DNA of 64,000 nucleotides from Bacteroides sp. (GTDB lineage: Bacteria > Bacteroidota > Bacteroidia > Bacteroidales > Bacteroidaceae), in assembly GCA_021202275.1 (NCBI GenBank), contig JAJQDI010000021.1, positions 1-64,000 on the forward strand. Reading direction: 5' to 3'. The notes under the pieces are model-generated. The model had not been told where the DNA came from. It did not search any database and saw only the letters and a program-made list of their open reading frames with translations. Every line of letters begins with the position of its first letter. The stretch's first letter is position 1. This document shows positions 1-64,000 of the stretch, one piece after another. The position numbers and the translations under genes are program-made.

Positions 1-90
1 CCGGAAATATCTCTATGAACACACTTCTCACATTCTTATCCTGAAAATCTGTGATTTCAATCGTACATCGTAAATCCGTACATCGTAAAT

Positions 91-118
91 AAAAAAGGCT
101 TACCTGCCGGCAAGCCTC
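91..118 (-). terminator. Attenuator-type terminator of a histidine leader
   Basis: Read on the minus strand, a GC-rich hairpin (outer arms 112-117 and 96-101, inner C/G pairs) is followed directly by a run of six T. It lies 42 nt after the stop of a His-rich leader peptide (160-204) that follows a strong promoter (226-257). That order, leader then terminator before the operon, is the layout of ribosome-mediated attenuation. I did not resolve the competing antiterminator pairing. Confidence 0.6.
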
Positions 119-159
119 TACATATCCTATTTTACACACATATCATGCAGCCCACCGAA

Positions 160-204
160 TTATTCGTCAGGAGAATGATGATGATGTGTAGTTGTATAAA
201 ACAT
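160..204 (-). CDS. hisL: Putative his operon leader peptide (14 aa)
   Basis: The minus strand from the ATG at 202-204 reads MFYTTTHHHHSPDE and stops at 160-162. Four consecutive His codons are very unlikely by chance in a 14-codon frame beginning about 15 nt after a predicted transcription start, and a terminator follows at 91-118. In known his attenuators, ribosome stalling at His codons under low charged tRNA-His prevents terminator formation. The regulated operon (expected hisG and onward) would lie left of base 1 on the minus strand and is not visible. The function is therefore inferred from the leader alone. The gene is too short for normal gene callers. Confidence 0.6.
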   Translation of the reverse strand: MFYTTTHHHHSPDE

Positions 205-225
205 AGTCTATAATGAATGATGCGA

Positions 226-257
226 CAAAAATAAACCATTTGCGGTAAACAGCCAAA
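226..257 (-). promoter_or_regulatory. Bacteroidetes sigma-ABfr promoter for the His leader
   Basis: On the minus strand there is a TTTG at 254-257, a 20-nt spacer and TATTTTTG at 226-233. This fits the Bacteroidetes TTG / TAnnTTTG consensus with ideal spacing. The predicted start, near 218, is about 15 nt before the leader-peptide ATG. Confidence 0.65.
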
Positions 258-456
258 CAATTATCACAAAAACTTCCTGTTTCCTTTCTATTTTGTCCGG
301 GAAGTTACGAGTGTGTTACTTGTCTGATGAACCAGAAGACTGATCTTATGAGAGTATAATATAGGTATAGCTTATACAAAAGGCATACACTGCGGATTGG
401 ACAAAGACCTGTGTGTTGGCCTTACATGGCATGTGAATGGGATTTTCAATTGTAAA

Positions 457-939
457 TTATTTCGTTTCTTCCTCTTCCAGCACACACTCCATAAACCGCA
501 TTTCATCGCGCGCTTTCTCCGGAGAGAAAGTAAAGTAGGTGCATAAGGCTTTCGTACACAGCTCTCCCTGCTGGTTGTAGAGAAAAGCCTCTACCAGGAT
601 AATGTTCCGTTTACGTTCCTGGATACGGGCACGCAGTACGACGTGGTCATCGGTAGTCTGAACAGACTTCATATAGCGGGTCTCCATTTTGGAAGTAACT
701 CCGGTTGTCTGCAATTTACGCAAAATGACCCAGGCACAGATCTCATCGAGCAATACAGCCTGTATGCCTCCGTGCAAAGTATCGATCCACCCCTGATATT
801 CGGGACGTGGATGCCATATGCTCACGATATCGTCACCGTCTTCGTAAAATTCCATTTTCACACCGGCTTCATTGTCAGGAGCACAGCCGAAGCAGTGGTA
901 CCCTTCGAGTCCTTTCCAGGGATTGATTATTTTTTTCAT
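457..939 (-). CDS. PaaI-family hotdog thioesterase
   Basis: This 160-residue protein has the single hotdog fold of the PaaI/YbgC-like acyl-CoA thioesterases. The helix motif HGG(x)nLLDE, with H56-G-G and D65-E66, matches the family active-site segment HGGxxxxLLDE. An N-terminal CFGC motif (residues 16-19) is shared with many Bacteroidales homologues. The likely role is hydrolysis of an acyl-CoA in the cytoplasm; the substrate cannot be read from sequence. It is a single gene with its own TATATTTG box at 972-979 and is divergent from the frameshifted gene at 1106. The length is normal for the family. Confidence 0.85.
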   Translation of the reverse strand: MKKIINPWKGLEGYHCFGCAPDNEAGVKMEFYEDGDDIVSIWHPRPEYQGWIDTLHGGIQAVLLDEICAWVILRKLQTTGVTSKMETRYMKSVQTTDDHVVLRARIQERKRNIILVEAFLYNQQGELCTKALCTYFTFSPEKARDEMRFMECVLEEEETK

Positions 940-971
940 CGCGTCTGTTTTTTCAGGATATATTCAGGGGT

Positions 972-979
972 CAAATATA
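972..979 (-). promoter_or_regulatory. -7 box upstream of the thioesterase
   Basis: TATATTTG on the minus strand, 33 nt before the thioesterase ATG. It matches TAnnTTTG, but no clear TTG is visible at the -33 distance. Confidence 0.4.
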
Positions 980-1105
980 CGAATTTTACTCCGGTTACGG
1001 AAGATCTGCCGCGAAGTTGAACTAAAAAGCAAGAAACACGCCTGTTCGGACACGACTTTCTCATTATTTTTCTTACCTTTGGATATAACCTTACACTGAA
1101 AGCAT

Positions 1106-1619
1106 ATGATGTTGGAACCCCTCACTCAGTTTGTCTGCGACTGTTGCGGACAACTGATCGAAAAAACCCCAGGATGGGTATGTAGAATGGAGGAACGAAC
1201 CGGACCCGGTTTCCGGACAGTTCATTGCCGGACAGTTCAAAATCGTACACCACTACAATGCTTCTCCGCTGCAAACATTCGCCAGGTGTTACCCCTACTC
1301 CCATCATCCGGACAGAAACAGTATGGAACTGTACGAATTTATGAAGTTCCTGCCACAGAATCTGATCTTTTTTCTGGACACCGGATACATCTCCAATCCG
1401 GAGAGAGAGTCTATCTCCCAGGTGGCCAACTATGCGGAATTTGCCGATTTTATACGCAGGTTCACCGTTCCGTATTTTGAACAGGCCAGGCTCTTCTTTC
1501 CCAGAGCCCGGAGAGAGGGATTGCTGGAAGGTTACAACGAGATCAGCCTGTATATGGAACATACACTGAAATACATCATTGAATATTTTACACAGCCCCG
1601 GGAAGACAGGGTTCCATAA
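1106..1619 (+). pseudogene. Conserved hypothetical protein, frameshifted near 1181
   Basis: Two overlapping plus-strand frames join into one sensible protein. The first (from the ATG at 1106) gives CDCCGQLIEKTPGWV, a C-x2-C N-terminus. After a shift at about 1181-1184 the second frame continues VEWRNEPDP...FKIVHHYNASP and runs to the stop at 1619. The break lies in GTATGTA, where one extra base (or a 4-nt duplication) would explain it; it is not a homopolymer. Restored, the protein would be about 170 residues, soluble, with a possible small metal site in the CDCCG motif. I recognise the style of a Bacteroidales hypothetical family but no function. A TACCTTTG box lies at 1074-1081. It could be a real pseudogene or an assembly error. 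Confidence 0.6.
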
Positions 1620-2049
1620 GCAGCAGATCAGGCACAAACCACTCTCTAGTATATACCTGTGACACGCCCGGGAAACAACAAAACACAACTGACAGATAGT
1701 GTGGCTACACACGAGAACAGCCAGAGGTATCTCGTACCTCCGGCTGTTTGTCAGCAAGTCCTGTGCAAACGCAGATATCCATAGAACGCGTTCTCCGCAC
1801 AGTGAACTTTTTGTCAGAAAAAAACATCCTTTCTCAAGATACAAATATAGAAAAAATCTCCAAATTCCTTGTATTAAAAACTATTTATTATCCATATGAT
1901 ATAAAACACATGGATATATATTCAAAAAACATTCAAAATATTTTCTTATTCCTGTTGAAATGTTTTTATTTGTCTACAGAGATCTTCTCACTTCTATGCT
2001 AACCTACTAACTTTCATTGTTATGAAAAAAAGAGATTAAATTCAGTCTG

Positions 2050-3798
2050 GTGTACCGCGACATGTGGCAGTCTTCCGGTAAGTACCAGCCCCGGGTGGAT
2101 CAATTGGAAAAAATCGCTCCCTGGATCGTTGAAATGAATTGTTTCGCGCGGGTCGAAACCAATGGAGGTGCTTTTGAGCAAGTGAACCTGCTGTACGGCG
2201 AAAATCCCAACAAAGCAGTACGGGCATTCACCCGGCCTTTCCGGGAAGCCGGGATCCGGACACATATGCTGGACAGAGGTCTCAACGGCATTCGTATGTA
2301 TGGGGTTCCCGCGGATGTGCGGAAAATGATGTATAAAGTAAAGAAAGCCCAGGGAGTAGACATCACCCGGATCTTTTGCGGCCTGAACGACGTACGTAAC
2401 ATCATTCCTTCCATCGGATACGCACTGGAAGCAAGTATGGTGCCCCAGGGCACTTTATGTATCACACATTCGCCGGTGCATACGGTAGCGTATTACACAG
2501 ACATAGCCGGACAGCTGATCGAAGCCGGAGCCACAGAGATCTGTCTGAAAGACATGGCGGGGGTAGGTCGTCCGGCGGTATTGGGCAAGATCACCAGGAA
2601 CATCAAAGAAAAATATCCCGGAGTACTGATCCAGTATCACGGTCATTCCGGGCCAGGACTTTCCATGGCATCGATCCTGGAGGTTTGTGAGAATGGAGCG
2701 GATATCATTGATGTGGCTATGGAACCTATTTCCTGGGGAAAGGTGCATCCGGATGTGATCTCTGTGCAGGCCATGCTGAAAGAGGCCGGATTCCAGGTTC
2801 CTGAGATCAATATGGCTGCCTATATGAAAGCCCGTTCGCTGACCCAGGAATTTATCGACGACTTCCTGGGTTATTTCATGGACGCAACCAACCGGCATAC
2901 CTCTTCGCTGTTGTTGGGCTGCGGACTGCCCGGCGGCATGATGGGCTCTATGATGGCCGACCTGAAAGGGGTGCATGCCGGCATCAATCTGATCCTGAAA
3001 GAGCAGAACAAAGCTCCTTTGCATATCGATGAACTGCTGGTGATGCTTTTTGAAGAGGTTTCCTATGTATGGCCCAGATTGGGTTATCCGCCGTTGGTTA
3101 CTCCCTTCAGCCAGTATGTAAAGAATGTGGCTCTGATGAACGTGATGCAACTGATCAAAGGAGAAGAACGCTGGACGATGATCGACAGGCATACCTGGGA
3201 TATGATCCTGGGACGAAGTGGAAAACTTCCCGGAAAGCTGGCCCCGGAAATCATAGAACTCGCCCGGAAAAACGGATATGAATTTACGGAAGCGGATCCT
3301 CAGCTGAATTTTCCGGACGAGCTGGATCGTTTCCGTAAAGAGATGGATGAGAATGGCTGGGAATACGGAGAGGATGACGAAGAGTTGTTTGAGTTTGCCA
3401 TGCACGACCGCCAATACCGGGCCTACAAATCGGGAGAAGCGAAAAAACGTTTTGAAGAGGATCTGCAACGTGCCAAAGACATAGCTATGTCTAAGCATAC
3501 TCTTACCGAAGATGAGATCAAAAGGATCAGACGTGCCAAAGCCTATCCGGTGGTGGCTCCCAACAAGGGACAAGTGCTCTGGGAAGTAGCTGTCGAAGGT
3601 GCGTCAACCGCTCCGTTTATTGGCAGGAAATACCTGCACGATGAGGTATTCTGTTACCTCTCTACTCCCTGGGGGGAATACGATAAAGTCACAGCCGCTT
3701 TCACAGGACGCGTGGTAGAGATCTGTGCCGAACAAGGTGCCATTGTAGGGAAAGGCGATGTGATTGCTTACATCCAGCGGAGCGATATTTTCGCGTAA
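2050..3798 (+). CDS. Carboxyltransferase, pyruvate carboxylase subunit B / oxaloacetate decarboxylase alpha type
   Basis: The protein transfers carboxyl between a carboxybiotin carrier and pyruvate/oxaloacetate. An HMGL-like TIM barrel comes first (RDMWQS; LKDMAG; metal site HGHSGPG), followed by the conserved carboxylase domain (YVWPRxGYPPLVTPFSQY). The C-terminal stretch resembles a biotinyl/lipoyl fold but lacks an MKM biotinylation lysine, so the biotin carrier is probably a separate protein. The open frame begins at a GTG (2050), but the family N-terminus starts upstream: ATG at 2022 followed by seven A. Removing one A gives MKKEIKFSLV joined in frame to YRDMWQS. The 5' end is therefore frameshifted as given; see findings. 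It converges on dsbD across a long palindrome. Confidence 0.85.
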   Translation: MYRDMWQSSGKYQPRVDQLEKIAPWIVEMNCFARVETNGGAFEQVNLLYGENPNKAVRAFTRPFREAGIRTHMLDRGLNGIRMYGVPADVRKMMYKVKKAQGVDITRIFCGLNDVRNIIPSIGYALEASMVPQGTLCITHSPVHTVAYYTDIAGQLIEAGATEICLKDMAGVGRPAVLGKITRNIKEKYPGVLIQYHGHSGPGLSMASILEVCENGADIIDVAMEPISWGKVHPDVISVQAMLKEAGFQVPEINMAAYMKARSLTQEFIDDFLGYFMDATNRHTSSLLLGCGLPGGMMGSMMADLKGVHAGINLILKEQNKAPLHIDELLVMLFEEVSYVWPRLGYPPLVTPFSQYVKNVALMNVMQLIKGEERWTMIDRHTWDMILGRSGKLPGKLAPEIIELARKNGYEFTEADPQLNFPDELDRFRKEMDENGWEYGEDDEELFEFAMHDRQYRAYKSGEAKKRFEEDLQRAKDIAMSKHTLTEDEIKRIRRAKAYPVVAPNKGQVLWEVAVEGASTAPFIGRKYLHDEVFCYLSTPWGEYDKVTAAFTGRVVEICAEQGAIVGKGDVIAYIQRSDIFA

Positions 3799-3821
3799 AC
3801 AAGGAATTCATTCATTTACAA

Positions 3822-3871
3822 TTGTACGATTTACGACTGAAGAATGGTATTCTCAGTCGTAAATCGTACAA
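3822..3871. repeat. Perfect 19-bp palindrome between convergent genes
   Basis: Positions 3822-3840 and 3853-3871 are exact reverse complements, and the loop itself can form a further 4-bp stem. It sits between the stops of the carboxyltransferase and dsbD, so it may terminate both. The arm contains the words GTACGAT and TTTACGA, related to the direct repeats at about 60-90, which suggests a dispersed intergenic element. Confidence 0.7.
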
Positions 3872-3895
3872 TCGTAAATATTCCGGTGTTTTGTT

Positions 3896-5905
3896 TTACT
3901 TTTTATAATTGTCCAGTCCCTTCTGGAGGAAATCTATATACAGAGAGACATTTTCGTCGTAGGCATAAGATCTGTTCAGCGGATTGCCTTCGTTGTCCAG
4001 CAATACGTAGAACGGCTGCGCATTGGAGCCGAACTTGACACTTTGCAGGTAGCTCCACTTATCGCCTACCGTACGTAAGATACGTTCCTTACTCCCTTCC
4101 ATCACCCGAATGGGTTCGGGCAGTTTTTGTTTGTTGTCTACATACAGGGTAATAAGGATATACTCATTTTCTATCAGGTGGCTCACCTGCGGATCGGTCC
4201 ATACGGCCAGTTCCATTTTCCGGCAGTTGACACATCCGTATCCCGTGAAATCCAGCATCACCGGCTTTCCCATCCGGCGGGCATATTCCATACCCAGATC
4301 GTAGTCATCGAACCGGGCATGTACCTCTTTGTTGTAAAGATTGAAATCCTGCGTATTCAGCGGTGGAGCAAAAGCACTGACCGCTTTCAGAGGTGCCCCC
4401 CAGAGCCCCGGGATCATATAGACGGCAAAAGCCAGCGAAACAAGCGCCATGAAGAAGCGAGGCACAGTGACGCGGTTGTTGTCATCGTCATGCGGAAACT
4501 TGAGTTTGCCCAGCAGATATATGCCCAACAGGCCAAAGATCACGATCCACAAAGCCAGGAATGTTTCCCGGTCCAGTATTCCCCAGCCGTATGCCAGATC
4601 GGCTACAGAGAGGAACTTCAGAGCGAAAGCCAGTTCCAGGAATCCCAGAACTACTTTGATCACATTCATCCATCCTCCCGATTTGGGCATCGACTTCAGC
4701 CAGGAAGGGAAAAGAGCAAACAGCGTAAAAGGCAGAGCCAGTGCCAAGGCAAACCCAAACATACAAATGGCCGGGCCCAGCGTATTACCGGTGGTGGCCA
4801 CCTCTACCAACACCAATCCGATGATGGGGCCTGTACAGGAAAAAGAGACCAAAGCCAGGGTGAAAGCCATCAGGAAAATACTGATCAGTCCGGTGGTGGC
4901 TTCCGCTTTGCTGTCTACCGCATTGCTCCACCGGGAAGGAAGGGTGATCTCAAATGCTCCGAAGAAGGAAGCCGCGAAGACCACCAGCATGAGAAAAAAG
5001 AGAATATTAAATATAGCATGGGTGGAAAGCGCGTTCAGGGCATTGGGACCAAAGGCTAAGGTAATAGTGATGCCTAAGGTGACATAGATTACCACAATGG
5101 AAATACCATACGTAACGGCATCCCGGATACCTTTGGCCTTGTCTTTGGTGCGTTTGAGGAAAAAGCTGACTGTCATCGGGATGATGGGCCATACACACGG
5201 AGTGAACAACGCCAGCAAACCTCCCAGAAATCCGAAAAAGAAAATAGCGATCCAACCGCGATCCTGGGTAGCCGCTTCCTCACCGAAGGCATTCAATGCC
5301 CCGATCACGGGTTTCCAGTAATCGACAGTGCCCGGTTCCGATCCCACCGTAGGTTCTGGATCCTGTACTTCCACATCCGCGACAGGCTCTTCTGCGGGAG
5401 GTATGGCTTCTCCGGACTCCGGATGGGTAGCTCCGGCGGGAGCAGCAACTACTCTTGTTCCGGAAAAGGCGAAATTGACAGCTGTGGGAGGCAGACACAT
5501 CTCATTCTGACAAGCTCCGTATTCCAGAAAACCTTCGATGGAATAGGCGGATCCGACCATACGGAGTTTCTGACGGAATTGCGCCCTATCTTCAAAGTAA
5601 CGCACGTTCATTTTGAAAATTTCATCGTAAGCGGCAATCTCTTCTCCTACAGGTTGCAACGTTCCGATCAGTTCCACTCCTTCCATCTTATCCGTATTAA
5701 AAGTAGCGGCAATGGGACCTCCCGACGGAAGATCGGTCGAGTAGACATGCCACCCGCTATCGATCGTGCCTGTGAAACGGATCTCTGCCTCCGTATCGGA
5801 AACAGCTACCCAATCGACGTTGAATTGTACCGGTTCATGGATCTGTGCCTGGAGCACCCATACAGCGGAAAGCAGAAAAAACAGAGATAGTATTCTTTTC
5901 ATCAA
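3896..5905 (-). CDS. dsbD: Thiol:disulfide interchange protein DsbD
   Basis: This inner-membrane protein carries electrons from cytoplasmic thioredoxin to periplasmic thiol proteins. Its 669 residues show the full three-part layout. A signal peptide (first ~20 aa) precedes an N-terminal periplasmic domain with the pair C-x4-C in GACQNEMCLPP (about 130-140). A transmembrane domain of about eight helices carries the Cys motifs FTPCVWPIIP and SFSCTGPIIG. The C-terminal thioredoxin domain has GYGCVNCRKME (about 555-565). A low-complexity Pro/Glu linker (~165-190) separates the first two parts. Starts at 5905 or 5902 are both possible (MMKR). It is monocistronic as far as can be seen. It could supply reducing power to TlpA-like proteins such as the one at the right end of the window. 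Confidence 0.92.
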   Translation of the reverse strand: MMKRILSLFFLLSAVWVLQAQIHEPVQFNVDWVAVSDTEAEIRFTGTIDSGWHVYSTDLPSGGPIAATFNTDKMEGVELIGTLQPVGEEIAAYDEIFKMNVRYFEDRAQFRQKLRMVGSAYSIEGFLEYGACQNEMCLPPTAVNFAFSGTRVVAAPAGATHPESGEAIPPAEEPVADVEVQDPEPTVGSEPGTVDYWKPVIGALNAFGEEAATQDRGWIAIFFFGFLGGLLALFTPCVWPIIPMTVSFFLKRTKDKAKGIRDAVTYGISIVVIYVTLGITITLAFGPNALNALSTHAIFNILFFLMLVVFAASFFGAFEITLPSRWSNAVDSKAEATTGLISIFLMAFTLALVSFSCTGPIIGLVLVEVATTGNTLGPAICMFGFALALALPFTLFALFPSWLKSMPKSGGWMNVIKVVLGFLELAFALKFLSVADLAYGWGILDRETFLALWIVIFGLLGIYLLGKLKFPHDDDNNRVTVPRFFMALVSLAFAVYMIPGLWGAPLKAVSAFAPPLNTQDFNLYNKEVHARFDDYDLGMEYARRMGKPVMLDFTGYGCVNCRKMELAVWTDPQVSHLIENEYILITLYVDNKQKLPEPIRVMEGSKERILRTVGDKWSYLQSVKFGSNAQPFYVLLDNEGNPLNRSYAYDENVSLYIDFLQKGLDNYKK

Positions 5906-5989
5906 TCAGAAACAATTATTTATTTTACGATACCGGACCACCCGGCAGGAAATAAAAACAGGAAATAAAAATAAGATGTAGGTAAACGA

Positions 5990-6289
5990 TCAGATCTCAT
6001 AATCTACACAGGCACGCTCCTGTCTGGCATCGGCAATGATCTTTCCGGCAGCCACATGATCGGGATGGGTGGCATAGGTTTTCACATCTTCCATCGAGTC
6101 GAACTCACTGTACAAAGCGATATCCCATGTTTCCTGCGGATTCGCGTTGATTCCGACTTCGATGCGGCGAATGACGGGAATAGTGGCAGGTGGGGCTTCA
6201 ATAGCTGCTTTGAAAGAGTACATTATGGCATTCTTTTCCGGGGCAGACAGTTCATTTTTGAGTTTAAATAGTACGATGTGCTTGACCAT
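5990..6289 (-). CDS. Dabb-family (stress-responsive A/B barrel) protein
   Basis: This 99-residue protein begins MVKHIVLFKLK and has the conserved Dabb features: an early His-Ile-Val strand, a central WDIALYSEFDS strand and HPDH (about residues 77-80) near the end. The family forms dimeric ferredoxin-like alpha/beta barrels; its cellular role in bacteria is generally unknown. It is divergent from udk, with about 100 bp between the two starts. The length is typical and no residue stands out as abnormal. Confidence 0.8.
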   Translation of the reverse strand: MVKHIVLFKLKNELSAPEKNAIMYSFKAAIEAPPATIPVIRRIEVGINANPQETWDIALYSEFDSMEDVKTYATHPDHVAAGKIIADARQERACVDYEI

Positions 6290-6292
6290 ACG

Positions 6293-6323
6293 TTGTTTTT
6301 TTTATGAATTGTTTTTATATTTG
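6293..6323 (+). promoter_or_regulatory. Promoter of udk
   Basis: TTG at 6293-6295, a 20-nt spacer and TATATTTG at 6316-6323 fit the Bacteroidetes consensus. The predicted leader before the udk ATG is about 60 nt. Confidence 0.6.
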
Positions 6324-6389
6324 TATACAGATTCTCCTGGAAAGAGATGACAAAATTACTTTATTTTTCAAATAGATACTATTAAACGG

Positions 6390-6995
6390 ATGTTAATAAT
6401 TGGAATTGCGGGTGGCACAGGATCGGGAAAAACCACTGTGGTACGTAAAATTGTAGAAAGTATTCCGGCAGGGGAAGTAGTATTACTGCCTCAGGATTCA
6501 TATTATAAAGACAGTAGCCACGTACCGGTGGAAGAGAGACAGAACATCAATTTCGATCATCCCGACGCGTTTGAATGGAAACTCCTCTCGAAGCATGTAT
6601 CCATGCTGAAAGAGGGGAAAAGCATCGAACAACCGACTTACTCCTACCTGACGTGCACCCGGCAGGAAGAGACGATCCATATCGAACCGAGGCAGGTGAT
6701 CATCATCGAAGGTATCCTGGCTCTGTGCGATCCGACCCTGCGCCGTATGATGGATCTGAAACTATTCGTAGACGCAGATCCGGACGAACGCCTGATCCGG
6801 GTGATACAGCGGGACATCGTGGAACGGGGACGCACGGCCGAAGCGGTGATGGAGCGGTATACACGGGTATTGAAACCGATGCATCTGCAGTTTATCGAAC
6901 CGTGCAAACGATACGCAGACCTGATCATCCCCGAAGGGGGAAACAATCAGGTAGCGATTGATATATTGACAATGTATATTCATAAACATCTGTAA
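6390..6995 (+). CDS. udk: Uridine kinase
   Basis: Uridine/cytidine kinase makes UMP and CMP in pyrimidine salvage, in the cytoplasm. The P-loop GGTGSGKT is at residues 8-15. The family motifs LPQDSYYKD, INFDHPDAF (substrate binding) and QPTYSYLTCTR follow in order, then the RDxxERGRT lid segment. At 201 residues it matches the usual length. The ATG at 6390 is supported by the N-terminal strand MLIIGIAGG and by the promoter at 6293-6323. It is followed 47 bp later by the MltF-like gene on the same strand, so the two may be cotranscribed. Confidence 0.93.
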   Translation: MLIIGIAGGTGSGKTTVVRKIVESIPAGEVVLLPQDSYYKDSSHVPVEERQNINFDHPDAFEWKLLSKHVSMLKEGKSIEQPTYSYLTCTRQEETIHIEPRQVIIIEGILALCDPTLRRMMDLKLFVDADPDERLIRVIQRDIVERGRTAEAVMERYTRVLKPMHLQFIEPCKRYADLIIPEGGNNQVAIDILTMYIHKHL

Positions 6996-7042
6996 GCGGT
7001 CCGGTTGCCAGACAGCGGGCAGATGATTAACAGATAAATGAC

Positions 7043-8458
7043 GTGAGAGAAAAAACATCATTCAGTCCTCTTTTCCTTCCCTGCTTTTTTGTGTGGATAC
7101 TGATCGCAGGAATAGGTTGCCGCGGCAAACAGCAACCTCTGCCGGAGGAGAGTTCCTGCCGGGATCTGCAACAGATCAAAGACAGCGGAGAACTGGTGGT
7201 ACTTACCTTATATAGTTCTACCTCCTATTTCATCTACCGTGGACAGGAGATGGGATTCCAGTACGAACTGAGTCAGCAGTTTACCCGTAGCCTCGGAGTA
7301 AAGCTACGGGTAGAGGTGGCCAGGAACGAGACGGAGCTCATCCATAAACTCATGGCAGGGGAAGGAGATATGATCGCTTATCCGTTGCCTATCACGAAAG
7401 AACGACGGGATAGCCTTTTGTTCTGCGGAGAAGAGGTGATCACCCATCAGGTGGTGGTGCAACGTTCGGGAAACAGGGAGAAGCCCCTTACCGATGTGAC
7501 AGAGCTGATCGGTAAGGATATATATGTGCTTCCCGGCAAACACTACGAACGCCTGTTGAACCTGGATCAGGAACTCGGCGGGGGGATACGTATCCATGTC
7601 GCCGATGAGGACAGCTTGTCCATAGAAGACCTGATCACACAGGTCGTGAAAAAAGAGATCGACTATACGGTGGCAGATAACGATGTGGCCCGGCTCAACA
7701 AGACCTATCATCCGGGACTCAATATCGACCTGGGTATCAGTTTCGACCAACGTGCCTCGTGGGCAGTGCGCAGCGACTGTCCGGAACTGGCCGAAGCAGC
7801 CAATCACTGGCATCTGGAGAATCAGACTTCTCCGGCATATACTGCCAGTATGAAGCGATACTTCGAGATCAGCAAGAGTGTGTTGGTACCGCACGCACCG
7901 TTGCTCTCTGCAAGCCGCGGACAGATCTCGGTCTTCGACCCGCTCTTCCGGAGATATGCCAGAGAGATCAACTGGGACTGGCGATTGCTTGCCTCCCTGG
8001 CCTATAAAGAGTCTAACTTCGATCCAGATGTAGTGTCCTGGGCAGGTGCCAGAGGACTGATGCAACTGATGCCTGCTACCGCCCGGGCCATGGGAGTACC
8101 GGAAGGGAGAGATTTTGATCCGGAAGAGAGCGTCAAGGGAGCGATCCGCTACTTAGCTGCCACGGAAAAAAGCCTGGGAATGATCTCTGATCCGGACGAA
8201 CGGCTGAAATTCGTACTGGCTGCTTATAATGCGGGACTGGGACATATCTACGACGCCATGGCGTTGGCGGAGAAGTACGGAAAGAACAAGTTTGTGTGGT
8301 ACGATAATGTAGAGACATTTATCCTCCTGAAAAGCAACGAAGAGTATTTCACCGATCCGGTCTGTAAAAACGGCTACTTCCGCGGAACGGAAACATATAA
8401 CTTTGTACGGGAGATCACCGCAAGGTATGAGATTTATAAGGAAAAGATAAGAGAATAG
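7043..8458 (+). CDS. MltF-like membrane-bound lytic transglycosylase
   Basis: This periplasmic murein lytic enzyme combines an amino-acid-binding-like domain (SBP family 3, about residues 45-270) with a C-terminal SLT goose-lysozyme-like domain (about 300-440). The catalytic Glu is in LAYKESNFDP, followed by GARGLMQLMP and AAYNAG, all classic SLT motifs. The N-terminus is a lipoprotein signal with lipobox IAGIGC, the acylated Cys being about residue 26. The start is a GTG; the nearby ATG at 7037 stops at once. In the MltF family the N-terminal domain regulates the enzyme in response to muropeptides. The length of 471 is normal. Confidence 0.88.
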   Translation: MREKTSFSPLFLPCFFVWILIAGIGCRGKQQPLPEESSCRDLQQIKDSGELVVLTLYSSTSYFIYRGQEMGFQYELSQQFTRSLGVKLRVEVARNETELIHKLMAGEGDMIAYPLPITKERRDSLLFCGEEVITHQVVVQRSGNREKPLTDVTELIGKDIYVLPGKHYERLLNLDQELGGGIRIHVADEDSLSIEDLITQVVKKEIDYTVADNDVARLNKTYHPGLNIDLGISFDQRASWAVRSDCPELAEAANHWHLENQTSPAYTASMKRYFEISKSVLVPHAPLLSASRGQISVFDPLFRRYAREINWDWRLLASLAYKESNFDPDVVSWAGARGLMQLMPATARAMGVPEGRDFDPEESVKGAIRYLAATEKSLGMISDPDERLKFVLAAYNAGLGHIYDAMALAEKYGKNKFVWYDNVETFILLKSNEEYFTDPVCKNGYFRGTETYNFVREITARYEIYKEKIRE

Positions 8459-8698
8459 GACGTATTCCTTTCCCGACCCGGAAGAGAAAGTCCTCTGACA
8501 GGTAGGTATGTGATTCTTGCTGCGCTATATATTCTTTGTTAGTACTTCCCCGGTATATAATTCTTTATCTGTATACTTTATTTTTTTTAACTCTAACCTT
8601 TTCAATCTCTTTCCAGAAACACAGGTGTTTCTAAGTCCTGAAGCGACAACCGATTCCAGGATGTGTAGATACCTTTATTTTTCTATGTTGAAAGAGCC

Positions 8699-10258
8699 TT
8701 ATATATTTGTTTTACTACTTGTAGTCACCAGGCTCACTCCCACCAGAGCCAGGATGGAAAGCGGTAAAGCAAATAAAATAGGATCTACCATCGGAAAGGG
8801 ATATGTCTCGATCAGTACAGCCCGTCCGAAGATCGCTTTACAGATGCCCAATGCCGCAGACTCTTTCTGATGCAGAAATACCAGGGCAAAGACACTGGCA
8901 AGAGTTCCTGTCCAGAGGCTGGCAAGTACTCCCTGACGGGTAGCGCGTTTCCAGTAGAGGGCACAGAAATAACCGGGCAGAAAGGCCGCAGCACATATCC
9001 CCATGAAGATGGAGGTTCCCCGGGCAATGATATCGTTGGGGAGCATGTAGCAGATGATATAACTGACTAATATGGCAAATAAGACTCCCAGACGGATCAC
9101 ATTGGTCATTCTGCCCCGTGAACGGGGTTTATAGGTTCCGTAGATATCTGACCCGGTAGCAGACCCCATGGTATGGAATTGCGAACTGAGCGTAGACATA
9201 CTGGCCGAAAGGATACAAAGCATAAACACGGCTGAAAACCACTCGGGCATGGCGTTATTGATAAAAGCCGGAATGATCTTATCGATATCCCCTATTACTT
9301 CCGTGGCAACCGCCCCTTCGGTCTTCAGAAAGAAAAGATTGCTCAGGGCTCCTGCGTGATAGATCACTCCCACGGTAATGATCAGGAAAAGACAACCAAT
9401 GAAAACACCCCGTTTGAGTTGCTTGTCACTTTCGACCGTCATAAACCGTACGACCAACTGAGGCTGAGCCAGGCACCCAATACCCACTCCAAGGATCAGC
9501 GAAGTTACCAGGGTATACCACTGCGGAGAGCCTGCGACAGGCATGGCAGTCCACCCCTGATGCCCCAGGGCCTTGTATTTTTCGGGAACCAGCGGAGCGA
9601 TGTCTGTCAATGCCTGATTGGCTTCCGTAAACCCCATACCTAAGGTACGGAACAAAGAAAAAATAAGGAAAGCCATACAACAAAACATAATGACAGCCTG
9701 CAATGCGTCGGTATACATCACTCCTTTTATCCCTCCCGCGATCACATAGGCAGCGATCACCAGCGTAAAGATCAACAGGGAAATATTGAAGTCGATCCGG
9801 AAGATCTCTTCAATAAATACCGCTCCACCTTTCATCACTACCGCGGCATACAACGGCATGCCAAGAAAGATGACCGCTGCTATAAATACCTGTATACCGC
9901 GCGAACGGTAGTAACGCCCCATAAGCTGGGGAAAAGTGCTTACATTCAATCGCGCTCCCAGACGGCGGGTACGCAGTCCGAAAAAGATAAAAGCGATCAC
10001 TACCCCGACAAACATATTCAGGAAACAAAGCCACTGAATGCCCATACCGAAAGCGGCTGCCACTCCACCAAAGCCAACAATAGCAGAAGCGGAAATAAAA
10101 GTAGCTCCATAGGAAAGCGCCATAACGATCGGATTCATCTGCCGCCCACCTACCAGGTAATCACTGGCAGTAGTTGTTTTTTTATAACCCAGAAAGCCCA
10201 GATAGGCCAGAGAGAGAAGATAGGCTATAACAATCAGCCCCAGAGAAAATGTGCTCAT
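8699..10258 (-). CDS. Sodium:solute symporter family protein
   Basis: This 519-residue inner-membrane protein of the SSS family has about 13 predicted helices, beginning with a periplasmic N-terminus. SSS-like features include DYLVGGRQMNP near residue 33-43, GGIKGVMYTDALQ (about 175-187) and GVGIGCLAQPQLVVRFMTVES (about 260). It should import a solute with Na+; the substrate is not readable. Its start overlaps the stop of the 41-residue accessory gene at 10255-10380 (ATGA), so the two are translationally coupled. It converges with the MltF-like gene, leaving about 240 bp without a gene. Confidence 0.87.
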   Translation of the reverse strand: MSTFSLGLIVIAYLLSLAYLGFLGYKKTTTASDYLVGGRQMNPIVMALSYGATFISASAIVGFGGVAAAFGMGIQWLCFLNMFVGVVIAFIFFGLRTRRLGARLNVSTFPQLMGRYYRSRGIQVFIAAVIFLGMPLYAAVVMKGGAVFIEEIFRIDFNISLLIFTLVIAAYVIAGGIKGVMYTDALQAVIMFCCMAFLIFSLFRTLGMGFTEANQALTDIAPLVPEKYKALGHQGWTAMPVAGSPQWYTLVTSLILGVGIGCLAQPQLVVRFMTVESDKQLKRGVFIGCLFLIITVGVIYHAGALSNLFFLKTEGAVATEVIGDIDKIIPAFINNAMPEWFSAVFMLCILSASMSTLSSQFHTMGSATGSDIYGTYKPRSRGRMTNVIRLGVLFAILVSYIICYMLPNDIIARGTSIFMGICAAAFLPGYFCALYWKRATRQGVLASLWTGTLASVFALVFLHQKESAALGICKAIFGRAVLIETYPFPMVDPILFALPLSILALVGVSLVTTSSKTNI

Positions 10259-10380
10259 CGTGTTTCGTCTTTTTCGTCGTCCTTATTCCAGTTTTTCAGA
10301 CCATACCAGGCAGCAAAGACAACGCATGCCACAGCAAGCAGGTAAGTGGAGTATATCCAGGGATCTTGAATTCCAAACAT
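10255..10380 (-). CDS. Symporter small accessory protein (41 aa)
   Basis: The minus strand from the ATG at 10378-10380 encodes 41 residues: a short polar start (MFGIQDPWIYS), one hydrophobic helix (about 12-26, TYLLAVACVVFAAWY) and a charged tail (NWNKDDEKDETR). The stop TGA overlaps the ATG of the symporter. Bacteroidetes and other SSS transporters are often preceded by such a single-span subunit, named symporter small accessory protein. It probably assembles with the transporter in the inner membrane. It is too short for standard gene calls. Confidence 0.8.
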   Translation of the reverse strand: MFGIQDPWIYSTYLLAVACVVFAAWYGLKNWNKDDEKDETR

Positions 10381-10654
10381 AACCGGTATCAGATTTATTC
10401 TGTTTAAGGCGCAAATGTAATGCTTTTATTGAAAAGACAAAAGAAAAGTAACGGATTATAAGAAAACAAAAACAGTATGTCGCTAAATAATGGAAAATAA
10501 TGGAATAAATGACTCCGGACAAAAGATAGGTACGTATTGAAAACAAACCGGAAGTAATAAAAAAAATCCTCTGTACAGCAGATATCATTTCCTGATTGCT
10601 ATACAAAGGATAACTTTTTCCTGTGTTTGATCTCAGCCTACCTTCGGTATATAT

Positions 10655-10942
10655 TTCTCTATGTTCCCTGAAGGGGATAGAGCAATAGCCTGGGGTTGCC
10701 TTTGGTGAGCGGAACGACAGTGAAGCGAACCAAGGCTACCCCGGGTAAAGAGTTCTACAGGGCTCAACCTTGCAAAGGTTGCATATGAGATATGTCCTGT
10801 AATCTGATAGCTGCAACCTCTTCAAGGTTGACTGGTCTGTGTACTTCGCACCCCAGGGTACGCTTCCCTGTGGCTTCACTATCGTTTCGCCACAGCTCGC
10901 TTTACCGCTGGGCTACCTATCTATCCCCTTCGGGGAACACTG
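10655..10942. repeat. Large imperfect inverted repeat, intergenic palindromic element
   Basis: The left end carries GTTCCCTGAAGGGGATAG (about 10664) and the right end the reverse complement with one mismatch (about 10922). Inside, GGTGAGCGG...GTGAAGCGAACC and GGCTTCACTATCG...AGCTCGCTTTACC are partly complementary, and the centre has further Cys/Gly-word-like palindromes (CAACCTTGCAAAGGTTG). No convincing open frame is present. It resembles the degenerate palindromic intergenic repeats common in Bacteroidales rather than an insertion sequence. Confidence 0.55.
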
Positions 10943-11019
10943 GGCAGCAGGGGATGGGAACGGGTTATAGGAACAGGATGGGATATATCCTGTTGATAAA
11001 TAGGTAATAAGTTCTTAAC

Positions 11020-11215
11020 CTGAAGGCTATGTCCTGGACAGGTTCAACCCCTCCGGGGTTGTGTGGCGTGAGGTATCCTATTTACCACGAGATACTCGAC
11101 TTAACACGGTACCCTATTTACTATGGATTTCACCCACGTTGATCAGCTTCGCTGACCGTTAGTTCAGATTGGACCCTGTTGAGGACCCTTACTTACCATG
11201 TGTTACTTTATAAAG
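11020..11215. repeat. Degenerate intergenic repeat block
   Basis: It contains the hairpin CAACCCCTCCGGGGTTG (about 11045-11061) and the recurring words CCTATTTACCACG / CCCTATTTACTATGG with GATCAGCTTCGCTGACC nearby. The words recur within the block but are diverged. There is no coding potential. Together with 10655-10942 it fills the gap between the symporter pair and the nitroreductase; 10381-10654 shows nothing recognisable. Confidence 0.45.
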
Positions 11216-11249
11216 ATACGATTGTACTTCGGACACCCCTTCATCTATA

Positions 11250-11867
11250 TTACTGCTCTCCAAATATATTACGATGAATCCGCGACGGATCATACTTATC
11301 CTTGGCATGCTCCGGAGCAGTGGGATATCCGAAAGGGATCACACACAACGGCGCGATATGTTCCGGCAGACCCAGATAGCGGCTCACCACCTCCATACGG
11401 TCTTCATACGGATAAGCAGCCGTCCACACCGCTCCCAATCCCATAGCCTCAGCGGCCAGCAATATATTCTGTGTAGCAGCCGAACAGTCGAGATACCACA
11501 TCGGAGACCTCTGTGTATCTCCACAAACGACCATCGCATAGCGTACCTGAGTAAGCATCTTCGCGTAAGGAAGTTCAAATGCCATGCCATCCAATAGGGT
11601 ACGATCTGTGACCACCACAAATTCCCAGGGACGCAGGTCACGTGCCGAAGGTGCGGCCATGCCTGCCCGCAGCAACATATCGATTTTCTCCTGTTCTACC
11701 CCTTTATCTAAGTAAGAACGTACACTTTTGCGGGCAAATATATTCTCCAATACAGCTTCTTCGGGATACACAGCCTCCGAAGAGACAGAAGAAGAACAGG
11801 ACATACCTATAAAGGATATACACACAGCAGCAAACAGCTGGAACAAGCAGCAATCGTTTCTTTTCAT
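11250..11867 (-). CDS. Nitroreductase-family lipoprotein
   Basis: This FMN-dependent nitroreductase-fold protein has 205 residues. The family start of the domain is ARKSVRSYLDKGV (about 45-57), with APSARDLRPWEFVVV (about 73-87) and the GLGAVW motif (about 143-148) of the FMN site. Unusually for the fold, it carries an N-terminal lipoprotein signal ending in FIGMSC (acylated Cys about residue 24), so it should sit on a membrane outside the cytoplasm. FMN binding there would need export or acquisition of the cofactor. It starts 26 bp after the metH stop and probably belongs to that operon. The substrate is unknown. Confidence 0.82.
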   Translation of the reverse strand: MKRNDCCLFQLFAAVCISFIGMSCSSSVSSEAVYPEEAVLENIFARKSVRSYLDKGVEQEKIDMLLRAGMAAPSARDLRPWEFVVVTDRTLLDGMAFELPYAKMLTQVRYAMVVCGDTQRSPMWYLDCSAATQNILLAAEAMGLGAVWTAAYPYEDRMEVVSRYLGLPEHIAPLCVIPFGYPTAPEHAKDKYDPSRIHRNIFGEQ

Positions 11868-11893
11868 GATTTTCTGATTATAGGATTAAACTT

Positions 11894-14638
11894 CTATTCG
11901 AACAGGTTCAGACGTTTTTCACGGGACTCTTCCAGAGAGACGATCTCTTTCGGGGCTTTCCCTCCCTGAGCGCGTATCTCTTCATACTGACGATCCAGTT
12001 CCTCTGCCAATTCCCTGCGGCTCTCCGGATTCATCAGGCGAGCGGCTACACCGGCATTCAGGGAGGCATCTTTGAGATGGATCACCGGTGCCTGGTAGAC
12101 CGGAGCGATCTTCAGAGCCGTATGTACTTTGGAGGTAGTAGCCCCCCCGATCAGTAAAGGTATATCCGCACCCACTCTTTGCAGTTCCGCGGCTACATGT
12201 ACCATCTCCTCCAGCGAAGGAGTGATCAGACCACTCAGCCCGATCATATCCACTTTTTCTTCCAGCGCGCGCTGTACAATGGTTTCCGCAGGTACCATCA
12301 CCCCCAGATCTACGATTTCGTAACCGTTGCAGGCCATTACTACCCCAACGATGTTCTTACCTATATCGTGTATATCACCTTTCACTGTAGCCAGCAAGAC
12401 CTTTCCGGCAGAAGTACTGCCTTCCTGCTTCTCAGATTCGATAACAGGTTGCAGAATAGATACCGCTTTCTTCATGGTACGGGCTGTCTTCACCACCTGG
12501 GGAAGGAACATCTTACCGGCCCCGAACAACTCACCCACATAGTTCATTCCATTCATCAACGGTCCTTCGATGATATCTACCGCCCTGGCATATTGAGGCA
12601 AAGCCTCGGCCAGATCCTCATCTAAGAAATCGCCGATCCCCCTGACCAATGCGTATTTCAACCGTTCTTCTAACGTTCCTTCGCGCCAGGCATCCTGACG
12701 AACCGTTTTTGAGGAAGGAGAAGCGGCATCCCGGAGTGTCTCGGCCAACCCGATCAAACGTTCGGCCGCATCCGGCCGGCGGTTTAATACAACATCTTCG
12801 ATCTTTTCCAATACATCGGCAGGAATATCGGTATATAATACCGAAGTAGCCGGATTCACAATCCCCATATCCATCCCCTCACGGATGGTATGATAGAGAA
12901 ATACGGCATGCATGGCTTCACGGATGTAAGTATTGCCCCGGAAGGAGAAAGAAAGATTGCTTACTCCACCGCTGATATGGGCACCCGGCAAGTGCTTCCT
13001 GATCCAACCGGTAGCCCGGATAAAATCAACGGCATAATTGTTGTGTTCTTCGATGCCTGTAGCCACCGCCAGTACATTGGGATCGAAAATAATATCGGTC
13101 GGCTGGAAACCGACTTTATCGACCAGCAACCGATAGGCACGCTCACAGATCTCTATCTTACGCTCGTACGTATCTGCCTGCCCTGTCTCATCAAAGGCCA
13201 TCACCACTACCGCAGCTCCGAAATCCCTGATCTGAGCGGCAGAGGCTAAGAATTTCTCTTCTCCCTCTTTCAGAGAAATGGAATTGACCACGCTTTTTCC
13301 CTGCAGACACTTCAGCCCTGCCAGGATCACCTCCCATTTGGAAGAGTCGATCATCACGGGCATACGGGCAATCTCCGGCTCCGAAGAGATCAGATGGAGG
13401 AACGTAGTCATCTCTTCACCGGCATCCAGTAACCCGTCGTCCATGTTCACATCGATAATGAGCGCGCCAGCTTCTACCTGCTGACGGGCAATGGAAAGAG
13501 CCTCATCGTATTTCTTTTCGTTGATCAGTCGCAGGAACTTACGCGAACCGGCCACGTTGCATCGCTCACCGATATTCACAAAATTGATCTCCGGCTTCAC
13601 TTCCAGTAACTCCAGTCCGGAAAGCCAGAGATGATCCGGCTTCGCAGCAGGGATATGAGGAGCGGCTCCCGCTACCAGGCCGGCATACCCGGCAATATAG
13701 GCATCGGTAGTACCACAGCATCCACCGATAATGTTGACCAATCCTTCCTGTATGTATTCACGCACTTCCAGGGCCATCTCCGCCGGAGTCTGATCGTACC
13801 CGCCTAAGCTGTTGGGCAATCCGGCATTGGGATATACACTGATGTAATAAGGGGCGCGCGAAGCCAGTTGCTTTAAGAAAGGTTTCATCTGACGGGCACC
13901 AAACGAACAGTTGAGCCCGATGGAAAAAATATCCGCGTGCTGCACGGAGGCCAGAAAGGCATCGAGGGTCTGTCCGGACAACGTACGTCCTCCGATATCG
14001 GACAACGTGACAGAGAGCATGATAGGTACGTCTCTTTCCGTAACCCGCATGGCGCGTCTGGCGGCATAAAGAGCAGCTTTGGCATTGAGCGTATCAAATA
14101 TGGTCTCGATCAGCAACGCATCTACTCCCCCCTCCAGCAAAGCCTCCATCTGTTCCTGATAAGAATCAGCCATCTCGTCGAAAGTAACTGCCCGGTAAGC
14201 GGGATTATTTACATCGGGCGACATGGAACAAGTCTTGTTGGTAGGTCCTACCGAACCGGCTACGAAACGTGGTTTCTCCGGAGTGCGTGCTGTATATGCG
14301 TCGGCTATCTCACGGGCCAGTCTGGCCGCGGCCAGATTCATCTCACGTACATATTCTACCACATGGTAGTCTGCCATGGAGACAGCGGTGGCGTTGAAGG
14401 TATTGGTCTCTATGATATCTGTTCCCGCTTCCAGATACTTGCGATGGATATCCTGTATCACATCGGGACGGGTAAGGCACAACAGATCATTATTGCCTTT
14501 CATCTGACCGGGAATGTCCCGGAAACGTTCTCCACGGAAGTCTCCCTCACGCAGGTTGTACTGCTGTATCATGGTTCCCATCGCCCCATCTAAGATCAGG
14601 ATACGCTCAGGTACTAAATGTCGAATGTCTTTTTTCAT
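11894..14638 (-). CDS. metH: Cobalamin-dependent methionine synthase without activation domain
   Basis: The enzyme methylates homocysteine from methyltetrahydrofolate via methylcobalamin. The domains are: homocysteine-binding (Zn Cys in GLNCSFGA and GGCCGTT, about 1-330), pterin-binding (about 335-600, FVNIGERCNVAGS), cobalamin cap, and B12-binding Rossmann (DIHDIGKN, DxHxxG, about 735). It ends at 914 residues, so the C-terminal AdoMet reactivation domain of the ~1230-residue E. coli enzyme is missing, as in several Bacteroidetes. I chose the ATG at 14638 (MKKDIRHLV); the longer frame to 14695 adds residues inside the upstream gene. It overlaps the upstream gene by about 32 bp and is likely translationally coupled. 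Confidence 0.93.
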   Translation of the reverse strand: MKKDIRHLVPERILILDGAMGTMIQQYNLREGDFRGERFRDIPGQMKGNNDLLCLTRPDVIQDIHRKYLEAGTDIIETNTFNATAVSMADYHVVEYVREMNLAAARLAREIADAYTARTPEKPRFVAGSVGPTNKTCSMSPDVNNPAYRAVTFDEMADSYQEQMEALLEGGVDALLIETIFDTLNAKAALYAARRAMRVTERDVPIMLSVTLSDIGGRTLSGQTLDAFLASVQHADIFSIGLNCSFGARQMKPFLKQLASRAPYYISVYPNAGLPNSLGGYDQTPAEMALEVREYIQEGLVNIIGGCCGTTDAYIAGYAGLVAGAAPHIPAAKPDHLWLSGLELLEVKPEINFVNIGERCNVAGSRKFLRLINEKKYDEALSIARQQVEAGALIIDVNMDDGLLDAGEEMTTFLHLISSEPEIARMPVMIDSSKWEVILAGLKCLQGKSVVNSISLKEGEEKFLASAAQIRDFGAAVVVMAFDETGQADTYERKIEICERAYRLLVDKVGFQPTDIIFDPNVLAVATGIEEHNNYAVDFIRATGWIRKHLPGAHISGGVSNLSFSFRGNTYIREAMHAVFLYHTIREGMDMGIVNPATSVLYTDIPADVLEKIEDVVLNRRPDAAERLIGLAETLRDAASPSSKTVRQDAWREGTLEERLKYALVRGIGDFLDEDLAEALPQYARAVDIIEGPLMNGMNYVGELFGAGKMFLPQVVKTARTMKKAVSILQPVIESEKQEGSTSAGKVLLATVKGDIHDIGKNIVGVVMACNGYEIVDLGVMVPAETIVQRALEEKVDMIGLSGLITPSLEEMVHVAAELQRVGADIPLLIGGATTSKVHTALKIAPVYQAPVIHLKDASLNAGVAARLMNPESRRELAEELDRQYEEIRAQGGKAPKEIVSLEESREKRLNLFE

Positions 14639-15566
14639 TGTAAATTCTGCCAAGATATGTAATAAAACGGCGCGCCCATACGACTCCTGTCGCAAACAGA
14701 AGACGGGTGCCTACGATCATCCAGAAATTGATCCCCAACGCGACGAACAACAAGGTGTCTTCGAGCAGGGAGTGGGAAATAGATAAATGGTAATTGACGG
14801 TATTGGAATCCCGCAAAGAGAGCCTCCCCTCTTCTACCATATCGGCCATGACGGCGCCTCCGTATGCCAGCCCCACCACATTACCTACGATCCACAGAAA
14901 AGGACTGTTGTCGGGCAATCCGAAAAAGCGCATCAGAGGCCGCAGAGGACGTGGCAGAGCATCGATCAGATCAAACTCCGTCAGGATCCGTTGCAGGATC
15001 ATCAACAAGGTAACGATCACGACAATAGTCAGAACGATTGCCAGAGAAGAGTAGACCCAGGCCTGGAGAACTTCTGCCAGTGTGGTATAGCTCTCTGGCT
15101 GGATAGCCAGTAGAAAAGGCCTGTCATCGGCAGGTAGCAACCTATTCAGGAACAGGGCTACGACAAATGCCATACCTATCCTTAACGCGACCATCCCCAG
15201 GAAAGAAGATCCGGTCTTACGGGTGACGGCACACTCTACAGGCAGATTATGGGCTATCAGACACATCAGGGTGAGGATGGTAGCTTCGCGCATGGTCATG
15301 GTCAGAGAAGCCATCACCGCGATAGAGGCGTATAAAGGAAGAAAAATACTGGTGATAAAAACAATGGCCAATGCCCCCGGCAGGCCGATCAGCCCGAATA
15401 CCGGATGCAGAAAGGCAGCCAGAAAATCAATCGCTCCGTAATAGTCAAGCAGACGCACCCCCAGTGAGATGGGAAGAATGATTCCCAGCAACCACAGGCA
15501 AGTCTTTCCCGACTTAGGCAAAGCTTCCCGTACAGACTTCCAAAGGCGTTGAGAGAAACGACTCAT
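14607..15566 (-). CDS. Nucleoside-recognition (Gate) domain membrane protein
   Basis: This 319-residue polytopic membrane protein is related to the Nucleos_tra2/Gate domain proteins such as SpmA/SpmB. It has about eight hydrophobic segments. Conserved features include GIILPISLGVRLLDYYG near the start, LIAHNLPVECAV (about 142-153) and GLAYGGAVMADM (about 232-243). The transported molecule is unknown; despite the name, nucleoside transport is not shown for most members. It begins 2 bp after the smpB stop and overlaps metH at the 3' end, so it lies inside the smpB-metH operon. Confidence 0.75.
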   Translation of the reverse strand: MSRFSQRLWKSVREALPKSGKTCLWLLGIILPISLGVRLLDYYGAIDFLAAFLHPVFGLIGLPGALAIVFITSIFLPLYASIAVMASLTMTMREATILTLMCLIAHNLPVECAVTRKTGSSFLGMVALRIGMAFVVALFLNRLLPADDRPFLLAIQPESYTTLAEVLQAWVYSSLAIVLTIVVIVTLLMILQRILTEFDLIDALPRPLRPLMRFFGLPDNSPFLWIVGNVVGLAYGGAVMADMVEEGRLSLRDSNTVNYHLSISHSLLEDTLLFVALGINFWMIVGTRLLFATGVVWARRFITYLGRIYNEKRHSTFST

Positions 15567-15568
15567 GA

Positions 15569-16021
15569 TCAGTGCTTGAACATACGATCCATAGCGCGAC
15601 GATCGTCTTTCTCCCGGAGTGATTCACGCTTGTCGTACTGTTTCTTTCCCCGGGCAAGTGCTACCACAACTTTGGCAAGGCCTTTTTCATTGATAAACAT
15701 ACGCACAGGGATCATAGTGAATCCGGTCTCTTTGGTAGCGCGCTCCAGCTTCTTCAGTTCCTTTTTGTTGAGCAGGAGTTTCCGCTCCCGGCGAGCGGTA
15801 TGGTTGTTGTAGGAGCCGTAGAAGTATTCGGCTATATGCATGTTCCTGACCCACAGCTCTCCTTTCACAAAATAGCAGTATGTATCTACCAGACTGGCTT
15901 TTCCCAGACGGATAGATTTGATCTCCGTGCCGGTGAGTACAATACCTGCGGTATAGGTATCGATCAACTCATAATCAAAAGTGGCACGTTTATTCTTTAT
16001 AGTAACAGGAGGCTGTTTCAT
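15569..16021 (-). CDS. smpB: SsrA-binding protein SmpB
   Basis: SmpB delivers tmRNA to stalled ribosomes for trans-translation. The 150-residue sequence has the N-terminal strand [29 protein letters not shown], the [27 protein letters not shown] core and the basic C-terminal tail [17 protein letters not shown], which folds into the mRNA channel. The length and all landmarks are normal. It lies 13 bp after the YIP1-family gene and 2 bp before the nucleoside-recognition gene, in one operon. No tmRNA gene is in the window. Confidence 0.95.
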
Positions 16022-16034
16022 CTTTATTCGTTTT

Positions 16035-16610
16035 TTAGGTCAGCAACGTATTCAGCTGGTTAAATACCAGATGGATAAATGCCGGACAAATGACTAAAAG
16101 CACAGAAACCGGAATGGTAAACCTCAACCGATCGGCTTCAGAGACCTGCATCAACACCGGTGCTCCGACCCACACAATATAGAGTATATAGAGGTGAAGC
16201 AACCAACCGATCACCGCGAACTCCGGCAGAAGTCCCATGACCAGATGGAGCAGGAAGGTGACTACCATGGCATACCCGGTAAACTGCCTGGCAAGCGGCA
16301 GGTCGTCCGGCATACCCAGCATGGTCACACACAGTTGATTGATGGCAAACGCGGCCAGATAATATCCGCCGAAAAGTGCCACAGCTATGGCCGCACACTG
16401 AGCCATAGCAAACTGAAAACTTTGGGGTCCTCCCCATCCATTGGTCCAGATAGAACCGATAAATACGGAAAGGGCACATAAACCAATCATAGGATAAACA
16501 AAAGAAGTAACTACCTTTTGCCTATCCTCTTCTATACGAATTTCCTCCCAGGCACGAGCCGGAGAGGAAATCAGTAGAAATGCTATTTTAAATATCTCTT
16601 TGTAATCCAA
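16035..16610 (-). CDS. YIP1-family membrane protein
   Basis: This 191-residue inner-membrane protein starts [24 protein letters not shown], the short amphipathic start typical of bacterial Yip1-domain proteins. Five hydrophobic segments follow (about 35-55, 72-92, 108-130, 133-152, 167-187). The molecular role of bacterial YIP1 proteins is not established. It lies between the NigD-like gene (9 bp upstream) and smpB (13 bp downstream) and is probably cotranscribed with both. Confidence 0.75.
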
Positions 16611-16619
16611 AAAGCTAAA

Positions 16620-17327
16620 TTAATATTTATACTTATAAGTTTTTGTCAGTTCGGAAGAACTACCATTCTTTGCACTTATTTTAAAAACAACTGAATCTGA
16701 CACATTCACTCCATATTCATACAGTTTATTTGCACTTGGTACTGTCCAGCTAACTACAGGAGCAGCATTTGGAGTTCCCCCATATTCAGAACCACCCTTA
16801 GTAAACTGATATTTCATAGGAACAATATTGTCTTTAATACCCTCTTCCTCTATCGTTTCATAATCCAGAAAAAGTTCCAGATCCAGACTATTAGAAACAA
16901 TATAAAGAGTAGATGAAACTGTTATATAACCATTGATAGCCCAAAAACCCAAATCAGTCACCGGATATGAATTTTCCAATGTATCAGGACGCTGATTTAA
17001 ACTCTTCACTGTAATTCCGCTAGCACCAACAATTTCAACATCATAACTTGCTTTGTTAGGCGCTCCATCTTCCCCTTCCACATATTTCATATATACAATT
17101 GCTCTTTTAGCATATTCATCCGAATTCTCCCAACGCAATGCAGATGGATTAGTGGGAATATATTTTAATCCGTTATCACCTAATAAAGTAGCATCATATG
17201 GATACATACTGTTAGTTGTCACATATGTACTAACATCCCAGGAATTACTGTCTGAATTCACGCAAGAAGTAAGAGAAAGCCCTATTATTAAAATAAAGGC
17301 TGCTATCCACATTTTCATCTGTTTCAT
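16620..17327 (-). CDS. NigD-like lipoprotein
   Basis: This 235-residue exported lipoprotein has the lipobox LSLTSC (acylated Cys about residue 22). It then has a beta-rich region in the pattern of the Bacteroidetes NigD-like family: an N-terminal OB-like part (SYDVEIVGASGITVKS) and a C-terminal Ig-like part (LFLDYETIEEE...YQFTKGG). NigD is named from a bacteriocin locus of Prevotella, but most homologues stand alone and have no known role. It is the first gene of the minus-strand cluster to metH. The base composition is more AT-rich than its downstream neighbours. Confidence 0.72.
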   Translation of the reverse strand: MKQMKMWIAAFILIIGLSLTSCVNSDSNSWDVSTYVTTNSMYPYDATLLGDNGLKYIPTNPSALRWENSDEYAKRAIVYMKYVEGEDGAPNKASYDVEIVGASGITVKSLNQRPDTLENSYPVTDLGFWAINGYITVSSTLYIVSNSLDLELFLDYETIEEEGIKDNIVPMKYQFTKGGSEYGGTPNAAPVVSWTVPSANKLYEYGVNVSDSVVFKISAKNGSSSELTKTYKYKY

Positions 17328-17439
17328 ACTATAGTTTTTTGAGTTTGCAAATATATAAATTCTAAATCACAAATAGTAAATGAACAGATAGATAAAATAC
17401 TGCATCAAAGACTTAAATTTTATTTCAAAACTCAAAGAT

Positions 17440-17937
17440 TTATATTATTTCCGCAAAAAGTGTCAACTGATTGTCTACGTATTCAGCTAACACAGCTGTA
17501 ATCTCCTCCTCCTTTTCCAGATATTCTTCTTCCAGATCATCAAAAACTTCATAGGCTTCATACATCGCCATAAATTCTTCATCCGTCCGCTCCCGTTCCA
17601 GATCTTCCCGGTGATCGTCATATATTTTTTTAGCTTTATACAGCAATTTGGAGAATTCAGTAGCTCCCCACAGACGCATGGCCTTAGCAAAAGGATTATC
17701 GAAAATATACGCTCCGTATCCATTCTGTATCAACTGACAGAAACCACCTTCCATGACTTCTTCCCGGAATATATGATAGGCAAGCAAGGTATGCTGTTCA
17801 CCGGTGAGCAGATGCATATTTCCCGCGCTGAAATCCTCACCTACTACCTTTTTGTATGCGTCGGTGAATACCTGGATAAATTCGTCCATTCCTTTTAAAG
17901 CTACTGCCTGCAGATCCGAACCTTTTATCTGAATCAT
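17440..17937 (-). CDS. DMP19-like (DUF4375) protein
   Basis: This acidic, soluble, mostly helical protein has 165 residues. The segment GEQHTLLAYHIFREEVMEGGFCQLIQNGYGAYIFDNPF (about 50-88) matches the DUF4375/DMP19 family, whose neisserial founder mimics DNA. DNA mimicry here is only inference from acidity (the C-terminal third is rich in Asp/Glu). I chose the ATG at 17937 because a TATATTTG -7 box lies at 17959-17966, inside the longer frame that begins at 17970. It stands alone, downstream of dnaK's terminator. Confidence 0.7.
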   Translation of the reverse strand: MIQIKGSDLQAVALKGMDEFIQVFTDAYKKVVGEDFSAGNMHLLTGEQHTLLAYHIFREEVMEGGFCQLIQNGYGAYIFDNPFAKAMRLWGATEFSKLLYKAKKIYDDHREDLERERTDEEFMAMYEAYEVFDDLEEEYLEKEEEITAVLAEYVDNQLTLFAEII

Positions 17938-17958
17938 TTTATAGCTGTTTTGATCATA

Positions 17959-17966
17959 CAAATATA
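17959..17966 (-). promoter_or_regulatory. -7 box of the DMP19-like gene
   Basis: TATATTTG on the minus strand, 21 nt before the ATG at 17937. It fixes the shorter start because the longer frame would begin upstream of the transcription start. Confidence 0.5.
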
Positions 17967-18056
17967 GCAATAAAAAACAAAGAGACTGTGAAAATCCATG
18001 TTATAAAGAGTTCAGACAAAAATGTCCCGATTGAAATTACGGAATAAATGATACAT

Positions 18057-18094
18057 AAAAAGCCGTTCAGAGCATTTATTCCCGAACGGCTTTT
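18057..18094 (-). terminator. dnaK terminator
   Basis: A hairpin with arms 18057-18068 and 18084-18094 (AAAGCCGTTC / GAACGGCTTT) is flanked by A and T runs on the two sides. It lies 40 bp after the dnaK stop. Confidence 0.75.
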
Positions 18095-18133
18095 AGTATA
18101 TATCATACGGCCAATGAGACCGTACATTGTTTA

Positions 18134-20035
18134 TTACTTCACTTCTTCAAAATCCGCATCCTGTACATCCTCTGCCTGATCCTGTGCACCACTTGCCTGG
18201 CCCGCATTCATATCGGGTCCTGGCTGAGCCCCTCCGCTCTGCGCGTACATCTCTGCACTTGCTGCCTGGAAGGCTGTGTTCAACTCTGCCATAGAACTAT
18301 CGATAGCGGCAACATCCTGAGAAGCATGTGCATCTTTGAGTTTCTGCAAAGCTCCTTCAATCGGTGCTTTCTTATCAGCCGGTAATTTGTCTCCCAGTTC
18401 TTCCAGTTGCTTTTCGGTCTGGAAGATCATACTATCTGCCTGATTCAACTTATCGATCTTCTCACGTTCCTTACGGTCATTTTCGGCATTGGCTTCCGCT
18501 TCGGCTTTCATACGATCGATCTCTTCTTTGCTCAATCCGGAAGAAGCCTCGATGCGGATAGCCTGCTCTTTACCGGTGGCCTTATCTTTTGCGGAAACTT
18601 TCAGAATACCATTGGCATCAATGTCGAAAGTTACTTCGATCTGAGGTACACCACGACGCGCGGGAGCAATTCCTGTCAGGTTGAACTGACCGATGGATTT
18701 GTTCTGTGAAGCCATAGGACGTTCACCCTGGAGTACATGAATGGTTACTTCCGTCTGGTTATCAGCTGCCGTTGAGAAGGTTTCACTCTTCTTGGCAGGA
18801 ATGGTCGTGTTGGCATCTATCAATTTAGTCATGACTCCTCCCAGAGTTTCAATACCCATAGAAAGCGGAGTCACATCCAACAACACTACACCCTTGATCT
18901 CATCTGTGAGTACAGCCCCCTGTACCGCCGCTCCGATCGCTACCACTTCATCCGGATTCACACCTTTTGAAGGTGCCTTGCCGAAATAGTCTTCTACCAG
19001 CTTCTGCACAGCAGGAATACGGGTTGATCCTCCTACGAGCAATACTTCATCTATATCCGAATTAGACAGTCCGGCATCACTCATCGCTTTCTTACAAGGC
19101 TCCAGACAGGCCTGGATCAGATTATGAGCCAAAGATTCGAATTTCGCACGGGTCAGGGTCTTCACCAGGTGTTTAGGCACACCGTCTACCGGCATGATGT
19201 AAGGCAGATTGATCTCTGTAGTAGTAGAAGAAGAAAGTTCGATCTTCGCTTTTTCAGCCGCCTCTTTCAGACGTTGCAGAGACATAGGGTCTTTGGTAAG
19301 ATCCGCGCCTTCATCGTTTTTGAACTCCTGTACCAGCCAGTCGATGATCACCTGGTCAAAATCATCTCCTCCCAGATGAGTATCTCCATTGGTAGAAAGC
19401 ACCTCAAATACCCCACCACCAAATTCAAGGATAGAAATATCAAATGTACCACCACCTAAGTCAAAGACTGCGATCTTCATCTCTTTATGAGACTTATCAA
19501 GCCCATAGGCAAGAGCCGCGGCTGTAGGCTCATTTACAATACGCTGTACATTCAGTCCGGCAATCTGACCGGCTTCTTTCGTTGCCTGACGTTGTGAATC
19601 CGAGAAGTAGGCAGGCACGGTGATCACAGCGTCTGTTACTTCCTGACCCAGGTAATCTTCGGCAGTCTTCTTCATTTTCTGAAGGATCATAGCTGAAATT
19701 TCCTGAGGAGTATACAAACGTCCGTCAATATCTACACGGGGAGTATTGTTGTCGCCTTTTACCACTTTATAAGGCACACGCTTTACTTCTTCCTGCACCT
19801 GATCCCAGGTTTCCCCCATAAAACGTTTGATAGAAAAGATGGTACGCTTCGGATTGGTGATAGCCTGGCGTTTAGCCGGATCACCGACTTTACGTTCTCC
19901 ACCATCTACAAAAGCAACTACCGAAGGAGTGGTACGTTTTCCTTCACTGTTCGCAATAACAACAGGTTCGTTTCCTTCAAACACGGCAACACATGAGTTT
20001 GTGGTACCTAAGTCAATTCCGATTATTTTTCCCAT
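18134..20035 (-). CDS. dnaK: Chaperone DnaK (Hsp70)
   Basis: This ATP-dependent cytoplasmic chaperone has 633 residues. The nucleotide-binding domain starts [13 protein letters not shown], with the phosphate-2 loop [15 protein letters not shown] and [12 protein letters not shown]. The substrate-binding domain opens after the linker ([18 protein letters not shown]) and is followed by a helical lid and a Gly/Gln-rich tail ending DADFEEVK. It is not next to grpE or dnaJ; the neighbours are a DMP19-like gene and a polysaccharide antiterminator. No CIRCE element was seen, so HrcA control is unlikely at this promoter. The promoter is at 20148-20177 and the terminator at 18057-18094. Confidence 0.97.
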
Positions 20036-20147
20036 GATTTTTATTTTTATTTCAAATTATATATTCAACAATAAAAGTCCGTTCTTTCTTTTCCTATCTT
20101 CTTAGATCTTCAAACATGTTATATGTTCAGGTTTTCCGAAAAGAAGA

Positions 20148-20177
20148 CAAACCTAAAAAAACAAACCTTATGCCAAA
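20148..20177 (-). promoter_or_regulatory. dnaK promoter
   Basis: TTTG at 20174-20177, an 18-nt spacer and TAGGTTTG at 20148-20155 on the minus strand. The leader is about 105 nt. The rest of 20036-20460 shows no gene; a weak frame at 20285-20506 is not convincing. Confidence 0.5.
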
Positions 20178-20460
20178 TGTAAAACGGGAAATGAAGTGTC
20201 AGGTTTACTGTCAGAACGGCAGAAAACAAAAAAATGTCATTATTTATACTTTATTATAAACCTGAGGTTCATTTCTGGCTTATTCTACTTATAAATTATG
20301 GCAGATGAAGTGGCGGTTGGGATTTTTACCGAGATACTGTACATTCTATGTAGTTCATACAGCAATCGGCGAAACTTAATAAAAGGAACAAAATCCAAAC
20401 CGCCATAAAAAACAGATAAGAGTTGCATAGAACACTCCCAGACAGAAATAGCTTCTATAT

Positions 20461-20976
20461 TTAATATTTTACTACAAAAGTACCTAATCCACAGCAAGGA
20501 ACACAAATGACACCGGGCTGGTCTGCAGAGATATAACCTTTGAGACCTTTCATCTTTCCATCAGCAAGAGTTACGATCTCTCCATTAGGTTCGTCTAAAC
20601 AAAACTCAAAACTGCATTGTACCAAAGGAACCAGTTCTGAGAAAAAGAATTTCAGATTATCTACCTCCCACACAGAACAACAAACTTTTTCCGGTGAAGA
20701 CATCATACATAGATTCAGCTGTTCTGACAATTCGCGCAATCGACCCGGTAGGGTACGTATGAAAATAACTCGCGGTATGACAACCTTCTTTGTATGTTTG
20801 ATCTTCTTTTCCCAACATATCCTGACATCGACCAACGGAAGAAAACAATCTATCCCCAGTTCATTTAACCGTTTATTTACAGGAATCTCCCGATAAGGCT
20901 TTGTAAGAAGTATATACCAGTTGGGGGATTCCATCTCCGATGAATTTTCAGTATTCATTCTGTTACTTTTTTGCAT
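20461..20976 (-). CDS. UpxY-family transcription antiterminator
   Basis: This NusG-like protein of about 171 residues binds RNA polymerase and lets it read through long polysaccharide operons. The NGN domain shows WYILLTKPYREIPVNKRLNELGIDCFLPL (about 21-49) and VIPRVIFIRT; a KOW-like segment (GKMKGLKGYISADQPGVICVP) ends the protein. In Bacteroides capsule loci UpxY is the first gene after the promoter. Here it is last, overlapping the 3' end of the SLBB exporter gene by 14 bp, and no glycosyltransferases follow. Alternative starts exist at 20958 and later Met codons. It may act in trans on another locus, or be left over from a decayed one. Confidence 0.82.
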   Translation of the reverse strand: MQKSNRMNTENSSEMESPNWYILLTKPYREIPVNKRLNELGIDCFLPLVDVRICWEKKIKHTKKVVIPRVIFIRTLPGRLRELSEQLNLCMMSSPEKVCCSVWEVDNLKFFFSELVPLVQCSFEFCLDEPNGEIVTLADGKMKGLKGYISADQPGVICVPCCGLGTFVVKY

Positions 20977-23382
20977 CCTGAGAAAGCCTCACCGTAGTTG
21001 CCATCAGAGCAGTGAGAGTAGTGAGAGAACTTGTCATACGCAGGAATTCAAGAGTATCCATTCTTCTTTTAGGCTCTTTACTCGGAATAATGATCTCACA
21101 ACCAGGCTCTATGGTTTTATGAGAACTCCATTTGAATTTAGATACATTCCCATTCAGATAGATCACATATGCTTTCTTCTTCTTGGCCAGATGGCCATAT
21201 CCACCTGCCTGATCTACATAATGGCGCAGATTTGCACCTTTTTCATACAAAACAGTGTTGGGATACATTACAGCACCATTTACCTTTACTGTATTTATAT
21301 ATTCAGGAATCGTCAGAACATCTCCCTGCCGCAATACCATATCATATTCAGAGCCCGGATTCTCTAAGACTTTCTCCAGATCGATCCCCACCATATAACA
21401 TTCTCCCCGGTCCAGATCTGCAAAAGAAATGGAATCTTTTCCTGCTCCCCGGTCTGTCAGACGGATAGCATCTCTCTTTTGTTTTCTCTCTTCCTCATTC
21501 ATGTAACGCATCAGTCTGGCTCCTCTGACATACGCGTCCCGGGTGAGGCCACCAGCCCGAAATACCAGATCACTCAACCGTTCATTTTTTTTAATAAGCG
21601 CGTAAGTACCATCAAAAACCACTTCGCCACGTATAGCGACATTTGACTGTTTATAATATTGAGGACTACGCCTTACATATATCATATCAAAAGGCTCTAA
21701 GTAAAACTGATTATAGTCTCCCCGTAATTCACCATCTTCCAGTTCCAGGGAATACATGATCGTCAGCTCACTGGGAGCATCCATGCTTCTGGGATCTTTT
21801 ATACGCCGGGCCACATCAATCTTCGCATAACTGGCAGCTTCCAAAAGTCCACCGGCCTTCACGATAATATCTTCTATAGTCGTATTTTCCGTAAAGGAAT
21901 AATTCCCGGGACGGGCAATCTGACCATATATAGAAACAACTCCGTCTTCCTGGATCTCATGGATACTGTAGATACGCAACACATCGTTATTAGCCAAAGC
22001 CAGATTATCAGACTCACCCGCCATGACCTTATTCAGGTCTACAGAGATCAATTCGATAGAAAGATCTTCCTTCTCCCTGAACAGATGCGCACGATTCATA
22101 AAAACATCTCCCTGCAATCCATCGGCTTGCTCGATCAGATCCTTTATGGTGCGGGTCTCTTCATTTATCTGATACAGTCCTTTTCGGTAAACAGCACCTC
22201 TGATCTCTGCTTTATTCTCAAAACGATTTAAGATAGCCCCCACTGTAAAAGCATCTCCATCGAACACACGAAACAAGTCAAAATCTTGTTTTTCAATAGT
22301 ATATATCTGCTTCTCACGTCCAAATTTCCGAAACAGCCTGATATTATCCGTATAAGAATCTCCCGCGAAACCACCGGCATATTTTATCAGATCACTCAAA
22401 GTCTCCTCTTTTTTCATCTCATAGAACATAGGTTTTTTACCTTACCGGAAATATCGACCAGACATTCGTAAGGAGGAACCCATATAATATCTCCCTCCAT
22501 CAGGCGAATATCATCACTCGTTTTACCTGCTATAATATATTCATAGACATCCAGATCCGCGATCTTGCGGGAACCTCTCATTACCTGTACATTTCGTAAA
22601 CTTCCGATCTGGCTCACTCCTCCGGCATAATACAAAGCATGAAAAACAGACGAGAAAGCAGATAATGTATAGGTGCCGGGAACGGCAACCTCTCCCATTA
22701 CATTCACCTGTATAGAACGTGAATCTCCCAGAGACAGCTTGATCTCAGATTCCTGCTCTGCAATACCAGCATGTGTTTTGCTGAATACATTCTTTACATA
22801 CTCATTAGCTTCTGCAATAGTCATCCCATTCAGGTAGACCGGTCCGAGCTGATCTACCATAATATTACCTTCCGGTGATATGACTTCACGTATGCTTTTT
22901 TGGGAGACACCCCATATATCAATAATCACTTCATCGCCAGGCCCAAGCACATAGTTCAGTGGAGTAGCAATATTCACATCAGGTTCGAAGGAAAGGTTGC
23001 GTGAAGAAAAGATGTTCCTTCCATAAACCATTTTTGCTGCCCGGGCAGCACTTCCTGCGGTAGTAGGGTCTGCTATTTCAACACCGATCTCATCCAACGT
23101 ACCAGCCGTAACCCGGGCTTCCGCACGGTTCCGACTTTGTCCGTAAACCTGTTTGGGAGTGCCCTGATTAGATTCCAGCCGATTTTTAATCCGATCAATC
23201 TGTGAACTGGTTACTCCTCGCCTCGCAAGTTCATAGGTCATCTGCATTTCGGTTTTACCACTTTCACGGGCACGAATAATATACTGAACAACCTGTTCGT
23301 CCGACATCTTCTGAGCCGATAGATAGGATGTAAATAAGAAAAGAGAAACAACCAAAGAGAATATTCTGTACATAGATTCCAA
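20963..23382 (-). pseudogene. SLBB-domain polysaccharide export protein, frameshifted at 22433-22438
   Basis: An outer-membrane Wza-like export protein of about 805 residues when restored. The 5' part (23382-22414) has a signal peptide, then a poly_export domain (NYVLGPGDEVIIDIWG; PEGNIMVDQLGPVYL) and the first SLBB domains (VNVMGEVAVPGTY). The 3' part (22429-20963) continues with repeated SLBB units (IYGQIARPGNYSF, IRGEVVFDGTYAL, VNGAVMYPNTVLY) and one C-terminal hydrophobic stretch. The join is VDISGKVK then MFYEMKK: six A are present on the coding strand where seven would keep the frame (KKPMFYEM). As given it makes two pieces; one base restores it, so assembly error or a switch are both possible. 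Confidence 0.85.
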
Positions 23383-23658
23383 ACCTTAACAAAAATAGAG
23401 TCAGGACGTCTTATCATGCTTCAATAAAGTCTGGAATATGTGGATTGATAAAAAAAGAATCAATCCCCTCTCGATAAATAATATTTAATCAGATAAAAAG
23501 CATACAAATCACTGCTGTCCTATAAGAAAAACCAGACAGTCTGATGATATACTTTTATACCTCCAGTGCTTTATTTTGTGTGATAGAAGAACATTCGCCC
23601 AACTATAATATAGTTTCCAAAAATCGTTTAAATACTCAATAACCAGCAGTAAATAAAT

Positions 23659-23778
23659 TTAATACCGATACGAAGAACTGTTTTGTTTTTTATATTTCCT
23701 AAAATCATACAACAGCCATCCTATTATAGACAGTAGTCCTAACACTACAGTCCCAATGATACATAGTAACAATGTCAT
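23659..23778 (-). CDS. Small single-span membrane protein (39 aa), hypothetical
   Basis: The minus strand from the ATG at 23776-23778 encodes 39 residues: a hydrophobic helix (MTLLLCIIGTVVLGLLSIIG, residues 1-20), then a basic/polar tail with RKYKKQN and a Tyr-rich end. The N-in/hydrophobic-then-basic pattern is that of a real small membrane protein, but no family is recognised. A TATATTTG occurs near 23850 on the same strand. It lies about 280 bp upstream of the polysaccharide exporter. The surrounding 23383-24430 is AT-rich and otherwise shows no gene. Confidence 0.4.
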   Translation of the reverse strand: MTLLLCIIGTVVLGLLSIIGWLLYDFRKYKKQNSSSYRY

Positions 23779-24435
23779 AGAGTTTGCTTATTATAAATGT
23801 GATCTTTACATGCCCAGAGCTCAGACTCATTATGAGATCAAGTGCAAAGGAGTGACAAATATATAAATATAAAACAGAATAAATTTGACCTAATCTATTA
23901 AATATCATTAAATAGGGTTTTGCGTTTTACGGACACCGATAGTAACCTGACAAAATCTATCACATAATATTTCACAATAAACACAAGATTAAATATTGAT
24001 AATTAACACATTACAAATCATTTAAGATATCAATATTTCCTGAAATATTCAGCTTATTCTTTTTTTTGTATAAATTTGTATAAAAAAGATGTATAGAATC
24101 AAAAACTCGTAGATATGATTTTATATGTAGCAATTTAAATCCTCAGCTATCCATCCAATCAGAAAAGAAAAAAGGTATCCATAAATTCAATCTTGTATAG
24201 TAATAAAATAACTCTTTCAGAAAATCCAGATACATTCCTAATTATCCATACACTATATTTCCGATCAATACTTTTGAAAAATGATGTATCAGCAGATGAT
24301 CTCCCGATCTTACCTTAGTTCCATACAACCTGGATGATTACTTGCCACTCATATTCTCTCTTCTGAAAATGGTATATTTCACCTGTAATTCTACATACAA
24401 AAAGAAGTAAATCGTTTATTGATGAAATTAAAATG

Positions 24436-24443
24436 TATTTTTG
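24436..24443 (+). promoter_or_regulatory. -7 box of the ABC binding-protein gene
   Basis: TATTTTTG with a TTG about 14 nt upstream (short spacing). Its position inside the longest frame argues that translation starts at 24457 or 24463, giving a very short leader. Confidence 0.4.
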
Positions 24444-24456
24444 CATAGAAAATACA

Positions 24457-25617
24457 ATGCCTATGTTTTTACATTATTCCCGATCAACTCTACTTATAGT
24501 AATAAGTCTTATTTGTTTTGTATCCTGCAAAAACAATTCTGCAGGTCAGAAAAGTTCAATTTCCGGCGAAGGAATCTTAGAGGAAGTTAAATATGCCAAC
24601 GGATTTTCTATAGTCTATCATCCATCATATACCCAGGTAACCGTATATAATCCCTGGAAAAAAGGAGAAATATATAAAACGTATTATCTGGTCAAAGGAG
24701 AGAGCCAGGAAGTGCCGCAGGATGGAATACGCATCCGGATACCTATAGAAAGTATGATAGCAAATTCCTCTACTTATCTTGGATTTCTGGATTTATTGAA
24801 GGAGACTGAAAAAATTACAGGGATATGCAACTCCGATTATATATATAACAGAAACGTATTGACAAATATCGACAAAGGCTTTACTAAGGATGTTGGAGAT
24901 TCATATAATCTGGATATAGAACAAATCATCCTGTTGAATCCGGATATTGTCATGACTTCAGCATACGAAGGAATAGATGAGAACAGTAGACGGATGAAAC
25001 AAATAGGCATACCGGTAGTATATAATATTGAATGGCAGGAAGCGGATCTGTTGGGGCGGGCGGAATGGATCAAATTTATCGGTGCTTTTTTTGATAAGTC
25101 TGCTTTATCTGACAGCATTTTCTCAGATATAGAAAAAAGATATATGGAGGTGAAAAATAACATGATAGATGTCGAAACTTGCCCTACCATCTTATCAGGG
25201 CAGGACTACAGAGGAACATGGTCTATGCCGGCAGGCAGAAGTTATAGTGCTCAACTGTTCCGTGAAGCGAAAGGATGCTACTATTATGATAATGACTCCA
25301 CACATGAGGGAAGTATTCCCAACACCATTGAAGAAGCATTGATCCATTTCAGTGACGCAGACATATGGATAGGCGTGCAGGCTCATTCACTGAAAGAATT
25401 AGCAAGTTTAAATTCAAAATATACTCTGTTCAAAGCATTCCAGAATAAGAATGTATTCAGTTACAACAACAGAGTTACCTCAAAAGGGGGAAATGACTAT
25501 TGGGAAACCGGAATCGCGCGTCCTGATCTTCTTTTATGTGATATGATAAAAATACTTCATCCGGAAGCACTCCCGGCATATGAACTCACTTTCACCAAAC
25601 AATTAACTACCGATTAA
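24457..25617 (+). CDS. Iron/cobalamin-type ABC transporter substrate-binding lipoprotein
   Basis: A periplasmic binding protein of the Peripla_BP_2 family (BtuF/FepB/FhuD type). It has a signal ending ICFVSC (acylated Cys), two lobes joined by a long helix, and family blocks VVGDSYNLDIEQIILLNPDIVM (about 150-170) and IPVVYNIEW (about 190). It should capture a chelated metal or corrinoid and hand it to the permease encoded 28 bp downstream. No cobalamin riboswitch was recognised upstream. I chose the ATG at 24457 (MPMFLHYS) because the -7 box overlaps the longer frame that begins at 24433; 24463 is equally possible. Confidence 0.85.
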   Translation: MPMFLHYSRSTLLIVISLICFVSCKNNSAGQKSSISGEGILEEVKYANGFSIVYHPSYTQVTVYNPWKKGEIYKTYYLVKGESQEVPQDGIRIRIPIESMIANSSTYLGFLDLLKETEKITGICNSDYIYNRNVLTNIDKGFTKDVGDSYNLDIEQIILLNPDIVMTSAYEGIDENSRRMKQIGIPVVYNIEWQEADLLGRAEWIKFIGAFFDKSALSDSIFSDIEKRYMEVKNNMIDVETCPTILSGQDYRGTWSMPAGRSYSAQLFREAKGCYYYDNDSTHEGSIPNTIEEALIHFSDADIWIGVQAHSLKELASLNSKYTLFKAFQNKNVFSYNNRVTSKGGNDYWETGIARPDLLLCDMIKILHPEALPAYELTFTKQLTTD

Positions 25618-25645
25618 AGGGGTAACCGACTCAAAAATCAACCGG

Positions 25646-26638
25646 ATGAAAAAGAAACTTCTTTTCCTTCTCTTACTTACCTTCCTGTTATTTCTGTTGG
25701 ATCTGCTGTTCGGAAGTGTCATACTTCCTGTGGAAGATGTATGGAAAGTGCTTACAGGAAGTCATCCCAACCCCATTTATAAGGAAATTATTTTGAATTA
25801 TCGTTTACCCAAAGCTCTGACTGCCATATTGGCGGGAGCAGCACTCTCCGTTTCCGGAGTGCTGATGCAAACCTTATTTCAGAATCCTCTGGCTGGTCCA
25901 GATGTATTAGGAATTACTTCAGGTGCAAGTCTGGGGGTAGCTCTCTTAACGCTGACAACAGGAATACTTCCTTTGTGGATGACTTCAGGCTGGGGACAGA
26001 TCTTTGCAGCCAGTTCAGGAGCAGTTACGGTTATGTTATTCATTCTTTTCGCTTCTATAAAAATCCGTAATACGGTATCCTTACTGATCATCGGGATCAT
26101 GTTCGGCAGTTTTGCCGGAGCATTGGTCAGTATTTTACAGAGTATCAGTCATCCGGATACACTCAAATTGTTTATTACGTGGACTTTCGGAAGCCTTTCC
26201 TCAGTCGGATGGGATCAGTTAAGTTCTATGGGAATAGTCATTTTCATCGGCATAGTTCTCGCATTCAGTTTGCAAAAAGGAATGAACGCGTTGTTATTAG
26301 GAAGGAACTATGCCGGAGGGCTGGGCATATCCGTAAAACAACTGCAAATACTTCTTATCATATGTACTTCTTTACTTGCAGGTACCTCCACGGCTTTTAC
26401 CGGACCCATTGCTTTTATCGGGATCACCATGCCCCATCTGGCACGCAATTTTTTTCAGACCTCTGATCATAAGATCGTACTCACAGCTTCCATATTATGC
26501 GGTTCTTCCGTGCTGCTTGCCTGTGATATACTGTCACAACTTCCCGGAGCAAAAGGGACACTGCCGATCAACGCGGTAACTGCTCTTTTCGGGGCTCCCC
26601 TGATTGTATGGATCATAACCAGGAACCGACAACCCTAG
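25646..26638 (+). CDS. FecCD-family ABC transporter permease
   Basis: The inner-membrane permease of an iron-siderophore/haem/B12 importer has 330 residues and about ten helices. Hallmarks are LPKALTAILAGAALSVSGVLMQ (residues 53-74), NPLAGPDVLGITSGASLG and the cytoplasmic coupling region GPIAFIGITMPHLARN (about 252-267). It is 28 bp after the binding-protein gene. Normally an ATPase (FecE/BtuD type) follows, but here a strong terminator at 26668-26703 closes the operon. The ATPase must be encoded elsewhere, or be borrowed from a paralogous system. Confidence 0.92.
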   Translation: MKKKLLFLLLLTFLLFLLDLLFGSVILPVEDVWKVLTGSHPNPIYKEIILNYRLPKALTAILAGAALSVSGVLMQTLFQNPLAGPDVLGITSGASLGVALLTLTTGILPLWMTSGWGQIFAASSGAVTVMLFILFASIKIRNTVSLLIIGIMFGSFAGALVSILQSISHPDTLKLFITWTFGSLSSVGWDQLSSMGIVIFIGIVLAFSLQKGMNALLLGRNYAGGLGISVKQLQILLIICTSLLAGTSTAFTGPIAFIGITMPHLARNFFQTSDHKIVLTASILCGSSVLLACDILSQLPGAKGTLPINAVTALFGAPLIVWIITRNRQP

Positions 26639-26667
26639 TTACTTCCACGAATGAATATCCTTATAAA

Positions 26668-26703
26668 CAAATACCCCCGGCTAAAAATATCCGGGGGTAT
26701 TTG
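26668..26703. terminator. Bidirectional terminator between permease and META gene
   Basis: A perfect 13-bp stem with arms 26668-26680 and 26691-26703 (CAAATACCCCCGG) lies between two convergent genes. Confidence 0.85.
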
Positions 26704-26719
26704 TTTGATTAATCCTATG

Positions 26720-27505
26720 TTATTTTTCCAATAAAAGCACTAAGTTCCCTTGTCCATCATACAATCCGATCCCCTCGGAAAGTTTATCATACATCCGGAC
26801 ATTTTCCAGAGCTTTCAATATCTTCGATTCCAATTCCAGTTCAGGACATGCCATCATTGTAGTGGCTGCCGCGGGAAAAGCAATAGAACGAGGTTCACTT
26901 GAATTATAAGTAAAAGACCCGTTTATTGTATTACAACCCGCATTTCCATGGATCTTTTTCTGGTCCGTATCAAATTCAAGAAAAGGTTTGGTTCCCATAG
27001 AAGAATTGACAGTAGTTCCATTCACCTGGGTGATACGCCATTTTCCATTCAACTCGTTCAGTCCACTGTTCATTTCTCTTTTTTTGAGAACCACAATGGT
27101 ACGTCCGGAGGCATTCACCAACTCCAGATCGTTGTTCAGACGCTTTTTATATCCGGTCACCTGACTTAACGTATTCAGCACGTTCTGTTCGGTTGTCATA
27201 TCCGGACACGCCATTCTGGTAGAAACCAACCGACTCAGATCAATGGTACCAGGTTTGGCAGTTACGTCAAACGATCCACTCATCCGGTTACATCCGGAAT
27301 ATCCGTATACCTGCCCTGTAGAGGTATTAAAACCAATATTAGGGACCTCCGCTCCTGTGGTCGGTACCAACGCGGCACCATTCAGTTCCACGATGTTCCA
27401 ATCACCCTCAAGATAAGATAAAGCTGATATATTTTTCACTGACCAACACGATGAAATACTCATAACAAATCCAATGAGCAAAACCGGGATAAAGACTTTC
27501 TTCAT
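26720..27505 (-). CDS. Double META-domain (HslJ-like) lipoprotein
   Basis: This exported lipoprotein of 261 residues has the signal MKKVFIPVLLIGFVMSISSC. Two META domains follow in tandem (about 36-140 and 148-258). Each carries the family pattern W-x-(I/V)-xx-(V/L)-N-G and G-x-x-G-C-N-x-x-x-G, seen as YGYSGCNRMSGSF and HGNAGCNTINGSF, and each ends with TxMACP. HslJ of E. coli is linked to heat and novobiocin resistance; the mechanism is unknown. It is monocistronic, with a TATCTTTG box at 27536-27543. Confidence 0.85.
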   Translation of the reverse strand: MKKVFIPVLLIGFVMSISSCWSVKNISALSYLEGDWNIVELNGAALVPTTGAEVPNIGFNTSTGQVYGYSGCNRMSGSFDVTAKPGTIDLSRLVSTRMACPDMTTEQNVLNTLSQVTGYKKRLNNDLELVNASGRTIVVLKKREMNSGLNELNGKWRITQVNGTTVNSSMGTKPFLEFDTDQKKIHGNAGCNTINGSFTYNSSEPRSIAFPAAATTMMACPELELESKILKALENVRMYDKLSEGIGLYDGQGNLVLLLEK

Positions 27506-27535
27506 TTTTTTTATTGTTTAAGTTAAAATCCAAGG

Positions 27536-27543
27536 CAAAGATA
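27536..27543 (-). promoter_or_regulatory. -7 box of the META gene
   Basis: TATCTTTG on the minus strand, 31 nt before the ATG; no clear -33 TTG. Confidence 0.45.
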
Positions 27544-27624
27544 ATAAAATTACAACATATAATTTATATTTTTGTTTTACAATACGTGAAGTAAAGTTTC
27601 CAAAAATTAATAAATACATTCCCG

Positions 27625-28908
27625 ATGAAAAGAAAGAACCTATTTTTACTGGCTCTCTTAAATGTGTTATTTATTTATAGTCAGAATCCTTACGTTGTCA
27701 CAACCTCTTCTTCTCCGTCCAATCCGGAGAATGAAGAAACCTATTTCACTGAAACCAATTTTCCATTATTAACAGTTTGTCAATGGGAACCGGGCATACG
27801 ATTCATGTTCATTCCTGATAGTAAAGATCGTTTCAAGCCGTTACTTACTTCCGCTGAAACAGGAAGAGATATAGACAATGATAAGTTCAGATACAAAATA
27901 CTGGAATTCAAAGGAACCGAAGAAGTCGAAAAAGAGACTTATGTAAGTACCAACTACCATACAAGATTCCTTTTCGTTTGTGAAGAACAGGAATTATACC
28001 ACGAGGTCAAGAATCAACGTCTGAGCGATATATGTGCCCATAACCCCAAATATAGTCTGAATGGCCTGATCTATCTGTCGGACGTGGACAAAGCCCGTGA
28101 CCTGTTGCCAGGTAAGGTCTTATACACCAAATCACCCCAAGTACGAAAAGATGACACAAACAGCCACTCCGGCTACCGGGAAGTCTCTTTACCACTCCAC
28201 ACCAGAGTGACAGTCACCCAGGTAGGAGCAGGCAGTAAAGCTTATCTGGTGAAAATCATTTTTGAAGACGATAAAGGTGAATCCTATTACATGGAAGTAG
28301 CACTGTCCAAGACCAATTCGGGAATGGATACTGCTGATTTCACGGCCGATAAGAAGTTTAATTATTTTCCTAATGCGTTCACATTCAATGACCCCAATGC
28401 AAAAGCCTCCGAAGCACTAAAATCAAAATATACCGGATTGGCCCTTTATCCTAAGATTTCGTTGGAAGTTTCTCCTGGCTCCATCGAAAATAAAGAGTCA
28501 CATACATTACTCAAATATACTCCACTCACCATTGAAGATATTGAGAACGTCTCAGATTCGCCCTCCAATGCCATTCTTAAATTAAAAGACAGGAATGGAA
28601 ATATATATTATAAAAAAGTAGATCTGAAGTATGATATTTTTATAAAGAACAATGATTACATAGAAGATCTGTTCGGATTTGGTGACCTGAGGAAGAAGTA
28701 TCCTTCAATAACTGAAGAAAACTGGGCACTGATCTCCCAGGGAGAGATCAGGCCGGGTATGAGCACAGAAGAGTGCAGGTTGGCGTTGGGTAGTCCGATA
28801 CAGATCCAGCAAAAGAGGGACTCCCGCTTTGAGACCTGGTTCTATCAGGGACAAACTGTGGAATTTGAGAACGGCAAGATCTTACGCACTGAAGGAAAAC
28901 TACTTTGA
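27625..28908 (+). CDS. Exported protein with C-terminal BamE/SmpA-like module, unknown function
   Basis: A 427-residue protein with an N-terminal signal (MKRKNLFLLALLNVLFIYSQ, cleaved near residue 20). The middle is a beta-rich region with several repeats of short SH3-like strands (about 165-260 and 285-340) that I cannot assign. The last ~60 residues (IRPGMSTEECRLALGSPIQIQ...FETWFYQGQTVEFENGKI) resemble the SmpA/OmlA (BamE) fold: the GMS-x-x-x-V/L-x-x-x-x-G-x-P motif and a final beta hairpin with G-K. That fold also occurs in many exported Bacteroidales proteins of unknown role. The SDR gene begins 2 bp after the stop, so the pair is likely an operon. Confidence 0.6.
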   Translation: MKRKNLFLLALLNVLFIYSQNPYVVTTSSSPSNPENEETYFTETNFPLLTVCQWEPGIRFMFIPDSKDRFKPLLTSAETGRDIDNDKFRYKILEFKGTEEVEKETYVSTNYHTRFLFVCEEQELYHEVKNQRLSDICAHNPKYSLNGLIYLSDVDKARDLLPGKVLYTKSPQVRKDDTNSHSGYREVSLPLHTRVTVTQVGAGSKAYLVKIIFEDDKGESYYMEVALSKTNSGMDTADFTADKKFNYFPNAFTFNDPNAKASEALKSKYTGLALYPKISLEVSPGSIENKESHTLLKYTPLTIEDIENVSDSPSNAILKLKDRNGNIYYKKVDLKYDIFIKNNDYIEDLFGFGDLRKKYPSITEENWALISQGEIRPGMSTEECRLALGSPIQIQQKRDSRFETWFYQGQTVEFENGKILRTEGKLL

Positions 28909-28910
28909 AC

Positions 28911-29642
28911 ATGCGAAAAGTCTTTATTACGGGTGGAGCCAATGGCATAGGACGAGCATTGGTAGAAAAATTCGCTCTGGCAGGATATAAAGTCGCCTTC
29001 TGTGATATAGATGAGACAGCTGGCAGGAAGTTGGAACAAGATAGCCACACACTCTTTTTTCACATAGATATCCGTAAGAAGAATGAATTGGAAGATGGGA
29101 TGCAAACCATTTTCAGACTTTGGGGCGATATAGATATCCTGATCAATAATGCCGGGATGAGTACATTCGCCCCTATTACCGAGAGTGAAGTGGAAGAATT
29201 TGACAACATTCTTTTCACAAACCTGCGCCCCGTATTCATCACGTCCCGTTGCCTTGCTCTGCATCGCCAGAAACAGTCTTCCCGAAACACATATGGACGT
29301 ATTATTAACATTTCTTCCACACGTTACCTGATGAGCGAACCGAACAGCGAAGGATATGCCGCTTCCAAAGGAGGGATATATTCCCTTACACACGCTCTGG
29401 CCTTGTCTCTGAGTCCCTTTCACATTACGGTCAACTCGATCAGTCCGGGATGGATCGAGAACAACCATTACGACCGGCTTAGCCCTCAGGATCATCTGCA
29501 ACACCCTTCCGGAAGAGTAGGCCGGCCGGAGGATATAGCTAATCTGTGTCTGTTCCTGGCCAAAGAGGAAAATGACTTCATTAATGGAGAAAATATCGTG
29601 GTCGACGGGGGTATGACTAAAAAAATGATTTATACGGAATGA
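28911..29642 (+). CDS. Short-chain dehydrogenase/reductase
   Basis: A cytoplasmic NAD(P)-dependent SDR of 243 residues. The cofactor motif GGANGIG is at residues 7-13, with the acidic residue after strand 2 in FCDIDE, which suggests NAD preference. NNAG is in ILINNAGMS, and the catalytic set is ISSTRY...YAASKGG (Ser, Tyr-x3-Lys). SPGWIE follows the Rossmann domain. I chose the ATG at 28911 over the TTG at 28905. The substrate is unknown. It is likely cotranscribed with the BamE-like gene. Confidence 0.9.
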   Translation: MRKVFITGGANGIGRALVEKFALAGYKVAFCDIDETAGRKLEQDSHTLFFHIDIRKKNELEDGMQTIFRLWGDIDILINNAGMSTFAPITESEVEEFDNILFTNLRPVFITSRCLALHRQKQSSRNTYGRIINISSTRYLMSEPNSEGYAASKGGIYSLTHALALSLSPFHITVNSISPGWIENNHYDRLSPQDHLQHPSGRVGRPEDIANLCLFLAKEENDFINGENIVVDGGMTKKMIYTE

Positions 29643-29668
29643 TACTTCAAATCTCAAAAAAAAAGTAG

Positions 29669-29676
29669 TATCTTTG
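29669..29676 (+). promoter_or_regulatory. -7 box of the carboxynorspermidine synthase gene
   Basis: TATCTTTG, 56 nt before the ATG at 29733. No clear -33 element; an A-rich tract precedes it. Confidence 0.4.
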
Positions 29677-29732
29677 TTTGTTGGTATAAATGTATATTTT
29701 TTTAATTTAAAACCTCAATTCATCACTTACAA

Positions 29733-30926
29733 ATGGGTAGAGTCCTGATTATTGGTGCAGGCGGTGTAGGAACTGTCGTTGCACACAAAGTGGCACAAAA
29801 CAGTGATATTTTTACAGATATTATGATAGCCAGCCGCACCCGGTCGAAGTGCGATGCCATCGTAGAAGCAATTGGCAATCCTGCGATACAGACAGCTCAG
29901 GTAGATGCGGATCATGTAGAAGAGCTCGTTGCTCTTTTTAATAATTTTAAACCGGAACTCGTTATCAACGTAGCACTGCCGTATCAGGATCTGACTATCA
30001 TGGAAGCCTGCCTGCAGGCTGGGGTAAATTATCTGGATACAGCCAATTACGAACCTCTGGATGAAGCTCATTTCGAATACAGCTGGCAATGGGCGTATCA
30101 CGAACGTTTCAAAGAGGCCGGATTGACCGCCATTTTAGGCTGTGGTTTTGATCCGGGTGTGAGTGGTATATTCACGGCATATGCTGCCAAACACTATTTC
30201 GATGAAATACACTACCTGGATATTGTAGATTGCAACGCGGGAGATCACCATAAAGCGTTTGCCACAAACTTCAATCCGGAGATCAATATCCGCGAGATCA
30301 CCCAGAAAGGGCGTTATTATGAAGATGGGAAATGGGTAGAAACAGGTTCGCTGGAGATCCATCAACCGATCACTTATCCCAACATTGGACCCCGGGAGTC
30401 GTATCTTCTCTACCATGAGGAACTTGAATCTTTGGTAAAAAACTATCCGACGATCAAGCGGGCACGCTTCTGGATGACTTTCGGACAAGAATACCTGACT
30501 CATTTGCGCGTCATACAAAACATAGGCATGGCCCGTATCGATGAAATAGACTACAACGGACAGAAAATCGTACCGATCCAGTTCCTGAAGGCCGTGTTGC
30601 CCAACCCACAGGATTTGGGTGAGAATTATACGGGCGAGACCTCTATCGGATGTCGGATCCGCGGGATCAAAGACGGCAAAGAACGTACCTATTATGTGTA
30701 TAACAATTGCAGTCATGAAGCCGCGTATAAGGAAACAGGAATGCAGGGAGTCAGCTACACGACCGGCGTACCGGCCATGATAGGTGCCATGATGTATTTC
30801 AAAGGATTGTGGAAACGTCCGGGAGTGAACAACGTGGAAGAGTTTGATCCCGATCCGTTTATGGATCAGCTCAACAAACAGGGATTGCCCTGGCACGAAG
30901 AGTTTGACAAAGATCTCGAACTATGA
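29733..30926 (+). CDS. Carboxynorspermidine synthase (saccharopine dehydrogenase family)
   Basis: The NADPH-dependent enzyme joins aspartate semialdehyde to a diamine (diaminopropane or putrescine) on the alternative polyamine route. The Rossmann motif GAGGVGTVVAHKVAQ (residues 7-21) opens the protein; GCGFDPGVSGIFTAYA (about 136-151), NFNPEINIREITQ and GMQGVSYTTGVPAMIGA (about 335-350) are characteristic of the CANSDH branch rather than lysine-pathway LYS9. The length of 397 is right for that branch. The decarboxylase (nspC) is not in the window. It overlaps bcp by 4 bp (ATGA) and forms an operon with it. Confidence 0.85.
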   Translation: MGRVLIIGAGGVGTVVAHKVAQNSDIFTDIMIASRTRSKCDAIVEAIGNPAIQTAQVDADHVEELVALFNNFKPELVINVALPYQDLTIMEACLQAGVNYLDTANYEPLDEAHFEYSWQWAYHERFKEAGLTAILGCGFDPGVSGIFTAYAAKHYFDEIHYLDIVDCNAGDHHKAFATNFNPEINIREITQKGRYYEDGKWVETGSLEIHQPITYPNIGPRESYLLYHEELESLVKNYPTIKRARFWMTFGQEYLTHLRVIQNIGMARIDEIDYNGQKIVPIQFLKAVLPNPQDLGENYTGETSIGCRIRGIKDGKERTYYVYNNCSHEAAYKETGMQGVSYTTGVPAMIGAMMYFKGLWKRPGVNNVEEFDPDPFMDQLNKQGLPWHEEFDKDLEL

Positions 30927-31378
30927 TACAGGTAGGAGATAAAGCACCGGATATACTAGGTAAAGACCAGAATGGAGAAGAGATCCGCCTGAGCAGCTAC
31001 AAAGGCCGGAAACTGGTATTGTATTTTTATCCCAGGGACAATACCTCCGGATGTACGGCACAAGCCTGCAACCTGCGTGACAATTATTCCGAACTACGTA
31101 AACAGGGATATGAGGTCGTCGGGGTTAGTGTAGACAATGAGCAATCACACCGGAAGTTTATAGAAAAGAATGATCTGCCTTTCCCGCTGATCGCTGATAC
31201 GGAGAAAAAACTGGTAGAGGATTTCGGAGTATGGGCTGAAAAAAAGTTATACGGACGCACCTACATGGGTACACTTCGTACAACTTTCATCATCAACGAA
31301 GAAGGTATTGTAGAACGGATCATTTCACCTAAAGAAGTAAAAACAAAAGATCATACTACGCAAATAATTAACCCGTAG
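30923..31378 (+). CDS. bcp: Thiol peroxidase, Bcp/PrxQ type
   Basis: This 151-residue peroxiredoxin reduces hydroperoxides in the cytoplasm. The peroxidatic Cys is in FYPRDNTSGCTAQACNLRD (about 36-54: P-x3-T-S-x-C). The second Cys, five residues on, is the resolving Cys of the Bcp alpha2 type. The family start VGDKAPDI and the IxxRTTFIINEEG strand near residue 115 are intact. It overlaps the previous gene by ATGA. The usual partner, thioredoxin, is not nearby. Confidence 0.95.
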   Translation: MIQVGDKAPDILGKDQNGEEIRLSSYKGRKLVLYFYPRDNTSGCTAQACNLRDNYSELRKQGYEVVGVSVDNEQSHRKFIEKNDLPFPLIADTEKKLVEDFGVWAEKKLYGRTYMGTLRTTFIINEEGIVERIISPKEVKTKDHTTQIINP

Positions 31379-31458
31379 TCTCGATTGTATAAAAGCTTCT
31401 GTTTCTCTTCTACAGCAGAGCATTTTTAGAATGGTAAGACTGCAAAACAACTATTTTT

Positions 31459-32496
31459 ATGGCAAAGAAAAATGAACTAAATTTTGAAACAGAAAATAAA
31501 TTGAATACGAACGAAAAATTAAAGGCTTTACAAGCCGCTATGGATAAGATAGAGAAAAACTTCGGTAAAGGCTCTATCATGAAAATGGGGGACGATAGTG
31601 TAGAACAGGTAGAAGTGATCCCTACCGGGTCCATTGCGCTGAACAACGCATTGGGAGTAGGTGGTTACCCACGTGGCAGGATCATCGAAATATACGGTCC
31701 GGAATCTTCCGGGAAAACCACGTTGGCTATCCATGCCATCGCGGAAGCCCAGAAAGCGGGTGGTATCGCTGCTTTTATCGATGCCGAACATGCTTTTGAT
31801 CGTTTTTATGCTGCCAAATTGGGAGTAAATATTGATGATCTCTGGATCTCACAACCAGATAATGGAGAACAAGCTCTGGAAATCGCAGAACAATTGATCC
31901 GCTCTTCGGCCATTGATATCATTGTGATCGACTCGGTAGCTGCCCTGACTCCCAAAGCGGAGATCGAAGGAGACATGGGAGACAACAAAGTCGGTTTGCA
32001 GGCACGTCTGATGTCACAAGCTCTGCGTAAACTGACCGCGGCGGTTAATAAAACCAATACAACCTGTATATTTATTAACCAGTTGCGTGAAAAGATCGGT
32101 GTTATGTTCGGAAATCCCGAAACAACTACCGGGGGTAACGCCCTGAAGTTCTACGCATCGGTACGCCTGGACATCCGCCGCGCCCAACAGCTGAAAGAAG
32201 GAGAAGAGGTGATCGGTAACCAGACCCGTGTGAAGGTGGTAAAAAACAAAGTGGCCCCTCCTTTCCGGAAAGTAGAATTCGATATCATGTTCGGAGAAGG
32301 TATTTCACGTACAGGAGAGATCCTGGACCTGGGAGCGGATTTAGGAATTATCAAGAAAAGTGGCTCCTGGTATAGTTATAATGATACCAAGCTGGCACAA
32401 GGTCGCGATGCCTCCAAACAGTGTATCGCAGATAATCCGGAACTCGCAGAAGAACTGGAAGCGCTGATCGCAGAAGCACTGAAAGAAAAGAAATAA
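31459..32496 (+). CDS. recA: Recombinase RecA
   Basis: The DNA strand-exchange ATPase has 345 residues. Walker A is GPESSGKTT (about 78-86), Walker B is [10 protein letters not shown], and the L1/L2 DNA loops are seen at [20 protein letters not shown] and [27 protein letters not shown]. The C-terminal domain ends in an acidic/Lys tail. It has a normal length and no intein. It is followed by a terminator at 32518-32548. I found no convincing SOS box upstream, and a LexA site for this phylum is not readable by eye. Confidence 0.97.
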
Positions 32497-32517
32497 ATAT
32501 CTTTTCTCAGATACAGG

Positions 32518-32548
32518 AAAGAGTGGAAAGTTTTTTTCACTCTTTTTT
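32518..32548 (+). terminator. recA terminator
   Basis: AAAGAGTG (32518-32525) pairs with CACTCTTT (32538-32545), with T runs in the loop and after the stem. Confidence 0.6.
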
Positions 32549-32616
32549 ATACATTCGTGTAACAAACATTCTCTTCCTTACGTCTAAAAGATAAAATGAA
32601 GACAACAATACACTGA

Positions 32617-33117
32617 ATGGACGCTGAAATTTTTAAAAGGAAATTTCTACCCTACCACAAAAGACTATACTACATTGCCTACCGATTGTTGGAAAACGAA
32701 GCGGACGCACAGGATATAGTACAGGAGGCTTATCTGAAAATGTGGAACAAGCGGGAAGGACTGACAATGATCAGCAATCCGGAAGCATTCAGTGTTACAC
32801 TGGTCAGAAATATATGTTTTGATCTTCTACGTTCCGGGAAATATCTGCTGCAAAGACAATGCGTGGAACTGGCGGCGATACACGAGCAGCCACAAAGCGA
32901 TCGGTCCGAAGAAAAAGAACAGGCGCGTATGATCCGGCAACTGATCGCCACGCTGCCCGAACAACAGCAACAGATCATTACTTTACGGGATATCCGGGAA
33001 TGCAGCTACGAAGAGATAGAAAAGATCACGGGACTTTCCGCTGTAAATATCCGGGTGATCTTGTCAAGAGCCAGAAAAAAGATTCGTGAACAATTCAACA
33101 GAAAGGAGCTATCATGA
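32617..33117 (+). CDS. ECF RNA polymerase sigma factor
   Basis: A 166-residue ECF sigma factor with region 2 (YRLLENEADAQDIVQEAYLKMW, about 21-42) and region 4 (LPEQQQQIITLRDIRECSYEEIEKITGLSAVNIRVILSRARKKIRE, about 111-157); no region 3 and no signal. It directs transcription of a small regulon, usually including its own operon. It overlaps the anti-sigma-like gene by 4 bp (ATGA), the common layout for a sigma/anti-sigma pair. The stimulus is unknown. Confidence 0.92.
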   Translation: MDAEIFKRKFLPYHKRLYYIAYRLLENEADAQDIVQEAYLKMWNKREGLTMISNPEAFSVTLVRNICFDLLRSGKYLLQRQCVELAAIHEQPQSDRSEEKEQARMIRQLIATLPEQQQQIITLRDIRECSYEEIEKITGLSAVNIRVILSRARKKIREQFNRKELS

Positions 33118-33623
33118 ATAACGAGGAGTTGAAAAAATTATTGAATGACTTTTACGAAGGAGTGACTACCGAAGAGGAAGAGATGTTATTAAAAGACTAT
33201 TTCCTGACTGAAGAGATACCGGAAGAGTTTGCCACAGACAGTTCTTTCTTCACGACACTCTATACGGCTCAGGAACCGGAATGTCCTGTTGCACTGGAAA
33301 CCAATCTGATGAAGATGATTGATAAAAAAGCAGAAGAAGAAAGGATCTTTTTCCACCGTCACCGCACCCGTCAACGGTGGCGCTGGTCGGGAGGGATTGC
33401 GGCCACCCTGCTATTATTAGTCGTACTGGGATACAACTTAGCCACTTTCCGGCAGACCTTGCCTAAAGACACCTTTACAGATCCTCAGGAGGCTTATCTG
33501 GCCCTACAGGCTACTTTGAGGGAAGTTTCCAATGAGCTCAATTCCGGGCTCAGTCAATGGAGTGAAACTAAAAAAGAGATCAGACATATCAATCAGGAGA
33601 TCATACAGGAAATCAGACAATAA
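33114..33623 (+). CDS. Putative anti-sigma factor, single-span membrane protein
   Basis: A 169-residue protein with an acidic N-terminal cytoplasmic part (MNNEELKKLLNDFYEGVTTEEEE, about 1-75), one hydrophobic helix (GGIAATLLLLVVLGYNLATF, about 92-111) preceded by basic residues, and a short coiled-coil-like periplasmic tail. The shape and the overlap with the sigma gene point to an anti-sigma factor, although no zinc HxxxCxxC motif is present. It is followed 5 bp later by the DUF4252 gene. Confidence 0.65.
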   Translation: MNNEELKKLLNDFYEGVTTEEEEMLLKDYFLTEEIPEEFATDSSFFTTLYTAQEPECPVALETNLMKMIDKKAEEERIFFHRHRTRQRWRWSGGIAATLLLLVVLGYNLATFRQTLPKDTFTDPQEAYLALQATLREVSNELNSGLSQWSETKKEIRHINQEIIQEIRQ

Positions 33624-33628
33624 AACAT

Positions 33629-34369
33629 ATGAAAGCAATCAAACTCGCTCTGACATGTATCGGATGCCTTTTCATTTCTATGGGTATGAAAGGCCAAAGC
33701 AGTATTTTCGATAAATACAATGATATGCAAAATGTATCTTCGGTATTTATCTCAAAAGCTATGATAGAGATGCAGCCTAAACTCTATACAAATGACGTAT
33801 ATATCGGTAAAGTGGCCGGAAAGCTGGATGGTGTATATGTGATCTCTACCCTGGACAATAAGATTAAACAGAACCTGCGTAAAGATATTGATGATCTGAT
33901 CAAAAAAGGCAAATACGAATTACTGATGAAGCAGAAAGGGATAACTTCCAGTTCGGCTTTCTACATCAGAAAGAAAGGGGATAGAATACAGGAACTTGTT
34001 ATGATCTCTGACGGAGCTTCCAAATTAAACTTCACACAACTTGTAGGAGATCTGACCCTGGAAGATATACAAAATATCACCAAACGTCAGATGGCACATA
34101 TAAATCTTCCTCAAAACTGGGAAAACTACCAGGATAGAGCACTGGCAGGGCTGGAAAAAGGATTGAAAAGCCTGGAAGGGCTTAAAGACATGAAGAGGGA
34201 TTTTGACTTTGAATCATTGAAAGGTCTCGGAGACCTTAAAGAACTGGAGTCACTTAAAGATTTGGATCTGGATATGTATATGGATATAGAAAAGATAAAG
34301 AAAGAAATAGAACAGGCTATTTCTTCCATGAAAAAAGAGAAGAAAAAACTATCTTACCATCAGTTATAA
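33629..34369 (+). CDS. DUF4252-family protein
   Basis: A 246-residue exported protein (signal MKAIKLALTCIGCLFISMGMKGQ). The DUF4252 domain covers about 24-155 and contains FDKYNDMQNVSSVFISKAM and DGVYVISTLDNK. The C-terminal third is a charged, coiled-coil-like helix (Leu/Lys/Glu repeats, about 165-240), with LKGLGDLKELESLKDLD-like repetition. The function is unknown; in Bacteroidetes the family often lies beside an ECF sigma operon, as here, suggesting a regulated envelope component. It ends at the terminator 34378-34413. Confidence 0.75.
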   Translation: MKAIKLALTCIGCLFISMGMKGQSSIFDKYNDMQNVSSVFISKAMIEMQPKLYTNDVYIGKVAGKLDGVYVISTLDNKIKQNLRKDIDDLIKKGKYELLMKQKGITSSSAFYIRKKGDRIQELVMISDGASKLNFTQLVGDLTLEDIQNITKRQMAHINLPQNWENYQDRALAGLEKGLKSLEGLKDMKRDFDFESLKGLGDLKELESLKDLDLDMYMDIEKIKKEIEQAISSMKKEKKKLSYHQL

Positions 34370-34377
34370 GTCTATTT

Positions 34378-34413
34378 GATACAAAAGCCGGATTAACCTC
34401 CGGCTTTTGTATC
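34378..34413. terminator. Bidirectional terminator of the sigma operon
   Basis: A perfect 14-bp stem (34378-34391 with 34400-34413, GATACAAAAGCCGG) sits between convergent genes. Confidence 0.85.
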
Positions 34414-34432
34414 AAAATGAGGATCAGATGAC

Positions 34433-35017
34433 CTATAATTCTTCGCCCCGGATCCCCAATGCCTGCATCAGGGGATAGGCCAGAGTTTCCGAACATACAT
34501 TTCCTTTCTCACTTCTCTCGCTCATCACAAAATTCACGAATTGTTTACCGGATTTACCGGCAGCATTCGAATACAGTTCCTCTTCATAAACCTCTTCAAA
34601 ACCTATAAGTACCAATTTTCTGACAGAAGTTGCTTCTGACAGGATCCGTAACATATCTTCATAGAGATCTTCCCTGCTTACCATATCTTCAGGAGAAACA
34701 GTAGCAAACCTGAATTCGCCCAACTGATCGGAAAAACCGACTCCATCCAGTTCATCCCGTAATCCTGAAGGTATACAATGCTGCAACTGATCATTTTCCT
34801 TATCATATATCCAGATCACCTGAACCTGCTGATCAGGCCGGTTTTCTTCCAGACCGGCATCCAGTGCAAACAAGATCATCAGTTCCGCAACATCTACCTT
34901 TTTCAAAGAGCGTCCTAAAACTTTCTCAAAATATCCTTTCAGATCAGATATCACAAAATTAAGATAAGCGGCATCTATCAGAAAAACATTCTCCGGAAAT
35001 TCTATTTGTGTATGCAT
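34433..35017 (-). CDS. Conserved hypothetical protein (DUF6621-like)
   Basis: A 194-residue soluble acidic protein, starting MHTQIEFPENVFLIDAAYLNFVISDLKGYFEKVLGRSLKKVDVAEL. It has alternating beta-alpha segments (LMILFALDAGLEE, VQVIWIYDKEND, RKLVLIGFEEVYEE) suggestive of a Rossmann-like or PIN-like fold, with conserved Asp residues at strand ends; that is only a guess. I chose the ATG at 35017 because the -7 box at 35040-35047 lies inside the longer frame. It is monocistronic and convergent with the DUF4252 gene. Confidence 0.55.
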   Translation of the reverse strand: MHTQIEFPENVFLIDAAYLNFVISDLKGYFEKVLGRSLKKVDVAELMILFALDAGLEENRPDQQVQVIWIYDKENDQLQHCIPSGLRDELDGVGFSDQLGEFRFATVSPEDMVSREDLYEDMLRILSEATSVRKLVLIGFEEVYEEELYSNAAGKSGKQFVNFVMSERSEKGNVCSETLAYPLMQALGIRGEEL

Positions 35018-35039
35018 ACGATAATTTAAAGTGAAACGA

Positions 35040-35072
35040 CAAAGATACAATATTTATCCATGTCTCTATCAA
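35040..35072 (-). promoter_or_regulatory. Promoter of the hypothetical gene at 34433
   Basis: TTG at 35070-35072, a 22-nt spacer and TATCTTTG at 35040-35047. This decides the start codon of the downstream gene. Confidence 0.55.
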
Positions 35073-35282
35073 CAGCGTGTAAAAACCATCCTGCTGAGCC
35101 TCATTCCTTACTATACTTCTGACAGTAATAGCTTGTCTATCACTATACGAACAAGGTGTATAAACTGTCTTATTGTCTTACTTCTCCCGGAAATGCTGTT
35201 TTTTTGTCATTTTTAGTAAACTGGCAGATCTTTTGTATTTTATCAGGTGTTATAATGTACTGATTCAAAGAAAAAAACGGAT

Positions 35283-37874
35283 ATGAACTTCAATAATTTT
35301 ACAATCAAATCACAAGAAGCTGTACAGGAGGCCATAAATCTGGCACAAAGTCGCAGTCAACAAGCTATAGAGACTTCCCATCTGCTCTACGGAGTAATGA
35401 AAGTAGGAGAAAATGTGATCAACTTTATTTTCCAGAAACTGGGAATGAATGCTCAACAGATTTCCCAGATCCTCGACAGACAGATTGATTCGCTTCCCAA
35501 AGTGTCAGGAGGCGAACCCTATCTCAGTCGGGAAACCAATGAGGTATTGCAAAAAGCAACTCATTTCTCCAAAGAGATGGGAGATGAGTTCGTTTCTCTG
35601 GAACATCTGTTACTGGCTCTGCTTACTGTAAAAAGTACAACCGCTACCATACTGAAAGACGCGGGGATGTCCGGAAAAGAACTGCGCATTGCCATCAACG
35701 AACTGCGCAAAGGTGAAAAGGTCACTTCACAATCCAGCGAAGAGACTTATCAATCCCTGGAAAAGTATGCGATTAATCTGAATGAAGCAGCCCGGAGCGG
35801 CAAACTGGACCCGGTGATCGGTCGCGACGATGAAATACGCCGCGTGTTGCAGATCCTGAGCCGACGCACAAAAAACAATCCGATCCTGATCGGAGAACCC
35901 GGAACCGGGAAAACCGCGATCGTAGAGGGCCTTGCCCACCGTATACTGCGCGGAGATGTGCCGGAGAATCTGAAAAACAAACAGGTATATTCACTGGATA
36001 TGGGGGCACTGGTAGCAGGTGCCAAATACAAAGGAGAATTTGAAGAGCGTCTCAAAGCGGTAATTAACGAAGTGATCAAATCAGACGGGAACATCATCCT
36101 GTTCATTGATGAGATCCATACATTGGTAGGAGCCGGCAAAGGAGAAGGAGCGATGGATGCTGCCAATATCCTTAAACCGGCACTGGCCCGGGGTGAATTA
36201 CGCTCTATCGGTGCTACTACATTAGATGAATATCAGAAATATTTTGAGAAAGACAAAGCCCTTGAACGACGCTTCCAGATCGTACCGGTCAACGAACCGG
36301 ATATTCTGAGCACAATTTCTATCCTGCGCGGACTGAAAGAACGGTATGAGAATCACCACCACGTAAGGATCAAAGACGATGCTATTATCGCTGCTGTAGA
36401 GCTGAGCAACCGCTACATTACAGAGCGTTTTCTGCCGGATAAAGCCATTGACCTGATGGATGAGGCCGCCTCTAAACTGCGTATGGAAGTGGATTCTGTA
36501 CCGCAAGCGTTGGATGAGATCAGCCGCAAGATCAAACAACTTGAAATTGAACGGGAAGCTATCAAAAGGGAAAAAGATCAGGCCAAATTAGAGTTTCTGA
36601 ACAAAGAACTTGCAGAACTGAAAGAGCAGGAAAATTCATATAAAGCGAAATGGCAGAACGAAAAAAATCTGGTAGACATCATCCAGCAGAACAAGGTGGA
36701 GATTGAGAACCTGAAATTCGAAGCCGACAAGGCAGAGCATGAAGGGGACTATGGCAGGGTAGCAGAGATCCGTTACGGTAAGCTGCAGGAACTCCAGAAA
36801 GAGATAGATCAGACTCAGGAGAAATTGTACGCAATGCAGGGAGATAGTGCTATGATCAAAGAAGAGGTAGATTCGGAAGATATAGCCGATGTAGTATCCC
36901 GCTGGACCGGAATTCCTGTAAGTAAGATGCTGCAAAGCGAAAAAGAAAAACTGCTGCATCTGGAAGAGGAACTTCACAAGCGGGTGATCGGGCAGGACGA
37001 AGCAATCCGGGCCGTATCTGATGCAGTGCGTCGCAGCCGTGCCGGATTGCAGGACCCGAAACGTCCGATCGGCTCCTTCATCTTCCTCGGTACAACGGGC
37101 GTAGGTAAAACCGAGTTGGCCAAAGCACTGGCAGAGTTCCTTTTTGATGATGAATCCATGATGACCCGGATCGATATGAGTGAATATCAGGAAAAGCATA
37201 GTGTTTCTCGTCTGGTCGGCGCTCCTCCGGGATATGTCGGATATGATGAAGGAGGACAATTGACCGAGGCTATCCGTCGCAAACCTTATTCAGTGGTGCT
37301 CTTCGACGAGATAGAAAAAGCTCATCCGGATGTATTCAATATTTTGTTGCAGGTTCTTGATGACGGCAGACTGACAGATAACAAAGGTCGCTTAGTAAAC
37401 TTCAAGAATACCATCATCATTATGACCTCTAACCTGGGAAGCGCTTATATCCAGGGGCAGATGGAGAAGATCAACGAAAGCAACAAAGAGAGTATCATTG
37501 AAGAAACCAAGAATGAGGTGATGAGTATGCTTCGCAAAACCATCCGCCCCGAATTCCTCAATCGTATTGATGAGACGATCATGTTCCTTCCACTGACAGA
37601 ACAGGAAATCGAACAAATCGTTCTTTTACAGATCAAAGGTGTGCGGCAGATGTTGCAGAACAACGGCGTAGAGCTCCACCTTTCTGAGAAAGCGATCCAT
37701 TTCCTCTCACAGGCAGGATATGACCCGGAATTCGGAGCCCGCCCTGTGAAAAGAGCTATACAACGTTATCTGCTGAACGATTTGTCTAAAAAACTACTTA
37801 GTCAGGAAATAGATCGCAGCAAACCGATACAGGTAGAAGCAAATGAGTATGGACTAACGTTTCACAATGAATAA
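35283..37874 (+). CDS. clpB: ATP-dependent chaperone ClpB
   Basis: The disaggregase partner of DnaK has 863 residues. In order: the N domain (two Clp_N repeats, 1-150), AAA+ domain 1 with Walker [14 protein letters not shown] (about 205-217), the long coiled-coil middle domain (about 405-525, Lys/Glu rich), AAA+ domain 2 with Walker [11 protein letters not shown] (about 603-612) and the sensor region FLNRIDE. The length and middle domain separate it from ClpA/ClpC. It is monocistronic. About 420 nt are kept between the DnaK-unrelated upstream gene and the ATG, but no clear TAnnTTTG box could be assigned. Confidence 0.96.
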
Positions 37875-37913
37875 GAACAAGACCGGAGATAAATAAAATA
37901 ATCGGGAAAGACT

Positions 37914-37985
37914 GTCTCAAAAGCCTGTGCGTCCTTGGATAAGATTATAAATTGTAAGGATAATCAGACTTTTGAGACTTTTTGT
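37914..37985 (+). terminator. Terminator-like inverted repeat after clpB
   Basis: GTCTCAAAAG (37914-37923) pairs with CTTTTGAGAC (37969-37978), with a second small stem inside, then a T-rich run. The end words resemble termini of some Bacteroidales transposable elements, so a miniature element is possible. Confidence 0.45.
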
Positions 37986-38146
37986 TTTTTGGTAAAAAGC
38001 TAATCTGCATTTAGAAAAATAGTTGATTTGTGCCTGCACAGGCATTCTATAACTCAAAAGAGATCATTTCAAACCCTATCTGAAAACAGCTTATACGGAA
38101 AAAAGAAAATCAGATCAGTTGTATAGCAGGTAGGAATCCATAGAAA

Positions 38147-38395
38147 TCAATAATAAATTTGTCTGACTACATAGCCGGATTGAGGATTATTTATGACCAA
38201 TATATACATTCCGGGCGCAGACAAACAGTAGGAAAATGGCTCTTCTGTGGCACACTCTGTATATGCTTGTAACATGCCTTTAGAGTCATATAGATATACC
38301 AATGAATAGTATTCTATATTATCAATGCAAAGTTCACCTGTATTCGGGTCCAACACAAGCCGAACATGTTCGTTAGTTCTAATTTGCTTATCCAT
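38147..38395 (-). CDS. Small hypothetical protein, DUF3244-like
   Basis: An 82-residue protein with a beta-sandwich pattern (EYYSLVYLYDSKGMLQAY; FSYCLSAPGMYILVINNPQSGYVVRQIYY), reminiscent of DUF3244 / T9SS-type C-terminal domains of Bacteroidales, which end with a strand of this kind. It has no signal peptide, so it may be a fragment of a larger exported protein or a cytoplasmic single-domain protein. The 38396-38785 stretch holds only an imperfect inverted repeat (about 38426-38506) and no gene. Confidence 0.45.
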   Translation of the reverse strand: MDKQIRTNEHVRLVLDPNTGELCIDNIEYYSLVYLYDSKGMLQAYTECATEEPFSYCLSAPGMYILVINNPQSGYVVRQIYY

Positions 38396-38785
38396 GTTTG
38401 TCAGCGTTTAATTATATTGACACAAAAAAGCGTGGGAATGTTGTCATTATCGCACCTAAGGCCCTAGACTGCCACTATTCAAATAATATACAACAACCCA
38501 CACTTCACTTGCCATATAATTGTATCGCATTGAAAGTATGAGTATACATTGCCTATTATTCCCGAATAGTGAAATTGTCCAGATCTCAGGTACGGAATAG
38601 TAGAAAAACGCATAATCTACTTATAAACATTTCTATCTCTTTAGCACCAACTCTTTAATGCCCTGTGTTATGCTGGCAAAGATAGCCAAAAGGCCTAAAA
38701 CTCCCAAAAAAAAAGTCAATTATTATTCTAAAAAAGTTACAGAATAATTTCTTACAAATTCTGGATTGTAACAGCACCTGACAAA

Positions 38786-38821
38786 GCAAAGTGCCCTGCC
38801 GACATTGGCAGGGCACTTTGC
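38786..38821 (-). terminator. Terminator after the DUF5606 gene
   Basis: A perfect 15-bp stem (38786-38800 with 38807-38821, GCAAAGTGCCCTGCC) lies 29 bp past the DUF5606 stop; a T run follows on the plus strand. Confidence 0.75.
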
Positions 38822-38849
38822 TTTTTTCCCACAGAAGAATACATCCGTC

Positions 38850-39266
38850 TTATTCTTCCGTTGCTACTTCTTCTTTTTCTTCAAATTCGGTGATCCCATT
38901 GTTAATCAACAAATTGTACCACGTAAGCAATTTTTTAATATCACTTACATATACCCTCTCCTGATCATATTCCGGCAAAACCTCTTCCATGTAATCACGC
39001 AACTGATCGGCAGAGGCTTTTTTTATGTCCATTTCTATTGCGGCACCATTTTCTTTATCACGGATGGCAATCAATACCTGACGCAAAGGGACCTCATCTT
39101 CCTGTGTATAAATAGCAATATCACCCAGCGAAATGATCTTTTCACTTCCATAAGCCGGAAAACGTTTTTTGTCTGTCACCGACTCAACGATCAACATATT
39201 TTTACCACGGGAAATCAATTTATATAATCCCGGTTTCCCGGAAATCGACAGGATAGTCTTTAACAT
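38850..39266 (-). CDS. DUF5606-family protein
   Basis: A 138-residue soluble protein with an N-terminal small beta domain (MLKTILSISGKPGLYKLISRGKNMLIVESV, about 1-30) and a helical C-terminus with an acidic Glu tail. The family is widespread in Bacteroidetes, often near coaE/nusB, with no known role. I chose the ATG at 39266, because TACATTTG at 39301-39308 would be inside the longer frame beginning at 39365. It has its own promoter although it follows coaE on the same strand. Confidence 0.75.
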   Translation of the reverse strand: MLKTILSISGKPGLYKLISRGKNMLIVESVTDKKRFPAYGSEKIISLGDIAIYTQEDEVPLRQVLIAIRDKENGAAIEMDIKKASADQLRDYMEEVLPEYDQERVYVSDIKKLLTWYNLLINNGITEFEEKEEVATEE

Positions 39267-39300
39267 AAGTATATCAATTTTTATTTCTAAGTTTGTGCGG

Positions 39301-39308
39301 CAAATGTA
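39301..39308 (-). promoter_or_regulatory. -7 box of the DUF5606 gene
   Basis: TACATTTG on the minus strand, 34 nt before the ATG at 39266. It fixes the shorter start. Confidence 0.5.
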
Positions 39309-39368
39309 ACATTCATAGTCGAAACCTACAACTGAACTCTCACGAAAAAGAAAGATTTTAAACAATTA

Positions 39369-39962
39369 TTAGTACTCCCCTATTCCTGAGAACTCCCGAA
39401 GCATATGTTCTACCTGAACAATGAGTGATCTTTCTTCATCATTCCTGAGAATAATATCCGCGATCTTCTGCTTTTGTTTATCATCCATCTGACTATGGAT
39501 ACGCTGCATAACCTGTTCTTCCGTAGAACCGTCGCGTTCCATCACACGTTTCAGACGAAGCGGAAGAGGCGCGTATACATCCACCACCTTATCTACCTCC
39601 GTGGCAAAGCCAGACTCAATAAGGATAGCCGATTCCATAGCTATAAAAAAACAGTTCCGACGGGCCGCTGTCCAACGACGAAAATCGGTCCGGACCACAG
39701 GGTGAACCAGATGATTGATCATTGCTGCATGTTCCGGATCACTGAACAGAAAAGAAGACAGCAAAGGTTTATTGAGTTGTCCCTCTTTATAGACCTCCTC
39801 TCCTAACAGCGAAATCAGTCCCCTGCGGATTTCCGGATCGGTTAGCATCAATTTTTTGGCAGCTGTATCCGAATCATATACCGGAATACCTCTTACTTCC
39901 AACAAACGGCATACTACACTCTTGCCGCTGCCTATACCACCGGTAATACCTATTCTAATCAT
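39369..39962 (-). CDS. coaE: Dephospho-CoA kinase
   Basis: The last step of coenzyme A synthesis: phosphorylation of the 3'-OH of dephospho-CoA. 197 residues, P-loop GITGGIGSGKSVV (residues 4-16), the CoA-domain motif VYDSDTAAKKLM (about 28-39) and the lid region with RLKRVMERDGSTEEQVMQRI. The length is normal. It overlaps the YbbR-like gene by 8 bp and is cotranscribed with nusB-yajC. Confidence 0.94.
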   Translation of the reverse strand: MIRIGITGGIGSGKSVVCRLLEVRGIPVYDSDTAAKKLMLTDPEIRRGLISLLGEEVYKEGQLNKPLLSSFLFSDPEHAAMINHLVHPVVRTDFRRWTAARRNCFFIAMESAILIESGFATEVDKVVDVYAPLPLRLKRVMERDGSTEEQVMQRIHSQMDDKQKQKIADIILRNDEERSLIVQVEHMLREFSGIGEY

Positions 39963-40962
39963 GGCCAGGAAGTTCTTCGATCAGGAAATCGACTTTCTCC
40001 GGATAGATACGTACATGGCTGGTCTCTTTGGGCACAGATCTCAGTTTCACTGTATATTTTTCGGTACCCAGACGCAGGAGTTCATCGTAGGAAACACTGA
40101 TCACAAAATCAGAGGCGGAGACCTTGTTATAATTACTTAATCCTACCTGGAACGTGATCTGCACCCTGGAAGGAAACATCCTGAGCACCTTATCTCTTGG
40201 AAAGTTCACTCCAAGTAAAGGAACCTCCACAGTCTTCTCCGCATACATATCTACAGGCAGGCGTACATCCACAATATCGGGAATAAACTTCGCTCCCCGT
40301 ACCTCTTTCAAACGCACCTGTTTAGAGACAGAATCTGTCAGGTTGTATAAATCCATATCTTCGGTATAGGCTGCCGAAATGGACTGGAGTAACTCTTCCG
40401 GTGCATAGACCAATACCGAATCGGGAGAACAGATCGTATCCGTAATATAATATTGCGGATGAGCTGTCACTCCTCCGGAAACACGTACCGGGATCTTACG
40501 GGCTACACCTGTCGAATAAATATATTCCAGAGTATCCGGTTTCACCGAAAGCAACTGTGTGGAAGCATTCAGCTGATTCATTATGGTACGCTGAAAGTCA
40601 GAAGTATATATCTTTACATTATTGGTTCCGGTATAATCTGTAAACTCCAGGTTTATGGGAAAAAATGTCTTTCCGATCAGATAATTGAGCAGGACCGTAC
40701 CTTTATCTTTCACCTTGATGATCATTTCAGAGGCAGGTTCGGTTGTCAGTACCACATTGTTTGGTACTCCACGTAATCGTACCGGAACGGCAAACTCAGT
40801 TTCATAATCATCGTTCAAGGTCTGCAAAAGCCAGAATCCACTGGCAACCAGGAAAAAAAACAAAAAAATTAAGAACTGCCTGCTGTCACTACTCAGCAGG
40901 AAATTCTTAATTCTACGTACAATTCTATTGTATATTCTCTGTATGTTCGGAACCCTGGACAT
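39955..40962 (-). CDS. YbbR-like (CdaR-type) domain protein
   Basis: A 335-residue membrane-anchored protein: one N-terminal helix (FLIFLFFFLVASGFWLLQTL, about 30-49) and an extracytoplasmic region with YbbR-like beta domains (about 60-300; VPVRLRGVPNNVVLT and VPLLGVNFPRDKV). In Firmicutes CdaR (YbbR) regulates the diadenylate cyclase CdaA; whether that holds here is not shown, and no cyclase is adjacent. It lies between yajC and coaE, 21 bp after yajC and overlapping coaE by 8 bp. Confidence 0.72.
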   Translation of the reverse strand: MSRVPNIQRIYNRIVRRIKNFLLSSDSRQFLIFLFFFLVASGFWLLQTLNDDYETEFAVPVRLRGVPNNVVLTTEPASEMIIKVKDKGTVLLNYLIGKTFFPINLEFTDYTGTNNVKIYTSDFQRTIMNQLNASTQLLSVKPDTLEYIYSTGVARKIPVRVSGGVTAHPQYYITDTICSPDSVLVYAPEELLQSISAAYTEDMDLYNLTDSVSKQVRLKEVRGAKFIPDIVDVRLPVDMYAEKTVEVPLLGVNFPRDKVLRMFPSRVQITFQVGLSNYNKVSASDFVISVSYDELLRLGTEKYTVKLRSVPKETSHVRIYPEKVDFLIEELPGHD

Positions 40963-40983
40963 TATATCATCCTATACATTTCC

Positions 40984-41310
40984 TTACTTACCGGCAGCAG
41001 GAGTTGTATTGTTACCTGCACCGTATACAAAGTTCTTATCAATTTTTATCTGTACATTCGGGGCGATCTCCAATACCACATCGTTATCATTGATCTGCTT
41101 GATCTTTCCGTGAATCCCTCCCGCGGTCATCACTTGCTGATTCACCTCCAGAGTCTTACGGAAATTGTTCAATTCTTTCTGCTTCTTATTCTGAGGACGG
41201 ATAATAAAGAAGTACATGATAGCGAACATCGCCACCAACATGATCCAGAACGGGATTCCGCTTCCACCGGCCGCGGGTGCTGCCTGCAGTAAAATAGTCA
41301 ATACATTCAT
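40984..41310 (-). CDS. yajC: Preprotein translocase accessory subunit YajC
   Basis: A 108-residue single-span protein that joins SecDF at the Sec translocon. The membrane helix is about residues 19-38 (IPFWIMLVAMFAIMYFFIIRP), followed by the conserved RPQNKKQKELNNFRK motif, and a small beta domain (VNQQVMTAGGIHGKIKQIND, DNDVVLEIAPNVQIKID). The length is typical. It is 44 bp downstream of nusB and 21 bp before the YbbR-like gene. Confidence 0.95.
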   Translation of the reverse strand: MNVLTILLQAAPAAGGSGIPFWIMLVAMFAIMYFFIIRPQNKKQKELNNFRKTLEVNQQVMTAGGIHGKIKQINDNDVVLEIAPNVQIKIDKNFVYGAGNNTTPAAGK

Positions 41311-41354
41311 ATATGTTATGCTTTAAAAGGTTATTACTTCCGGGTTTCGAAAAT

Positions 41355-42281
41355 TTATTTTTTAGTGAGTTTTCCCTCTTTCTTCAACAAGTGTACAATT
41401 CCGTCCAGAGTTCCGTTGATAAACCCTCCGCTCTTGGAAGTACTGTACAATTTCGCGATCTCTACATACTCGTTCAACGTCACGCTCACAGGAATGTTCG
41501 GAAAACTAAGTATTTCGGCCAGTGCGCATTGCATGATGATCACATCCATAAATGCCACACGATCCAGATCCCAGTTCTTGATATTTTCACCGATCAGGTG
41601 ACGATAGTAATCCGCATTCAGTATGGTGCGACGGAAAAGTCTGCGAGCGAACTCCTGATCTTCGTCATCTTTGAATTCAGGCAGAAGAGGTTGATCGGAA
41701 CCGTTCTTTTCCTCAAAACGTTTGATCGTTTTCAGTACAAACGTATCTACGATCTCTTTATCATCGTTCCAGTACAGGCTCTGATCCTCCAGTACCGCAT
41801 CCAATGACTCGTTATGAAAGATCATACTCTTATATAACTTCCGCCACAATTCCCGGTCCTCTTCGTAGGAAGATTCGGAAGAGGCCATATATTCTTTATA
41901 AATATCCGATCCTGTTATTTTATCATAAAGTTCTTTGATAAAATCCTGGTCATTGGCCCAGCTTCTTTTCTGAGTATTAATGAATCCGGTCAACTGTTTA
42001 TTCACATCCAGTTGAGCGATAAAACGATTGCTTACAAATTTCAGATTAGGATCTAATTCTTCTTTGGTGGGAGATAGTTTTGCTTTGGCGGCTTCAATTC
42101 GTTTGTTTGCGTAATCCGTCACCGCTATCATTAATAGAAGCAGGTAGTTGTAGAGGTCATAAGCCTTGGAAAGGCTAAAGAACAACTCTTTCTCCGCTGA
42201 GTCTAAGTTTTTGCTTCCGTTCTGATAGTATGCATACACAATTTGTATGATTTTAAGACGAATAAGAACTCTGTTGATCAT
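41355..42281 (-). CDS. nusB: Transcription antitermination factor NusB (long Bacteroidetes form)
   Basis: 308 residues, about twice the length of E. coli NusB. The N-terminal ~160 residues are a charged helical extension typical of Bacteroidetes; the NusB core is C-terminal (FARRLFRRTILNADYYRHLI, then VAFMDVIIMQCALAEI and PVSVTLNEYVEIAKLYS, about 210-300). It forms the rRNA antitermination complex with NusE (S10). It is the first gene of an operon with yajC, the YbbR-like gene and coaE, from the promoter at 42316-42348. Confidence 0.9.
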   Translation of the reverse strand: MINRVLIRLKIIQIVYAYYQNGSKNLDSAEKELFFSLSKAYDLYNYLLLLMIAVTDYANKRIEAAKAKLSPTKEELDPNLKFVSNRFIAQLDVNKQLTGFINTQKRSWANDQDFIKELYDKITGSDIYKEYMASSESSYEEDRELWRKLYKSMIFHNESLDAVLEDQSLYWNDDKEIVDTFVLKTIKRFEEKNGSDQPLLPEFKDDEDQEFARRLFRRTILNADYYRHLIGENIKNWDLDRVAFMDVIIMQCALAEILSFPNIPVSVTLNEYVEIAKLYSTSKSGGFINGTLDGIVHLLKKEGKLTKK

Positions 42282-42315
42282 AAATAACTTTTAATATACT
42301 GTTAAATTAGAATTG

Positions 42316-42348
42316 CAAAAATAGCGATTTTTAATGAGTTAATGCAAA
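42316..42348 (-). promoter_or_regulatory. Promoter of the nusB operon
   Basis: TTTG at 42345-42348, a 21-nt spacer and TATTTTTG at 42316-42323 on the minus strand. The leader is about 27 nt. Confidence 0.6.
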
Positions 42349-42453
42349 CAAACCCTATTTTTTGTACTCTCTTATATTTTATTGAGGAATTCCTTTGACA
42401 GTTTAAAAAAAATATCCAATTTTGGGGCCAGTTACTAACAACGTATCTGGAAT

Positions 42454-42849
42454 ATGGAAGAACAGAAAAAGAAAAATTCAACTGATATTCATGACAAAGA
42501 GATCGTTTTCTCCAAAGCGATCAAAGCAGGAAAACATATTTATTATCTGGATGTCAAGAAAAACAGAAAAGATGAAATGTTTTTGGCGATCACCGAAAGT
42601 AAAAAAATAATATACGGTGAGGGGGAAGATGCACAGGTTAGTTTCGAGAAACACAAGATATTCCTGTACAAAGAAGATTTTGATAAATTCATGACTGGAC
42701 TCAATCAGGCAGTAGACTACATTCAGAGCCACCAGGGAGTTATTTCCGGAGCAAAGGAAGAAGAGTGTATACCTGAAGCGCAGGAAATATCGCAGGAGAA
42801 AAACGAAAATGACCTGGGAAGTGAGATCAAAATCGATATTGAGTTCTGA
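42454..42849 (+). CDS. PUR-family nucleic-acid-binding protein (DUF3276)
   Basis: A 131-residue protein carrying one PUR-alpha-like repeat (about 16-95: EIVFSKAIKAGKHIYYLDVKKNRKDEMFLAITESKK...FLYKEDFDKFMTGLNQAVDYI). Related bacterial proteins bind single-stranded DNA/RNA as dimers. The C-terminal ~35 residues are acidic and probably disordered. It is followed by the rplY promoter, so the two are separate units. Confidence 0.82.
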   Translation: MEEQKKKNSTDIHDKEIVFSKAIKAGKHIYYLDVKKNRKDEMFLAITESKKIIYGEGEDAQVSFEKHKIFLYKEDFDKFMTGLNQAVDYIQSHQGVISGAKEEECIPEAQEISQEKNENDLGSEIKIDIEF

Positions 42850-42867
42850 TAATTGTTGTCTCTGCTG

Positions 42868-42898
42868 TTTGATAACTCAAAAAGAAAGTGTAATTTTG
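42868..42898 (+). promoter_or_regulatory. rplY promoter
   Basis: TTTG at 42868-42871, a 19-nt spacer and TAATTTTG at 42891-42898, a close match to the consensus. Just after the predicted start a 12-nt word (ACATCGTGTGAT) occurs twice at 42913-42924 and 42931-42942. Confidence 0.7.
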
Positions 42899-42992
42899 CA
42901 CCGCTTTTTATAACATCGTGTGATCTTACCACATCGTGTGATGGTGAATTAAGCAACATTATCTTAATTTAGAGTAACACAAAAAAGTTAAA

Positions 42993-43589
42993 ATGAAAAC
43001 AATTGAAGTAAAAGGAACTGCGAGAACCATTGCAGAGCGCTCTTCTGAGCAGTCAAAATCGTTGAAACAACTCCGTAAAAACGGACAGGTACCTTGTGTA
43101 CTTTACGGAGCAGGTGAAAATGTACACTTTACCGTGACCGCGGATGGTCTGCGCAACCTAGTATATACTCCGAATGTATATATCGTGGATCTCGATATCG
43201 ATGGTAAGAGTGTAAAAGCTGTGATGAAAGACATTCAGTTCCATCCGGTAAAAGATAACATTCTGCACGTAGACTTCTATCAGATCACCGAAGGCAAGCC
43301 TATCGTCATCGAAGTACCTGTACAGCTTGAAGGTCTTGCCGAAGGGGTAAGAGCAGGGGGTAAAATGGTATTGCAAACACGTAAACTGAAAGTAAAAGCA
43401 GACTATAAAGTTATTCCTGACAGATTGGTAGTAAATGTAACTAATCTGGGTCTGGGCAAAACCATCCAGGTGGGTGAACTCAGCTACGAAGGTCTGGAAC
43501 TGCTGAACGCCAAAGACGCTGTCGTATGTGCGGTGAAACTGACACGTGCCGCAAGAGGTCTGGCCGCAGCTGCCAACGCTAACAAATAA
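42993..43589 (+). CDS. rplY: 50S ribosomal protein L25 / general stress protein Ctc
   Basis: 198 residues, the long CTC form: the N-terminal L25 5S rRNA-binding domain (VKGTARTIAERSSEQSKSLKQLRKNGQVPCVLYG, 4-37) and the C-terminal TL5-like beta domain (LQTRKLKVKADYKVIPDRLVVNVTNLGLGKTIQVGEL, about 127-165). It has an Ala-rich end. It sits 27 bp before pth, the common rplY-pth pair of many bacteria. Its 5' leader contains a duplicated 12-nt word that could be a regulatory site. Confidence 0.95.
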   Translation: MKTIEVKGTARTIAERSSEQSKSLKQLRKNGQVPCVLYGAGENVHFTVTADGLRNLVYTPNVYIVDLDIDGKSVKAVMKDIQFHPVKDNILHVDFYQITEGKPIVIEVPVQLEGLAEGVRAGGKMVLQTRKLKVKADYKVIPDRLVVNVTNLGLGKTIQVGELSYEGLELLNAKDAVVCAVKLTRAARGLAAAANANK

Positions 43590-43615
43590 TGGATGTAGAC
43601 ATCAAAAACAGTTGA

Positions 43616-44179
43616 ATGAAATATTTGATTGTAGGGTTGGGAAACATTGGTCCTGATTACCATGAGACCCGCCACAACATAGGATTTATGGTATTGGACG
43701 CCCTTGCAAAGGCGTCCAATATTGTTTTTACCGACGGACGTTACGGGTTCACAGCCCACCTTTCGCTGAAAGGCAGGAAAATTATTCTACTGAAACCTTC
43801 CACTTTCATGAATCTGAGTGGCAATGCTGTCCGGTACTGGATGCAGAAAGAGAACATTCCTTTGGAGAATGTACTGATCGTTGTCGATGACCTCGCTCTT
43901 CCTTTTGGTACATTGCGGTTGAAGCCCAAAGGAAGTGATGCCGGACACAACGGTCTGAGACATATTGCCCAGATATTGGGTACACAGAACTATGCAAGGT
44001 TGCGATTTGGTATCGGTGACAATTTCATCCGCGGATTCCAGGTAGATTATGTACTTAGTCCCTTCGACGAAGAGGAATGGGAAACGATGGACGAACGGCT
44101 GCAAACAGCCGGAGAGATCATCAAAAGTTTCTGTCTGGCAGGTATGGCGCTGACCATGAACCAGTACAACAAGAAATAA
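43616..44179 (+). CDS. pth: Peptidyl-tRNA hydrolase
   Basis: The hydrolase frees tRNA from peptidyl-tRNA that has dropped off the ribosome. 187 residues; motifs [22 protein letters not shown] (residues 7-28, catalytic His in TRHN), FMNLSG and [29 protein letters not shown] (about 91-120, catalytic Asp and Asn) are intact. It is 27 bp after rplY and probably in the same transcript, with the S4 gene 68 bp later. Confidence 0.96.
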
Positions 44180-44246
44180 TGAACTATAAAGAAATCTTTT
44201 ATATACGGGTTTCCGGATAAATAAACAATTCAGAAAGGAGTCATTT

Positions 44247-44657
44247 ATGGCAGAAGCAAGAATAGACAAATGGCTGTGGGCCGTACGTATATTTAAAACG
44301 CGTACCGTTGCCGCGGAAGCCTGTAAGAAAGGAAGGGTCACTCTCAACAACGCTCAGGTCAAAGCATCCCGTATGATAAAACCGGGCGATGTGATACAGG
44401 TCAAAAAACCTCCCATCACCTACTCCTTTAAAGTGCTACAGGCCATTGAAAAACGGGTAGGTGCCAAACTCGTACCGGAAATGATGGAAAATGTCACTAC
44501 TCCGGATCAGTATGAATTGCTTGAGCTCAGTAAGATCAGCGGTTTTGTAGATCGGGCACGGGGCACCGGCCGCCCCACCAAAAAAGACCGCCGGGATATC
44601 GACGAATTCGCTACTCCGGAATTTACGGATGACATGGAATTTGACTTCGATGAATAA
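44247..44657 (+). CDS. S4-domain RNA-binding protein (Hsp15-like)
   Basis: A 136-residue protein with one S4 RNA-binding domain at the N-terminus (RIDKWLWAVRIFKTRTVAAEACKKGRVTLNNAQVKASRMIKPGDVIQV, about 5-52) and a basic/acidic tail. E. coli Hsp15 of this family rescues dissociated 50S subunits with bound peptidyl-tRNA, which fits the neighbourhood with pth and rplY. A good AAAGGAG purine-rich site lies 7 nt before the ATG, unusual in a phylum with weak Shine-Dalgarno use. Confidence 0.85.
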   Translation: MAEARIDKWLWAVRIFKTRTVAAEACKKGRVTLNNAQVKASRMIKPGDVIQVKKPPITYSFKVLQAIEKRVGAKLVPEMMENVTTPDQYELLELSKISGFVDRARGTGRPTKKDRRDIDEFATPEFTDDMEFDFDE

Positions 44658-44808
44658 TGGCTACATCAAACGGCTCGTTCTTCCGGAAAAAATAAGTTCT
44701 TTATACTTGTGTCTTTGTTATGCAACGATCAGAGAAAATAAAAGTAACACGGGAGATAGACATAAGACCTACCAGATACTTCCACACAATCAAAGCCAAC
44801 ACAAGAAG

Positions 44809-44998
44809 GAATAATACCCAATGATTTTGTAACCCATATCAAACTTAGAATGGCTTGTCGCATGCTGAAGGAAGCGCCACATCTATCTACCAGCGAACTG
44901 ACGTTCCGCATGGGTTTCAGCTCACAACCAGCTATTTCATCAAGAAACTCAAAGACTTTCCCGGTAGTACTCCCAAACTATACCGCCAGAGAACCTGA
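44809..44998 (+). pseudogene. Remnant of an AraC-family regulator (HTH end)
   Basis: In one frame the plus strand reads NDFVTHIKLRMACRMLKE...STSELTFRMGFSS, the first helix-turn-helix of an AraC/XylS DNA-binding domain. Near 44925-44930 the frame changes and continues TSYFIKKLKDFPGSTPKLYRQRT with a stop at 44998, the second helix-turn-helix and the usual C-terminal end. No N-terminal part is present. It is a decayed fragment, and too broken to function. Confidence 0.6.
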
Positions 44999-45094
44999 GA
45001 TATAGAAAATCACGCTTTTTCCATCAGTGATATGAAGATTTTGTCCGCTTACCTATTCTCACTCTATATTATCTCTGTATAAGCAGGATACAGA

Positions 45095-45185
45095 AAAGAA
45101 ATTACCCCCGGTTGCTGCGCTAATGCCCGCTTTACCAGGGGGTAGTATGATAAAAGTCGCTTCGGCTATCAAACGGGTAATTTCC
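45095..45185. repeat. Intergenic hairpin element
   Basis: TACCCCCGG (about 45104) pairs with CCAGGGGGTA (about 45138), with a third related word CGGGTAATTTCC at the end that mirrors GAAATTACCC at the start. The GCTAATGCCCGCTTTACC word resembles CGCTTTACCGC in the element at 10655-10942, so this may be a diverged copy. The gap 44999-45250 has no gene. Confidence 0.35.
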
Positions 45186-45250
45186 TATCCGTAGTATTAT
45201 CAAAGTATGCACAAATGTTCCGGTTATCTTGTTGTTTTCCGGTTTATTAC

Positions 45251-45676
45251 TCAGAGATTGGCTTTCACCGCGTCGATCAATTCCTGGTATTCCGCATCAG
45301 TCAGATATACTTCTCCCGGATTCATGCGGAATGTACCCCCATAATCAGGACCATCCACATATTTGGGAGCCAGGTGAAAATGCAGGTGAGAAAGTTTGTC
45401 CGAATAGGCTCCGTAGTTGATCTTTTCCGGTTGGAACGCCTTATCCATCGCGCGGGTCACACGAGCTACATCCGCCATAAACGCGTTACGCTCCTCATCA
45501 GAAAGTTCATTCAGATCATTCGCATGGCCATTGTAAGCCACTAAGCAACGTCCCCGATAGGTCTGTTCTTTAAACAGGAACGCACGTGAGACACTCAGCG
45601 GAGCAATTTCTATCATCAGATTGTGTAAAGTCTCATTATTCTGGCAATAGAGACATTCTTTTGGATCGCTTTTCAT
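45251..45676 (-). CDS. HIT-family hydrolase
   Basis: A 141-residue histidine-triad nucleotide hydrolase/transferase. The triad is HLHFHLAPK (about 97-105), a HxHxHxx motif. The pair C-x2-C at the start (CLYCQNN, residues 8-14) may bind zinc as in many family members. The likely substrates are dinucleotide polyphosphates or AMP derivatives; not determined. It is a single gene with a TATATTTG box at 45709-45716. Confidence 0.85.
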   Translation of the reverse strand: MKSDPKECLYCQNNETLHNLMIEIAPLSVSRAFLFKEQTYRGRCLVAYNGHANDLNELSDEERNAFMADVARVTRAMDKAFQPEKINYGAYSDKLSHLHFHLAPKYVDGPDYGGTFRMNPGEVYLTDAEYQELIDAVKANL

Positions 45677-45708
45677 GATATGTTTCCGTTTTTAAATTTT
45701 GATATCTA

Positions 45709-45716
45709 CAAATATA
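45709..45716 (-). promoter_or_regulatory. -7 box of the HIT gene
   Basis: TATATTTG on the minus strand, 33 nt before the ATG. Confidence 0.45.
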
Positions 45717-45841
45717 AGGCATATCCGCGTATCATGATGTAGACATTTCGTTCTTTTAGCTGTCAATTTTGATCCGATCCTCCCCCGCGGACAGCTTTGT
45801 ACAAGAAATACCGGAAACATACGCAGTCTGGTCAGATAAAC

Positions 45842-45877
45842 AAAAAATTCTCCGGTAGCCAGTGCTACCGGAGAATT
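45842..45877 (-). terminator. Intrinsic terminator of the candidate small RNA
   Basis: A perfect 13-bp stem (45846-45858 with 45865-45877, AATTCTCCGGTAG) is followed on the minus strand by a run of T. Confidence 0.8.
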
Positions 45878-46082
45878 GTGTAATAATAAGTTAAGTCATC
45901 AACCAGATGTCAAGTCATAGAAACACTCTATCCGGACCTATCGTTACAGACAGCCGGAGAACTACAACTATATTAGGTAGTCGACAGATATATCCCATAC
46001 ATCTGTTTGTTTCATAAAATGAAATGCGCTCTCACAGCGTAAATATCCTATTATTAATAATAATTCTATTAAATTACTTCTT
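45842..46082 (-). ncRNA. Candidate small RNA of about 240 nt
   Basis: A strong consensus promoter (46089-46118) and a strong intrinsic terminator (45846-45877 plus six T) enclose about 240 nt on the minus strand with no good coding frame; the best is a 15-codon frame (MKQTDVWDISVDYLI). The predicted RNA has small hairpins: CGCTGTGAGAGCG near the 5' part, CCGGCTG...GGTCCGG in the middle, and the terminator. It does not resemble tRNA, and I could not match it to 6S RNA, RNase P or tmRNA. It is a prediction from signals only. Confidence 0.45.
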
Positions 46083-46088
46083 AATTGG

Positions 46089-46118
46089 CAAAAATAGTAA
46101 TATAATTAGAAATTACAA
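46089..46118 (-). promoter_or_regulatory. Promoter of the candidate small RNA
   Basis: TTG at 46116-46118, a 19-nt spacer and TATTTTTG at 46089-46096 on the minus strand. No gene start lies within 400 nt downstream except HIT, which has its own box and lies beyond a terminator. Confidence 0.6.
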
Positions 46119-46265
46119 TATTTTTTGGAGAAAACTTTATTTTTATGGATATATTAATAACTAAATCAGGCGAAAAAAAGTGAATTTCCACAAATGAAGA
46201 AGTACCCGGAATAAGAGCAGAGATCAATTTTCAAATTAACAGCATGTTACAAACATACTAAAAAG

Positions 46266-46307
46266 AAACCCTTCCCGGTAGATGATTTTTCCGTTCCGGG
46301 AGGGTTT
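46266..46307 (-). terminator. gcvT terminator
   Basis: Arms AAACCCTTCCCGG (46266-46278) and CCGGGAGGGTTT (46296-46307), about 29 nt past the gcvT stop. Confidence 0.75.
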
Positions 46308-46335
46308 ATTTAAAATATCCTAATATTTTCAGGGA

Positions 46336-47424
46336 TCATGACTTACGGAAAGGTGGTTTCACTACCACTGCCCGCAGGCGACGTCCTCTTACATCCAGAG
46401 CGATCTCGGTACCCGGAACAGCAAATTCGGGCTTCATATATCCAAGCCCGATACCGATCTTACGCGTCGGAGAGAGCGTACCGGAAGTAACTACCCCTAT
46501 AAGCTCTCCGTCAGGAGATATGAGAGTATATCCCGCACGGGGTATACCTTTATCCAGCAATTCGAACCCAGCCAATTTGCGTGTAAGACCTTCCGCTTTC
46601 TGTTTCTCCAGTAACTGGCGTCCGACAAACTCTTTTTCGTCGACAAATTTGGTGATCCAGCCCAATCCGGCTTCCAGCGGCGAAGTAGTATCGTCCAGAT
46701 CGTTGCCATACAGACAGAACCCCATCTCCAGGCGCAAGGTATCACGCGCTCCCAAGCCAATGGGTTTCAAACCATACGCAGCCCCAGCCTCAAACAAGGC
46801 TTTCCAGATCTTAAGAGCCTCTTCGGGATAGAAATAAAGTTCAAACCCGCCGGCACCGGTATAGCCGGTGTTCGAAAGGATCACATCAGGAACATTCGCA
46901 AAAGTGCCTGTTTGAAAAGTATAATATGGGATCTGCGAAAGATCAGTATCGGTCAGTTGTTGCAACAACTCCGTAGCTTTGGGACCTTGTACAGCAAGCT
47001 GGGCCATACGATCCGAGGCATTCTCCAGAATAGCTCCCATGGTGTTCTGTCGCACACACCAATTCCAATCCTTCTCTATATTGGAAGCATTCACCACCAA
47101 CAGGTATTTTTCGGGTTCGTAGTGATAGACCAACAGATCGTCTACAATGCCTCTCTCTTCATTGGGAAAGCAGGTATATTGGATCTTACCCGGAACAAGA
47201 GCGGCCACATTGTTCGAAGTCACTTTCTGCAGAAAAGCAAGTGCCTGAGGCCCTTTGACCCAGAATTCGCCCATGTGCGACACGTCAAAAACTCCCGCAT
47301 CGTTGCAAACGGTCAGATGCTCGTCGAGAATACCTGTATATTCGATGGGCATATAGTAGCCGGCAAACTCATGCATCTTCGCGCCCAGCGCGATGTGTTG
47401 TTCTATAAAAGGGGTTGTTTTCAT
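46336..47424 (-). CDS. gcvT: Glycine cleavage system T protein (aminomethyltransferase)
   Basis: The T protein moves the methylene group from lipoyl-bound aminomethyl on H protein to tetrahydrofolate. 362 residues; the N-terminal folate-binding GCV_T domain ([14 protein letters not shown], about 44-57; GTGFANxPD-like block) and the C-terminal barrel ([22 protein letters not shown], about 226-247; [11 protein letters not shown] near 310). Length and motifs are normal. It is 28 bp after pepT in the same operon; gcvH and gcvP are not in the window. Confidence 0.95.
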
Positions 47425-47452
47425 GATTTATCAGGTAAAGTCAGGTCAGGAA

Positions 47453-48691
47453 TCAAAACCAGGAATTACTGTCGTGTACCTTTTCCACGATCTTCACGAT
47501 CACCTGACAGGCTTTCTCCATACTCTGGATGGATACAAATTCATACCGCCCATGGAAATTGAGCCCTCCGGCAAAGATATTGGGACAAGGCAACTTTTTA
47601 AAGGATAGCTGTGCGCCGTCGGTACCTCCGCGGATGGGTTTTACAATGGGCTGAACACCTACTTCCTTCATGGCATCAAATGCAAAATCAACAATATGCA
47701 TCACCGGTTTTATTTTCTCACGCATATTGTAATACTGGTCTTTCAGTTTCACTATGGCCGTACCTTCGCCAAACTCCCTGTTGATCTGCCCGGCAACCTG
47801 CTCTATTTTTTGTTTACGTTCTTCAAATTTCCGTCTGTCGTGGTCACGGATAATGTACGAGATCGTTGTCTGTTCCACATCGCCCTGCATACCGATCAGG
47901 TGATAGAATCCTTCGTATCCCTCGGTAGCTTCCGGTACCTCCTGCTCAGGCAACAGGCTGACAAAGCGATTGGCTACCCGAAGAGAATTGATCATCTTAT
48001 CTTTGGCATAACCGGGATGTACGTTACGTCCTTTGATGGTTATCTTGGCCCCGGCAGCATTGAAATTCTCATATTCCAACTCCCCTACTTCACTACCGTC
48101 CATGGTATAAGCCCAACTGCAACCGAACTTCTCTACATCGAATTTATGCGCTCCCAGCCCGATCTCCTCATCCGGATTGAACCCGATACGGATCTTTCCG
48201 TGTTTGATCTCCGGATGCTCTTTCAGATAGGCCACCGCCGAAAGTATCTCAGCAATACCTGCTTTGTCATCGGCTCCCAGCAAAGTAGTGCCATCGGTCA
48301 CGATCAGGTCCTCCCCGGTATGATGGAGCAGCTCCGGGAACTGTTTCGGGGAAAGTACGATGTTCTCTTTTTCCGAAAGTACGATATCACCTCCGTCGTA
48401 ATTTTTCACAATACGGGGACATACATTCTTGCCACTCATATCCGGACTGGTATCCACATGAGCGATGAATCCGATCACAGGCACACTTTTATCGGAATTT
48501 GCCGGAAGGGTAGCAAACAGGTAGCCATTGTCGTCTAATGTGATCTCTTCCAGTCCCAGCTCTTCCAGCTCGGTGCGCAGATACTTCACAAATTCCATTT
48601 GTCCGGGTGTGCTTGGGGTCACTCCCGACTCATCGTTAGACTGAGTGTCAAAAGTCACGTACTTCAGAAAACGTTCGGTTAGATTTTTCAT
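47453..48691 (-). CDS. pepT: Peptidase T (tripeptidase)
   Basis: A cytosolic zinc aminotripeptidase of the M20B family, 412 residues. Metal and catalytic motifs: HVDTSPD (about 79-85), [11 protein letters not shown] (about 138-148), [11 protein letters not shown] (about 174-184) and a final HGRYEF region with the last ligand His; all are present. It releases the N-terminal amino acid from tripeptides. It is the first gene of the pepT-gcvT pair, 28 bp upstream of gcvT. Confidence 0.95.
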
Positions 48692-48839
48692 GTTTTTCTT
48701 TTAATTATGGTTTATATAAGCAGGAAAACAATATCAGTCTGCCGATTACACCTACTGTAAATCTGAAGATCAGACCGCGTCGGTATAGCCAGATGGGTAA
48801 TCCGCACATCTTCCATCATTTTTCTGCTCGTAAAAATAG

Positions 48840-48880
48840 AAAAATACCCCTGAAATATCAAGTATTCCAGAGGTATTTTT
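48840..48880 (-). terminator. Terminator after the PurF-like gene
   Basis: AAAAATACC and GGTATTTTT arms, with a partly paired interior, 37 nt past the stop. Confidence 0.65.
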
Positions 48881-48916
48881 GTCAGATATGATACGAGATG
48901 ATTAACTAAATGTTGT

Positions 48917-50323
48917 TTAAAAGTAGCTGGAACCATCAAAGCAATGGGTACAAACCTTACATTTTGGTAAGCCAATGGCCTCCACCAACGTTTCCAGCGA
49001 GTTGAAACGAAGCGAAGAGAGTCCGAGCTTTTCACCGATGATACTTACCATCTTCTCATACTGGGGCGAACCTGTAGTCGCATATTTATCCAGGTCTTTG
49101 TCCTTATCTCCCTCCAGTTCTCTGATCACCTGCCGGGTAATCAGTTCCATATCTGTTTTGGAAGCACTGAACCCGATGAACGGACAGCCGTAAATCAGCG
49201 GTGGGCACCCGATACGCAGGTGCACCTCTTTGGCACCGTATTCGAAAAGTACCTTCACGTTGTCGCGCAACTGAGTACCCCGTACAATAGAATCGTCACA
49301 AAAGATCACGCGTTGCCCTTCGAGCATGGCACGGTTGGGGATCAGCTTCATCTTGGCCACCAACCGGCGCAGGTCCTGATTGCTGGGGGTGAAACTACGA
49401 GGCCAGGTAGGTGTATATTTGGTAATAGCGCGGTGGTAAGGAATACCTTTGCCCTGGGCATACCCCAATGCCTGACCGATACCCGAATCGGGAATTCCAC
49501 AGACACAGTCTGCTTCAGAAGTATCCTGACTACCCATCTTCATACCACTGGTAAAACGTACTTCTTCTACATTCCTACCTTCGTAATAAGAGTTTGGAAA
49601 TCCATAGTATACCCAAAGAAAAGAGCAGATCTGCATCCTTTCATCCGGTTTGCGCATCTGCTCTATACCCTCCGCTCTCAGTCGTATGATCTCACCAGGT
49701 CCCAGGTAAGACTCGATCTCAAAATCAAGGTTGGGAAAACTGTTTGTCTCACTGGTCACCGCATACGCGCCCTCTTTCTTTCCGACAATGATCGGAGTAC
49801 GCCCTACCTTGTCGCGGGCAGCGATCACTCCATCTTCGGTAAGCAACAACATCGAGCAGGAACCTTTTATATGGTTAAATACATTTTCTATACCGTCTAC
49901 AAAATTTTCCCCCTGGATCAGCAGCAGAGCGATCAGTTCGGTCTGGTTGGTCTTTCCCGAACTCAATTCGGCAAAGTGCATATTTCTGGCAAGCAGATCT
50001 GCCTCCAGTTCGGCAATGTTGTTGATCTTGGCTACCGTGACGATGGCAAAACGTCCCAGATGCGAATTGATCACAATAGGTTGCGCATCGGTATCGCTGA
50101 TGACACCAATTCCCGAACATCCGGTAAACTTGTCAAGCTGAGCTTCAAACTTGCTGCGAAAATAGGCACTTTCGAGATTGTGAATGGAGCGGACAAAACC
50201 TTTTTCAGGATCGTAGGTTGCCATACCGCCCCGTTTGGTACCCAGGTGTGAGTTGTAGTCTGTTCCGTAGAACAAGTCTCTGACACAGTCTTCTTTTGAG
50301 ACTGTTCCGAAGAATCCTCCCAT
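48917..50323 (-). CDS. PurF-like amidophosphoribosyltransferase lacking the catalytic N-terminal Cys
   Basis: A 468-residue class II glutamine amidotransferase / phosphoribosyltransferase fold. The N-terminal Ntn domain reads MGGFFGTVSKEDC; in active PurF the residue after Met is the catalytic Cys, here Gly. The PRTase domain has the PRPP loop VIFCDDSIVRGTQL and CGIPDSG. The C-terminus has CKVCTHCFDG, possible Fe-S ligands. It may use ammonia, or do another phosphoribosyl reaction, or regulate. I chose the ATG at 50323 because TACTTTTG at 50363-50370 covers the longer start. Annotators usually call it amidophosphoribosyltransferase; no pur genes adjoin. Confidence 0.85.
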   Translation of the reverse strand: MGGFFGTVSKEDCVRDLFYGTDYNSHLGTKRGGMATYDPEKGFVRSIHNLESAYFRSKFEAQLDKFTGCSGIGVISDTDAQPIVINSHLGRFAIVTVAKINNIAELEADLLARNMHFAELSSGKTNQTELIALLLIQGENFVDGIENVFNHIKGSCSMLLLTEDGVIAARDKVGRTPIIVGKKEGAYAVTSETNSFPNLDFEIESYLGPGEIIRLRAEGIEQMRKPDERMQICSFLWVYYGFPNSYYEGRNVEEVRFTSGMKMGSQDTSEADCVCGIPDSGIGQALGYAQGKGIPYHRAITKYTPTWPRSFTPSNQDLRRLVAKMKLIPNRAMLEGQRVIFCDDSIVRGTQLRDNVKVLFEYGAKEVHLRIGCPPLIYGCPFIGFSASKTDMELITRQVIRELEGDKDKDLDKYATTGSPQYEKMVSIIGEKLGLSSLRFNSLETLVEAIGLPKCKVCTHCFDGSSYF

Positions 50324-50362
50324 GTGTATATTCTTGTGTGAAGTGATTTTCTTAAACGCATG

Positions 50363-50370
50363 CAAAAGTA
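50363..50370 (-). promoter_or_regulatory. -7 box of the PurF-like gene
   Basis: TACTTTTG on the minus strand, 40 nt before the ATG at 50323. Confidence 0.5.
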
Positions 50371-50724
50371 CAAAAAAGAAACGAAAAGCGAGAAATGAAT
50401 TGAAGTTTTACAAAAGTCGTGTTTGCTCTGCATCGTATTCATACAAAGAAATAAGTGAACACATCTTATGTACGTATAAGAAAGTTCCGCTCCTTAAATC
50501 AAGATTCCATACATATATAGCTTAGTATGAATTAAAGATATAATAAAAATATATTTTGTCTCCACATTCCTCTATTTAACTTTACTGATTTTATAATCTA
50601 TCCTCTTACAACACATACTTTTAACCTCTATCCGAAAATAGTTTTTTTCATTTTATACACCCCTCATCTATAACTCTACAAATTTTTTCCGCTATAAAAG
50701 TTAAATCAACTGCCGGAATTATCC

Positions 50725-50732
50725 TATATTTG
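50725..50732 (+). promoter_or_regulatory. -7 box of the esterase-like gene
   Basis: TATATTTG, 88 nt before the ATG at 50821. The rest of 50371-50820 is AT-rich with no gene. Confidence 0.4.
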
Positions 50733-50820
50733 CCGGCTTATGTTACCTATACTTTTAAAGATCCCAAATGGTGTAAGCTTGTAAAATAAATGGATCGTCT
50801 TATACAAATAAAAAACTGTT

Positions 50821-52023
50821 ATGAAGTTTAAATCCATGAAATCATATAATTGTCTTTTGATCTCTTTGTTAATATCTTGTTCTGTATATGCTCAGCATGA
50901 ACAAGTACGTCCACTGGTGGATTTTCTGAAAGAACAGCCATTGACCGCTAAAGAGTATGTCATAGATCAGTTCAAGGAAAAAGACATCGTGATCCTGTGT
51001 GAAAGGAATCATGGAGAAATCACACAATATGATCTGTTTCTGGATATCATAAAAGATCCTTATTTTATTGAAAATGTAGGAACAGTCTACACTGAGATAG
51101 GAATGGATATTATTACACCGCAACTGGATACTTTCCTGATGAAGGAAGGATTAGATTCTACACAGGTACACAAAGAAGTTACTAATCTGTTGCGAGAAAC
51201 CAAAGCAGACTGTGCATTGTGGGCTCCACATTCCTATCCCTGGTTGATCACAAAAATATATGCTCTGAATCAGACTTTAGACAGACCTCAAAAGATCCAT
51301 ATGTATCCGTGTGATATGTCTATTAACTGGAAAGAAACCCATACCTATGAAGAATTTCATGAATTCCAAGAAAAAGTAGATTTGTTTCGCGATTCAATTA
51401 TGGCCGACAATTTCATAAAGCAGTTTGAGCAGATTCCTGCCAGTAACGGAAATAAAAAGGCCCTGGTTATAATGAATTACAGGCATGCGTTTCTACAACA
51501 TATACAGAACAAGCCGAACACCATACAACAAAATTTCGGAAAATACATTCACGATAATTATAAAGATAAAGTTGCTTCTATATGGATAAACGGGCCTTCC
51601 TATCCCAACAGTTTTGAAGAATATACCGTTGTCAAAGACAGATTGTGGGATGCTGCCTTTGAACTGGCAGAGAAAACAGATGTAGGTTTTTCCATAAAAG
51701 GTACTCCTTTTGGAGAAGTTCCATGTGATCTGAATCCGAATCTCTGGCCTATCAGCGGATATAGGTATCAGGATCTTTTTACAGGTATCATATACTATCT
51801 CCCGACTGAACTTCACGTCATAAAATACGGTTGGGAAGGAGCATTTACCGAAGAGTTCAAAAACGAGTTTATCAGAAGGGGTCGAATTATTTTTGGAAAT
51901 GAGGCAGATACTTTACTATCCGAAGAAGCAGTGCAAGAATATATGGAGGAAATCAATACATTCGAATATCATACATATGGTGATCTGGAAAGACTTCGTG
52001 ACAAAATTGATCAGTGGAAATAA
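50821..52023 (+). CDS. Exported hypothetical protein, erythromycin-esterase/ChaN-like fold suspected
   Basis: A 400-residue protein with an N-terminal signal (MKSYNCLLISLLISCSVYAQ). The block DIVILCERNHGEITQYDLFLDII (about 55-77) and ALVIMNYRHAFLQHI (about 214-228), with a Glu early and a His after an N-Y-R strand, resemble the E-x-x-H and late His metal-like motifs of EreA/ChaN/Tiki-type proteins. This is weak evidence. It could degrade a substrate outside the cytoplasm or have no enzyme activity. It is a single gene, converging with GH97 across a terminator. Confidence 0.45.
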   Translation: MKFKSMKSYNCLLISLLISCSVYAQHEQVRPLVDFLKEQPLTAKEYVIDQFKEKDIVILCERNHGEITQYDLFLDIIKDPYFIENVGTVYTEIGMDIITPQLDTFLMKEGLDSTQVHKEVTNLLRETKADCALWAPHSYPWLITKIYALNQTLDRPQKIHMYPCDMSINWKETHTYEEFHEFQEKVDLFRDSIMADNFIKQFEQIPASNGNKKALVIMNYRHAFLQHIQNKPNTIQQNFGKYIHDNYKDKVASIWINGPSYPNSFEEYTVVKDRLWDAAFELAEKTDVGFSIKGTPFGEVPCDLNPNLWPISGYRYQDLFTGIIYYLPTELHVIKYGWEGAFTEEFKNEFIRRGRIIFGNEADTLLSEEAVQEYMEEINTFEYHTYGDLERLRDKIDQWK

Positions 52024-52116
52024 AATATAACCGAAACAAAAAATACTGCTTTAAACTAAACTGTCCCGAAAGAACTACTTCTGTTAACCGGAAACTCACT
52101 TATCGGTGAATATCAA

Positions 52117-52147
52117 ACTCCCCACTGACATTCAGTCAGTGAGGAGT
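52117..52147. terminator. Terminator between convergent genes
   Basis: ACTCCCCACTGAC and GTCAGTGAGGAGT arms, with one mismatch, lie between the esterase-like and GH97 genes. Confidence 0.65.
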
Positions 52148-52198
52148 ATCCTTTACTTTAAAACTACTAATACCTGATTAAAGAACCTATATTATTTA

Positions 52199-54526
<2,328 letters not shown>

Positions 54527-56083
54527 TCAGACCATACCGATTTTCATGACCTGTTTTTCAAATTTTTCACGATCCATGGCTTTATTCCTGACCTTGTTCC
54601 GATAGGTATAAATGGTATTGACGGAATAATGAAGGAATCCGGCGATCTTGTTCGTATCATCAATACCCAACCGGATAAAGGCATAGATACGCATCTCGGT
54701 ATTGAGGAGTTCGTCGCTCCGCAGCATATACCTCTCCCCGGGCTGGAGAAGTTCGTTAAATTCCCTGACAAAACCGGGATAGAGGTGCAGAAAGGCCCGG
54801 TCGAAATTAGCATACAGTTCCTGCTGCTCTGTATCGGAACGTTGGGCGCTTTTCGTCATCCGCAGCAGTTCATCGGTCTGTCCGGCCGTGATCTTTCGGT
54901 GCACCGTACGCCGGAAATGATACAGTTTCTCAATATACACAGAACAAAGATCCAGAAAATGTCCGATGTATTCCTCCTTGATGTGATTGGCTTGCCGGAG
55001 TTTTTCCTGTGTATGGCGCAATCGCCGGATCTGTCGGCAGATCGCAGACAGTGCCCCGATCAGGAAAAACGATAGCAACGACACCAACACCAGAAAGAAG
55101 ACAAGTTGCCGGCGTTGTTGTCGTACCTGTTGCGTATAAGCAGCATCGATCACCGGCAGCATACGGGAGATCTCTACTGTGCGCAGACGCGCGTTGCAGA
55201 AAATGGCATCTTCCAGAGAAGACTTGATGTAGCGATAGGCCCGGTCGATGTCTCCTTCTTCGTAAAGGGCTACAGCCAGATACTGCAACGCCGCATTCTC
55301 TTTGACAGAGGCCCTGACATCGGAAAGGGCGGAAAGAGCCAAGTAGTTTGTATAGAGATCGGAATGACCTTCATCGCGGTAGATATAGGCAAGGGTAAAG
55401 GCGGCGCGCGCGTAGATATTGGAAGTATCGGGAAGGGTATCCATCAGCGCCAGCAGCTGTTGCCGGGCCACAGACAATTGTCCGGCCGCATAGGTTTCTT
55501 CCGCCTGATAGAGACGATAAACAGGGGAAGAGAGAGGCAGTACTATCAGTAGGGAATCCCGGTATAACTTCTCCTGAGACAGGTATTCCCCCGCATACCC
55601 GTCTCTGTAGGAATAGGTGTGCATGAACGAATAGAGTTGTCGCCCCAGGTCGTACCACAAAGGTAGTAGCTTTTCAGGCAGTTCTTCCCGACTCACCTGA
55701 TCGCGTTTGTCCCAGGCTTCTTTGTACATTCCGGATATAGAAAGAGCAGCGGCCTGCTTCAGAAGGGTTTCTGTAACGCGGTCTTTCCATGGATGCGCCT
55801 GGGCGATCTCCAGATTTTGTGCCAGGTAGGTTATCGCCGAATCGGCAATATAGAGTTCGTACTCTCCGGCCAGAAGATCACGCAACCGATAACTTTCGTC
55901 CGGTGAAGAGGTATGTGCCAACAGAGATCTGAGGCTATCGAGACGTTGTTCTTTCTGATGATCGTAACGGGCACGCTCTTTCAGTACATGGTCCAGACGA
56001 AGCAAAAGAGTATTCTCCTTCCCGGAAAGGCAGAAAGGCAACACAGAAAGGCAACAAAGAAGCAGAAAAACTACTTTTTTCAT
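54527..56083 (-). CDS. SusR-like transcriptional regulator (DUF6377)
   Basis: A 518-residue membrane regulator: signal/anchor (MKKVVFLLLCCLSVLPFCLS), a helical repeat sensor region outside the cytoplasm (about 25-320), a transmembrane helix (LVFFLVLVSLLSFFLIGALS, about 325-345) and a cytoplasmic part (350-518) with a coiled segment and a C-terminal LuxR-type HTH (LGIDDTNKIAGFLHYSVNTIYTYRNKVRNKA, about 475-505). B. thetaiotaomicron SusR has this layout and senses maltose. It probably controls the neighbouring GH97 gene. I chose the ATG at 56083 given the -7 box at 56108-56115. Confidence 0.82.
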   Translation of the reverse strand: MKKVVFLLLCCLSVLPFCLSGKENTLLLRLDHVLKERARYDHQKEQRLDSLRSLLAHTSSPDESYRLRDLLAGEYELYIADSAITYLAQNLEIAQAHPWKDRVTETLLKQAAALSISGMYKEAWDKRDQVSREELPEKLLPLWYDLGRQLYSFMHTYSYRDGYAGEYLSQEKLYRDSLLIVLPLSSPVYRLYQAEETYAAGQLSVARQQLLALMDTLPDTSNIYARAAFTLAYIYRDEGHSDLYTNYLALSALSDVRASVKENAALQYLAVALYEEGDIDRAYRYIKSSLEDAIFCNARLRTVEISRMLPVIDAAYTQQVRQQRRQLVFFLVLVSLLSFFLIGALSAICRQIRRLRHTQEKLRQANHIKEEYIGHFLDLCSVYIEKLYHFRRTVHRKITAGQTDELLRMTKSAQRSDTEQQELYANFDRAFLHLYPGFVREFNELLQPGERYMLRSDELLNTEMRIYAFIRLGIDDTNKIAGFLHYSVNTIYTYRNKVRNKAMDREKFEKQVMKIGMV

Positions 56084-56107
56084 ATTCGTATCTTTTGCTT
56101 GGAGTGT

Positions 56108-56115
56108 CAAAAATA
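56108..56115 (-). promoter_or_regulatory. -7 box of the SusR-like gene
   Basis: TATTTTTG on the minus strand, 25 nt before the ATG at 56083. Confidence 0.45.
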
Positions 56116-56405
56116 CATATTCTTCGGGGAATCACAAAAGAGGTCAGAATTTACGTCTCCCGGAAATGGATCATATACAGACAAAAGCGCGGCTGAAAAT
56201 GGATCAGTAGTTTTGCCCGGAAGAGCACATATAAAAAATCAACATTCGATACAACAAGTCAAAAAAGGGGGGCCGACAGCCACATTCATCTTTGGCTCTT
56301 TCAGCCCATTCGCTATAAAAATCTCCGGAAATTTATTCCCGGTACCGAAACAATCGTACATTTGTATGTTCTACTAAGAAACACCTTACATATCCTGTTT
56401 ATCGT

Positions 56406-56780
56406 ATGAAAGAGATCCTGTATATATTCGTAGGAGGAGGCGTGGGAAGCGTATTGCGCTATCTGGTACAATACGTACTGAACGGAAAGATCAACTACTT
56501 TTCCCTGATGTGGGGCACTTTTGGTGTAAATATCGCAGGGAGCCTATTCATAGGTCTGTTCTACACCCTGTCTGCCCGCTATTCGCTGTCTACAGAAATA
56601 CGTATGTTGCTGACAGTAGGGTTCTGCGGCGGATTCACCACGTTCTCTACTTTCTCCAACGAGGGACTCCAGTTGCTGAAAGCAGGATTGTATGGTACTT
56701 TTCTCTTTTATGCACTGGCCAGTGTAGCATTAGGTATCCTGGCTGTTATAGCAGGAGCCTGGCTAGGCAAACAATTCTAA
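56406..56780 (+). CDS. crcB: Fluoride channel CrcB/Fluc
   Basis: A 124-residue four-helix inner-membrane protein that exports fluoride as a dual-topology dimer. Signature blocks are GGGVGSVLRYLVQ (residues 9-21), WGTFGVNIAGSLFIGL (about 36-51) and the Phe-box FCGGFTTFSTFSNE (about 73-86), with the Na+ site in the TTFST break. No fluoride riboswitch was recognised upstream. The pentapeptide-repeat gene starts 16 bp downstream and is probably cotranscribed. Confidence 0.95.
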   Translation: MKEILYIFVGGGVGSVLRYLVQYVLNGKINYFSLMWGTFGVNIAGSLFIGLFYTLSARYSLSTEIRMLLTVGFCGGFTTFSTFSNEGLQLLKAGLYGTFLFYALASVALGILAVIAGAWLGKQF

Positions 56781-56795
56781 CATATATTTCTACAC

Positions 56796-57479
56796 ATGAT
56801 CATGAAAAAGAACACGGGCTACAAACCTCATCCTCCTCTGAAAATAGTGGTTCCTCTCCTATCGTCTCAACAACCTGCGGAACAATCCCTGGAAGAATGG
56901 CTGGAAGAAAACGATAGTATAAAAGATTCGTCGATAGGTCCGGGGGTGACCGCCGGCCTGGAAAGGCGCGGGATCACCCTGAGCAACTGTACCTTCACCA
57001 GGCATTTTTTTCCCGCGTGCACATTGCCCGGCATACAAATGAATGATGTGGTATTCGACAGTTGCGACCTGTCTAATGTGAACTGGAACCATGCTTCCCT
57101 GCATCGGGTAGCATTCCGCAACTGCAAACTCACAGGGATCAACCTGTCCGAAAGCACCCTGTACCATATTTCTTTCCACGGCTGCGTAGGAGAGTATCTG
57201 AACTTCTCCATGAGCAAACTGGAACAGGTGAGTTTCGAACAGTGCGATCTGCCCCACAGCAGCATTACAGAATGCAGACTGCGATCGGTTGGATTTATTC
57301 GTACTAAACTCACAGAGAGTGAATTCTATCGCACTCCCCTGCAGGGGATAGACCTGCGGATGGCTGAGATACCGGGTATACAGGCAAACATTCCCGACAT
57401 GCGAGGAGCCATCGTAAGTGCTTTGCAGGTGACTGATCTGGTGCCCTTGCTGGGAGTGATCATTAAAGAAGAACAGTAA
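56796..57479 (+). CDS. Pentapeptide-repeat protein
   Basis: A 227-residue protein; residues about 65-200 are pentapeptide repeats (A(D/N)LxN-type), visible as MNDVVFDSCDLSNVNWNHAS, VAFRNCKLTGINLSESTLYHISF and LEQVSFEQCDLPHSSITECRLRSVGF, with Phe/Leu at the centre positions. It should fold as a right-handed beta-helix. Family members include gyrase protectors, but no specific target can be told here. It has no signal. It starts at 56796 (MIMKKN) or 56802. It sits behind crcB and ends at a terminator. Confidence 0.82.
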   Translation: MIMKKNTGYKPHPPLKIVVPLLSSQQPAEQSLEEWLEENDSIKDSSIGPGVTAGLERRGITLSNCTFTRHFFPACTLPGIQMNDVVFDSCDLSNVNWNHASLHRVAFRNCKLTGINLSESTLYHISFHGCVGEYLNFSMSKLEQVSFEQCDLPHSSITECRLRSVGFIRTKLTESEFYRTPLQGIDLRMAEIPGIQANIPDMRGAIVSALQVTDLVPLLGVIIKEEQ

Positions 57480-57483
57480 TAGG

Positions 57484-57514
57484 AAAAAGGGTGAACAATG
57501 TTTACCCTTTTTTT
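57484..57514 (+). terminator. Terminator of the crcB-pentapeptide unit
   Basis: AAGGGTGAAC and GTTTACCCTT arms followed by T7. Confidence 0.75.
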
Positions 57515-57604
57515 GTTAATGATAACATAAAAACTACTCATTTTAAGGAATCCGAAGGTACGAAATACCTATTTATGGCGATTCCCAGACTAACGACAAG
57601 TAAG

Positions 57605-57612
57605 TACATTTG
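57605..57612 (+). promoter_or_regulatory. -7 box of eno
   Basis: TACATTTG, 25 nt before the ATG at 57638; the -33 element is not clear. Confidence 0.5.
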
Positions 57613-57634
57613 CAATGTTCATAAAAACGTATAA

Positions 57635-58918
<1,284 letters not shown>

Positions 58919-59004
58919 GAAACTGTTCTGATTTTGTGTTCATTTTAAACTGTATATTCTGTTTTTAAAATGAACATCCCGGAATAGTCGAGAAAATGAA
59001 TAAC

Positions 59005-59050
59005 AAAAAACGAAGAATGAAGAGAGCTACTCCCTTCATTCTTCGTTTTT
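59005..59050. terminator. eno terminator
   Basis: A 17-bp stem (59006-59022 with 59034-59050, AAAACGAAGAATGAAG) with A and T runs. Confidence 0.85.
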
Positions 59051-59951
59051 ATTATATCGCTGCCAGATAGAAATTCATAACCACATTCCAATGAATACTA
59101 TACTCTCAACCTTCTTAACATAGCATGGAAAGTCCAAACATAATACAATACTAAATTTTCTATACTGTTCGCAACATGCAGATCATTCATTAAATAAACT
59201 TACACCTCCTGAATGGGATAGAGTCATAAGAGAAGATGAAGAAATTGTTTACATACTGCTATTTTATTAGCTTTACTGACTGTTGGTTCAAGCTTATTTT
59301 CAGGCCATTTTGTTTTCTTTTTAAAGAGACAACTAATGACCGGTATAGTCAATCCATAGTCTGCGAACTTATAGCAGGCTATTACAAGCCCCAAAAAAGA
59401 AAAAAACAGAAAAAGACAAGACTGTGAAAAGAGAAAACCAACAATGGACATAGTCAAAGTACTAAAAAATCTTCTTTCAAAAATTTAAATACATTCTCCA
59501 ATCGTATATATGTGATATATTCAAGATAATGTATGAGTTAAATTTATTATTTCTATTATATTTTTTATATTTGTAATAGGAATTCTTAAAATAAAACTTA
59601 TATTTGTCAGGAATTCAATATAAATTCAACTAAATGGATTTAACTTGTTATTGTTTAAGCTTAGTTTTTAATTAATACATATGGATAAAACACAAACAAA
59701 TATTCTCGCATAAGAAAACAGCAGATCATTTATATAAAATATCTTTTCATAAGTGAGTACAGCTTTTACCTAAAAAAGTATCAGAAATATCAATATAAAC
59801 AGATAGATCTTTTAGTTCATACATTATATTTTATAATAAAAAAATATGAAATAATTATCTTATCAACAAATTAGATAAAAAGACAATCCATACTTATTTA
59901 CACAATCACGTTGATCTTAAAGAGTAACTATTTTATAACTACAATTAATCC
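59051..59951. other. AT-rich region without a convincing gene
   Basis: About 900 nt separate eno from the C39/VKOR fusion. A plus-strand frame at 59236 (MKKLFTYCYF...) has a short hydrophobic reading in another frame (AILLALLTVGSSLF), so a decayed small membrane or leader peptide is possible but not supportable. TATATTTG boxes occur at 59566-59573 and 59599-59606, candidates for the promoter of the fusion gene with a leader of about 340 nt. Confidence 0.3.
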
Positions 59952-61517
59952 ATGATTTCCAATAAATTAAGCAATGTTTTTACTTCTACTCTCTTTTTTC
60001 TGAACGTAAAACACACCAAACGATATTCTGATCTTTTTTATAATGAACATCCACATAAATATAATTTATTTGGTTTGTCTAAAATGCTGTTCGATTATGG
60101 CATTAACAATGGTGGCATAAAGATTGAAAACAAAAACTCAGATATATTTGATATACAAACTCCTTTTATCGCACAATTAGGAGACGTATTTACCTGTGTA
60201 CATGATGTAGACTCTAAGAAGGTCTCTTATGTATGGAACGGTAAGAAGATGGCTCTTAGCCCGGAGAAGTTTTGTGATTCCTGGACAGGATTTATTCTTT
60301 TGGTGGAGAAGACTGACAATGCAATTGAACCTAATTATACAGAAAATAGACGAAAAGAACTTTTTGTACAGTTGCAACTTATAGCCCTGCTGCTGATTGC
60401 AAGTTGTGTGTTCCTTATGGGTATTTTTTTCAATAAGTTGTATTTGCAGGCATCTTTGATGCCAGGTATACTTATAAATCTAACCGGACTTTATATAAGT
60501 GGTTTACTTGTTCAGCATCAGTTGAAAATTCATAATAAATATGCAGATAAGATCTGCTCTGTATTTCATAAAAGTGACTGTAACAATATTCTGTATACGA
60601 AAGAGGCTAAATTCATGGGGTTGATCAGTTGGAGTGAAGTAGGATTTAGTTATTTCCTTTCCAATCTTATCGTTTTCATATTTTTCCCTGAAGCTCTTCC
60701 TGTAGTAGCATTATGCAACGTGATGGCACTTCCTTATACTGTCTGGAGTATATGGTATCAGAAATTCAAAGCCAGACAATGGTGTACTTTATGTATTTGC
60801 ATACAGCTAATTATCTGGTTGTTTTTTATCACCAGTGTAGTATTCAATTATTTCTTTCTATTCACTATTTCCTGGATGAGTGTGTTTACTGTGATCGCTA
60901 CGTATATTGTCTCTTTCATCTTACTTGATACAGGAGTAGCTATATGGGAACAGAAAGGAAAAACGGGAAGTGCTTTACAAGAGTTGAATAGTTTGAAAGC
61001 AAATGAACAGATATTTTCTTTACTACTCCAACAACAAGCTTATCATAAAGTAGATAGACATACCTCTTCTGTTTTGTTTGGTAATCCTGATGCCAGACTG
61101 CTTGTTACCATTCTTACCAATCTGTATTGCAGTCCGTGTGCAGGTATGCATAAACGGGCGGAAAATCTATTGGAAAGTTCAGAAGATTCTATTTGTATAC
61201 AATATATTTTTTCTGCATTTAGCGAAGATCTTACATCCGCTAATAAAAATCTGATAGCTGTCTATCTCCAGAAAGATGGAAAAGAAGCAAAAGAAATATA
61301 TAACAAGTGGTTTGAAGGAGGAAAGAAAATGCAAGATAATTTCTTTGCTGATCTGGAGATTAATGCGAATGATCCTGATGTGAAAGCCGAGTTTGATAAA
61401 CATGAGGAATGGAGAAATCGTACTCAGATCAGCGCCACTCCTACCATTTTAATAAACGGCTATCAATTACCGGAAAACTATAAAATAGAAGATTTAGCTT
61501 TTATTACAAACATATAG
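59952..61517 (+). CDS. Degenerate C39-like / vitamin K epoxide reductase / thioredoxin fusion
   Basis: A 521-residue membrane protein. Residues 1-120 follow the C39 peptidase fold used in bacteriocin exporters (PFIAQLGDVFTCVHDVD...LSPEKFCDSWTGF), but the N-terminal catalytic Cys position is T-S-T, so it should not cleave. Residues 135-330 hold about five to six helices of a VKOR domain with Cys pairs C202/C210 and WCTLC (278-281). Residues 370-521 form a thioredoxin/DsbA-like domain with CSPC (393-396) and the cis-Pro loop SATPTI. VKOR oxidises the Trx domain and so makes disulfides in exported proteins. The peptide gene 100 bp downstream, with six Cys, is a likely substrate. The region is AT-rich. 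Confidence 0.8.
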   Translation: MISNKLSNVFTSTLFFLNVKHTKRYSDLFYNEHPHKYNLFGLSKMLFDYGINNGGIKIENKNSDIFDIQTPFIAQLGDVFTCVHDVDSKKVSYVWNGKKMALSPEKFCDSWTGFILLVEKTDNAIEPNYTENRRKELFVQLQLIALLLIASCVFLMGIFFNKLYLQASLMPGILINLTGLYISGLLVQHQLKIHNKYADKICSVFHKSDCNNILYTKEAKFMGLISWSEVGFSYFLSNLIVFIFFPEALPVVALCNVMALPYTVWSIWYQKFKARQWCTLCICIQLIIWLFFITSVVFNYFFLFTISWMSVFTVIATYIVSFILLDTGVAIWEQKGKTGSALQELNSLKANEQIFSLLLQQQAYHKVDRHTSSVLFGNPDARLLVTILTNLYCSPCAGMHKRAENLLESSEDSICIQYIFSAFSEDLTSANKNLIAVYLQKDGKEAKEIYNKWFEGGKKMQDNFFADLEINANDPDVKAEFDKHEEWRNRTQISATPTILINGYQLPENYKIEDLAFITNI

Positions 61518-61619
61518 ATGTTGACACTATCTGTACTATTGCTAAGTTGTAAGGCAATAGAATAATAATCTGATCAATTATTATTGTCTTTTTACAACAT
61601 CATAAAAAAATAATAAACC

Positions 61620-61796
61620 ATGAAAAAAATTAATTTGAAAGGAATTTCAGAAACTCTTAGTGAAAAAGAACTGAAAAATGTTATGGGAGGTAGTGGAAGT
61701 TCAAACGGTTGCCCTACAGGACAGACTAAATGTATTTGTAATGGAGCAGATAAAGGCTGTGTATCCTCTTTACAGGCTTGTTGGAATAAGTGTTAA
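61620..61796 (+). CDS. Double-glycine leader peptide precursor with six-Cys core (RiPP/bacteriocin-like, GG-Bacteroidales type)
   Basis: 58 residues, not in standard calls. Leader: MKKINLKGISETLSEKEL then KNVMGG, with LSEKELKNVMGG matching the Bacteroidales double-glycine leader (TIGR04149-like). Cleavage after G24 leaves a 34-residue core with Cys at 31, 38, 40, 47, 54 and 58, plus Gly/Ser/Asn. It lacks Cys in the leader, and the core is hydrophilic. An even number of Cys and the neighbouring VKOR-Trx gene suggest disulfides; radical SAM modification is known for the leader class but no such enzyme is visible in the window. Role (toxin, signal) unknown. The ATG is preceded by AATAATAAACC. 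Confidence 0.75.
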   Translation: MKKINLKGISETLSEKELKNVMGGSGSSNGCPTGQTKCICNGADKGCVSSLQACWNKC

Positions 61797-62002
61797 ATAC
61801 AATCCAATAGCTTACCGGGAAGTACAGTAGGTTTATTTCCAATAATAAAATTAGGGTAACTGCATTTATAAATTATAATATAAATAACTATTAATATGAT
61901 TTTGTTTATTCAGACTCAAGAATATGCATCATTGTAATCAGAGATTTGCATATATAATATATTTTGATGTGGTTACCCTATATGATAAATTTGAGCGAAG
62001 AA

Positions 62003-63438
62003 ATGAAGAATGTGCCATTGTGTGTTATTTTTTCCATGTTATTTTCTATGCCTTGTTTTGCACAAAACAAGATTTTAAATATAAATTTTCCTGACTCTGT
62101 AAAAGAGAAGGAAATAATAATCCATTATTCAATAGGAGAGATACTTAATTATTTTTATGAGCCTTATTTGTTTAAACAAAAGACACATACAAATAATCTC
62201 TCAGTGAGTATTCCGGATTCGGTTGAAACGATTTTATTGGAAATTTTTCCTACAAATCAATATGAATGGGGTAAAAACGTGGTCTTGTATATGAACACTA
62301 AAGGTCAATATACTATCGATATTGATTCTGTGAATCCTCCACTATTTAGGGGGGAATTGTCTGCCTTGCATCGGTTCATGTACAATTTAAAAAATGGTAG
62401 TGGTGTAAAAAGGGCTGAGTTTACAGAGCAAAAATTCATGAATAAGACCCCACTCATATCTTTTTATGATTTTATGGATAAAGAAATTGATACTGATATA
62501 GCTAGTCTTGATCAATTATATCAGAAAAATCAAATAGATAAACACTCATACTTTTTTGCCAAAGATCAAGTAGTGGATGATTATTTATTTCGTGCAGCAC
62601 TACTTGCGCAGTCGCCTGAAAAAAATATTTTCTAAAATTGATTCATTAAATTTTTATAGAGATTTAGATAGACTTTTTAAAAAGTATCATACAATATATA
62701 AATGGGGTATATCTGTAATCCCAAAGGCTGAACTAAAGTCAAGAGAACTGATTTCTTATGAAAGATTAGATTTAGGTCTGGATTCTATATTTAGCTTAAT
62801 CTCATTGTTAAATAAAGAAGAGCAAGAAATTGTTGCTGCATCTGAAATCATAACAAATACATCTATCGGTTTATTAGATTCTATTCAATTAAATACTTAC
62901 CGAAATCTCTATAAAGAGAAATTTCCAAATAGTATGTATAATCAGTCTCTCACCAATCTAAAATCATTAACAAAAAAAAGAGTATATCCTGGCTCAATTT
63001 ACAATAGAAAGTGGATTTCATGATTATGGAAAATTTGAGGTAGATGATTTATGTAAAATTACAGGAATGATATTTGGAGAAAAACCTGTTTTTGTTGACT
63101 TTTGGGCAACATGGTGTGGACCGTGTATAAAAGAATTTGAACATAGAGAAGCATTGGAGCAATTTTTATCTGAAAATAACATTGGATTGTTATATGTTTC
63201 TCTTGATTTTTCTGGTGCATTTAACAATTGGAAAGAAACCATACAAGAAAAACAATTGGAAGGATTTCATTATTTAGCAACTGAGAAGTTCGGTGCAAAA
63301 TTACCATATTTTGAGAAAGATGCGAGCATTCCACGTTATATCCTCTTAGATAAAACCGGGGCTATATTAATAGAATATGGTGAAACACCAAGTTCAGGAA
63401 GACTTATTCCTCAAATTAAGAATGCATTAGGGCTATGA
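62003..63438 (+). pseudogene. TlpA-like thioredoxin protein, broken by two A-tract frameshifts
   Basis: One gene in three frames. Part 1 (62003-62635) starts MKNVPLCVIFSMLFSMPCFA, a signal peptide, then a beta-rich N-domain like those before Bacteroidales TlpA domains. At 62619-62625 (A7) the frame moves to part 2 (to 63023), a helical linker. At 62972-62979 (A8) it moves again and part 3 ends at 63438 as a thioredoxin domain: VFVDFWATWCGPCIKEFEHREAL with CGPC, and IPRYILLDKTG. Removing one A at each tract gives a single protein of about 478 residues. It would reduce or shuffle disulfides in the periplasm. I chose the ATG at 62003; upstream ATGs in frame (61964, 61982) precede no signal. Confidence 0.8.
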
Positions 63439-63555
63439 AAAAAATGGCAATCTGATTATAGTCAGTTACTTTTTTACAGATAAAATATTTCACTGAAACT
63501 ATACTGTATTAATTACAGAATATGCAATCGGAACTATTAGGAAATTAAAACACTC

Positions 63556-64000
63556 ATGAATAATCCAAATAATAATATAGCTTTTATCATTGTCTGGATC
63601 GGAGATTGGCCCTGGTACTTTTGTTACTTTATCCATACTTGTGGATACAATCCCAATATTGATTTTTACATTCTTACAGATAATAATATATGCCCTGAGA
63701 CTATTCCTTCCAATGTAAAATTCATCTCTTATTCTCAGGAACAATTTTCCGGAGATGCGACCGCTGTGTTGGGATTAGAAATTAATCTTACACATGGCTA
63801 TAAACTTTGTGACTTTAAACCAGCATACGGCTACATTTTTAAAGATTTAGTTAAAGACTATGATTTCTGGGGTTATTGTGATATTGATCTGATTTGGGGA
63901 AATATACGCAAATTCATGACAGAAGAATTATTGGATCAATATGATGTGATAAGTGCAAGGCATGATTACCTCACCGGTTGTTTTGCTCTTTTCAGAAATA
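63556..64000 (+). CDS. DUF6625-like glycosyltransferase-type protein, truncated by the window edge
   Basis: The frame opens at the ATG at 63556 and is still open at 64000 (148 codons). MNNPNNNIAFIIVWIGDWPWYFCYFIHTC, then KLCDFKPAYGYIF and DYDFWGYCDIDLIWGNIRKFM. The last two are typical of DUF6625: the (D/W)-x-C-D-I-D-L-I-W-G block looks like a nucleotide-sugar DxD site of a GT-A fold, seen in polysaccharide and some peptide-modification loci. It starts 117 bp after the TlpA-like gene. The 3' end, substrate and the rest of the locus lie outside. Confidence 0.65.
   Translation, partial: MNNPNNNIAFIIVWIGDWPWYFCYFIHTCGYNPNIDFYILTDNNICPETIPSNVKFISYSQEQFSGDATAVLGLEINLTHGYKLCDFKPAYGYIFKDLVKDYDFWGYCDIDLIWGNIRKFMTEELLDQYDVISARHDYLTGCFALFRN

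Follow-up and report, generated by a model that had tools for sequence, protein, structure and literature searches.

What a short run of genes in AT-rich DNA of a Bacteroides species might produce, and by which chemistry, is the question raised by the last kilobases of the window analysed here, a stretch of 64,000 nucleotides that opens contig JAJQDI010000021.1. On one strand of this DNA lie, in order, genes for a C39-like/VKOR/thioredoxin fusion, a 58-aa double-glycine (GG) peptide, a TlpA-type protein and a DUF6625 protein. The lower GC content that a preliminary description had ascribed to this cluster was borne out, as the AT-rich island (59000-64000, assigned to neither strand) has a GC of 0.26-0.34 against 0.44-0.52 in the 5 kb before it (0.47-0.48 at 57-59 kb). 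Past the window follows a milder AT-rich stretch (0.37-0.43 over contig 64-70 kb), with the end of the cluster at about contig position 69.9 kb, a GC of 0.52-0.53 at 70-72 kb and a return to 0.38 at 73-74 kb.

The first gene (59952-61517, plus strand) encodes a protein of 521 residues, a predicted dedicated peptide oxidase, whose C39-like/VKOR/thioredoxin composition was confirmed by matches to the Pfam families C39 (PF03412, E 3.8e-5), VKOR (PF07884, E 1.7e-11) and Thioredoxin_4 (PF13462, E 1.4e-10), alongside an AlphaFold model and structure matches. The C39-like domain covers approximately residues 1-123 (59952-60320, plus strand), six membrane helices predicted from hydropathy and the helices of the model span residues 129-349 (60336-60998, plus strand), and a thioredoxin/DsbA-like domain occupies approximately residues 361-521 (61032-61514, plus strand). 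The helices of the model (129-160, 169-190, 227-244, 246-273, 279-297 and 308-349), in which the domain arrangement is not trusted at a pTM of 0.50, comprise an additional helix ahead of the VKOR core, the core's own four helices and one linking to the thioredoxin. The protein possesses the VKOR fold, the loop cysteine pair, the CxxC and the thioredoxin CxxC of VKOR-thioredoxin oxidases, and C202, C210, C278, C281, C393 and C396 are invariant across 32 aligned proteins. At least 914 proteins match the fusion. The three other copies in the same genome are all frame-broken.

The C39 domain had been described as catalytically dead, and so it proved: the catalytic Cys is missing in 138 of 139 proteins and kept in one, the His is found in 3 of 139, and the window protein has neither, whereas a PCAT comparison set carries the Cys in 17 and the His in all of 18 proteins. 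The C39 fold is retained without these residues, which makes the domain a C39-like domain (CLD) rather than a C39 peptidase, and its structure match is a leader-bound peptidase. The profile of the fusion matches PCAT1 through the linker and into the first helix, and the domain probably arose from a PCAT's own peptidase domain. An ABC exporter with an active C39 domain, looked for past position 64000, is present directly beyond that point (motif DCGPTC), as is an HlyD protein, and a glycosyltransferase is also encoded in this region.

The putative substrate is encoded at 61620-61796 on the plus strand and, as the preliminary description had it, is a GG-leader peptide of 58 residues, with a 24-residue leader ending in LKNVMGG and a 34-residue core containing six Cys; the assignment is supported by its relatives and by NCBIfam TIGR04149, which scores 25.5 bits against a cut-off of 25. 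The leader residues V-4, L-7 and L-12 are identical to those bound by LahT. A search at E<=1 returned 200 proteins, the peptide itself included, and the relatives listed combine hypervariable cores with a near-constant leader, a constancy that is overstated since they were retrieved via shared words lying mostly in the leader. Among these relatives, the Cys count is even in 153 of 165 distinct cores and odd in 12 (p 2.6e-32); none of 12 other residues tested favours even counts at p<0.05, and several favour odd ones because cores without the residue concerned were left uncounted. The 115 six-Cys cores display 105 different spacings. As for a solved fold of the core, no match was convincing, the best being carnobacteriocin B2 (E 0.005), whose alignment falls on the leader section of the profile.

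The association of fusion and peptide was found across Bacteroidota. In 393 genomes of the order, the peptide occurs in 11 of 15 genomes with the fusion and in 14 of the 378 others (Fisher p 7e-12), although some of the matches behind these 25 peptide-model genomes represent another family, as indicated by arrays of GG peptides with a different leader. Those arrays (L162, L163, L166 and L168, in two genomes) have no adjoining fusion, and beside two of the four lies a LanC-like gene together with a 741-aa ORF. Peptides that pass a strict leader-plus-Cys filter and are encoded close to relatives of the fusion lie on its strand in 47 cases and on the opposite strand in 2, which, like the 200 matches to the peptide, exceeds a chance occurrence. 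At 22 of 55 loci with room the peptide follows within 400 bases downstream. Fusion homologues without such a peptide, which the preliminary description had regarded as damaging if routine, do in part occur, the strict filter finding no peptide at 25 of the 55 fusion loci having at least 1 kb downstream and none at any of 12 C39-VKOR loci lacking the thioredoxin domain. For 15 C39-VKORs without thioredoxin, no separate thioredoxin partner was found, several of these loci having less than 1.6 kb downstream. The many loci without a peptide would suit a general oxidase that stands near short ORFs by chance and does not act on the peptide; this reading is very improbable given the strand bias, the position of the peptide directly after the fusion, the shared occurrence in genomes and the scarcity of VKOR in the order (19 of 393 genomes), where 19 of 24 VKOR loci outside the genome of the window carry the C39-like domain. 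With respect to mobility, a phage origin was considered and set aside, viral contigs yielding one related locus among 56 pattern-matching stretches, and seven plasmid records contain a relative, of which two, from P. distasonis, carry housekeeping genes and may be pieces of chromosome.

On which side of the membrane the oxidation would occur is less obvious. Disulfides are normally formed outside the cytoplasm, and the known bacterial VKOR-Dsb oxidases work in the periplasm; inverted forms of VKOR and DsbB were reportedly presented by Hatahet and Ruddock in 2013, and some inverted VKORs are archaeal. In all 140 C39-VKORs, K/R sit in the loops that carry the redox cysteines, the reverse of the normal pattern, which 28 of 30 VKORs lacking C39 display, a control of which 27 members come from other classes of the phylum and just two, L108 and L110, belong to the same order; moreover, K/R are more numerous before the extra helix than after it in 137 of 140. 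Six helices with this charge distribution imply that the oxidase, thioredoxin and C39-like domains probably all face the cytoplasm, as judged from the positive-inside rule, helix counts by our own script and one model. By eye, the peptide leader lacks an export signal, so that the precursor would be met in the cytoplasm. The preliminary assumption that such VKOR-Dsb fusions serve proteins after their export is probably wrong here, since the charges indicate the cytoplasmic face.

The same peptide system might nevertheless employ VKOR in its usual orientation, with the redox sites and thioredoxin in the periplasm and oxidation only once the peptide is outside. Given six helices, this would place the C39-like domain in the periplasm as well, where it would dock the exporter or uncut precursor. 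The custom of bacterial VKOR-Dsb oxidases is in favour of this arrangement, as are the TlpA-type and propeller partners encoded after many of the peptide genes, which look exported, 30 of 37 having hydrophobic N-termini. It is rather unlikely, however, as a signal-less N-terminal tail of about 130 residues would have to cross the membrane, all 140 sequences have charges contrary to the positive-inside rule, and a fold that binds the leader would serve little purpose in the periplasm, the leader being removed by PCATs on the cytoplasmic side.

In the window, the TlpA/AhpC-type thioredoxin-fold gene after the peptide (approximately 61964-63438, plus strand) has a reading frame that is interrupted twice in the assembly: a 516-aa homologue from locus L023 can be aligned to it in three collinear pieces (E 1.7e-105), with runs of 7 and 8 A, at 62619 and 62972, beside the frame changes. 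The TlpA-like gene described earlier, at 63067-63438, is the last part of this three-frame gene. The DUF6625 gene (63556-64000, plus strand, running on to contig position 64395) matches Pfam PF20330 with E 2.1e-49 for the window part and 7.7e-60 for the whole; this is a Pfam family of unknown function, and glycosyltransferase-like was a label of the preliminary description only.

Chemistry of another kind, radical SAM or lanthionine, could also modify the peptides, leaving the fusion merely the task of fixing the state of the precursor's thiols. The leader scores as TIGR04149, an rSAM-modified RiPP model that labelled four of the five six-Cys peptides run through NCBIfam, and LanC-like domains occur at many sister loci. 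Nevertheless, the radical SAM protein that had been looked for past 64000 gave no match among 11 cluster ORFs scanned in the window and beyond, so that the name of the model describes the leaders of these peptides and not, in the window, the cluster. Among 37 peptide-adjacent ORFs one is a radical SAM protein, and the family is outside the 25 commonest of 104 other neighbours, hence represented at most twice there. The cluster proteins of the window gave no Pfam or NCBIfam match to LanB or LanM dehydratases, five LanC-like proteins scanned are fusions with glycosyltransferase domains, and the strict even-Cys bias is what disulfides lead one to expect, which together render this alternative improbable. 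A 276-aa ORF of L005 (10059-10889), considered as LanB-like, yielded nothing of note in Pfam or NCBIfam, with three members scanned against each.

The locus is, in our opinion, fairly likely a member of a widespread Bacteroidota system for small disulfide-rich peptides, in which the leader would be held by the dead C39 domain, oxidation would take place inside the cell, and cutting and export would fall to the exporter. The preliminary interpretation of a locus that makes, oxidises and perhaps decorates a secreted disulfide-rich peptide gains support from the live-C39 exporter, the co-occurrence and the dead C39 domain. A ribosomal precursor, with the near-constant GG leader and variable Cys-rich core seen in sequence, would be held through its leader by the non-cutting C39-like domain of the fusion, which linkage suggests to be its dedicated oxidase. 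Electrons from the core thiols may pass through thioredoxin and VKOR to menaquinone inside the cell, and the adjoining PCAT, judging from homology, would take over the leader, cut after GG and export the folded peptide with HlyD. Cytoplasmic glycosyltransferases may decorate the peptide, and the TlpA-type or propeller protein could, speculatively, be a peptide-specific partner, perhaps an isomerase or an immunity protein. By analogy with bacteroidetocins, the product would most likely serve antagonism between Bacteroidota. That a natural cytoplasm-facing VKOR-thioredoxin oxidase, aimed by a dead leader-binding peptidase domain, sets three disulfides before export in hypervariable leader-borne peptides is put at slightly better than even. 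If true, it would constitute the disulfide-forming counterpart of leader-guided RiPP modification, with a conotoxin-like family of constant leader and variable core, and provide a ready tool for the production of disulfide-rich peptides in bacteria; safe action inside the cell through holding of the leader would account for the presence of such an enzyme in an anaerobe. The peptide family itself amounts to an extensive natural collection of miniproteins with six Cys.

In the open-access literature, to which the search was confined with closed journals outside its scope, no title or abstract beginning among the matches listed names the fusion together with GG peptides. The nearest known systems are the bacteroidetocins and the radical-SAM GG-Bacteroidales peptides. 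Bacteroidetocins (class IIf) likewise have a cluster, of four genes including one for a 5-TM protein, that joins a GG-leader Cys peptide to a PCAT and a thiol oxidoreductase, and their disulfides were inferred via gel mobility (PMC6671954). According to passages of the same source, their leader has 15-16 residues as opposed to 24 here, and they contain four Cys in A and B and at least two in others, in contrast with mostly six here; those passages mention no C39-VKOR-thioredoxin fusion. The radical-SAM peptides (TIGR04149; PMC8939145 and PMC4573289) share the leader family and PCAT, and their LanC-like and TIGR04157 glycosyltransferase genes recur at sister loci here, whereas their maturase is absent from the present cluster, which has the fusion instead and mostly even-Cys cores. 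Compared with VKOR-thioredoxin/Dsb oxidases such as Synechococcus VKOR (3kp9/4nv2), the window fusion adds a first helix, the C39-like domain and reversed loop charges. The inverted VKOR/DsbB of CyDisCo (PMC5471842) has a cytoplasm-facing redox site, as predicted for the fusion, but is engineered and carries neither a leader-docking domain nor a peptide substrate. Finally, the C39-like domain of HlyB-type exporters (PMC6363468) is a peptidase fold without the catalytic Cys that recruits substrate, a role proposed here for a domain borne by an oxidase rather than by an ABC exporter.

The cluster in the window continues past position 64000, where the DNA could be read because contig C2 of the 4.43 Mb source assembly, whose first 64000 bases form the window, extends further. 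The C39-like/VKOR/thioredoxin (Trx) fusion (59952-61517), the double-glycine (GG) peptide (61620-61796) and the DUF6625 gene, which crosses the window end (contig 63556-64395) on the strand of the later cluster genes, were present as the preliminary description had placed them. The exporter sought beyond 64000 was recovered on the same strand as an ABC exporter (contig 64392-66620) with an N-terminal C39 peptidase domain bearing DCGPTC and the catalytic His, and it is followed on that strand by a HlyD-type protein (67924 being the end of its ORF, which starts at 66617), a GT2/GT7C glycosyltransferase (67965-68969) and a 276-residue ORF without family (69058-69888), beyond which the main ORFs switch strand and GC rises to 0.53. 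Among the 11 scanned ORFs of the window cluster, no match to radical SAM, also suggested as a neighbour, was found, and none to LanC. The thioredoxin gene is TlpA-type as had been described, but it is not intact in the assembly, in which three ORFs represent collinear pieces of one protein. Its frame changes adjoin runs of 7-8 A (window 62619-62625 and 62972-62979), and by eye the frames of three fusion paralogues and of the L007 peptide also shift close to stretches of 7-8 A or T (L007, about 11714 and 13085; L008, about 7925; L009, about 10088); assembly error, decay or slippage may account for these changes.

The source genome harbors four VKOR genes, and a GG-leader ORF was found at all four loci. 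L007 repeats the layout of the window, with a peptidase-containing ABC exporter (PCAT), HlyD, one short LanC-like gene and one gene resembling glycosyltransferases, while the GG peptides of L008 and L009 have two Cys. The latter loci share neighbours by sequence, which we take to be of GLPGLI and TonB types, and the fusion copies beside these rows of genes show the same oxidase in a second setting. Each of the fusion copies in L007, L008 and L009 is divided between two reading frames. The island looks accessory, since two sampled genomes of the same genus lack a VKOR match.

The linkage between fusion and peptide was examined in the GTDB genome collection, where a scan with 32 aligned fusions revealed 166 relatives, the best 80 of which yielded 79 loci, each flanked by at most 10 kb per side; removal of L018 (same contig and ORF coordinates as L017) left 78. 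A strict filter (four or more Cys and a leader that ends in GG or GS) detected 47 peptides on the fusion strand, in 34 loci, and two on the opposite strand; a looser filter (three Cys) gave 61 and 10, respectively, and one clear six-Cys peptide at L038 lies on the opposite strand outside the strict filter. The fusion ORF is short in 15 of the 78 loci, 12 of which lack the Trx domain and have no strict peptide, and three of which (L062, L071 and L074, the last with a peptide) are truncated by the locus end. Among the remaining 63 loci, 55 have at least 1 kb downstream of the fusion; a strict peptide is present in 30 of these, in 22 within 400 bases of the fusion stop, and absent from 25, under a filter that overlooks some likely peptides, for example at L022 and L046.

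Across 393 genomes of the order, the fusion (E<=1e-40) occurs in 15 and the peptide model (E<=1e-3) in 25, and the anticipated co-occurrence of the fusion with a Cys-rich GG peptide was borne out in 11 genomes holding both, the p value of which is a guide only, because the model was partly built from fusion-side peptides, the genomes are related and some matches are other GG peptides. The pair was also encountered on a Spirosoma plasmid (Cytophagales) and in a Sphingobacterium MAG, and a Parabacteroides distasonis record displays a fuller set in one row: VKOR family, a 59-residue peptide whose six Cys follow an AG site, DUF4369, LanC family, two glycosyltransferase-like proteins and a PCAT. 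As VKOR is rare in the order (a match in 19 of 393 genomes) and mostly bears a C39-like domain (19 of 24 loci outside the source genome), it looks to be mainly a tool of the fusion-peptide system here. L054 and L055 are almost identical loci, one labelled Bacteroidales and the other Oscillospiraceae, and L033 and L075 stand under Oscillospiraceae and Paenibacillus labels, which are probably binning errors in public MAGs.

A database search returned 200 proteins at E<=1 among 201 candidates, the window peptide included. Among the 120 listed relatives analysed, the leader (typically MKKINLKGISEILSEKELKNVMGG) is nearly constant, a constancy to be read with their retrieval through common words taken mostly from the leader, and the cores are scarcely alike apart from Cys. 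The Cys number is even in 109 and odd in 10 of the 119 distinct cores from these relatives, and even in 44 and odd in two of the 46 distinct cores beside fusions, which were selected for at least four Cys; pooled, with kinship of sequences left in, the sets give 153 even versus 12 odd. The 115 six-Cys cores display 105 spacing patterns, 96 of them seen once. Neither kinship nor the search method should produce such a bias, and parity of this sort is the trace expected of disulfide pairing. At L162, L163, L166 and L168, Cys-rich GG peptides with the leader MRKLKLSLKKEIISDLEA... stand in tandem arrays, two of which adjoin a LanC-like gene and a 741-residue ORF; these arrays look like another RiPP class.

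The 47 strict peptides are followed by 44 distinct next ORFs (one peptide has none, and two pairs share one), 37 of which were scanned; the other seven comprise two exporters, one opposite-strand ORF, one of GLPGLI type and three large ORFs. Thioredoxin_8 matches 19 of the 37, six-bladed propeller families 15 and radical SAM one, and a hydrophobic start resembling an export signal was observed in 30 of the encoded proteins. At L019, L044 and L063, with two, three and two strict peptides, a separate thioredoxin-type gene comes after each peptide. Among 104 of 108 further neighbours, a set that excludes fusions, PCATs and HlyDs and omits four from L055 as a near copy of L054, the LanC-like and glycosyltransferase families are commonest. 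Five LanC-like parts are fused with domains from several Pfam families of glycosyltransferases (L052, 12649-14562; L053, 4801-6996; L040, 3353-5641; L035, 5709-7676; L045, 13779-15500).

Six hydrophobic helices are predicted in the fusion, which would therefore have its C39-like domain and its Trx domain on the same side of the membrane. The C39 domains of PCATs are cytoplasmic, and the leader is cut there. Using our own script, we counted Lys and Arg in the loops of three sets: 120 listed of 914 database fusion matches, 20 VKORs with a C39 domain taken from sampled genomes, and 30 VKORs in which C39 was not matched. The count in redox-Cys loops was then subtracted from that in the normally cytoplasmic VKOR loops. 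The control loci came only from the 30 best-matching genomes; 34 VKORs were tried, L109, L126, L131 and L187 not being placeable, and the 30 used comprise 27 from the phylum's other classes, two from the same order (L108, L110) and L208. The measure is negative in all 140 C39-bearing VKORs (set means -5.2 and -5.9) and positive in 28 of the 30 controls (mean of the 30, +6.2), with a Mann-Whitney p of 2e-8 for the 20 genome VKORs versus the controls. One exception, L208, is a frame-broken C39 fusion; the other, L201 (1483-1968, from another Bacteroidota genome), is a short VKOR without C39, with a hydrophobic stretch before the core and reversed loop charges, and is possibly a second inward-facing VKOR. 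Lys and Arg are more numerous before the extra helix than after it in 137 of the 140, equal in two and fewer in one. The helices, the loop charges and the location of PCAT C39 domains fit the prediction that the fusion is an oxidase facing inward and that the extra helix causes its flip. The concept of inverted VKOR and DsbB reportedly goes back to Hatahet and Ruddock in 2013. Both inverted enzymes are named as catalysts of cytoplasmic disulfide formation in E. coli in PMC5471842.

An oxidase in the cytoplasm would pose a danger if it were not aimed at its substrate, and a dead peptidase domain that holds the leader would be a good means of aiming it. LahT grips its leader at V-4, L-7 and L-12 (PMC6363468), and the leaders of the present family carry the same V, L and L at -4, -7 and -12. 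A C39-VKOR-Trx fusion at L118 (892-2550) retains the peptidase motif DCGPSC without the catalytic His and may represent a stage between PCAT and the dead domain. Relatives with C39-like and VKOR domains and no Trx domain occur at L076-L079, L081-L088, L093, L094 and L096, many labelled, where named, as Muribaculaceae or Porphyromonadaceae MAGs; no separate Trx partner was found at these 15 loci, several of which have less than 1.6 kb downstream, and no strict GG peptide at the first 12 (L076-L079, L081-L088).

By its leader, the window peptide belongs to TIGR04149, which, as PMC8939145 states, was made for peptides adjoining SPASM maturases; this name is not to be read as function, because the window cluster is without a radical SAM enzyme. 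A paper on Bacteroidales RiPP mining covers rSAM, LanC, YcaO and LanM clusters, and its main text contains none of the terms thioredoxin, disulfide and vitamin K (PMC10352776). In the bacteroidetocin clusters of PMC6671954, a peptide that has four Cys and a leader of 15 residues is encoded together with a 5-TM protein, a thiol oxidoreductase and a PCAT; the authors of that paper describe Bacteroides as being without general disulfide machinery and regard the oxidoreductase as the likely oxidant of the peptide. Compared with this description, the window locus seems to follow the same principle with another oxidase.
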